Made by a program: the position numbers and the translations under genes
Part shown: positions 1 to 36,219 of the stretch, piece after piece
Numbering within the stretch: position 1 is the stretch's first letter
Layout of the letters: each line of letters opens with the position of its first letter
Notes under the pieces: generated by a model
Databases searched by the model: none
What the model was told of the DNA's origin: nothing
What the model saw: only the letters and a program-made list of their open reading frames with translations
NCBI GenBank assembly: GCA_035268685.1
Contig: DATFKK010000159.1
Location: forward strand, 1-36,219
Direction of reading: 5' to 3'
Source of the DNA: Candidatus Krumholzibacteriia bacterium
GTDB taxonomy: Bacteria; Krumholzibacteriota; Krumholzibacteriia; JAJRXK01
DNA length: 36,219 nucleotides

Positions 1-1
1 G

Positions 2-1186
2 ATGATGCGTTCGATCCTGGCCCTCGTCCTGGTGGGCGTGACCGCCCTTCCGGCCGCCGCCACCCAGAACGTCCTCGACGAGATGCTGTCGGTGCTCGCG
101 GGATCGCACACGGAGGGCCGCGCGGTCGACACGGATCTCGACGAGGCCGCCGACGAGATCGCCCGGGTGCTCGGGATGTTCGACCTCGACGTGTTCGAGC
201 AGGAGTTCGAGGGCCCGGGCGGGCACCGTCTGCGCAATCTGCTGGGGATCGTCCAGGGCACCGATCCCGAGGCGGGCTGGATCGTCGTCGGCGCGCACTA
301 CGACCACCTGGGCCGCGGCGAGCCCGGGACGCCCAACCACGGAACGGTGCATCCCGGAGCCGACGACAACGCCTCGGGCTGCGCAGTGTTGGCCTCGGTG
401 TACGAGCAGTGGGAGCCCACCGAGCGCGGCGTGATCTTCGCCTGGTTCACCGCCGAGGAGACCGGGCTGCTCGGGTCGGAGCACTTCGTCGCGAATCCAC
501 CCGAGGGCGTCGACGAGATCGTCGCCATGGTGAACCTGGACACCGTGGGTCGGTTGGCCGACGGCGGTCTGACGGTGTTCGGTGTGGAGTCGGCGCCGGC
601 CTTCGAGCCGGCATTGCGGGGGATCGACACGGCCTTCGGGCTGGAGCTCGAGACGGTGGCGCGCAGTTCCGGCACGGCCGACGACATGGCCTTCGCGGAG
701 CGCGCGATTCCCACGCTGCACCTGTTCACCGGTGCCCACGCCACCTACCATCGTCCGGGCGACACGCTCGAGAAGCTCGACCGGGCGGGCCTGGCCACGC
801 TCGTGGACTTCACCTACGAACTCGTCGACTACCTCGCGCGTCCCGACGCGGACCTGCAGTTCGTTCCGGCGGGTGCGCAGGAGGCATTGGCCGATCCGGA
901 GCGGGCCACCGAGGGACGCCGTCGCGTGAGCCTGGGCACGATCCCCGACTTCCAGGGCGGTGACGGAGGGGTGGAGCTGACCGGCGTTCTTCCCGACAGC
1001 CCCGCCGCGGAGGCCGGTCTGCAGGAGGGCGACGTGATCGTCGGTTTCGGCGGGGCACCCGTCGACGACCTGACCGACTACAGCGAGGCCCTGAAGCGCT
1101 ACGAGCCGGGCGACACCGTCGAGGTCGAGTTCCTGCGCGACGGCGATCGCCGCAGCGTCACCGTGACGCTCGTCGCCCGTCGCTGA
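2..1186 (+). CDS. Secreted M28-family zinc aminopeptidase with C-terminal PDZ domain
   Basis: Predicted exported metallopeptidase of family M28, 394 aa. Residues 1-20 form a signal peptide (hydrophobic core LALVLVGV, cleavage near AAA-T). The co-catalytic zinc site is complete: H99 in AHYDH, D121 in DDNASG, the general base and ligand pair E152/E153 in TAEETGLLGS, D180 in NLDTVG and H250 in TYHRPGD. Residues about 315-394 are a PDZ domain (GVELTGVLPDSPAAEAGLQEGDVIVGF), a pairing seen in secreted M28 peptidases where PDZ probably positions substrates. Two ATGs are adjacent at bases 2 and 5, so the 5' end is at the window edge; the intact signal peptide argues that the gene is complete. It probably hydrolyses peptides in the periplasm or outside the cell to feed amino acid uptake (inference). 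The next gene follows on the same strand. Confidence 0.93.
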   Translation: MMRSILALVLVGVTALPAAATQNVLDEMLSVLAGSHTEGRAVDTDLDEAADEIARVLGMFDLDVFEQEFEGPGGHRLRNLLGIVQGTDPEAGWIVVGAHYDHLGRGEPGTPNHGTVHPGADDNASGCAVLASVYEQWEPTERGVIFAWFTAEETGLLGSEHFVANPPEGVDEIVAMVNLDTVGRLADGGLTVFGVESAPAFEPALRGIDTAFGLELETVARSSGTADDMAFAERAIPTLHLFTGAHATYHRPGDTLEKLDRAGLATLVDFTYELVDYLARPDADLQFVPAGAQEALADPERATEGRRRVSLGTIPDFQGGDGGVELTGVLPDSPAAEAGLQEGDVIVGFGGAPVDDLTDYSEALKRYEPGDTVEVEFLRDGDRRSVTVTLVARR

Positions 1187-1254
1187 TCGCCGCCGAATCC
1201 GCCCCGGCCGCCCGGAGCGAATCCATGTCGGTCCCCCTGAGTCCGGAGACGACC

Positions 1255-2034
1255 ATGCGCCATCTTCCGTCGCTCGTCCTGCTCCTGCTGTCGATCGCCG
1301 CGCCCGCCACCGCCGAGATCGTCGAGACGCCCGTCGTGTACGAGCACGACGGCACGACCTTCGAGGGATTCCTCGCCCACGACTCCGCGATCGACGGCCC
1401 GGTCCCGGGCGTGCTGATCGTCCACCAGTGGATGGGCCTGAGCGACAACGAGCGCATGCGGGCCCGCATGCTCGCCGAGATGGGCTACGTGGCCTTCGCC
1501 CTCGACGTGTACGGCCAGGGCGTGCGCCCGGCGAACACGCAGGAGGCGAGCGAGGAGGCCGGGAAGTACTACGCCGACCGTGGACTGTTCCGCGAGCGCG
1601 TGCGGCTGGGGCTCGAACGGCTTCGCGCGGTCGAGAAGGTCGACGACGAACGGGTCGTCGCCATCGGCTACTGCTTCGGTGGCACGGCCGTGCTCGAGCT
1701 GGCCCGCTCCGGCGCCGACGTGGCCGGCGTGGTCAGCTTCCACGGCGGGCTCGAGACGCCCGATCCCTCCGACGCCGAGAACGTCCGCACGTCGATCCTG
1801 GTGTGTCACGGTGCAGTCGACCCCTACGTGCCCATGGAGCAGGTCGCCGGTTTCGTCGACGAGATGGAAGCGGCCGACGTCGACTACCAGCTCGTCATGT
1901 ACGCGGGCGCGGTGCATGCCTTCACGCAGAAGGGTGCGGGAGACGACCCCGCGCAGGGAGCCGCGTACGACCCGATGGCGGACCGTCGCTCGTGGGAGCA
2001 CATGAAGGGGTTCTTCGCGGAAGTCCTCGAGTAG
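1255..2034 (+). CDS. Dienelactone hydrolase family protein, exported
   Basis: Alpha/beta hydrolase of the dienelactone hydrolase (DLH) family. The Cys nucleophile lies in GYCFGG (C140 from this start), with the acid D189 in HGAVDPYV and the base H221 in AVHAF, giving the DLH-type Cys-Asp-His triad. The N-terminus is a signal peptide (LPSLVLLLLSIAAPATA), so the enzyme is probably periplasmic; the substrate is unknown. I chose ATG 1255, which has GGAG at 1245-1248 and begins directly at the signal peptide. ATG 1225 is in frame, also has GGAG (1214-1217), and would add ten residues. It lies 68 nt after the M28 peptidase on the same strand and may be cotranscribed with it. It converges on the FMN reductase. 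Confidence 0.88.
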   Translation: MRHLPSLVLLLLSIAAPATAEIVETPVVYEHDGTTFEGFLAHDSAIDGPVPGVLIVHQWMGLSDNERMRARMLAEMGYVAFALDVYGQGVRPANTQEASEEAGKYYADRGLFRERVRLGLERLRAVEKVDDERVVAIGYCFGGTAVLELARSGADVAGVVSFHGGLETPDPSDAENVRTSILVCHGAVDPYVPMEQVAGFVDEMEAADVDYQLVMYAGAVHAFTQKGAGDDPAQGAAYDPMADRRSWEHMKGFFAEVLE

Positions 2035-2046
2035 GGTCCGACCGGT

Positions 2047-2084
2047 CGCGGTGTGCCGGCGATCACTCGTACGGCACACCCGCG
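2047..2084. terminator. Bidirectional hairpin between convergent genes
   Basis: Inverted repeat CGCGGTGTGCCG (2047-2058) and CGGCACACC-CGCG (2072-2084), twelve pairs with one bulged C and a 13-nt loop. It sits between the convergent hydrolase (+, ends 2034) and FMN reductase (-, ends 2063), whose stop codon lies in the loop. There is no clear T-tract on either side, so the terminator call rests on hairpin strength and placement. Confidence 0.45.
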
Positions 2085-2638
2085 TCTCGTCCACGCGCCA
2101 GCGCCCGCGCGTACCACTCGAGTTCGTCGCAGTACCGGTCGACGCTGCGCGTCAGGTGCCCCTCGAGGTCCGTGCCGTCCTCGTCGATCGCCTTGGCGAC
2201 GCGCGGCACGTCGAGCATGGCCGGAATCGTCACCAGTCCGAGTTCGCCCAGGATCGCACGCAGCTGCACCTGCGCCCGCGCGCCTCCGGTGTGTCCCGCG
2301 GAGTAGGTGAGGATGGCCGCCGGGCGCCACAGGTACTCGGCCTGGAAGTGGTCGAGCAGGTTCTTCAGAGCCGGCGGGACGGCGTGGTTGTATTCGCCGC
2401 TCACGGCGACGAAGCCGTCGACCGACCGGAAGATCCGCGCGATCGATTCCATGGCCTCGGGAGCCGCCCCCTCATCGTACTCCTTGTACATGCGATCGAG
2501 CATCGGCAGGGGCATCGCCATCGGATCGACGACGTCGACCTCATGGCCGCGCTCCCGGAGCACGCTGGCGATCCACCGGACCGCACGGATGCCCTGACGC
2601 TCGGAGCGAACGGAACCGTAGATGACGGCGAAACGCAC
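2063..2638 (-). CDS. NADPH-dependent FMN reductase (flavodoxin-fold)
   Basis: Flavodoxin-like NAD(P)H:FMN/quinone reductase of the ArsH/Azr-like NADPH_FMN_red family, 191 aa. The FMN phosphate loop is GSVRSERQG (residues 8-16), and the family signature EYNHAVPPALKNLLD (82-96) is present. The start is GTG at 2638, only 2 nt after the peroxiredoxin stop codon. A near-perfect Shine-Dalgarno AAGGAGG lies inside the end of the peroxiredoxin gene, 7 nt before the GTG. This implies translational coupling, so synthesis of this enzyme probably depends partly on ribosomes reading through the upstream TGA. A role in supplying reduced flavin or removing quinones during oxidative stress is inferred from the family and the neighbour. 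It is cytosolic with no signal peptide. Confidence 0.9.
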   Translation of the reverse strand: MRFAVIYGSVRSERQGIRAVRWIASVLRERGHEVDVVDPMAMPLPMLDRMYKEYDEGAAPEAMESIARIFRSVDGFVAVSGEYNHAVPPALKNLLDHFQAEYLWRPAAILTYSAGHTGGARAQVQLRAILGELGLVTIPAMLDVPRVAKAIDEDGTDLEGHLTRSVDRYCDELEWYARALARGRDAGVPYE

Positions 2639-2640
2639 GG

Positions 2641-3099
2641 TCAGTCCTCCTTGGTCAAGCGATCGAAGTCGGCGAGCACCTGCTCGGGGTGCGACGCCGG
2701 GTCGACCTGGTCGTAGGCGGCCGCGATGGTTCCGCCCGGTCCGATCAGGTAGCTGATCCGACGCGCATGGCGGTCGTCGGGGCCATCGGCCGCGCCGTAG
2801 GCCACGCCCAGCGAGCGGTCGGTGTCACTGAGCAGGTCGAAGGGGAAGTCGTGCTTCGCGGCGAAGGTGGCGATCTCGTCGACGGTGTCGAAGCTCGCTC
2901 CCAGAACAGTGATGTCGCGGTCGGTGAACTCCTGGATTCCGTCCCGGAATCCTCGCCCCTCGATCGTTCAGCCGGGCGTGTCGGCCTTCGGGTAGAACCA
3001 CAGGACGACGCAGCGATCGGTGAGGTCGCTCAGCGAGACGGCCTCACCCCTCTGGTTCGGCGCGGAGAAGGGTGGAGCGATGGTACCAGGCGTCAGCAT
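2641..3099 (-). CDS. Bcp-type peroxiredoxin, probable selenoprotein (in-frame TGA = Sec44)
   Basis: Thiol (seleno) peroxidase of the AhpC/TSA-Bcp family, which reduces peroxides; 152 residues with the TGA read as selenocysteine. Reading from ATG 3097-3099, the frame stays open through FYPKADTPG, meets TGA at 2968-2970, and continues with TIEGRGFRDGIQEF to a TGA stop at 2641-2643. Bcp proteins have FYPKxxTPGCTxExxxFRD at this site, so the TGA replaces exactly the peroxidatic Cys. The later family features (ILGASFD-like VLGASFDTVDE, FPFDLLSD, ISYLIGPGGTI) are intact, which argues against decay. The second, resolving Cys of 2-Cys Bcp five residues on is absent (Gly49), so it would act as a 1-Sec enzyme; C30 is the only other Cys. 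A SECIS-like hairpin follows the TGA. It is last but one in a minus-strand series after M16 and GT4, and coupled to the FMN reductase. An ordinary gene caller would split or lose it. Confidence 0.87.
2934..2970 (-). promoter_or_regulatory. Candidate bacterial SECIS element with its UGA
   Basis: On the minus strand, TGA (2970-2968) is followed after 15 nt by a perfect hairpin: stem GGATTCC (2952-2946), loop GGGAC (2945-2941), stem GGAATCC (2940-2934). The loop starts 22 nt after the TGA, is 5 nt long, and has G at its first two positions. As I recall the bacterial SECIS model, this fits: a loop of 3-14 nt with a G near its 5' side, a stem of 4-16 bp, and 16-37 nt from UGA to the loop. SelB would bind here to deliver Sec-tRNA. 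It lies wholly inside the coding sequence, as is usual in bacteria. Confidence 0.72.
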
Positions 3100-3195
3100 G
3101 CTTCGGACTCTCCCGCAGAAGGATGGAACGCAAGACGTGGGACGCGCGTCAGCGTAGCACGTGACCCTGCGGGCCGCGACCTGCGCCTCCGGTGT

Positions 3196-4275
3196 CTAGC
3201 GCGAGGCGACGGAAGTCAACAGCTCCTCGTACGCCGAGATCGCGCGCTCGAAGGTGAAGCGCTGCTCGATCCGCTGTTCCTGGCGCGCCGCGAGATCGCG
3301 TCGAGCGGTGTCGTCGGCCAGCAGCTCCAGCGCCCGCGACGCCATGCCCTCCTCGTCGCCCGGGGCGAGCACGGCACTCTCCAGACCGTCATCGAGCACC
3401 ATTCGCACCGCCCCCACGTCGAAGCTCAGGCAACAGGTGCCCGCGGCCATGGCCTCGAGCAGGGCGTTCGGGGTGCCCTCGTTCTTCGACGTCAGCAGGA
3501 AGAGATCGGCATCGCCGGCCAGCGATGCGGCGTCGGGCACGAAGCCGGGGACCACGAAGTTCTCGTGTAGACCGATGTCGTCGATCCAGCCCTCCAGGCG
3601 TTCACGGACGGCGCCGTCGCCCATGACGACGAAGCGCGCCGTCGGATGGGCGTCGGTGATCCGGCGGGCCACCCGGACGAACACGTCCAGCTGTTTCTGG
3701 TTGGCCAGACGACCGAAGGTGATCACCACGCGCGCATCCGCGGGCAGTCCGAAGCGCGCGTGCAGCGCGCCCGGCTTCGGTGCCGGCGGGTGGACACCGT
3801 TGAGGATCACGCGCGCGTCACCGACGTCGAAACCGAGCTCGGCGTAGTGCTCGAGGATGGCCGGCGCATTCACCACCAATCGGTCGACGTGCCAGCGGTG
3901 CAGGAGCCGATAGTGGAACTTTCCCTTGTAGGCCATCAACCCGTGGCGAGCGACGAGAGGGATCCCGAACAGCTTCGCGCCGCGTCCGAACAGCCAGGCG
4001 TCCTTGTTGAAGTTCACGAGCACGACGTCGGGGCGCTCGCGGCGCAGCAGACCGGCGGCCCGGACGGTGGCCACCGGGTCGAAGTCCCCGCCGAAGGCGA
4101 ACTCCCGAACGGGCGTCCCGTGCTCGCCCGCGGTCCCGAGGAGACGACTCGCGGGACGGCCCACGAGGATCACCTCGTGCCCGCGCGCCCGGAGACCGTC
4201 GGCGGCCTCCACGAACCATTTCTCGCCACCGCCGAACATGGTCGGGATGGCGGAGTTCACGAGCAGGACGCGCAC
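3196..4275 (-). CDS. GT4-family glycosyltransferase
   Basis: Retaining GT-B glycosyltransferase, family GT4, 359 aa. The N-terminal Rossmann half opens with RVLLVNSAIPTMFGGGEKW (the GGxE acceptor-side loop). The C-terminal donor-binding half has ITFGRLANQKQLDVFV (about 185-200) and the EX7E motif E266-GTPNALL-E274, which contacts the sugar nucleotide. The start is GTG 4275, 8 nt after the M16 peptidase stop, so the two are probably cotranscribed. The donor and acceptor cannot be read from the sequence. Lipopolysaccharide or exopolysaccharide assembly at the inner face of the membrane is the usual role of the family. Confidence 0.9.
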   Translation of the reverse strand: MRVLLVNSAIPTMFGGGEKWFVEAADGLRARGHEVILVGRPASRLLGTAGEHGTPVREFAFGGDFDPVATVRAAGLLRRERPDVVLVNFNKDAWLFGRGAKLFGIPLVARHGLMAYKGKFHYRLLHRWHVDRLVVNAPAILEHYAELGFDVGDARVILNGVHPPAPKPGALHARFGLPADARVVITFGRLANQKQLDVFVRVARRITDAHPTARFVVMGDGAVRERLEGWIDDIGLHENFVVPGFVPDAASLAGDADLFLLTSKNEGTPNALLEAMAAGTCCLSFDVGAVRMVLDDGLESAVLAPGDEEGMASRALELLADDTARRDLAARQEQRIEQRFTFERAISAYEELLTSVASR

Positions 4276-4283
4276 GCGCGGGC

Positions 4284-6983
4284 CTACCGGACCACGACGA
4301 CGGCCGCGGGGCCGTCTCCGAGGTACCGCGCCGACACGCGGGCCACGTCGGTGGGGGTGACTCCGCGCAGCGCCGCGCTGCGTTCTTCCTGGTACTCGAG
4401 CGATCCGTGGAAGACGTGGTCGACGCCCAGGTTGAACGCCTCGCCCATGCTCGTGACCCGGCGCATGCGTTCCCGTCCCAGCCGGCGATTGACCACGGTG
4501 GCGATCTCCTCGGTGTCGGTCTCGATCTCACCGATCTCGAGGTAGTCGCGGACGGCCACCTCGGCCTGCGATGCGTTCTGGGGCTGCGTACCCATGCTGG
4601 CCACGATCCGGGCGCGGTCGTCGTCCACACGCACGCCCATGCCGAGCGAGTAGGCCCAGCCCCGGGTCTCGCGCAGGTCCTGTTGCATGCGGCGGCTCGC
4701 GATGGCAACCGCCACCTCCAGCGCCCAACGATCGGCGGGTTCGATCTCGATCACGCGACCCATGCGGAGCGCGACCTGGCGACCGCCCACGGCTTCCTCG
4801 GCGCGGAGGTCGTTCCGGGTGATCGGCGGTGGGGGCACATCGACGCCGACATGGTCGGCCGCGCCGCCGATTCGCAGCGACCTCTCGAGGTGGTCGACGA
4901 TCTCGTCGTGGTCGAGGTTGCCGACCACACTCAACACCAGTTGGCCCGGATCGAGGTAGTCGAGGGCGAAGCGTTGGAGGTCGCGCTGTTCGATCGCGCC
5001 GAGCGTCTCGGGTGTTCCGAAGACGGGCGCGGCCAGCGGGTGGTCCTCGCCGAGCATGAGCTCGCCCAGGCGGTGCTCGGCGATGGTCGCGGGTTTCTCG
5101 GCACCTTCGGCCAGGCGCCGCAGCATCTCGTCGCGCTTGCGGTCGATGGCCTCGGGCTCGAGGCGCGGTTCGCCGACCATCAGGCCGAGCAGGCGGATCG
5201 CCTCGCGCCAGTACAGGTCCACGCAGTCGATCCGCACGAACGAGAAGCGGGGGTCTGTGGTGTAGTAGTCGTCGTAGGGGATGAATCCGGCGTCGGTGAC
5301 TTTCCACTCGGCACCGATCCCCTCGAGCAGGGCGGCGAGTTCCTCGCGATCGTAGTTGGCCGCGCCCTCGGGCAGCGTGCGGTGCAGGAGGTCGGCGATC
5401 CCGGCCATGCCCGAGGGCTCGCGGGCGCTTCGGTCCTTCACCAGCAGGTGCAGGGCGAACATGCGCGTGCTCGGCGACGCCGTGTGGACGACCGTCAGGC
5501 CGTTCTCCAGCATGGTGACACGCGGCGGCTGGGGCGCTTCGACGAGCGGCCGCGACTCGTCGACCGTTCCTCCGCCGGGCAGGGGCTCGGGCGCCTCGGC
5601 GTCGGGGTCGGGAACCCATCCCGCGGCGGCGGGCTCGAAAACGGCGTCGGAATCGGGCAGATCGGGTCCGGCCGCGACGACGCTCACCACGGGTGCGCGC
5701 AGCCAGCGTTCGGCGACCTCGGGAATGCGTGGGTACGACGCCTCGAGCTCCACCTGCAGTCGTCGTTCGTAGCCGGCCGGTCCGTGCCAGATCCGGTCGC
5801 CCTGCAGCAGGGCGTAGTAGTGGAGCTGCTCGGCCTGGCGGATCGACCGGCCCAGGGCCCGGTTCCGGGCGCCGGCCCACTCGCCGGCGCGCAGCCCGGT
5901 GCGGCTCAGGGTCGCCACCTCGCCGGAGATCCGTCGCAGTGCGTCACCGACGTCGCTCCCGAGCGGCAGGCGTGCGTTGATCCGCAGCACACCCGTTCCT
6001 TCGAAGTCCATGAGGCTGGCGCCGATCTCGAGGGTCTCGATCGACGGTTCGCGGTTCATGGCGCGGGCGAGACGAGCGCTGTCGCCACCCCCGAGCGCGT
6101 CGGTGAGCAGCATCATCGATGCATAGTCCTCGTGGCCGACCTCGGGTGCGGGGATCTCGATCAGCAGGTCGATGGCGTCGTTCTCGATGCGGCGCTCGTG
6201 CATCCACGAACGTTCTTCGAGCGGGTATGCGGGAGCCGCGGCGGCGTCGCCGGGCGATGCCACGAACAAGCGCTCGATCGTGGCTCGCGCGGCGTTGGGG
6301 TCGAAGTCGCCCATCAGGAGGAGCTTCATGTTCGACGGAACGTACTGGCGGCGGTAATAGGTGAGTACGTCTTCGCGCTGCAAGTTCGCGATGGTCTCGC
6401 GGGTACCCAGCACCGGGCGGGCGAAGTCGCTGCCGGCGCCGTACAGAGCGTTGACCATGGTCACGCGACGCAGGCGGCCGGGGTCGTCGGCGTCCCTGGC
6501 CATCTCCTCGAGCACGATGCCGCGCTCCTTCTCGAACTTGTCGGGCGGCAGTGTGCTGTGCAGCAGCATGTCGGCCTGGATGTCGAGGGCCTCGTCGAGC
6601 TCCTCGTTCGGTGCCACCATCATGAAGTGGGTGTACTCGAGCTTGGTGGTGGCGTTGTTGTAGGCGCCGATGCGGTCGACGTCGGCGTAGATCTCCTCCT
6701 GGGTCCGTCGCTCGGTCCCGTTGAAGAGCAGGTGCTCCAGGAAGTGGCTGCTTCCCGCCGTACGGTCGTCCTCGCGTGTGGAGCCGGCCCCGATGAACAC
6801 GTTGCTGGCGAAGAGGCCGCTGCCCGGGTCGGGCACCATGCGGACCTCCATACCATCGGCGGTGGTGAACTCGATGCCCGGATCGACGGCGGGGGCGACG
6901 GGCTCGGGTTCCCCGGAGCAGCCCGGGACGGTGACGAGGGAGATCAGCAGGACGAGCGCGAGGCGGAGACGGAGGAGCGCCAT
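4284..6983 (-). CDS. M16 (pitrilysin/PqqL-like) zinc peptidase, two-module lipoprotein
   Basis: Predicted periplasm-facing lipoprotein peptidase of family M16, 899 aa. The signal peptide MALLRLRLALVLLISLVTVPGC ends in a lipobox with Cys22. The first module carries the inverted zinc motif H80-FLE-H84 (SSHFLEHLLFNGT) and a downstream acidic ligand in VLEEMARD near residue 160. The second module, from about 475 (RVTMLENGLTVVHTASPS), lacks HxxEH (it has DLLHRTLPEG) and is the expected inactive half of a clamshell M16 enzyme. The frame is open further upstream to 7631, but the lipoprotein signal and AGGA placed 6 nt before the ATG fix the start at 6983. It probably degrades peptides in the periplasm. 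GT4 follows after 8 nt. Confidence 0.9.
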   Translation of the reverse strand: MALLRLRLALVLLISLVTVPGCSGEPEPVAPAVDPGIEFTTADGMEVRMVPDPGSGLFASNVFIGAGSTREDDRTAGSSHFLEHLLFNGTERRTQEEIYADVDRIGAYNNATTKLEYTHFMMVAPNEELDEALDIQADMLLHSTLPPDKFEKERGIVLEEMARDADDPGRLRRVTMVNALYGAGSDFARPVLGTRETIANLQREDVLTYYRRQYVPSNMKLLLMGDFDPNAARATIERLFVASPGDAAAAPAYPLEERSWMHERRIENDAIDLLIEIPAPEVGHEDYASMMLLTDALGGGDSARLARAMNREPSIETLEIGASLMDFEGTGVLRINARLPLGSDVGDALRRISGEVATLSRTGLRAGEWAGARNRALGRSIRQAEQLHYYALLQGDRIWHGPAGYERRLQVELEASYPRIPEVAERWLRAPVVSVVAAGPDLPDSDAVFEPAAAGWVPDPDAEAPEPLPGGGTVDESRPLVEAPQPPRVTMLENGLTVVHTASPSTRMFALHLLVKDRSAREPSGMAGIADLLHRTLPEGAANYDREELAALLEGIGAEWKVTDAGFIPYDDYYTTDPRFSFVRIDCVDLYWREAIRLLGLMVGEPRLEPEAIDRKRDEMLRRLAEGAEKPATIAEHRLGELMLGEDHPLAAPVFGTPETLGAIEQRDLQRFALDYLDPGQLVLSVVGNLDHDEIVDHLERSLRIGGAADHVGVDVPPPPITRNDLRAEEAVGGRQVALRMGRVIEIEPADRWALEVAVAIASRRMQQDLRETRGWAYSLGMGVRVDDDRARIVASMGTQPQNASQAEVAVRDYLEIGEIETDTEEIATVVNRRLGRERMRRVTSMGEAFNLGVDHVFHGSLEYQEERSAALRGVTPTDVARVSARYLGDGPAAVVVVR

Positions 6984-7162
6984 GACGGTTCCTGTTCTCG
7001 GGACGGGGAGTCGGGTGTCGGTGGAGGGTAGCGCCGCCGCGCGGAGCCGACAACGCGTGGTCACACCTCGGAGGCCGGGGCGTACCCCCTGGTGACCGGT
7101 TCGTGAGCCGGGGTGCGGGGAGCGGCAGACAGGGGGGCCGCGATACGTGCCCCGGCTCGACC

Positions 7163-7831
7163 TCAGCGCCGGTCCGCCCCGCCTTCGTGGTGCACGACCC
7201 CAGCCCGGGCTCCCGTGGCCTCCACGAGCGCCGACACGACGGAGTCGGCGCCAGTGTCCAGGGCTTGCACCACGAAGCGCGGGCGCCCCTCGAAGTGCCG
7301 CACGACATCCCGTACGAGGCCGCCGTGACGGGCGAGGACCGCCTCGACGGCACCCACGTCGCCGTAGTCGACGTCCACCTCGAACGTCCGGGTGATCCAC
7401 ACGGTCTCCGAGCCCGCGGCCGCGATCGCCTCGGCGGCGCACCGGCCGTAGGCACGGACGAGTCCGCCGGCGCCGAGCTTGGTCCCACCGAACCACCGGG
7501 TGACCACCACCATGCCGTCGTGCCTGTGACTGCCGCGGAGGGGGTGCAGGATCGGTGCGCCCGCGGTGCCCGAGGGCTCGCCGTCGTCGTCGCTGCGTTC
7601 GATCGTGTGGCCGGGTGGTCCCACCCACCATGCCGAGCAGTGATGGGTGGCGTCGTGGTGGCGCTTGCGGATAGTCTTCAGCCGCGCGTGGGCCTGGTCC
7701 TCGCCGTGCACCGCGAGCGCCTGGCCCACGAATCGCGATCCCTTCACGCGGATCTCGACCTCCGGACCGTCGGTCATGACCAGGTACCGGTCGGACGGTC
7801 CGGGTGGGGTGTCGTCGGGCTCGTTGGACAT
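7163..7831 (-). CDS. yigZ: YigZ/IMPACT family protein (UPF0029)
   Basis: Member of the YigZ/IMPACT family, 222 aa, close to the usual bacterial length of about 205. The signature SDDDGEPSGTAGAPIL is present (SDDGEPxGTAGxPIL in the family), followed by VVVTRWFGGTKLGAGGLVRAYG. The N-terminal UPF0029 domain spans about 20-135; a C-terminal ferredoxin-like domain (DUF1949-type, VDYGDVGAVEAVLARHGG) follows. The bacterial function is not firmly established; eukaryotic IMPACT modulates GCN2, and nucleic acid or ribosome binding has been suggested. It stands alone on the minus strand, 58 nt from the divergent glycosyltransferase and 179 nt upstream of the M16 gene. Confidence 0.92.
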   Translation of the reverse strand: MSNEPDDTPPGPSDRYLVMTDGPEVEIRVKGSRFVGQALAVHGEDQAHARLKTIRKRHHDATHHCSAWWVGPPGHTIERSDDDGEPSGTAGAPILHPLRGSHRHDGMVVVTRWFGGTKLGAGGLVRAYGRCAAEAIAAAGSETVWITRTFEVDVDYGDVGAVEAVLARHGGLVRDVVRHFEGRPRFVVQALDTGADSVVSALVEATGARAGVVHHEGGADRR

Positions 7832-7889
7832 GCGGACCCGGCCGCGCCGGGTGGGGACGAAGGTGGCGTCGGAATCACGGGGCGGATGC

Positions 7890-9137
7890 GTGCGGATCCT
7901 TCAGGTGAACAAATTCTACGACCCGCGGGGGGGCACCGAAAGGGTCCTGTTCGACCTCGAAGACGGGTTGCGGGCGCGTGGTCACGACGTCGCGGTCTTC
8001 GCCTGCGAGCATCCCGACAACCGCCCGTCGGAGTGGAGTCGCTACTTCGTCGGGCGCCGCGACTACGAGAGCCCGGGTCCCGTCGACCGTCTGCGCCATG
8101 CCGTCGGGACCGTCTACGACGTCGGAGCACGTCGGGCACTGGGACGTCTTCTCGACGACTTCCGCCCCGACGTGGCGCACCTCCACAACGTGTATCACCA
8201 GCTCAGCCCCTCGGTGCTCGACGTCCTGCGTGCTCGCGGCGTGCCGGTGGTCATGACCCTGCACGACTACAAACTGGCCTGCCCCGTCTACCGACTGTTC
8301 CGTGACGGTGCGATCTGCACGAAGTGCGTCGGAACGGAATGGCCACTGTGGGTCGGCGTGCACGCCTGTTCGCGGGGGAGCAGGGCCGAGAGCTGGTTGC
8401 TCGCGCTCGAGTCCACCGTGCACCGGATGCGCCGTAGCTACGAGCGCGGCGTGTCGGTGTTCGTGAGTCCGAGCGAGTTCCTGGCGGGCATCGTGCGACG
8501 ACAGGGCCTTCCGGCCCGGCGCATCGCGGTCGTCCGCAACGCGCCCCGTCACCGGCCCGAGGCCGCGGACCCGGACGCACGGTCTCCGCAGCCGCGGGTA
8601 CTCTACGCTGGCCGGATCAGCCCCGAGAAGGGGGTCGACCTGCTGATCGAGGCGGCCCGGCGGGCTCCGGCCGTCGAGGTGCGGATCGCGGGTACCGGCC
8701 CGGATGCGGCCCGGCTCGGCGCGATGTCGGCCGACCTCGACAACGTGCGCTGGTTGGGTCGTCTCGGGCCCGAGGACCTGGAGGCGGAGCGCGCGGCCGC
8801 CTGGGCGGTGGCGGTCCCGTCGCGTTGGTACGAGAACGCGCCCCTGAGCGTGATCGAGGCCTTCTGCAGTGGGCGTCCGGTCCTGGCGGCCGACCACGGA
8901 GGACTGGTCGAGATGGTCGAGCCCGACGTCAGCGGATGGAGGATCCCCCCGGGCGACGTCGAGGCGTGGGCCGAGGCCCTCCGGCGCTTGCCCCGCGCGC
9001 AGTCGGAACTCATGCTGATGGGCATGCGGGCGCGAGCGGTGGCCGACCGTGACCACGACCACGAACGTTTCCTCGACGCCCACGAAGAATTGTACGCGAG
9101 CCTCGTGGAGCGCTCGAGAGGGACGGTGCAACGATGA
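7890..9137 (+). CDS. GT4-family glycosyltransferase with Cys cluster
   Basis: GT-B fold glycosyltransferase of family GT4, 415 aa. The N-terminus RILQVNKFYDPRGGTERVLFDL matches a group typical of cell-surface polysaccharide loci. The donor site includes VLYAGRISPEKGVDLLIEA (about 237-255) and EX7E at E315-NAPLSVI-E323. A Cys cluster (C131, C143, C146, C160 in CPVYRLFRDGAICTKC and following) is recurrent in this subgroup and may bind metal. The frame is open back to 7647, but homology begins at GTG 7890; a nearer ATG at 7885-7887 is out of frame. It is the first gene of a four-gene operon, overlapping the next by 4 nt (ATGA). Confidence 0.88.
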   Translation: MRILQVNKFYDPRGGTERVLFDLEDGLRARGHDVAVFACEHPDNRPSEWSRYFVGRRDYESPGPVDRLRHAVGTVYDVGARRALGRLLDDFRPDVAHLHNVYHQLSPSVLDVLRARGVPVVMTLHDYKLACPVYRLFRDGAICTKCVGTEWPLWVGVHACSRGSRAESWLLALESTVHRMRRSYERGVSVFVSPSEFLAGIVRRQGLPARRIAVVRNAPRHRPEAADPDARSPQPRVLYAGRISPEKGVDLLIEAARRAPAVEVRIAGTGPDAARLGAMSADLDNVRWLGRLGPEDLEAERAAAWAVAVPSRWYENAPLSVIEAFCSGRPVLAADHGGLVEMVEPDVSGWRIPPGDVEAWAEALRRLPRAQSELMLMGMRARAVADRDHDHERFLDAHEELYASLVERSRGTVQR

Positions 9138-10123
9138 TCCGATGCGGAGTGCTCGGTGCCGGTCGCCACGGCGAGCGCTATGTGCGTCACCTGTCGAACG
9201 GGGATGCGCCGGGGGCCACGGTGACGGCGGTCTCCCGTCGGTCCCCCGAAGCGCGCGAGCAGTTCGAACGCCGTTATCCGGTCCGGGCCCATGCCGAGTG
9301 GCAGGGCCTGATCGACGACGATCGCGTGGACGCGGTGATCGTCACGACCCCTCCCATGGTCCACGACGAGGCGATTCTCGCGTGTCTGTCCGCGGGCAAA
9401 CCGGTGCTGGTCGAGAAGCCTCTCACCGGAAACTGGGAGCGCGCGTGTGCGCTCGTGGGCCAGCTCGGTCCCGAACCACGCGTGATGGTCGCCCAGACGT
9501 TGCGCTTCCACCCGGTGCTGGAGGTCGCACGCGAGCAGATGGGGAGGTTGGGCCGCGTGCACCGGCTCCGGATCGCGCAGCGCCTGCAGCCCACGGGGAT
9601 CCGCTGGCAGGCCCATCCGCTGGAGGCCGGCGGGGGATCGGTGGTCCTCACGGGTGTCCATCTGTTCGACCTGGTCCGGTGGTTCGTGGGCGGGACACCC
9701 GACCATGTCCGCGCGACCCTGGGTCACGTGCGTCCGACGGCACTCGAGAACCTCTTCGACGCATGCTTCGACTACGACGTGGGGCCACTGCTGGCCTCGA
9801 CCGAGGTCAGCAGGTTCACCGCGAGCCGCAGTGCGCTGCTGGAGGTGGTGGGCACCGACGGTCAGTTCGAGGCCGACTACCTCGGTGGGGTCCTGCGCTG
9901 GCGCCGCGGCGCCGAAGTCGACACCTTGGTCGAGGTGCCCGACGCCATGACCATCCCGCGCACGCTCCTGGCCTTCGTGGAGTGGTTGCGGGGGCAGCGG
10001 GCCAATCCGGTCACCCTGTTCGACGGGGCCGAGACCCTGCGCATGGCCGAGGCGTGCTATCGCTCGCACGACGAGGCGCGGCGGGTGTCGCTGGCCGAAC
10101 TCTCCGAAGAGGAGCACGTCTGA
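9134..10123 (+). CDS. Gfo/Idh/MocA family oxidoreductase
   Basis: NAD(P)-dependent dehydrogenase of the Gfo/Idh/MocA family, 329 aa, acting on sugars or related polyols. The Rossmann motif is GVLGAGRHGERY (5-16), and the family EKP motif is at 94-96 (VLVEKPLTG). The C-terminal substrate domain has GGGSVVLTGVHLFDLVRW (166-183). It keeps the usual His (H176), but the Asp four residues before it in many members is not evident, so the catalytic details may differ. The start overlaps the GT4 stop by 4 nt. The context suggests nucleotide-sugar modification for a glycan (inference). Confidence 0.88.
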   Translation: MIRCGVLGAGRHGERYVRHLSNGDAPGATVTAVSRRSPEAREQFERRYPVRAHAEWQGLIDDDRVDAVIVTTPPMVHDEAILACLSAGKPVLVEKPLTGNWERACALVGQLGPEPRVMVAQTLRFHPVLEVAREQMGRLGRVHRLRIAQRLQPTGIRWQAHPLEAGGGSVVLTGVHLFDLVRWFVGGTPDHVRATLGHVRPTALENLFDACFDYDVGPLLASTEVSRFTASRSALLEVVGTDGQFEADYLGGVLRWRRGAEVDTLVEVPDAMTIPRTLLAFVEWLRGQRANPVTLFDGAETLRMAEACYRSHDEARRVSLAELSEEEHV

Positions 10124-10902
10124 TGCGCCGCAGCCCTTGGATCCTGATGGTTCTGCTGCTCCTGGCCTCGACGGCCTCCGCTCAGGGTCGGATCGATCGC
10201 TTCAAACTGATGCGTTTCGACCGTGCCGCCTACCGGGCCGGGCCGATGGCCATGCTGCCGGCCGACACGAACTCGGGGATCGGTCTGGTCTACGGCGATC
10301 GCTTCGGTCTGGTGCGTGTCGTGCGCGTGACCGACGACGCCGTCCGCGAAGTCTGGCGCAGTCGGAACCTGGAAGGCGGAGAGATCGCCGAGATCCTCGT
10401 GGCCGACCTCGACGGCAGCGGCGGTGCCGACATCGTGGCCCGCACGAGCGGAGGCAACGTGTTCGTGTTCGACGAGTTCTACTCGTCCCGTTGGGAGAGT
10501 CTGAACGAGGGCCTGCGGCAGGTGTCCGCCATGAGCATCGCCAACCTCGACGACGACCCGAACTACGAGCTACTGCTCTTCGCCGACAACCAGCTCCTGT
10601 ACTTCGACGGATCCGCGTTCAACCGCGAGTACCAGTCGACGCAGACCTACCGCGGCGGCGTGCGCGAGATGATGGTGGGCAACGTCGACAGCGATGCCGA
10701 ACTCGAGATCGTGTTCAACAACGGAGTCGTGGTCGACGCGGTGAACGGCGAGCCCGAGTGGGAGACCGAGGCTTTCGGCAATTCGATCGAACTCGTCGAC
10801 ATCGACGGTGACGGCCTGCAGGAGATCCTGGGCTACCAGACACCGACGTCGTTCATGCGTATCTTCGACGCCGACACCCAGGAGGAGAAGCCGCTCCAAT
10901 GA
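10123..10902 (+). CDS. Exported FG-GAP/VCBS-repeat protein
   Basis: Secreted beta-propeller-like repeat protein, 259 aa. The signal peptide is RRSPWILMVLLLLASTASA-QG. At least four integrin-type calcium-binding repeats can be seen: VADLDGSGGADIVAR, IANLDDDPNYELLLF, VGNVDSDAELEIVF and LVDIDGDGLQEILG. FG-GAP/VCBS repeats usually mediate extracellular adhesion or protein contacts. The frame is open far upstream, but ATG 10123 has GAGGAG about 9 nt before it and starts at the signal peptide. The ATG overlaps the previous stop by 1 nt, and the next gene overlaps this stop by 4 nt, so all four genes form one operon. The precise role is unknown. Confidence 0.85.
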   Translation: MRRSPWILMVLLLLASTASAQGRIDRFKLMRFDRAAYRAGPMAMLPADTNSGIGLVYGDRFGLVRVVRVTDDAVREVWRSRNLEGGEIAEILVADLDGSGGADIVARTSGGNVFVFDEFYSSRWESLNEGLRQVSAMSIANLDDDPNYELLLFADNQLLYFDGSAFNREYQSTQTYRGGVREMMVGNVDSDAELEIVFNNGVVVDAVNGEPEWETEAFGNSIELVDIDGDGLQEILGYQTPTSFMRIFDADTQEEKPLQ

Positions 10903-11510
10903 CTCCCGACCCCAGTGCGCTGCAGGCTCTGACCGGCGGCTTCGGCGCGCTGATCACGCCGGGTCTCGCCCTGTCGCTGGTGGCGATGGTGGTCGGGGGC
11001 TTGGCGCTCGGGGCGGCGCTCGACCGGCGGGATCACCTCGTCACGGTCGCGGTCTTCGTGCTCCTCTTCACCAGTGCGACGGCTCGCCGCGGGGTGGGCA
11101 CGACCGGAGTCACCGCACTGTGGGTGGGACTGGCCGCGCTGGTCGCGGTGATCGTGTGCCTGCGGGCGCACGGCGGGGTCTGGCGGGGGCTCCTGGCCGG
11201 ACTCCTGTTGGCCGTGGTGGCGATCCTGTGGCGGATCGAACTCTTCGGTCCGGTACTCCTGGAACTGCGCGGCGCATGGCAGAGCGTGCCGGCATGGGGA
11301 ACCCTGGTCGTCTACCACCTGGCCACCGCCCTCGCGTTGGCGGGTGTCTACGTGGTGGCGGCCGAGTCGGGGCGGAATCTTCCGGGCCGGCTGTCGTGGC
11401 TTCCGTGGGCGCTCACCTGCATCGGCACGGCTGCTCTGATCGCCACCGGCGGCTGGTCGGGGCTCGTCCAGGTCCTGCTGCTGCGCTGGCCCCACCTCCC
11501 GCTGGGCTGA
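10899..11510 (+). CDS. Polytopic membrane protein of unknown function
   Basis: Hydrophobic 203-aa protein with roughly six membrane segments: near residues 18-40 (ITPGLALSLVAMVVGGLAL), 46-60, 70-86, 95-113, 135-153 and 165-190. I recognise no family motif. It starts at an ATGA overlap with the FG-GAP gene and ends the operon; a hairpin follows at 11545-11577. Position suggests it works with the exported FG-GAP protein or the surface-glycan enzymes upstream, but this is inference only. Confidence 0.8.
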   Translation: MTPDPSALQALTGGFGALITPGLALSLVAMVVGGLALGAALDRRDHLVTVAVFVLLFTSATARRGVGTTGVTALWVGLAALVAVIVCLRAHGGVWRGLLAGLLLAVVAILWRIELFGPVLLELRGAWQSVPAWGTLVVYHLATALALAGVYVVAAESGRNLPGRLSWLPWALTCIGTAALIATGGWSGLVQVLLLRWPHLPLG

Positions 11511-11544
11511 GCTCGGCGGGGTCGGCGTACCGTGGCGGCAGTAC

Positions 11545-11577
11545 GAAGCCCCGCCGCGACACGCGCAGCGGGGCTTC
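11545..11577. terminator. Bidirectional intergenic hairpin terminator
   Basis: Perfect 10-bp inverted repeat GAAGCCCCGC (11545-11554) and GCGGGGCTTC (11568-11577) with a 13-nt loop. It separates the convergent membrane-protein operon (+, ends 11510) from the phosphatase and small-ORF transcript (-, ends 11630). There is no strong T-tract on either side. Confidence 0.6.
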
Positions 11578-11629
11578 ATCCCATCGGTTCCATTGTGAAC
11601 GTCTGCTCCTGGGTCGTCTTGTTCGGTTC

Positions 11630-11698
11630 CTAGCGCCGCAGCCACCAGAAGATGTCCGCGAGCAACGTGAGGAGACCGAGGAAGTCCTCGGAAGTCAT
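11630..11698 (-). CDS. Putative 22-aa small hydrophobic protein
   Basis: A 23-codon ORF on the minus strand, too short for routine calling: MTSEDF, then a hydrophobic stretch LGLLTLLADIFWWL, then RR and TAG. A Shine-Dalgarno matching the anti-SD perfectly (AAGGAGGT) ends 4 nt before its ATG. The start lies 66 nt after the phosphatase stop, and the ORF is followed 53 nt later by the hairpin at 11577-11545, so it looks like the last cistron of that transcript. The composition suits a membrane-inserted or amphipathic helix with a cationic C-terminus. I know no homologue; the function is unknown. A leader peptide for something downstream is unlikely, since only a convergent operon follows. Confidence 0.5.
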   Translation of the reverse strand: MTSEDFLGLLTLLADIFWWLRR

Positions 11699-11702
11699 TC
11701 CG

Positions 11703-11710
11703 ACCTCCTT
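11703..11710 (-). promoter_or_regulatory. Strong Shine-Dalgarno of the small ORF
   Basis: AAGGAGGT on the minus strand, an eight-base match to the 16S anti-Shine-Dalgarno, 4 nt before the ATG at 11698. It is stronger than the sites of most neighbouring genes and is the main support for translation of the small ORF. Confidence 0.6.
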
Positions 11711-11764
11711 CGGCAAGGTTTCGAGGATCGTGAGCCACACCGCCCCACCCGTCCCCATTCCCGG

Positions 11765-14269
11765 TCACCCCGATCCCGCTGCAGATTCCGTGCCGACATG
11801 GACTTCCTGGGAACGACGGACCACGACGACGGTCGTGTCGTCCACCGCCTCGGCGGCCGCATGGGCCTTCACGCGCTCGAAGATCGATGCGAGCAATCGC
11901 CGCGGCTCGTGCTCCCGCTCGGCACGGAGCAGCGCGGCGAGGCGCTGGGGACCGAAGGGTTCGCCCTCGGAGTCCTCCTCGTCGATCACACCGTCGGAGT
12001 AGGCCACGAGCGTATCGCCAGGATCGAGGCGGATGGTCCCGGCGTGGTAGCCGGCGTCGGGATCGACACCCAGCACCGGACCGCCGCGGGTCAGGGGTTC
12101 GCAGCGTTCGCGTCGGGATCGGATCCACAGCGGGGGTTCGATGCCCGCCACGCAGTACTCCACGACGCCCGTCCGTGGATCGATCAACGCGCAGAACAGG
12201 GCGATGAAGTTTCCGACCGAGGTCATTCCGTGGACGTGCCGGTTCACGTGCGCGATCGCGTCGGAAAGGGGGAGGCCGGGTCGCACGGTCTCGCGGACGG
12301 CCGTCCGGACTCCGCTCGTGAGGAGGCTGGCCGGAATCCCCTTGCCGGAGGCATCGGCGACGACGACCACGACCCCGCCATCGGACAGGGTGAAGTGATC
12401 GTGCAGATCGCCACCGACCGACCGGCTGCTGACGGTCCGGCCGCACACCGTGATCGAGTCGCCCAGGATCGGTGCCTGGGGCAGCAACTGTTGCTGGATC
12501 TTCTGGGCGAGTTGCAGTTCCGTCCGCACACGCTCGCGCGCGAGGTCCTCCTCGTGCAGACGGGCGTTCTGCAGCGCCGCCGCGGCCTGGCGGCACAGCG
12601 AGTCGACGTGGTAGAGGTGCAGGGCACCGTACGCGCGGCCGTCGTTCCGCGGGCCGAGCACCAGCAGGGCGACCGTCTCGCCCGAGGACACCAGCGGTGC
12701 GACCACGTGCGCGTCGGCGCGTCGGATCCAGGCCCGGGTGGAGGGGCCGAACCGATGGTCTTCGGTTGCGCGATCTGGCGGCAGGACGAGAACTTCACGC
12801 GATCCGCAGAGAAGTCGCGCGAGCGACGATTCGTCGCCCAGCTGCAGGGCCGTCGCCAGCTCCCCGTCGAGTCCGTGGGGCACCCATCGGCTCCCGTGCG
12901 GCTCGAGGATCCGCGCCTGGCGCGTGTCCACCAGCTGGCGGACGCCACCGAGGAAGTCCTCGATCACCGCCTCGGGTTCGCGCGACTCCGACAGGGTGCG
13001 GCCGAGCTCGTCGGCCACCCGGCGGATCCGTCGTTGCTCGGGGTACAGGACGCGATCGATCCCGCCGGCCAGAGCACGAACGGGAGCTCGTGTCAGCGTG
13101 AACAGGGCGACCAGCCCCACGATCACCAGGAGGTAGACCGCCGGACGCGCCGACGGATCCAGGCGCGGCCCCACGATGCCGGCCGTGACCCAGGCGCCCA
13201 GCGCGACCGGCAGGCCCAGGAACGCGGCGACGAGCGCCTGTCGGGTCAGATGGGCCAGATCGATCACACCGCTGCGGAGCAGGGCCAACGAGAAGCTCGC
13301 CGGCACGAGCGGCAGGGCGAGCACCGCGAGCTCGTCGAGCGGCCAGGCGTGGGTGGGGTCGAGCAGTCGGGCCAGGGCCGCGATCGTGAGTGGCAGCACA
13401 CCCAACCCGAGTCCCAGTGCGGCCAGGCGTAGCTTCGATCCGCGCACCCAGGTCTCGCGGCGCTGGATCTTGCGGACGAACACCGCGATCCCCGCGAGTA
13501 CGTACCCGACGAACAGAAGTGTGGTGGCGGTCAGGAGCCAGGGCTCGACCGCGCGTGCCGCCGGGCTGGCCGGAGCCAGCGACGACGCGACGTGGACGGG
13601 CAGCAGGACCACCGCCGGCACCAGCACCCAGCGCTGCCGCGCGTATCCCGCCTCCCGGCTCGCGACCCCTTCGGGGAAGATCAACAGGAAACGCAGCAGG
13701 AAGGCCGCCAGCAGCGCCTGCATCCCGTCTCGCAGCCCGGTGACCAGTCGGATCCAGTGGCGGTCGGGGAGGCTGGGCAGGTCGAGGAAGGGAAAGGCCA
13801 GCAACACGCACAGCACGTAGAACGTGCGGCCGAGCTCGTCGTCGCGGCGGAGGTAGGTGACGAAGCCCAGGAACAGGAAGCAGATCGCGCTGAGGCGCAT
13901 GGAGAGCGTGAGGACCTGGCTCTCCATCGGGCGTCGGCTGAGCTCGATGTCGAGGACCAGGGGACGGTCGTTCCGCAGCAGTGTCAGACGGAGCTCGTCG
14001 CCGGCGTGCTGGCCGACCAGGGAGGCTCGGACGTCGGCGTAACTGGCGACCCGTTCCCGCCCGAGGGCGATCACCCGATCGCCGACCTCGACGCCGGCCC
14101 GGGCGGCCGGCCCGTCGGGTTCGACGACCATGACGGTGGTCTGACGGAGCTTCCAGCCGAGGTCGGGACGCCGGAGCATCTCGAGACCACCGGGGATCTC
14201 GAGGACCAGGAGCAGGGGCACGACGGCGAGCAACAGACGTCGCCCGAGTCGGCCGGGGGACCGGTCCAC
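11765..14269 (-). CDS. PDZ-membrane-GAF-PP2C (SpoIIE/RsbU-type) phosphatase
   Basis: Membrane-bound Ser/Thr phosphatase, probably acting on an anti-sigma-factor antagonist in a partner-switching pathway. Order of parts (834 aa): a TM anchor (about 12-26), an extracytoplasmic PDZ domain (about 42-112, VVEPDGPAARAGVEVGDRVIALG), a multi-pass membrane region (about 118-395, six to eight segments), a linker with a GAF-like domain (about 420-570), and a C-terminal PP2C/SpoIIE domain (about 595-825). The linker AQKIQQQLLP is typical of RsbU proteins. Metal-site motifs are GGDLHDHF, VADASGKGIPASLL, AYSDGV and DDTTVVVV. The frame extends to GTG 14299, but GTG 14269 has GGGAGG 5 nt upstream and is preferred. 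It follows the M28-FlgD gene by 77 nt on the same strand. Confidence 0.88.
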   Translation of the reverse strand: MDRSPGRLGRRLLLAVVPLLLVLEIPGGLEMLRRPDLGWKLRQTTVMVVEPDGPAARAGVEVGDRVIALGRERVASYADVRASLVGQHAGDELRLTLLRNDRPLVLDIELSRRPMESQVLTLSMRLSAICFLFLGFVTYLRRDDELGRTFYVLCVLLAFPFLDLPSLPDRHWIRLVTGLRDGMQALLAAFLLRFLLIFPEGVASREAGYARQRWVLVPAVVLLPVHVASSLAPASPAARAVEPWLLTATTLLFVGYVLAGIAVFVRKIQRRETWVRGSKLRLAALGLGLGVLPLTIAALARLLDPTHAWPLDELAVLALPLVPASFSLALLRSGVIDLAHLTRQALVAAFLGLPVALGAWVTAGIVGPRLDPSARPAVYLLVIVGLVALFTLTRAPVRALAGGIDRVLYPEQRRIRRVADELGRTLSESREPEAVIEDFLGGVRQLVDTRQARILEPHGSRWVPHGLDGELATALQLGDESSLARLLCGSREVLVLPPDRATEDHRFGPSTRAWIRRADAHVVAPLVSSGETVALLVLGPRNDGRAYGALHLYHVDSLCRQAAAALQNARLHEEDLARERVRTELQLAQKIQQQLLPQAPILGDSITVCGRTVSSRSVGGDLHDHFTLSDGGVVVVVADASGKGIPASLLTSGVRTAVRETVRPGLPLSDAIAHVNRHVHGMTSVGNFIALFCALIDPRTGVVEYCVAGIEPPLWIRSRRERCEPLTRGGPVLGVDPDAGYHAGTIRLDPGDTLVAYSDGVIDEEDSEGEPFGPQRLAALLRAEREHEPRRLLASIFERVKAHAAAEAVDDTTVVVVRRSQEVHVGTESAAGSG

Positions 14270-14346
14270 TCCACCCTCCCGTTCTGGAGTCGTCCGCACT
14301 CTGACCGATGTCCCGCGCGGCCGTCAAGCGCGGTCGAGGCGAGACG

Positions 14347-15957
14347 TCACCGGGCGAGGACCATGCGGCGCGTCACCACCTGCCCCTCGAACTCCAGGCG
14401 CGTGAAGTAGAGTCCCGAGGCGACCGGACGTCCGGTGCGATCGGTGCCGTCCCACATCACCTCGTCGCGACCTGCCGCGTGCACCGACTCGACGAGGTTG
14501 CGTACGATCCGCCCACGCGCGTCGTAGACCCGCAGGGAGACGTGACCCTCGCGCGGGATCGCGTAGGCGACCAGGGTGCGCGGGTTGAACGGGTTGGGAA
14601 CGGGGCGTCCGAGCCACGCGCGGTCGTTCGCCAGGACGGCCGGGACGTCGGGCTCGTCGATGCCGACCGACGTGGACAGCCCCGCCTGATCGACGATCGT
14701 TCCGGCCAGGGCACGTGTGATCGCGTGCCCCAGCGTGGGGTCGAGCTGTTGGTAGGTGTCGGTGGAGCGGTGGTAGTCGCCGTAGGCCGCCCAGTCCTCC
14801 TCGATGGCCAGCAGGGCGGGGATCCCCGCCTGGAGGAACGGGATGTGATCGCTGCCGAAGGGATTGAAGCTGAAGCTCCACTCCAGTCCACCCAGGGCGA
14901 CCACGTTGTCACGCAGCGACGTCATCAGGGGCTCCGAGGCCTGGTTCGCTTCGATCAACACGCCGAAGTCGTCCTGCCAGGCCGAGACCATGTCCATGGT
15001 CAGGGCGGCGGTCACGGTCCATCCGTTGGCCGCGAGCTGGTCGACGTAGGCCTGACTACCGTACAGTCCCTGTTCCTCGCCTCCGAAACAGACGAAGTGC
15101 ACGCTGCGCTCGGGGACGGCGTCGGCGAAGACCTCGGCCAGGTGCAGGACCGCCGCCGTCCCGCTGGCATTGTCCTCGGCGCCGGGCGCGAGCTGGGTCG
15201 GGATCTCGCTGGTCGCGTCGTAGTGCGCACCCACGACCACGACCTCGTCGGGGAGTCCGGCGCCCTCGCGGATCGCGATCAGGTTCTGTGTCGTCCATCC
15301 CGGCATGGGCACCGTCTGGGAGACGACGGAGTACCCCGCGGACTCGAAGCCCGTGGTGAGCCAGGCGACGGCATCGTCGACGCCGCCGGCCTGGCCCTCG
15401 CTGTAGGTGTAGCGGGTGGTGATCGTGCCCGACCGCCCACTGGCGTCCAACGGTAGGTCTCCCGAGAGCTTGCGGACGATCTCGGAGTAGCGCGCGAGAT
15501 CGACTTCGTCGATCAGCGCGGTCTTGGCGGCGGAGTCGACACGGCGGGGCAGATTGGCCACCCCGTCGCGGGGACGCGGTGGTGGCGTGAGCCACGTCAG
15601 GCGTTCGAAGTGGTGGGAGAGATGGGAGTGCCCCGCGGGGTCGTCGAGGGCGACGATCCGATGACCGCTCCATCGCGCGAGGGTCCGCAGATCGTCGTCG
15701 GCATGGACGGCGGACTCGCGCACGACGTACAACTGTTCGCCGTCGGGGGCACGGAGCGTCCGGGCCGACGCGGGCAGGGCTGGCGTGGCGCCGGGTGCCG
15801 GCACCCACACGGTCCTGTCGCCCAGGATCCGGACCTGCACCTCGGCCTCGGACGGACGCGGTGTGCCGGAATCGACCAGATGGACGACGGGGCCGGCCAT
15901 CGCGGTGGTGGCGCCCAGCAGCGCGACGGCGCACAGCAGCAATCGGAGTCTCGGCAT
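14347..15957 (-). CDS. Secreted M28 peptidase with FlgD-like C-terminal sorting domain
   Basis: Exported zinc aminopeptidase of family M28, 536 aa. The signal peptide is MPRLRLLLCAVALLGATTAMA. The catalytic domain (about 225-425) has H245 (GAHYDAT), D262 (AEDNASG), E294/E295 (FGGEEQGLYGS), D322 (MDMV) and H396 (YHRSTD), a complete set. Residues about 452-536 are a FlgD-Ig-like tail (PNPFNPRTLVAYAIP, LRVYDARGRIVRNLV, WDGTDRTGRPVASGLYFTR), the domain that ends many secreted proteins of FCB-group candidate phyla and may direct secretion or surface attachment. The N-terminal 200 residues are a prodomain-like region without a recognised motif. ATG 15957 is chosen because the signal peptide starts there, although the frame is open to 16221. 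Confidence 0.92.
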   Translation of the reverse strand: MPRLRLLLCAVALLGATTAMAGPVVHLVDSGTPRPSEAEVQVRILGDRTVWVPAPGATPALPASARTLRAPDGEQLYVVRESAVHADDDLRTLARWSGHRIVALDDPAGHSHLSHHFERLTWLTPPPRPRDGVANLPRRVDSAAKTALIDEVDLARYSEIVRKLSGDLPLDASGRSGTITTRYTYSEGQAGGVDDAVAWLTTGFESAGYSVVSQTVPMPGWTTQNLIAIREGAGLPDEVVVVGAHYDATSEIPTQLAPGAEDNASGTAAVLHLAEVFADAVPERSVHFVCFGGEEQGLYGSQAYVDQLAANGWTVTAALTMDMVSAWQDDFGVLIEANQASEPLMTSLRDNVVALGGLEWSFSFNPFGSDHIPFLQAGIPALLAIEEDWAAYGDYHRSTDTYQQLDPTLGHAITRALAGTIVDQAGLSTSVGIDEPDVPAVLANDRAWLGRPVPNPFNPRTLVAYAIPREGHVSLRVYDARGRIVRNLVESVHAAGRDEVMWDGTDRTGRPVASGLYFTRLEFEGQVVTRRMVLAR

Positions 15958-16054
15958 GGATCCACTTCCGTCGGGAAACGCTCTCTCACAAAAGTACCAC
16001 CACCGACGGGGCCCGGGAAAGGGTCGTGGCGAGATCCCGACCCCTCGGTCCACG

Positions 16055-16732
16055 GTGGCGGCGGGGGCCCGATGGTTCGCGGCGGCAGCCGTCGTGGTCC
16101 TCGGGGCGTGCGCCTCGACCCCGCGGTCGGAGCGCGTCGGCGCCACGGTGGAGGTCTCGCCGGACTTCGGGCGCGTGCTCGAGGCGACCCTTGCCGTGGC
16201 CCCCACCGTCCCAGGTCCCACGACCGCAACCCTGCACGGGGACCTGCGGCGCGTGGCCCTCGAACTCCACGATCATCTGTACGCAGGATTGCCCGCCACT
16301 CGGTTGGTCGGCCCCGACAGCGTCGGAGCCCGGTTGGAGACCGGGGACGTCGGCCTGAGGCCGCTCGTCCGGCGACTGGCCCTGGGCGACCGGCTGCTGC
16401 CGGCCGATGGCGAACCCCTGCGACGTGCGCTCGGGCAGCGGTACGTCCTGCTGACCTGGATCGCGGAGACGGTCGTCACCGGATCGGAGCGGCCGCGCAC
16501 CGACCTCGACGTCTCGGACTTCAACACGGACCAGGGACTGGCCTCCTATCGGCGCATCGAGGGTGCCCTGCACGGGGCCGTCGTCGATCTCGAGCGCGCC
16601 GAGGTGTTGTGGCGTGCCCGCGAGCCCTACCGCGGACGTCCCGTCTTCGACGACGCTCCCTTCGGTACGGAACTCGATCGTCTTCGGGCATCGGCGGCGA
16701 CCACGCTCGCGATGACCCTGGAGAGTTCGTGA
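16055..16732 (+). CDS. Lipoprotein of unknown function
   Basis: Predicted lipoprotein, 225 aa from GTG 16055. The sequence AAGARWFAAAAVVVLGAC gives a short signal peptide ending in the lipobox LGAC (Cys19). The mature part is mostly alpha-helical by composition (LHGDLRRVALELHDHLYA, DLERAEVLWRAREPYRG), and I recognise no family. The GTG has no strong Shine-Dalgarno, so the exact start is uncertain; the frame is open upstream, but the sequence before it does not look coding. It is divergent from the M28-FlgD gene, 97 nt away. valS follows on the same strand but has its own likely promoter. Confidence 0.7.
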   Translation: MAAGARWFAAAAVVVLGACASTPRSERVGATVEVSPDFGRVLEATLAVAPTVPGPTTATLHGDLRRVALELHDHLYAGLPATRLVGPDSVGARLETGDVGLRPLVRRLALGDRLLPADGEPLRRALGQRYVLLTWIAETVVTGSERPRTDLDVSDFNTDQGLASYRRIEGALHGAVVDLERAEVLWRAREPYRGRPVFDDAPFGTELDRLRASAATTLAMTLESS

Positions 16733-16774
16733 CCATTCCCGCGTGGACGCCCAACTCGTTGTCAGGACGTCCGA

Positions 16775-16803
16775 TTGACCGCCGCGCGGGCCGTTGCTAG
16801 CCT
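16775..16803 (+). promoter_or_regulatory. Candidate sigma70-type promoter for valS
   Basis: TTGACC (16775-16780), a 17-nt spacer, then TAGCCT (16798-16803) preceded by TG one base upstream (extended -10). It lies 102 nt before the valS start, in the gap after the lipoprotein gene. I saw no T-box leader. Confidence 0.42.
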
Positions 16804-16904
16804 ACCCGTTCTCCCGACCGGCCCCGCCGGTCCCCCGACCCGTGGCGGCCCCGTGGCCAGCCTTCCGCCCGCACCGAGCGCGAAGCCCCGCGCCGAGGAC
16901 GACG

Positions 16905-19670
16905 ATGGACAAGCAGTACGATCCCACCGGACTCGAGGAGAAGTGGTATCCGCAGTGGGAAGAGGCCGGCCTGTTCACGCCGCCCGAGGACCTCGAGCCC
17001 ACCGAGGACGCCCCGGCCTTCGTGATCACGCTGCCGCCGCCGAACGTCACGGGCATCCTGCACATCGGTCACTGCCTCGGTGCCGGCATCATGGACGCGC
17101 TCGTGCGCTACTACCGCATGTGCGGACGGCCGACGCTGTTCGTCCCCGGCACCGACCACGCCAGCATCGCCACCGAGAACAAGGTCGTCGCCCAGTTGCG
17201 CAGCGAAGGCATCGACGCGCGCGACCTCGACCGCGACGCCTTCCTCGAGCGCGCCTGGAAGTGGGCCGACGATCACCACGACGTGATCGTCTCGCAGTTC
17301 AAGCGCTACGGCGTGAGCCTCGACTGGACACGCGAAGCCTTCACCATGGACGAGCAGCGCACGCGCGCGGTGCTCACGGCCTTCGTGAAGCTGTACGAGA
17401 AGGGCCTGGTCTTCCGCGGCGACTACATGACGAACTGGTCGGTCGCCCAGCAGAGCGCCGTGAGTGACGAAGAGGTCGTGCACAAGGAGGTGAACGGCAA
17501 GCTCTGGCACTTCCGCTATCCGCTGAAGGAGACCGGCTACCTGGTCGTGGCGACCACCCGCCCCGAGACCATGCTCGGCGACACCGCGGTGGCGGTGAAC
17601 CCCGACGCCGAGAAGACCGCGTGGTTGAAGGGCCAGACGGTGATCCTGCCGCTCGTCGGGCGCGAGATGCCGGTGATCGAGGACGACCACGTCGATCCCG
17701 AGTTCGGCACCGGCTGCGTGAAGGTCACGCCCGCGCACGACCCCAACGACTACGAGATGGGCAAGCGGCACGACCTGGACTTCGTGAACATCCTGGATCC
17801 CGACGGGACGATCAGCGACGCCGCCCCCGAGGCCTACCGCGGCCTCGACCGCTTCGAGGCGCGTAAGAAGGTCGTGGCCGACATGGAGGCCGAAGGCCTG
17901 CTCGAGAAGATCGAGGACCACACGCACATGGTCGGCTACCACGACCGCAGCGACACGGTGATCGAGCCCTACATCTCGAAGCAGTGGTTCCTGAAGATGG
18001 ACGACCTCGCGAAGCCCGCGATCGAAGCGGTGGAGAAGGGCGAGATCACCATCTTCCCCGATCGCTGGCAGGGCGTGTACTTCCACTGGATGCGCAACAT
18101 CCGCGACTGGTGCATCAGCCGACAGTTGCGCTGGGGGCACCGGATTCCCTTCTACGAGTGCGCCGACTGCGGCCACGAGATGGTGCAGGTCGACGCGCCC
18201 ACGCGGTGCGCCGAGTGCGGCAGCGAGTCGCTCGAGCAGGACGAAGACGTCCTCGACACCTGGTTCAGTTCGTGGCTGTGGACCTTCAGTCCGCTGGGCT
18301 GGCCCGAGAAGACCGACGACCTGCGGAAGTTCCACCCCACGAGCGTGCTCGTGACCGGATCGGACATCATCTTCTTCTGGGTCGCGCGCATGATCATGGC
18401 CAGCTACGAGTTCCTCGACGAGCCACCCTTCGAAGAGGTGCTCTTCCACGGCATCGTGCGCGACGAGAAGGGACGAAAGCTCAGCAAGAGTCTGGGCAAC
18501 AGTCCCGACCCGATCGAACTCATGGACGAGTACGGTGCCGACGCGCTGCGCTTCGTGCTGGTGATGCTCACGCCGACGGGCTCGGACATCAACTTCAGCG
18601 ACGGGACCTGCGAGACGGGCCGGAACTTCTGCACGAAGATCTGGAACGCCACGCGGCTGCTGTTCGGGCACCTCGACGAGTCCGACCTGCAGTTCGGCGA
18701 GGCGCAGGTGGAGCGCATGGAGCGCGACCTGGCCCCGCTCGAGCCCGACGACGACTTCGACGCCGACGCGTGGTTGCGGGCGATCCACTACGCCACCTTC
18801 GGCGGCGACGCTCCGCCGACCGGAGAGCTGGCGCCGGTCGAGCTCGAGGATCGCTGGATGCTGCACCGTCTGGCCGTGGCCGCGCAGAGCGTGGAACGCA
18901 GCATGGAGGCGCGACGACTGAACGATGCCGCCTACGCGGGCTACGACTGTTTCTGGCACGAGTACTGTGACTGGTACCTCGAGGCGATCAAGCCGCGCCT
19001 GCGCGGCGAGAGTCCGCGCGAACGCAACACGGCGCTGGTGGTGGCGCTGACGGTGCACGCGCTGCTGCTCCGTCTGTTGCATCCGTTCCTGCCGTACATC
19101 ACCGAGGAGCTGTGGCACGCCCATCCGGCGACGGCGGGCTTCGTGGTGGCCGCGCCCATGCCCCGCTTCGTGGGCGACCCGCCCCTGGCCGCCGATGCGG
19201 TGCGCTTCGACCGCGTGCGCGAACTCGTGGGTGCGATCCGCAACCTGCGGGGTGAGCTCGGGGTCCCGCCGGGAAAGCGCGGACGTGCGCTGCTCCGTGG
19301 CGAGGGCGAGGTCGCACGCGGCGTCGAGCCGCTGGGGGGTCCGATCGCGCTTCTCGCGAAGCTCGAGAGCGTGGAGATGCTACCGATGGGCGAGGAGGCA
19401 CCGGCGCAGTCGGTGTCGGCCGTGGTGGGCGACCTCGAGGTCTTCCTGCCACTCGAGGGACTGGTCGATCTCGAGGAGGAGCGCAAGCGTCTCGCCAAGG
19501 AACGCGATGGTGTGGCCCGGCGTTTGAACGGGGTCCGGGGCAAGCTGTCGAACGAGAAGTTCGTGAGCAAGGCGCCGGCCGAGGTGGTGGAGCGTGAGCG
19601 TGCGCTCGAAGCCAGCCTGGCCGACACCCTGACGAAGCTCGACGAGCGGATCGCCGCTCTGCAGGACTGA
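16905..19670 (+). CDS. valS: Valine--tRNA ligase
   Basis: Class I aminoacyl-tRNA synthetase that charges tRNA-Val with valine, 921 aa, a normal length for ValRS. The opening DPTGLEEKWYPQWEEAGLF, the HIGH motif in PPPNVTGILHIGHCLG, the CP1 editing domain (VVATTRPETMLGDTAVAVNP, GTGCVKVTPAHDPNDYEMG), a four-Cys zinc-ribbon-like insertion (CADCGHEMVQVDAPTRCAEC), the KMSKS variant KLSKS in GRKLSKSLGN, and WCISRQLRWGHRIP are all present. The C-terminus is the ValRS coiled-coil arm (LEEERKRLAKERDGVARRLNG). ATG 16905 matches where homology starts; the frame is open upstream to 16794. The enzyme is cytosolic and essential. A RodZ-like gene follows after 33 nt. Confidence 0.97.
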   Translation: MDKQYDPTGLEEKWYPQWEEAGLFTPPEDLEPTEDAPAFVITLPPPNVTGILHIGHCLGAGIMDALVRYYRMCGRPTLFVPGTDHASIATENKVVAQLRSEGIDARDLDRDAFLERAWKWADDHHDVIVSQFKRYGVSLDWTREAFTMDEQRTRAVLTAFVKLYEKGLVFRGDYMTNWSVAQQSAVSDEEVVHKEVNGKLWHFRYPLKETGYLVVATTRPETMLGDTAVAVNPDAEKTAWLKGQTVILPLVGREMPVIEDDHVDPEFGTGCVKVTPAHDPNDYEMGKRHDLDFVNILDPDGTISDAAPEAYRGLDRFEARKKVVADMEAEGLLEKIEDHTHMVGYHDRSDTVIEPYISKQWFLKMDDLAKPAIEAVEKGEITIFPDRWQGVYFHWMRNIRDWCISRQLRWGHRIPFYECADCGHEMVQVDAPTRCAECGSESLEQDEDVLDTWFSSWLWTFSPLGWPEKTDDLRKFHPTSVLVTGSDIIFFWVARMIMASYEFLDEPPFEEVLFHGIVRDEKGRKLSKSLGNSPDPIELMDEYGADALRFVLVMLTPTGSDINFSDGTCETGRNFCTKIWNATRLLFGHLDESDLQFGEAQVERMERDLAPLEPDDDFDADAWLRAIHYATFGGDAPPTGELAPVELEDRWMLHRLAVAAQSVERSMEARRLNDAAYAGYDCFWHEYCDWYLEAIKPRLRGESPRERNTALVVALTVHALLLRLLHPFLPYITEELWHAHPATAGFVVAAPMPRFVGDPPLAADAVRFDRVRELVGAIRNLRGELGVPPGKRGRALLRGEGEVARGVEPLGGPIALLAKLESVEMLPMGEEAPAQSVSAVVGDLEVFLPLEGLVDLEEERKRLAKERDGVARRLNGVRGKLSNEKFVSKAPAEVVERERALEASLADTLTKLDERIAALQD

Positions 19671-19703
19671 GCGGCACCGTCGGTCGACGGGGCAGGAGGG
19701 GTC

Positions 19704-20909
19704 ATGAGCGAGGGCGACGTCCGCGACTACCGGAGCCTGGGAGAGATCCTCCGCGACGCTCGCGAGAAGAAGGGCTGGTCGGTCGAAGAGCTCCACGATC
19801 GCACCCGGATCGCACCGCGTATGCTCCAGGCGCTGGAGTCCGACGACTTCGACCAGTTCGACAGCCCGGTCTATGCCCGCGGATTCGTGCGGCAACTCGC
19901 CGGGGTCCTCGATCTCGATCCGGACTGGTTGCTCACCAAACTCGGACTGCCCGAGCGCCCGCCCCAGCCGATCGAACCGGACGAGGCCGCCACGCAGGAG
20001 TTCACATCGGTGACGCCGCCCACGGCACCTCCGGTGTCCGAGAGGGGCCCGGTGTGGGAGGTCGAGTCGGTCCGGGTCCGCCGTATTGCGCCCGAGAGCA
20101 GTGGCGGTGGCCGTGCGCGGTGGATCACGCTCGCTGTGGCCACGGCGGTGATCGTCGGCGCGGTGGTCGTGTGGACCCTCCTGCCGGTCGACGATGGTCT
20201 CGGGCCCGATGCCGAGCGCCCGGAGACCCGGGTGGCGGAATCGCCCGCCCCACGGACGTCCGTCCCGCCGGCGGAGACGCCCGGGGAGCAGGCGCCGGCC
20301 GGGGAAGTGGAGGATGCCGCCGAGGGATCCCCGGAGGGCGGTGACGTCGCGATCCCGCCCGAGCCGGCGGACGACGACCCGATCACCGAGGAGACACCTC
20401 CGGTCGACCGACTCGAGTGGCACCCCAGCACCGCGCCGGCGCCGGTGGACGAGCGAACGGCGGAGCGGAGCACCGCGGGGACCGAGGACGCCGACATCGA
20501 CGAGACGGCCGACCAGACGGTCGAGAACGAAGGTGAGAGGGCGCCGGCGCGCGCAGACATGACCTCGACGCCCGCACGCCGCGACGAGGTCGTGGAGTCC
20601 ACGGAGCCGAACGGGGGGCTTCCGAGTGTGGTGCGCGGTCAGCCCGAGGCCGACGTGCCCGTCATGCGGCTCGTGATCACCGCACGGGAGCGGGTCGAGG
20701 TGGACGTCGAGCTCGCTAGGGGCCAGCGCGAACGCCGAGTCCTGGAAGCCGGTGAGGTCTGGAGGCTGACCGGCACCGACCACTTCCTGATCCGCGCGAG
20801 CGATCCCGATGCCGCCGACTTCGAGCTCGACGGCATCGTGCGCGAACCACCGCCGCGTTGGACCGGGGCGGAGTGGTTCCTCCGGAGCGAACCGGCCGAC
20901 CCCGAATGA
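19704..20909 (+). CDS. RodZ-like helix-turn-helix membrane protein
   Basis: RodZ-like architecture, 401 aa. A cytoplasmic Cro/HTH_25-type helix-turn-helix lies at about 11-80 (LGEILRDAREKKGWSVEELHDRTRI, ALESDDFDQFDSPVYARGFVRQLAGVL). There is one membrane segment at about 140-160 (ITLAVATAVIVGAVVVWTLL). A long Pro/Glu/Ala-rich disordered stretch spans about 163-320. A C-terminal beta domain of the DUF4115 kind follows (RLVITARERVEVDVEL ... AGEVWRLTGTDHFLIRASD). RodZ links MreB to the cell-wall elongation machinery. The spacer is longer and more acidic than in classical RodZ, so the assignment is to the family rather than to strict orthology. AGGAGG lies about 8 nt before the ATG. It is likely cotranscribed with valS. 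Confidence 0.8.
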   Translation: MSEGDVRDYRSLGEILRDAREKKGWSVEELHDRTRIAPRMLQALESDDFDQFDSPVYARGFVRQLAGVLDLDPDWLLTKLGLPERPPQPIEPDEAATQEFTSVTPPTAPPVSERGPVWEVESVRVRRIAPESSGGGRARWITLAVATAVIVGAVVVWTLLPVDDGLGPDAERPETRVAESPAPRTSVPPAETPGEQAPAGEVEDAAEGSPEGGDVAIPPEPADDDPITEETPPVDRLEWHPSTAPAPVDERTAERSTAGTEDADIDETADQTVENEGERAPARADMTSTPARRDEVVESTEPNGGLPSVVRGQPEADVPVMRLVITARERVEVDVELARGQRERRVLEAGEVWRLTGTDHFLIRASDPDAADFELDGIVREPPPRWTGAEWFLRSEPADPE

Positions 20910-20919
20910 CTGGTCGCGA

Positions 20920-22587
20920 TCAGTGGATCCCGTGCATCCACCGGCGAAGCAGGGGCACCAGCACCAGCAGTGCCGCAGCGGCTCCGAGGATCACGTAGAG
21001 TCCCCACACCTGGTAGGCGTCGGTGTACGCGGCCAGCGACTCCAAGGGCGTGGCGCCGGCGACGGCTTCTTCGCCACCTGCGGTCAGCTTTCCGATCTCG
21101 CCGGCGATCTTGTTCGCGAGTGCGATCGACAGGAACCATGCACCCATGACGAAGCCCACGATCTTGCCGGGCGAGAGCTTGCTGATCATCGAGAGTCCGA
21201 CCGGTGACAGGCTCAGCTCGCCGGTGGTGTGCAGCAGGTAGAGACCGAACAGGAACAGCACCGGCACCAGACCCTGCTCGTCGGCGAAGAACTTCGCCCC
21301 GATCAGGATCACACCGAAGCCCAGCCCGAGCTGCGCCAGGCCGAGCACGAACTTCATCGGAGTGGACGGCTCGGCGTTGGCCGTGCGCAGACGGAGCCAC
21401 ATCCACGAGAAGACCGGCGCCAGCAGCATGATGTACAGCGGGTTCAGGCTCTGGAAGACCGAGGCCGGGATTTCGCCGCCGAAGACGTTGCGGTCGACGT
21501 TGCGCTCGGTGAACAGTGTGAGCGAGCCTCCGGCCTGCTCGAACAAGGCCCAGAACATGGCGTGGAAGAAGAAGAGCACCACGACCACGAGCAGGCGGTC
21601 GCCCTGCTGGCGGTGGGTGAGCACGGGCGCGCTCGCCACGACGTCGGCCCCGGCGGCGGACGTCTCCGGCTGCGACGAGGCGATCGGCTGGTCGCCCTTC
21701 GCGCGGAGACGCAGGGCCTCGAAGACCAGGTAGGCCACGATGCCCAGTGCGATGATCAGCAGCAGGGTCGACATGAGCTGGTCGAGGCTCAGGAGGGCCG
21801 CACAGATCGGCAGCATGAGCAGGGTGCCGCCCCACACCAGGACGTTCGGGCTCAAGGGGCCCAGGGCCGGGCGCCGCGCGGCGACGGGGTCGGGCTCGAG
21901 ACCGGAGGATCCGAAGACCTTCTTCCCGACCGTCCAGAACACGATCAGGCCGAGGCCCATGCCGATGCCGGCCAGACCGAATCCGTAGTGCCAGCCGATG
22001 TTCTCGCCGACGTATCCGCAGGTCAGCGACGACAGGAAGGCCCCGATGTTCACGCCCATGTAGAAGATCGTGTAGGCGCCGTCCTTGCGTGGGTCGTCGG
22101 TCGTGTAGAAGGTGCCGAGATAGCTGCTGATGTTCGGCTTGAAGTAGCCGTTGCCGATGATGATCAGGGCGAGAGAACCCGCGAACAGTGCCATGTTCCC
22201 CTCGAAGAGCATGCCCTCGAGGGCCAGGGCGAAGTGCCCGAGCATCATGATGATCCCGCCCACCAGGATCGCCTTGCGGAAACCGAACACCCGGTCGGCG
22301 ATCAGGCCGCCGACGACGGGGAACAGGTAGACCATCGAGGTGTAGGAGCCGTAGATCCCCAGGGCCCGGGCGTCGGCGGCCGCTCCCATGTCGACGAAGA
22401 GGACCTTCACCATGTACAGGGTGAGTAGCGCGCGCATCCCGTAGTAGCTGAAGCGCTCCCACATCTCCGCTCCGAAGAGCACGAAGAGGGCGCCCGGGTG
22501 GGTCTTGCGATTGGTCGCGATGACCACGGGCACCCAGATCAACACGAAGATCCATCCGAAGAGCAGGATGTACTCGGTGATGTTCAT
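20920..22587 (-). CDS. POT-family proton-coupled oligopeptide transporter
   Basis: Proton-dependent di-/tripeptide importer of the POT/PTR2 family (MFS), 555 aa, in the inner membrane with about 14 segments. Signatures: the proton-coupling motif E41-MWERFSYY (ExxERFxYY), GGLIADRVFGFRKAILVGG after the second or third helix, and the PTR2 motif YTIFYMGVNIGAFLSSLTCGY. FFHAMFWALFEQAGGSLTLF and LLHTTGELSLSPVGLSMISKLSP in the C-half are also typical. I chose ATG 22587 (AGGA 7 nt upstream); an in-frame upstream start at 22629 would add a poorly hydrophobic tail. It may take up peptides released by the secreted peptidases in this window (inference). It is monocistronic and converges on the RodZ-like gene. 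Confidence 0.94.
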   Translation of the reverse strand: MNITEYILLFGWIFVLIWVPVVIATNRKTHPGALFVLFGAEMWERFSYYGMRALLTLYMVKVLFVDMGAAADARALGIYGSYTSMVYLFPVVGGLIADRVFGFRKAILVGGIIMMLGHFALALEGMLFEGNMALFAGSLALIIIGNGYFKPNISSYLGTFYTTDDPRKDGAYTIFYMGVNIGAFLSSLTCGYVGENIGWHYGFGLAGIGMGLGLIVFWTVGKKVFGSSGLEPDPVAARRPALGPLSPNVLVWGGTLLMLPICAALLSLDQLMSTLLLIIALGIVAYLVFEALRLRAKGDQPIASSQPETSAAGADVVASAPVLTHRQQGDRLLVVVVLFFFHAMFWALFEQAGGSLTLFTERNVDRNVFGGEIPASVFQSLNPLYIMLLAPVFSWMWLRLRTANAEPSTPMKFVLGLAQLGLGFGVILIGAKFFADEQGLVPVLFLFGLYLLHTTGELSLSPVGLSMISKLSPGKIVGFVMGAWFLSIALANKIAGEIGKLTAGGEEAVAGATPLESLAAYTDAYQVWGLYVILGAAAALLVLVPLLRRWMHGIH

Positions 22588-22713
22588 GGCGGGTCCTGGG
22601 TTCGTGCGGAAGGGGGCGGCCGGAGTCACGGCGTCTCCGGCCCGCGGAGGTCAACCTCGGCATTGAACGGGACTTGGGGTCGCGCCGCAAGGGAAGGTCA
22701 CGTCTGCGGAATC

Positions 22714-22742
22714 TTGCCACGACCCCCGACCGGGAATAGTGT
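22714..22742 (+). promoter_or_regulatory. Candidate promoter for uvrB operon
   Basis: TTGCCA (22714-22719), a 17-nt spacer, TAGTGT (22737-22742), 45 nt before the uvrB start. The -35 is close to consensus and the -10 is weak. I saw no obvious LexA box here, though the LexA site of this lineage is not known to me. Confidence 0.35.
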
Positions 22743-22787
22743 GAACGGTCCCTCGGACTCGCGACGCGGCAGCGCCGGATGGAGCCC

Positions 22788-24914
22788 ATGAGCCAGTTCC
22801 GACTCCACAGCCCGTATCCGCCGACCGGCGACCAGCCCGAGGCGATCCGTGAGCTCGTCGACGGCCTGAACACCGGTCGCCGCGACCAGGTCCTGCTGGG
22901 CGTGACCGGCAGCGGCAAGACCTTCACCATGGCGAACGTGATCGCCCAGTGGGGGCGTCCGACCCTGGTCCTGAGCCACAACAAGACCCTGGCCGCCCAG
23001 CTCTACGGCGAGCTGCGGGGCTTCTTCCCGGACAACGCGGTCGAGTACTTCATCAGCTACTACGACTACTACCAGCCCGAGGCCTTCATCCCCAGCACCA
23101 ACACCTACATCGAGAAGGACGCGAGCATCAACGACGAGATCGAACGCCTGCGGCTGCGGGCCACGGCTTCGTTGCTGTCGCGTTCCGACGTCATCGTGGT
23201 GGCCAGCGTGAGCTGCATCTTCGGCCTGGGCAATCCCGAGAACATCCGTCGTCAGGTGTTGGGGATCCACGTGGGCGAGGAGGTCGAGCGCGACGACCTG
23301 CTACGCCGTCTCGTGGACATCCAGTACGCCCGCAACGACGTCGCCTTCGAGCGCGGGACCTTCCGCGTGCGGGGCGACGTGGTCGAGATCAAGCCCGCCT
23401 ACGCCGACGAGATCGTGCGCGTGGAGATGTTCGGCGACGAGATCGACGCCATCGCCCGCGTCGACCCGATCACCGGCGACGTGATCGGCCGGGTCGAGAG
23501 CGCGGCGATCTACCCGGCCACACACTTCATCACCGAGCGCAGCATGCTCGAGACCATCGGCACCGAGATCACCGCCGACCTCGAGTCGCGCCTGAGCGAG
23601 TTCGAGGCGAACAAGAAGCTGCTCGAGGCCCAACGGCTGGAGAGCCGCACCCGCTACGACATCGAGATGATCCAGGAGATGGGGTACTGCGCCGGTGTCG
23701 AGAACTACTCCCGGTACTTCGATCGTCGGAGTCCGGGCGACCGCCCCGCCTGTCTGCTCGACTACTTCCCCGAGGACTGGCTGATGATCATCGACGAGAG
23801 CCACGTCACGGTGCCGCAGGTCGGCGGAATGTTCAACGGCGACAGGTCGCGCAAGGAGACCCTGGTCGAGCACGGCTTCCGCCTTCCGAGCGCTCTCGAC
23901 AACCGACCGCTCAAGTTCGACGAGTTCCTCACCATGCTCCCGAAAACGGTGTACGTGTCGGCCACGCCGAGCGGCTGGGAACTCGACCGGGCCGGCGGCG
24001 TGATCACCGAGCAGATCATCCGTCCGACCGGACTCATGGATCCGGCCCTGGAACTGCGTCCGGTCAAGGGCCAGATCGACGACCTGATGAACGAGATCAA
24101 GGGTGTGGTGACCAAGGGCCAACGCGTGCTCGTGACCACGTTGACCAAACGCATGGCCGAGGATCTGACCGACTACCTTCGCGAGGCCGGCGTGGCCGTG
24201 CAGTACCTGCACAGCGACATCGCTGCGCTCGATCGCGTGCAGATCCTGCGCGGACTGCGCCTGGGCGAGTTCGACGTGCTCGTCGGTATCAACCTGTTGC
24301 GCGAGGGCCTCGACCTGCCCGAGGTCGGCCTGGTCGCGATCCTGGATGCCGACAAGGAGGGCTTCCTGCGCAGCGAGACCAGCCTGATCCAGACCGCGGG
24401 CCGCGCGGCGCGCAACGTCGACGGACGCGTGATCCTCTACGCCGACAACGTCACCGGTTCGATGCAGCGGGCCATGGACGAGACCGAGCGTCGGCGCGAG
24501 AAACAGAGGCAGTACAACGAGGGGCACGGCATCGTTCCGCGGAGTATCGTGAAGAGTGTCGAGGACATCATGTCGATCACCTCGGCCGCCGACGGTGTGG
24601 GCGAGAACGCGCCGGCGGCACCGAAGCGTGGGCGCAGGGCGGAACCCGCGGAGTCCACCGATCCCGTCCTCGCGATCCTCGAGGGCCTGGACAGCCAGGG
24701 GCCGGCCGAGATCCTCGACCGCCTGCGCGATGAGATGTACCGCGCGGCGAAGGACCTCGACTTCGAGACCGCGGCCTCGTTGCGCGACCGCATCGAGGAG
24801 TTCGTGCTCGAACACGACCTGGAGGGCCCGTCGAGCGTGCAGGCCGAGCGCGAGCGCAAGAGCAACACCCGGCCGAAGGCCCGTCGGCCGAAGTCGAAGG
24901 CGAAGCGCCGATGA
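22788..24914 (+). CDS. uvrB: Excinuclease ABC subunit UvrB
   Basis: Damage-recognition helicase-like subunit of the UvrABC nucleotide excision repair system, 708 aa. Walker A is GVTGSGKT (38-45), and the beta-hairpin region [20 protein letters not shown] inserts between DNA strands. [21 protein letters not shown], the helicase motif VSATPSGWE, motif V/VI sequences [28 protein letters not shown] and QTAGRAARN, and the C-terminal UVR domain ([27 protein letters not shown]) are all in place. ATG 22788 gives the family N-terminus MSxFxL; an ATG three codons earlier (22779) has no better ribosome site. The stop overlaps nadC by 4 nt. It opens a five-gene plus-strand operon. Confidence 0.97.
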
Positions 24915-25777
24915 GATTCGATTCCGAGGCCCGTGACGCCGCGCTCCGTCTGCTGGAGTGGTCGCTGCACGAGGACCGCGCCCGGCACGACGTGACCAGT
25001 CTGCTGGCCGTCCCCGACGACGCCCGTGGTCGCTTCGTCGTGCGCAACCGAGCGGCCGGCGTGGTCGCAGGGATCGAGGCGGTGGCCCTGACCCTGGAAC
25101 TGCTCGGTGCCGACGCGTCGGCGTCCGTCGTCGTCGAGGACGGAACCAGTCTGGCCGTGCCCACGGCCCTGGCCACGGTCGAAGGACGGAGGCTGGACGT
25201 GCTCGCCACCGAACGCACGTTCCTGAACCTGATCGGCGTGCTCTCGGGCACGGCCACGCTCACACGGCGCTTCGTCGACGCCGCCGGTCCGGGCTGCACG
25301 ATCCTGGACACCCGCAAGACCTGGCCCGGATACCGCACACTGCAGAAGTACGCCGTGCGCTGTGGGGGCGGACGCAACCACCGTCCGCACCTCGCCGGTG
25401 GGATCCTGCTCAAGGACAATCATCGGCAGTACGGTCTCGATCTGCCGGCACTGGTGCGTCGGGCACGGGCCGGGCACGGAGGACTGGAGATCGTGGTGGA
25501 GGTCGACGGACTCGACGAACTGGACGAGGCGCTCGGACTCGACGTCGATCGGGTCCTGCTCGACAACTTCGATCCCGACGGCTTGGCCGAGGCCCGCCGG
25601 CTTCGTGATGCGCGGGCCCCGTCGATCGCCCTCGAGGTGTCCGGGGGCGTCGACCTCACCACCGTCGGTGCACTGGCCGCGGCGGGGGCGGACTATGCGA
25701 GCGTGGGCGCGTTGACCCACTCGGCGGCGGTGTTCGACGTCGGACTCGACGAACTCGCAGCGGAGGACGCGTCTTGA
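24911..25777 (+). CDS. nadC: Nicotinate-nucleotide pyrophosphorylase (carboxylating)
   Basis: Quinolinate phosphoribosyltransferase: quinolinate + PRPP gives nicotinate mononucleotide + CO2 + PPi, in de novo NAD synthesis. It has 288 aa, the usual length. The signature [16 protein letters not shown] followed by [11 protein letters not shown] is intact, with [12 protein letters not shown] after it, then [24 protein letters not shown] and the C-terminal [31 protein letters not shown] phosphate-binding strands. The ATG overlaps the uvrB stop by 4 nt and its own stop overlaps birA by 4 nt. nadA and nadB are not in the window. Confidence 0.96.
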
Positions 25778-26562
25778 GACGGGACCTGGTGCCCAAAGCA
25801 CTCGACACCGCGTGGCTCGGTCACGTCTTCGACGCGCACGACGAGATCGACAGCACGAATCGCCGGGCCTCCGACCTCGCTGCGGCCGACACCGCGCACG
25901 GCACGGTGGTGGTCGCCGGGCGACAGACCGCCGGGCGCGGTCGTCAGGGACGGGCGTGGATCGGTGTCGAGGGAGACCTCCTCGCGTCCTGTGTCCTGCG
26001 GCCGCCGACCGTCGGTCCGGACGTCGCTGCGCTCTCGCTGGTGGTCGCTCTCGACATCGCGGGCACGCTCCGCGACGACATCGGAATCGAGACCGTCGGG
26101 GTCAAGTGGCCCAACGACGTGTGGGTCGGATCGCGCAAGATCGCGGGCATCCTGCTCGAGGCTCGAAGCGATACGGCGCCGCGTGTCGTGGTCGGTTTCG
26201 GTGTGAACCTCCGGCGCCCCGCGATCCGCGACGAGGCGCTCGAAGGGCGCGCCACGTCGGTCGAGGAGGCACGGCCGGATCGACGGCCACCGTCGCCCGC
26301 CGAGTTCCTCGCGTGCGCCTTGCCGCGTCTCGAGCGCGGGATCGACGACTTCGTCGCCGCGGGATTCACTCGGCGTGGCGCCGAGTGGGACGCTCTCGAC
26401 GTACTGCGAGGCCGGATCGTGGAGTACCATCGCGAGGGTCGGCGCGCGAGGGCCGAGGCCGTGGGTCTGGCGCCCGACGGGTCGCTGCGCGTGGTCCACG
26501 GCGACGGGCGTGTCGAGCAGTTGTACGGAGGCGAGGTGCACGTGATGGGGTTCGGGGTATGA
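25774..26562 (+). CDS. birA: Biotin--[acetyl-CoA-carboxylase] ligase
   Basis: Biotin protein ligase that activates biotin as biotinyl-AMP and attaches it to the BCCP subunit of acetyl-CoA carboxylase, 262 aa. The biotin/ATP loop GRGRQG (54-59, in TAGRGRQGRAW) and KWPND (111-115) are present, with KIAGILLEAR after. The SH3-like C-terminal domain (RGRIVEYHREGRRARAEAVGLAPDGSL) is complete. There is no N-terminal winged helix, so this is a monofunctional class I ligase that does not act as a biotin-operon repressor. The start is TTG at 25774 in a 4-nt TTGA overlap with the nadC stop, supported by GGAGGA 6 nt upstream. coaX follows with another 4-nt overlap, a common pairing. Confidence 0.93.
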   Translation: MRRDLVPKALDTAWLGHVFDAHDEIDSTNRRASDLAAADTAHGTVVVAGRQTAGRGRQGRAWIGVEGDLLASCVLRPPTVGPDVAALSLVVALDIAGTLRDDIGIETVGVKWPNDVWVGSRKIAGILLEARSDTAPRVVVGFGVNLRRPAIRDEALEGRATSVEEARPDRRPPSPAEFLACALPRLERGIDDFVAAGFTRRGAEWDALDVLRGRIVEYHREGRRARAEAVGLAPDGSLRVVHGDGRVEQLYGGEVHVMGFGV

Positions 26563-27338
26563 AGTGGCTCGCCCTCGACATCGGGAACTCGAAGGTCGCT
26601 GCGGGCTTGGTCGAGCGGACCACGGTGATCGACGAGATCGCGGTCCTCGACCCCGATGCCGGTGTGGAGTCACAGATGGCGGCGATCTTCGATCCGGTGA
26701 TCGAGGCCATCGGCCGCCACGATGCGGTGGGCGTGGTCGTATCGTCGGTCGTGCCCCACGTTCTCGAACTCTTCGAACACCTGTGGTGGGGACGACGCCC
26801 CGAGCGCGAGCTGCACAGTCTCGTGGTGACCCACGAAGCAGCACTGCCCTACGTGCTCGACGTGGACCGGCCCGAGACCGTGGGGGCCGACCGCCTGTGC
26901 AACGTCGCCGCCGCGGTGGCACTCGGGTTCCACGACGCCATCCTCGTGGATCTGGGCACGGCGAACACCTTCGACCTCCTCCGCGACGGATGGTTCGTGG
27001 GGGGGCTGATCGGTCCCGGTGCCGAGCGCTCGCACCGCGCGCTGGTCGAGGCCGGTGTGCAGTTGCCCGACGTCGCGTTCGCCCACCCGCGATCGCTGGT
27101 GGGTCGCGACACCGCCCGTGCCATGCAGGCGGGGAGCTTCCACCAGGCGGTGGGGGCGGTCGCCCACGTGATCCGACGCCTGCGCGTGGATCGTCCGGAC
27201 CGGCCGACGCTCCTGGCCGGCGGTCTGGCCGAGACGATCGGCCCCGAGCTTCCCTTCGAAGTGTTGTACGTTCCTCACATGACCCTCATCGGGGCCGCGC
27301 GCATCGCCGAGGAGAACCACGGGGGACACCGCTCATGA
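26559..27338 (+). CDS. coaX: Type III pantothenate kinase
   Basis: Phosphorylates pantothenate in the first step of CoA synthesis; ASKHA-fold kinase, 259 aa. Motifs: DIGNSKVAAGL (7-17; phosphate-1 loop), GADRLCNVAAA (109-119), VDLGTANTFDLL (130-141) with the catalytic Asp, GGLIGPG, and the adenosine motif LLAGGLAE. The family is typically insensitive to CoA feedback and needs a monovalent cation. The ATG overlaps the birA stop (ATGA). The frame is open far upstream in the shadow of birA, but family homology starts exactly here. An 8-codon mini-ORF bridges its stop and the rlmN start. Confidence 0.94.
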   Translation: MKWLALDIGNSKVAAGLVERTTVIDEIAVLDPDAGVESQMAAIFDPVIEAIGRHDAVGVVVSSVVPHVLELFEHLWWGRRPERELHSLVVTHEAALPYVLDVDRPETVGADRLCNVAAAVALGFHDAILVDLGTANTFDLLRDGWFVGGLIGPGAERSHRALVEAGVQLPDVAFAHPRSLVGRDTARAMQAGSFHQAVGAVAHVIRRLRVDRPDRPTLLAGGLAETIGPELPFEVLYVPHMTLIGAARIAEENHGGHRS

Positions 27339-27361
27339 CCGACCTCACCCGAAGCGAATGA
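27335..27361 (+). other. Eight-codon mini-ORF bridging coaX and rlmN
   Basis: ATG at 27335 overlaps the coaX stop (ATGA), reads eight codons (MTDLTRSE), and ends in a TGA that overlaps the ATG of rlmN. rlmN lacks a good Shine-Dalgarno of its own, so a short termination-reinitiation relay is possible. It could equally be chance. Confidence 0.2.
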
Positions 27362-28407
27362 TCGATCCCGGACGAAGCGTCGCCGATCTGCGAGACCGGT
27401 TGCACGATCTCGGGGGCCGCGACGCGCACGTGGGTCGGTTGCTGCGCGCGTGGCTCGGCGGACGTGGACTCGACACGGCCGCCGAACGGCGCGGGCGGGG
27501 TCGCGCGCCACGGTGGCCGCGGTCCCTGGGAGCAGTGCTCCCCGAGGTGCAGCGATCGCTCGACGCGATGCTCTCGGAGGTCGCTCGGGCCGACGCCGGC
27601 GACGGATCGAGACGGCGCGTCCTCCGGCTCCGCTCGGGGCGGACGATCGAGTCGGTCGACCTTCCCCGCGACGGTCTCTGCGTCTCGACGCAGGTCGGCT
27701 GCGCGGTGGGCTGCCGTTTCTGCAAGACCGGCGAGGACGGACTGCTCCGACAACTGTCGGCGCTCGAGATCCTCGCCCAGGTCGTCCGGGCCCGCCGTGA
27801 GCGACCGGTACGGCGCGTGGTCTTCATGGGGATGGGCGAGCCGGCCCACAACCTCGATGCGGTGCTCGACGCGATCGACTCGCTCGGCACCGATGGCGGC
27901 GTGGGACACAAGAATCTGGCCTTCTCCACGGTGGGCGATCCGGCGGTCTTCGAGCGTCTCGCTGCTGGCCGCGTCCGGCCGGCCCTCTCGCTGTCGCTGC
28001 ACGCGCTCGACCGCGAGGCCCGGGAGCGCATGCTGCCCCGGGCACCCGCTGCCGACCCGTCCGGATTGCTCGACGCGGCGCTCGACTACGCCGATCGTGT
28101 GGCCCACCCGCTCCAGGTGCAGTGGACACTCCTCGCCGGTTTCAACGACGACGACGCCCAGGCCGACCGCCTGGCCGCCGCGCTCCGGGATCGGCGGGCG
28201 ATCGTGAACTACATCCCCTTCAACGACGTCGAAGGAAGTGGTTTCCGACGCCCCTCCGTCGACCGGTGCGTGGACCTCGTGCGCCGGCTGCGCCGGGCGG
28301 GCATCGTCGCGACGCTGCGGTTCTCCGCCGCGGTCGAGGTCGACGGGGGGTGCGGGCAGCTCCGTTCCCGGGTCGCCACACGGGGCCTCGGCCGTCTGCC
28401 GTACTGA
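27358..28407 (+). CDS. rlmN: RlmN/Cfr-family radical SAM RNA methyltransferase
   Basis: Radical SAM methyltransferase of the RlmN/Cfr family, expected to methylate C2 of A2503 in 23S rRNA (and A37 of some tRNAs), 349 aa. The iron-sulfur motif CxxxCxxC is C115-AVG-C119-RF-C122. The mechanism's two extra cysteines are likely C332 in DGGCGQLRSR and C108 or its neighbourhood. VVFMGMGEPAHNLDAVLDAI, SLSLHALDREARERMLPRAP and YIPFNDVEGSGFRRPS are all typical. The motif reads CKTG where many RlmN proteins have CATG, so it may belong to a Cfr-like or RlmN-like subgroup rather than strict RlmN. It is last in the uvrB operon. Confidence 0.85.
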   Translation: MIDPGRSVADLRDRLHDLGGRDAHVGRLLRAWLGGRGLDTAAERRGRGRAPRWPRSLGAVLPEVQRSLDAMLSEVARADAGDGSRRRVLRLRSGRTIESVDLPRDGLCVSTQVGCAVGCRFCKTGEDGLLRQLSALEILAQVVRARRERPVRRVVFMGMGEPAHNLDAVLDAIDSLGTDGGVGHKNLAFSTVGDPAVFERLAAGRVRPALSLSLHALDREARERMLPRAPAADPSGLLDAALDYADRVAHPLQVQWTLLAGFNDDDAQADRLAAALRDRRAIVNYIPFNDVEGSGFRRPSVDRCVDLVRRLRRAGIVATLRFSAAVEVDGGCGQLRSRVATRGLGRLPY

Positions 28408-28436
28408 CAGAGTGCTCACGCGGCGCGATCTGTCAG
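28404..28436. repeat. Inverted repeat CTGACAG-N19-CTGTCAG upstream of hsp20
   Basis: CTGACAG (28404-28410) and CTGTCAG (28430-28436) are perfect complements separated by 19 nt; the first arm overlaps the rlmN stop. The right arm also lies in the near-palindrome GATCTG-T-CAGATC (28427-28439). It could be an operator for hsp20 or a transcript-end hairpin for the uvrB operon. The CTGACA/TGTCAG core recurs in the array at 32869-32954. Confidence 0.45.
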
Positions 28437-28655
28437 ATCGACCGGTGGACTCGTCAGGAGCGTGGCAGCTGGCAGACACGCAACGGCCATGGATCCTCCA
28501 ACGCATTCCAGGTCAACCGATTGCGTGGTCCTCTGCAAGTGGCACGAGATATGGATCGCCGTGTGCTGGAGCGCTCGGGGGCGGCTTCGCTCCCCGGGAT
28601 CACCAACAACGCCGAATCGCGGCCGACTCCGGCCGCAACGAAAGGAGGATGGACC

Positions 28656-29105
28656 ATGACCGCTCTCACACGGTACCGCCCGCGGACGGGTCTGGACATC
28701 CTGCGACAGGACCCGTTCTTCACGCGGCTCTTCGGCGAGTGGGCGCCCGACGAACTGGATCAGGACACCCAGCAGTGGATGCCTTCGCTCGACCTCGTCG
28801 AGCACGAGGACACCTACGAGATCCGCGTCGACGTACCGGGCATCGACCCGAAGGACATCGAGGTCATGCTGCAGAACGACGTGCTGATCATCCGCGGCGA
28901 ACGCCACGGGTCGAGCGAGAAGGAGACCGAAGAGGGAAAGGTCCTGCGACGCGAGAGCTGGAACGGCCGTTTCGAACGTTCGATCCGACTCCCCGGCGGA
29001 GTGAATGCCGCCAAGGTCAAGGCCAAGGGAAGGGACGGCGTGCTGCAGGTGACGCTGCCCAAGGCCGAGGAATCGATCGGTCGCCGGATCTCGATCGAGT
29101 CCTGA
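28656..29105 (+). CDS. Hsp20/alpha-crystallin family small heat-shock protein
   Basis: Holdase chaperone that binds unfolding proteins without ATP, 149 aa. The alpha-crystallin domain spans about 44-140 (PSLDLVEHEDTYEIRVDVPGIDPKDIEV, VLIIRGERH, FERSIRLPGGVNAAKVKA, DGVLQVTLPK). The short N-terminal arm (LDILRQDPFFTRLFGEW) and the C-terminal RRISIES tail with the IxI-type motif are typical. The frame is open far upstream, but ATG 28656 has the strong site AAAGGAGG 7 nt before it. The 248-nt leader after rlmN holds an inverted repeat and an ATCCTCC (28493-28499) able to pair with the ribosome site GGAGGAT (28644-28650). It heads a stress-gene block. Confidence 0.95.
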   Translation: MTALTRYRPRTGLDILRQDPFFTRLFGEWAPDELDQDTQQWMPSLDLVEHEDTYEIRVDVPGIDPKDIEVMLQNDVLIIRGERHGSSEKETEEGKVLRRESWNGRFERSIRLPGGVNAAKVKAKGRDGVLQVTLPKAEESIGRRISIES

Positions 29106-29130
29106 CCCACGGTCACGCCCGATCCGATCG

Positions 29131-29160
29131 CGGGGCAGGGGGAGCGCCTCCTGCCCCGCT
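29131..29160 (+). terminator. Hairpin terminator after hsp20
   Basis: Perfect 10-bp stem GCGGGGCAGG (29131-29140) and CCTGCCCCGC (29151-29160) with a 10-nt loop, 25 nt after the hsp20 stop. No T-run follows. The remaining intergenic sequence to 29356 shows no clear promoter to me. Confidence 0.6.
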
Positions 29161-29356
29161 GCTCGGACCGTACGCCGGATCCCTCCGCGACGAGCGCGGC
29201 CGCGACGAGCAGGATCCGGCTCCGCCATGGGTCGTGGCGCCGGTGGAACCCCGGGTCCAGACCTCGGGAGGTGCCCGACATCACCTTTTCGCTAGTGCAA
29301 TCGGTTCCCGCGCGCGGTTTTACTTGAAATCGTAGTTCCCCGAAGGATGGACCGGC

Positions 29357-29827
29357 ATGGCACGATTCGAGCGGATCCTGCATCCGACCGACTTCTCGGA
29401 GAACGGACGGGCGGCGCTGCCGCTGCTCGCCGACGTGTGCGCCATGTCGACGGTCGAGGGTGGTCCCGAGGTCCACGTGATCCACGTGCTCGAGCCGATC
29501 ATTTCGACGACCGACTTCACGTGGTCCGGGCTGAGTCACAACGAACTCGAGGCCAAACGCCTGACGGCGGCGCGCGAAGCGCTCGACGAGTTCGTGGGTG
29601 AGTTCGAACTCCGGGCACGTGAGGTGATCGTCGACGTGATCCGGGGGAAGAGTCACGAGGCGATCGATCAGTACGCCGAGAAGCACGAGATCGATCTCAT
29701 CGTGATGGCCACCCACGGTCACACCGGCCTCAGCCACCTGCTGCTCGGCAGCACCGCCGAGCTCGTGGTCCGGACCGCCCGCTGCCCCGTGCTCACGGTC
29801 AAGGGAATCACCGAACCGGCCGAGTGA
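29357..29827 (+). CDS. Universal stress protein (UspA family)
   Basis: Single-domain cytosolic Usp, 156 aa. The opening RFERILHPTDFSENGRAALP and the ATP-binding motif G-2x-G-9x-G(S/T), here in THGHTGLSHLLLGSTAELVV, are present, then CPVLTVKG. Usp proteins bind ATP or AMP and promote survival under stress by largely unknown means. AAGGA lies about 9 nt before ATG 29357. The stop overlaps an alternative GTG start of the CBS protein; the two genes are clearly linked, and Usp-CBS pairing suggests joint sensing of adenylate levels (inference). Confidence 0.93.
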   Translation: MARFERILHPTDFSENGRAALPLLADVCAMSTVEGGPEVHVIHVLEPIISTTDFTWSGLSHNELEAKRLTAAREALDEFVGEFELRAREVIVDVIRGKSHEAIDQYAEKHEIDLIVMATHGHTGLSHLLLGSTAELVVRTARCPVLTVKGITEPAE

Positions 29828-29851
29828 GCCGACCCGTTCCGACGACGACCC

Positions 29852-29857
29852 AGGAGG
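29852..29857 (+). promoter_or_regulatory. Shine-Dalgarno deciding the CBS-protein start
   Basis: AGGAGG 8 nt before GTG 29866. It favours that start over the in-frame GTG at 29824 that overlaps the Usp stop. Confidence 0.55.
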
Positions 29858-29865
29858 ATGTCACC

Positions 29866-30348
29866 GTGGACCCGGCACCCGTTCTCGTTCGCGACATCAT
29901 GGTCACCGACGTCCAGGTCTGCGGCCCCGACGACACGCTGCGCGACGCCCTGGACATCATGCTCGAGCAGGGCCTGACCACCCTTCCGGTCGTCGACCCC
30001 GCTCAGAACTGTGTGGGCGTCATCGCCGCGGTCGACCTCCTCGCCCCGAGCGACGAGATGGAGGAGGAGCTGCGCGTCCTCACCGGACAGAGCAACGACG
30101 AGAACGGCTATCTGCCCGAGACGGTGCAGACACGGGGGCTGGCCTCGCAGATGGTCGAGGACTTCATGTCGTCGCGGGTGGTGGCGGTCGCGCCGGACAC
30201 CGAGCTGCACAAGGCGGCCGGGATCATGCTCAAGAACCAGATTCATCATCTGGTGGTGATCGACGCCCAGGACAAGCTGATCGGCATCCTGTCGACGATG
30301 GACATCCTCGAGGTGTACGCCAACGAGGGTGAGGTCGCCGAGGCCTAG
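29866..30348 (+). CDS. CBS-domain pair protein
   Basis: Stand-alone Bateman module, 160 aa from GTG 29866. CBS1 (about 9-62): VRDIMVTDVQVCGPDDTLRDALDIMLEQGLTTLPVVD then VGVIAAVDLL. CBS2 (about 100-152): VEDFMSSRVVAVAPDTELHKAAGIMLKNQIHHLVVID then LIGILSTMDILE. Such pairs bind AMP, ATP or SAM and act as energy-state sensors, usually through partner proteins. I prefer GTG 29866 because of AGGAGG 8 nt upstream; GTG 29824 overlapping the Usp stop (GTGA) is possible and adds 14 low-complexity residues. It is followed by the groESL promoter region. Confidence 0.9.
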   Translation: MDPAPVLVRDIMVTDVQVCGPDDTLRDALDIMLEQGLTTLPVVDPAQNCVGVIAAVDLLAPSDEMEEELRVLTGQSNDENGYLPETVQTRGLASQMVEDFMSSRVVAVAPDTELHKAAGIMLKNQIHHLVVIDAQDKLIGILSTMDILEVYANEGEVAEA

Positions 30349-30433
30349 CGCCCCGGACGTCTCCGGCGCGCCGATCCGTCAACATCTGGTCGAATCGTCA
30401 CTTGGACCGATTCCTGGCAGTCGAGATTCCCGG

Positions 30434-30462
30434 TTGCCAACCCCCCGGGTCCTGCCTATATT
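30434..30462 (+). promoter_or_regulatory. Sigma70-type promoter of groESL
   Basis: TTGCCA (30434-30439), a 17-nt spacer, TATATT (30457-30462). Both boxes are close to consensus and stand out in this GC-rich DNA. The start point would be near 30469-30471, giving a leader of about 158 nt before groES. The operator-like repeat lies right at the start point. Confidence 0.75.
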
Positions 30463-30470
30463 GCGCGCCG

Positions 30471-30497
30471 TTGGCAGACGAGATCCCTGTCTGCTGA
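30471..30497. promoter_or_regulatory. CIRCE-like operator at the groESL start point
   Basis: TTGGCAGAC (30471-30479), a 9-nt spacer, GTCTGCTGA (30489-30497). The arms are complementary at seven of nine positions, in the 9-9-9 layout of CIRCE (TTAGCACTC-N9-GAGTGCTAA), the site of the heat-shock repressor HrcA. Each arm matches CIRCE at six of nine bases; the inner triplet differs (GAC/GTC for CTC/GAG) with symmetry kept. Placement at the transcription start is where HrcA acts. hrcA itself is not in the window. Confidence 0.5.
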
Positions 30498-30627
30498 ATA
30501 CCGATTTCAATTCTTCGGGGATCGACGGCGGGCTCCGGCCCCCTTCGAACCGAACCAGTGCCTGCCCGGGCCACGCCCGGGAAACGCCTGCCCGGGGAAC
30601 GTCCCGGTCAAGAGGAGGAGTCCACCG

Positions 30628-30915
30628 ATGGCGAACAAGATCCGTCCGCTGGGCGATCGCGTCGTCGTCCAGGCGATGACCCAGGAGAAGAGCAAGAGCG
30701 GCATCATCATCCCCGACACGGCCAAGGAAAAGCCGCAGCAGGGGAAGGTCGTCGCCGTCGGTCCGGGTCGCCTGAGCGAGTCCGGCGACCGTCTGGAGCC
30801 GGAAGTCAAGGAAGGCGACGTCGTGCTCTTCGGCAAGTACAGCGGCACCGAGATCGAGGTCGACTCGGACGCGCTGCTGATCCTGCGCGAATCCGACATC
30901 CTGGCGGTTCTGTAG
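30628..30915 (+). CDS. groS: Co-chaperonin GroES
   Basis: The 10-kDa lid of the GroEL chaperonin, 95 aa, full length. Family features: [11 protein letters not shown], the mobile loop [19 protein letters not shown] that contacts Gro[11 protein letters not shown], and the C-terminal [17 protein letters not shown] and [11 protein letters not shown] strong Shine-Dalgarno (GAGGAGG) lies about 8 nt before the ATG. It is the first gene of the chaperonin operon behind a good promoter and CIRCE-like repeat. groEL follows after 88 nt, a gap without its own clear promoter. Confidence 0.98.
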
Positions 30916-31003
30916 TCCACGGACCGCGTTCGTCCGAGCCCGGACACAATCGTCTCTTCGCAGAACCAATCAGAACCGGAAAACCCACGAGGAGTGGATC
31001 CCG

Positions 31004-32647
<1,644 letters not shown>

Positions 32648-32715
32648 CCCCGGCCGCGACGGTCTCGGACACCGGTCCCGGCCGTCCCGGCCTCCGGTGT
32701 CCGGGGTGTGCCCCG

Positions 32716-32747
32716 GAAGCCCGTCCCCACGCGTGGGGGCGGGCTTC
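32716..32747 (+). terminator. Rho-independent terminator of groESL
   Basis: GAAGCCCGTCCCCA (32716-32729) pairs with TGGGGGCGGGCTTC (32734-32747), 14 bp with one T-G wobble and a CGCG loop, followed by TTC. It is the strongest terminator-like hairpin in the window. It is 69 nt after the groEL stop. Confidence 0.8.
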
Positions 32748-32797
32748 TTCGTGGGTGGGGGGGCACGGTGGGCGTCGTCACCGGGCGGTGTCGGCTG

Positions 32798-32823
32798 GCG
32801 TTGACGGCGGGCGTTGACGGCGG
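32798..32823. repeat. Tandem 13-mer, two perfect copies plus a decayed third
   Basis: GCGTTGACGGCGG occurs at 32798-32810 and again at 32811-32823; GTGTTGTCGG follows at 32824-32833 as a partial third copy. It lies in the gene-free stretch between groEL and the truncated esterase. Confidence 0.7.
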
Positions 32824-32868
32824 GTGTTGTCGGCCGGTGAAACCATTCCTCGAAATGCCGGGTTTCGG

Positions 32869-32954
32869 GTTGTCAGCGGCCACGGGATGACAACAGCGAA
32901 TGTCAGCCCCCAGGGACTGACATTTCGCTTCGTCAGCTCCAGCCGACTGACAAT
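32869..32954. repeat. Array of three phased 26-bp palindromes (TGTCAG-N10-CTGACA)
   Basis: Three inverted repeats with 8-bp arms and 10-bp centres, joined by 4-bp linkers (period 30): GTTGTCAG/ATGACAAC (32869-32894), AATGTCAG/CTGACATT (32899-32924, perfect), TTCGTCAG/CTGACAAT (32929-32954). The centres differ (CGGCCACGGG, CCCCCAGGGA, CTCCAGCCGA), whereas the arms are conserved. The regular period and conserved arms suggest binding sites for a dimeric regulator, or a repetitive palindromic element. The region 32648-33006 holds no convincing gene otherwise. Confidence 0.75.
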
Positions 32955-33006
32955 CCTGCACCCAGCTTTTTCGAATGTCTTCGCACGCCGCCCGAGCGTC
33001 CGCTCC

Positions 33007-33570
33007 ATGTCGAGGTGCACCCTGCGACTGCTCTCGGGTCACTCCTACGGAGGGGTGCTCGTGACCCACGCGCTGACCCGCAGACCGGGGCTCTTCCGGG
33101 CCTTTCTCGCACAGAGCCCCTATCTGGCCGCGCCGATCGCCGAACCCCTGCTGGTCGGTCCGCACGATGGGTTGGTGGCGTTCTTCCGGGAGCGCTGGCC
33201 GCTTCCCGTGGAGCTTCTGTCGGGCGGAGGGTCGGGGGCGTTCGCCGCGCACCTCGATCGCCTGGAGAACGAACTCGGGTATCCCGTGCGCTACAGCGAG
33301 GGGGCATTCCAGCGGGCGGCCCAGGGACTGCTCAACGGTGGCGACGTGAAGGGCGCGGCCGAGGCGGCGGGGCTCTACGTCGACCACCATCCGCGCTCTC
33401 CGGTCGCCCACTTCCTGCGCGGGGCCGCTCTGGCTTCGGGAGGCCAGCGCGAGGCGGGCATCGAGGCCATCGAGAAGGCCATCACCCTCTTCGACGCCGA
33501 CCCCGACCCCTCGCAGAGACCGCTGCGAGCGAACATGCAACGCGTGTTGGGGCAGTTGCGAGGGGATTGA
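33007..33570 (+). pseudogene. Truncated alpha/beta-hydrolase (esterase) with TPR tail
   Basis: Remnant of a COG2819/esterase-D-like hydrolase fused to tetratricopeptide-like helices. The nucleophile elbow GHSYGG (residues 11-16) comes almost at the start, followed by VLVTHALTRRPGLFRAFLAQSPYLAAP as in the family. Intact members have roughly 130-150 residues before the elbow; here that part is missing, and the sequence upstream is the palindromic array. The segment that should carry the catalytic His also looks deleted (after NELGYPVRYSEGAFQ). The C-terminus keeps a TPR-like stretch (AAEAAGLYVDHHPRSPVAHFLRGAAL). ATG 33007 has no good ribosome site; an in-frame ATG at 32824 runs through the repeats. 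It is probably inactive, unless it is a short TPR protein. Confidence 0.6.
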
Positions 33571-33685
33571 GCGCGATCCGCCCGCGGCGTCAGGGAGGGC
33601 AGCCCGTGACGGACGCGGACTCGGAGCGAGCGAGCCGGCGCTGCGGGCGCCCTCGAGGAACACGTCGCGGTGGATCTTCGGCAGG

Positions 33686-34351
33686 TCACCGTCGGCGCCC
33701 CACGAAGACGAAGTGCCGCCCGCCCTTGCGCCCCGGACGCGCGGAGCTGAGGTGTCCAAGGGCTTCGAAGCCGCAGCGACGCAGCGTTCGAGGGAAGACG
33801 GCATCGTCCGTGGCCGACCAGACGGCGACCCGGCCGCCGGGGACGAGAGCACGGTGGATCGCACGCAGCCCTTCCTTCGCGTAGAGCCACGCGTTGCCGT
33901 CGGCGACCATCGGGTCGGGTCCGTTGTCGACGTCGAGGATCACCGCGTGCAGCGCGCCCGTGTAGCGCGGGATGACCCGGCGGACGTCGTCGACGACGAC
34001 CCGGGTGCGCGGATCCTGCAGGGGGTGGTCGGCGTGGTGGCCCAACCGGGTCTCGTTCCACGCGACGACCTCGGGAATCAGTTCCACCTGGACTGCCTCG
34101 GCGTCGGCCGGCAGGAGGTCGAGCGCGGCGCGCAGCGTGAAGCCGAGGCCGAGGCCGCCGATCAGCACCCGGGCCCGCGACGGCAGGCCGCGGCACACGA
34201 GGCTCGCCAGGTCCTCCTCCGACTGGTGCTTGCGCGACGACATGAGCGGCCGCCGGTCGACGACGATGTCGTGGGCGCCGTCGTGCTCGTAGAGCTCGAG
34301 GAGCTTGCCGTCGGGCGTCCTGGCCTCGGCGATGCGCACGCGGGGCTTCAT
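33686..34351 (-). CDS. Spermidine-synthase-like class I methyltransferase
   Basis: SAM-fold protein of the spermidine/spermine synthase-like group, 221 aa. The glycine-rich SAM-site loop is LIGGLGLGFTLRAALD (63-78), the ribose-binding acid is E90 in VQVELIPEVVAWN, then DDVRR and the motif-IV region ILDVDNGPD. The N-terminal strand LMSSRKHQSEEDLA is shared by short stand-alone members. The polyamine-binding residues of true SpeE are not evident, so a methyltransferase or synthase of unknown substrate is the safer call. ATG 34351 is chosen by homology; an upstream in-frame ATG near 34418 would add a Pro/Arg-rich stretch. It converges on the esterase remnant and is divergent from the next gene, 264 nt away; I saw nothing defined in that gap. 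Confidence 0.82.
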   Translation of the reverse strand: MKPRVRIAEARTPDGKLLELYEHDGAHDIVVDRRPLMSSRKHQSEEDLASLVCRGLPSRARVLIGGLGLGFTLRAALDLLPADAEAVQVELIPEVVAWNETRLGHHADHPLQDPRTRVVVDDVRRVIPRYTGALHAVILDVDNGPDPMVADGNAWLYAKEGLRAIHRALVPGGRVAVWSATDDAVFPRTLRRCGFEALGHLSSARPGRKGGRHFVFVGRRR

Positions 34352-34615
34352 GGCGACTCGCGGTCTCGGGCGCGGGGCGCTCGCTTCGGGAGCTCCTCGA
34401 GGGATGGTGTCGATCATGCTGGGCGAAGTCGCGGTGCGATGCAACGCCCATGGTCGCGAGTTCGTGTGCGCAGAACTCGGATCGAGCCGCAGACGGCGCG
34501 GTGGGGTGGACGTCGCGGCTGCGGTGCGAGAGAGTGTGCCCGGAACCCGTGGCACCGAACCGACGGTCGAGCCCGGAGTCCGGACGAGCCACGGCATCTC
34601 GAGAGCGCAAGTCCC

Positions 34616-35353
34616 ATGAACGCCGAACCACCCGACTGGTCGCGCGAAGCGATCTGCCTGCGTCGCGAGTCGAGCGACGGCGAGTCGCTCGCCGCCGAAC
34701 TGTATCGGCGCACCTGCCGCGTCGATTTCGACCAACCCGGCGTCTGTGTCGTGGCACTCGGTCCGGCCATCGATTCCGTCGGCTGCCGCAGGCTGATGGT
34801 CGACCTGAAGCGCGCGATGGCCCGGATCCACGAAGCGACCACCGGCAGGACACTGGTCTACCTGTCCGCCACCCGCTTCGACCAGCAGGAGACGACACGA
34901 CCGCACCTCGACGGCGGACCGGAGGAGTGCCTCCTCATGCTGGGCTACGAGCCCACCGCGATCGAGTCCGAACTCGAGATCTTCGACTACGCCCGGTGCG
35001 CCTTCGATCACGGTCTCTCACCACAGGAATTCATGGCCTCCCACAACCCGATGTTCGAGGCCGGCCAGGAGATCCTGCGCCCGTATGCGATGCGCGTGCC
35101 CTGCTTCTCGCGAACCGAGCATCGAATCGTCTGCATCAACAACTCCTCGGCCGCCTGGTCGGAATCGGAACCCGCCTGGCAGGGCGTTCTGCACACGGCG
35201 ACGATTCCGGCACCGGACGAATCGGAACGTCGTATCGTCGATTCCACGATGATCGCACCCGCACCGGTGGGGACACCGGACGCCGTCGACGACGGTGCGT
35301 TGGACGACTTCGTGACGACCTCCGTGGTGCGCCGACGCGGCGCGGGGGAATGA
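34616..35353 (+). CDS. Uncharacterised protein with HxD...H pattern (possible Fe(II) oxygenase)
   Basis: Soluble 245-aa protein, no signal peptide, no family I can name. It contains RPHLDGGPEECLLMLGYEP with H97-x-D99, and later RIVCINNSSAAW (170-181) and WQGVLHTATI with H193. An HxD followed about 95 residues on by His within beta-strands is the layout of 2-oxoglutarate/Fe(II) oxygenases, though a distal Arg is not certain. The middle (FDYARCAFDHGLSPQEFMASHNPMFEAG) is helical. The frame is open upstream behind the methyltransferase, but only the part from ATG 34616 looks like this protein. It is divergent from the methyltransferase. The oxygenase idea is tentative. Confidence 0.72.
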   Translation: MNAEPPDWSREAICLRRESSDGESLAAELYRRTCRVDFDQPGVCVVALGPAIDSVGCRRLMVDLKRAMARIHEATTGRTLVYLSATRFDQQETTRPHLDGGPEECLLMLGYEPTAIESELEIFDYARCAFDHGLSPQEFMASHNPMFEAGQEILRPYAMRVPCFSRTEHRIVCINNSSAAWSESEPAWQGVLHTATIPAPDESERRIVDSTMIAPAPVGTPDAVDDGALDDFVTTSVVRRRGAGE

Positions 35354-35530
35354 TTCCAGGGCCCGTTCGGAAGGCAAGGACGTCGCGCCGGATTCCTCGT
35401 CGGGGATGTTCCGCGGCGGAAGCGATCGTAGGTGCCGGTCCACCGTACACGGGACGACGTGTCGGGTTCTCCATCCGTCTTGCGCGTGGACAGCCACACC
35501 CATCCACGCCCGACCCACGGAGATCGCGCC

Positions 35531-36219
35531 ATGTACCGCTTCGCTCGTCCCTGGCTCTCGCTCCTCGTTCTGCTTCCCTGGATCGCCGGCTGCGGCGGCG
35601 ACGCGAACAGCCCGACGGATCCCGAGGTGCCACGCGAGTTGACCGTGACTCCCACGTCCGGCGTCTTCGGCACGCCGGTGGCGATAGAGGGTCTCGATCT
35701 GTCCACCGTCGACCCGGCCCTGGTCGAAGTTCGCTTCGGGGACCACCTCGCGGTCGCGCGGGCCCAGCCCGGATCGGGCACCGTGATCGCCGGCGTGCCG
35801 ATTCCGCTGGCCGAGGACGGAACCGTCGCCGCGTCCACCGACGAGGCCCTCGACGTCACGGTGACGGTCGACGGCGAGGTCGTCGCCATGCGCGAAGCCG
35901 CGTTCACGATCGAGGCCTTCGTCCCGGCGCCGGGCGCCGCGCAGGCCGTGGTCGCGTCCTTCGCGTCGATCGTCGACGATGTCGAGGCCGTCGCGTTGGC
36001 GTTGGCTCCGGATCCGAGCCTCGAGCACGGTTACGCACTGGCACTGCTCGGCGCGGCTCGTGAACTGCTCACCGGCGAGGCCGAAGGGTCCCTGGCGCCG
36101 CAGCTCTCCGCGTTGGCGAACGACGCTCCGGAAGCCCTCGCACTCGTCGACGGCATCCTCGCCGGATCCGGCGCTCTCGAACGCGTGCAAGTCGTCGCGA
36201 GTCGATTGGAAGGGATCTC
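35531..36219 (+). CDS. Lipoprotein with IPT/TIG-like N-terminal region, truncated by window end
   Basis: Partial gene running off the right edge; 229 complete codons without a stop. The signal peptide MYRFARPWLSLLVLLPWIAGC ends in the lipobox IAGC (Cys21). Residues about 33-120 (LTVTPTSGVFGTPVAIEGLDL ... VEVRFGDHLAVARAQPGSGTVIAGVP) look like an IPT/TIG immunoglobulin-like fold, common in surface proteins. From about 135 the sequence turns Ala/Leu/Glu-rich and helical. GGAG lies about 8 nt before ATG 35531. The 177 nt before it hold nothing I can identify. It is probably a cell-envelope or surface lipoprotein; the rest of the domain plan is outside the window. Confidence 0.85.
   Translation, partial: MYRFARPWLSLLVLLPWIAGCGGDANSPTDPEVPRELTVTPTSGVFGTPVAIEGLDLSTVDPALVEVRFGDHLAVARAQPGSGTVIAGVPIPLAEDGTVAASTDEALDVTVTVDGEVVAMREAAFTIEAFVPAPGAAQAVVASFASIVDDVEAVALALAPDPSLEHGYALALLGAARELLTGEAEGSLAPQLSALANDAPEALALVDGILAGSGALERVQVVASRLEGI

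What the first reader, a model, noticed from the sequence alone, without database searches (positions are those of the whole stretch)
32869..32954. Three phased 26-bp palindromes with a 30-bp period
Seen: arms TGTCAG/CTGACA conserved across three units while the 10-bp centres and 4-bp linkers vary, with the middle unit perfect over 8 bp per arm. A 30-bp period is close to three helical turns, so all sites face the same side of the DNA. This suggests cooperative binding by an unknown dimeric protein, an attachment or recombination site, or a repetitive palindromic element. No neighbouring intact gene obviously uses it as an operator.
Basis: seen in the sequence. Interest (0 to 1): 0.55.

Follow-up and report, generated by a model that had tools for sequence, protein, structure and literature searches.

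The report
Dispersed triple-palindrome intergenic repeat element
A roughly 175-base palindromic DNA element containing three evenly spaced protein-site-like palindromes is repeated eight times between genes of this one bacterial species; it resembles known small mobile repeats, but its recognition half-sites have stayed unchanged while the rest has drifted.

Summary
It is not a local oddity. The triple palindrome is the core of a ~175-bp element (about 32818-32994) that is itself one long imperfect inverted repeat and occurs 8 times in this genome, always between predicted genes and always with exactly three units (30-bp period; 31 in one copy). It is absent from 79 other genomes of the phylum by pattern and from 57 by covariance model. 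No single or paired units exist elsewhere in the genome. Across copies the 27 GTCAG/TGAC columns are invariant while 34 of 101 other columns are (7 copies), so the half-sites are constrained. No GTAG foot and no Y1/RAYT transposase, so it is not a classical REP; no target duplication or mobilising partner was found. Best reading: a species-restricted MITE-like (ERIC/YPAL-like) foldback element whose three phased palindromes form a recognition array for an unknown dimeric DNA-binding protein, possibly its recombinase. The mechanism is inferred, not shown.

The parts
32818..32994 (.). whole repeat element (approximate ends; homology between copies falls to background about 30 bp left and 17 bp right of the 129-bp core)
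32847..32975 (.). 129-bp core used for covariance model R1; folds as one long hairpin (z -7.5)
32870..32893 (.). palindrome unit 1, TTGTCA(G)...(A)TGACAA
32899..32924 (.). palindrome unit 2 (central), AATGTCAG-N10-CTGACATT, dyad centre of the whole element
32931..32952 (.). palindrome unit 3, CGTCAG-N10-CTGACA
32847..32869 (.). left outer arm, complementary to the right outer arm
32953..32975 (.). right outer arm
32976..32994 (.). right end TGTCTTCGCACGCCGCC, shared by most copies; its reverse complement begins GGCGGCGTG, resembling the left end
32782..32834 (+). 13-bp tandem repeat (CGGGCGTTGACGG, 4.1 copies) running into the left end of the element
31004..32647 (+). groEL (Cpn60_TCP1); its 3' end is about 170 bp left of the element
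33055..33570 (+). weakly coding downstream ORF (an open frame runs back to 32824); GHSYGG motif, read as a truncated esterase fragment (by eye, no family match above cut-off)

Best explanation
It is a species-restricted, low-copy, MITE-like foldback element of about 175 bp that spread to eight intergenic sites. Its core is an array of three 20-26-bp palindromes with invariant half-sites GTCAG/TGAC at 30-31-bp period, nested inside one long inverted repeat. Shown: copy number, intergenic sites, obligatory triplet, symmetry, invariant arms, absence from relatives. Inferred: the half-sites are recognised by a dimeric DNA-binding protein of this genome, three dimers lying roughly on one face of the DNA, and this protein is most likely the recombinase/transposase, or a host factor it needs, that moved the element.
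For: 8 copies, 7 found by BLAST without use of the motif and the same 8 by covariance model (the model was built from all 8). Sharp homology edges against unrelated flanks. All 19 units at 1 mismatch or less in 4.59 Mb lie inside these 8 arrays, none alone. 0 of 79 phylum relatives by pattern; 0 of 57 by model above noise, best 18.8 bits against 97.9-143.1 for the copies. None of the 8 overlaps a gene predicted by codon usage. Arms 27/27 invariant against 34/101 other columns in 7 copies, Fisher 4e-11 (columns of related copies are not independent). Long-hairpin pairing: 15 of 44 pairs with changes on both sides, 0 of 500 shuffles as many. All 8 copies fold better than 200 shuffles each, z -4.2 to -11.5.
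Against: No target-site duplication, no terminal similarity to the three DDE_Tnp_1 loci, no Y1 transposase, no clean empty site. Copies are diverged (pairwise 65-95%, C129 49-56%), so no recent movement is shown. Non-arm sequence of C129 is only marginally like the rest (3 of 1000 shuffles as good): it may be an independent array and not a copy. The structure scored was derived from the same alignment.
Confidence: 0.5

Rival explanations
1. A set of fixed binding sites for a chromosome-organising or regulatory dimer (nucleoid protein, centromere-like or operator site). The triple palindrome is kept by selection at each site, and the duplication history is secondary.
For: Arms invariant in all 24 units. 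C129 keeps arms, triplet and period while its other sequence is nearly unrelated, and lies between divergent genes upstream of an OEP/HlyD/AcrB efflux operon. Only 8 sites in the genome.
Against: Homology extends well beyond the palindromes, over ~175 bp, in 7 copies. 7 of 8 copies lie by a gene 3' end and only one is in a divergent promoter region. No regulator gene recognised beside the copies by Pfam.
Confidence: 0.25
2. An RNA-level element: the long hairpin at mRNA 3' ends protects, processes or terminates transcripts, as proposed for ERIC, NEMIS and BIMEs.
For: 7 of 8 copies beside a 3' end, 4 between convergent genes. Strong folding in all 8. Paired changes fit the long hairpin and not three separate hairpins.
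Against: An RNA stem does not require the same arm letters in every copy, yet the arms never vary. No terminator-like site in 32600-33100. C172a and C172b fold mainly as separate hairpins. No expression data.
Confidence: 0.15
3. A classical REP/BIME of the GTAG (RAYT-moved) or CGTC superfamily.
For: Short intergenic palindromes in a group; Planctomycetota genomes hold GTAG-GTCAGGC...GCCTGAC-CTAC arrays of similar period.
Against: No GTAG foot; GTC of the TGTC/CGTC stretch is paired here whereas the CGTC tag is unpaired (PMC3733652). No Y1_Tnp in this genome against a match in 6 of 6 genomes tested whose records are Planctomycetota with such arrays. Units never occur alone.
Confidence: 0.04
4. 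A protein-coding palindromic insert like Rickettsia RPE: a 10-residue repeat read in frame.
For: One + frame (VSxxxxLT repeats) is open through the triplet of all 7 thirty-bp copies, and in the window it runs on into the downstream ORF.
Against: Variable columns by codon position are 22/43, 18/45 and 26/44, no clear third-position excess. Arms are invariant at every codon position. The 31-bp period of C129 breaks the frame. All copies lie outside predicted genes.
Confidence: 0.04

Closest known systems
YPAL / RU-2 of Yersinia (168-bp palindromic repeat)
   Same: Size, palindromic, intergenic, not A+T-rich, no TA termini (PMC2229807, parts 1-2 of 3 read)
   Different: YPAL makes 3-26-bp target duplications and is abundant; here none found, 8 copies, three phased palindromes with invariant half-sites
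ERIC/IRU and Correia/NEMIS
   Same: 100-200-bp intergenic foldback repeats with long stem-loops
   Different: They have TIR with TA ends and target duplications (PMC2229807, parts 1-2 of 3 read); no such ends here
GTAG REPs with RAYT (Planctomycetota arrays seen)
   Same: Groups of GTCAG-containing palindromes at about 30-bp period (the search pattern demanded this)
   Different: GTAG foot, near-identical units of varied number, Y1-type transposase in the genome; none of these here
CIR elements of Caulobacter
   Same: ~110-bp intergenic repeats carrying a conserved protein-recognition motif (PMC2229807, parts 1-2 of 3 read)
   Different: CIR motif is the methylase site GANTC in a two-arm structure shared between genera; here TGTCAG/CTGACA triplets in one species

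Membership tests
Bacterial MITE (ERIC/NEMIS/YPAL kind) | small (100-200 bp), multi-copy, mostly intergenic | tested here: met
   ~175 bp, 8 copies, 0 of 8 overlap a predicted gene
Bacterial MITE (ERIC/NEMIS/YPAL kind) | inverted repeat / long stem-loop from end to end | tested here: met
   half-to-half alignment beats the best of 200 shuffles in all 8 copies. In several copies the aligned stretch covers the core, not the outermost ends
Bacterial MITE (ERIC/NEMIS/YPAL kind) | target-site duplication | tested here: not met
   no consistent flanking direct repeat in 7 copies (C129 left out); ends are fuzzy and copies old, so decay is possible
Bacterial MITE (ERIC/NEMIS/YPAL kind) | termini shared with an autonomous transposon of the genome | tested here: inconclusive
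   three DDE_Tnp_1 loci show no shared ends; other transposase families not searched
GTAG REP / RAYT system | GTAG at the foot of the palindrome | tested here: not met
   alignments of all 8 copies
GTAG REP / RAYT system | REP-associated tyrosine (Y1/HUH) transposase in the genome | tested here: not met
   PF01797: 0 in G000; genome is a draft of 99.33% completeness
CGTC REP superfamily | unpaired terminal CGTC (or TGTC) tag, 8-9-bp stem, 4-5-nt loop, CCA-like tail | tested here: not met
   GTC lies inside the paired arm in all 24 units; features taken from PMC3733652
Operator array of a dimeric regulator | binding by a cognate protein | not testable with these tools
   needs EMSA, DAP-seq or pull-down

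The most novel reading that the evidence does not exclude
The triple palindrome is a dedicated nucleoprotein site of an undescribed dimeric protein of this lineage, either a transpososome assembled on three phased dimers or a dispersed centromere-like/organiser site. It arose at least twice in the genome (C129 and the other seven) and is held letter-for-letter by selection.
Probability: 0.2. Interest if true: 0.6.

Novelty: new variant of a known kind. Interest (0 to 1): 0.4.

Why it matters
Small palindromic repeats are common, but few show a fixed number of phased sub-palindromes whose half-sites are invariant while everything around them drifts. That gives a concrete bait (TGTCAG-N10-CTGACA, three times, 30 bp apart) for finding the protein that moves or uses such elements, an open question for most bacterial MITEs (the 2007 review PMC2229807, says there was no experimental support yet for how they transpose).

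Tried and rejected
REP/RAYT membership was rejected: no GTAG foot, no Y1_Tnp. An Rfam family was rejected: only sub-threshold chance hits in the window stretch and none at gathering score in six loci. A phage or plasmid source found no support: no match in plasmids or phages and no viral-contig hit of the pattern. Target-site duplication: none. Autonomous partner among three DDE_Tnp_1 loci and a C197 18-bp match: none. Coding repeat: no codon-phase signal.

Three separate hairpins as the conserved structure: no covariation excess (2 pairs with both-side changes, shuffled mean 3.3), whereas the long hairpin shows it. Paired changes could also come from quasi-palindrome repair, so they do not prove an RNA or single-strand role.

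Empty sites: groEL in G001, G002 and G003 and the lipoyl-synthase-like gene in G001 and G003 have relatives, but aligned DNA ends near the gene and the neighbours differ, so no clean empty site was obtained. The Planctomycetota arrays were fetched by a pattern that demands GTCAG/TGAC at this spacing, so their likeness and their E-values under model R1 are partly by construction and are not taken as homology.

C129 was found by pattern only, not by BLAST from the window; counts are given with and without it where that matters. Paper searches; none listed a family described as this one, but only openly licensed papers are held.

Full report
Observation. The three units are at 32871-32892, 32901-32922 and 32931-32952, exactly 30 bp apart. 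Only the middle unit is perfect; it extends to 8 bp per arm. Units 1 and 3 have one arm mismatch each against TGTCAG/CTGACA. Single units are not beyond chance in the window (11 of 100 shuffles reach 3), but the phased triplet is: none in four simulated genomes, none in the 57 other genomes or the 79 others.

Copy number. The own genome is a 4.59-Mb draft in 202 contigs; the window is contig C159. A 181-bp BLAST query finds seven loci with E of 8.5e-16 or better, the window included: C159, C189, C191, C101, C107 and two on C172. The motif pattern adds C129. A covariance model built from all eight recovers the same eight (97.9-143.1 bits on the better strand), each on both strands as expected of a palindrome, and nothing else in this genome. 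It gives two noise-level hits (18.8 and 18.1 bits) in 57 other genomes. All 19 units within one mismatch lie inside the eight arrays: there are no solitary units at that threshold.

Anatomy. Aligning copies with 250-bp flanks shows sharp edges: homology runs from about 30 bp left to about 17 bp right of the 129-bp core and then drops to background. The element is a foldback: the left half aligns to the reverse complement of the right half above the best of 200 shuffles in all eight copies. All eight fold better than every one of 200 shuffles, z -4.2 to -11.5; the window and five others mainly as one long hairpin, the two C172 copies mainly as separate hairpins. Pair counts favour the long hairpin (15 of 44 pairs with changes on both sides, 0 of 500 shuffles as many) over three separate hairpins (2 of 31 pairs, 448 of 500 shuffles as many). 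The long-hairpin structure came from the same alignment, so this is supportive and not independent.

Constraint. In the seven BLAST-found copies the 27 arm columns (GTCAG and TGAC, three times) are all invariant, against 11 of 33 centre, 8 of 20 linker and 15 of 48 outer columns (columns with a gap left out). With C129 the arms stay 27 of 27 and the rest fall to 17 of 101. C129 was chosen by the motif, so its arms are conserved by the way it was found. Its non-arm sequence agrees with the consensus in 41 columns, with an alignment score reached by 3 of 1000 shuffles, so it is either a very old copy or an independent array. Its linkers differ from the others but are perfectly complementary to each other.

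Context. By codon-usage gene calls (my own simple scorer) none of the eight overlaps a gene. Four lie between convergent genes, three between co-directional genes, and one (C129) between divergent genes upstream of an OEP/HlyD/AcrB operon. Seven of eight have a gene 3' end beside them. In the window the element sits about 170 bp after groEL and before a weakly coding ORF that I read by eye as an esterase remnant (no Pfam match above cut-off).

Distribution. The strict pattern is absent from 79 other phylum genomes, BLAST finds nothing in plasmids or phages, and the looser pattern finds nothing in viral contigs. The looser pattern over GTDB-species contigs gave 42 stretches. About half are Planctomycetota arrays of GTAG-GTCAGGC...GCCTGAC-CTAC hairpins or close variants. 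Six of six such genomes tested hold Y1 transposases (the seventh genome of that call, Planktomarina, has a different array and none), while the window's genome holds none. These arrays fit the GTAG REP superfamily (PMC3733652, passages and section 6 read) and are a different thing from the window's element.

Mechanism. Most likely this is a species-restricted MITE-like foldback repeat whose three phased palindromes are a recognition array for a dimeric protein, perhaps its recombinase. Dispersal is inferred from copy number, sharp edges and absence in relatives. Protein recognition is inferred from invariant half-sites, symmetry and constant spacing. Missing evidence: no target duplication, no partner transposon among those tested, no empty site, no binding data.

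Comparison. Closest are YPAL, ERIC and NEMIS (PMC2229807, parts 1 and 2 of 3 read; MITE review PMC10969869, passages read). It shares size, symmetry and intergenic siting; it lacks demonstrated target duplications and TA ends. I file it as a new, species-restricted variant of the palindromic-repeat kind, not as a proven MITE.

Noticed in passing
L031, L035, L037-L039, L043, L045-L047, L051, L058, L059, L069 and others: Planctomycetota MAGs carry arrays of GTAG-GTCAGGCTTTCCAGCCTGAC-CTAC hairpins at about 30-bp period, with Y1/RAYT-type genes in all six such genomes tested.
   Followed up: partly
L055:1277-1356: A contig labelled Solirubrobacterales carries the same GTCAGGCTTTCCAGCCTGAC array as the Planctomycetota; transfer or a misbinned contig.
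   Followed up: no
L067:1110-1189: A Planktomarina MAG has one three-unit GTCAG...TGAC array at 30-bp period with no Y1 transposase match in that genome; possibly an operator.
   Followed up: no
window 32782-32834: 13-bp tandem repeat CGGGCGTTGACGG runs into the left end of the element; copy C172b has a similar doubled GCGCGTTGTCGG at its left end.
   Followed up: partly
L019:7742-8974: Two copies in the same orientation flank a single 224-259-aa gene without Pfam match, a possible small cassette.
   Followed up: partly
window 33007-33570: Possible truncated esterase (GHSYGG motif by eye) with a weak TPR-like tail directly after the element; weak coding score.
   Followed up: partly
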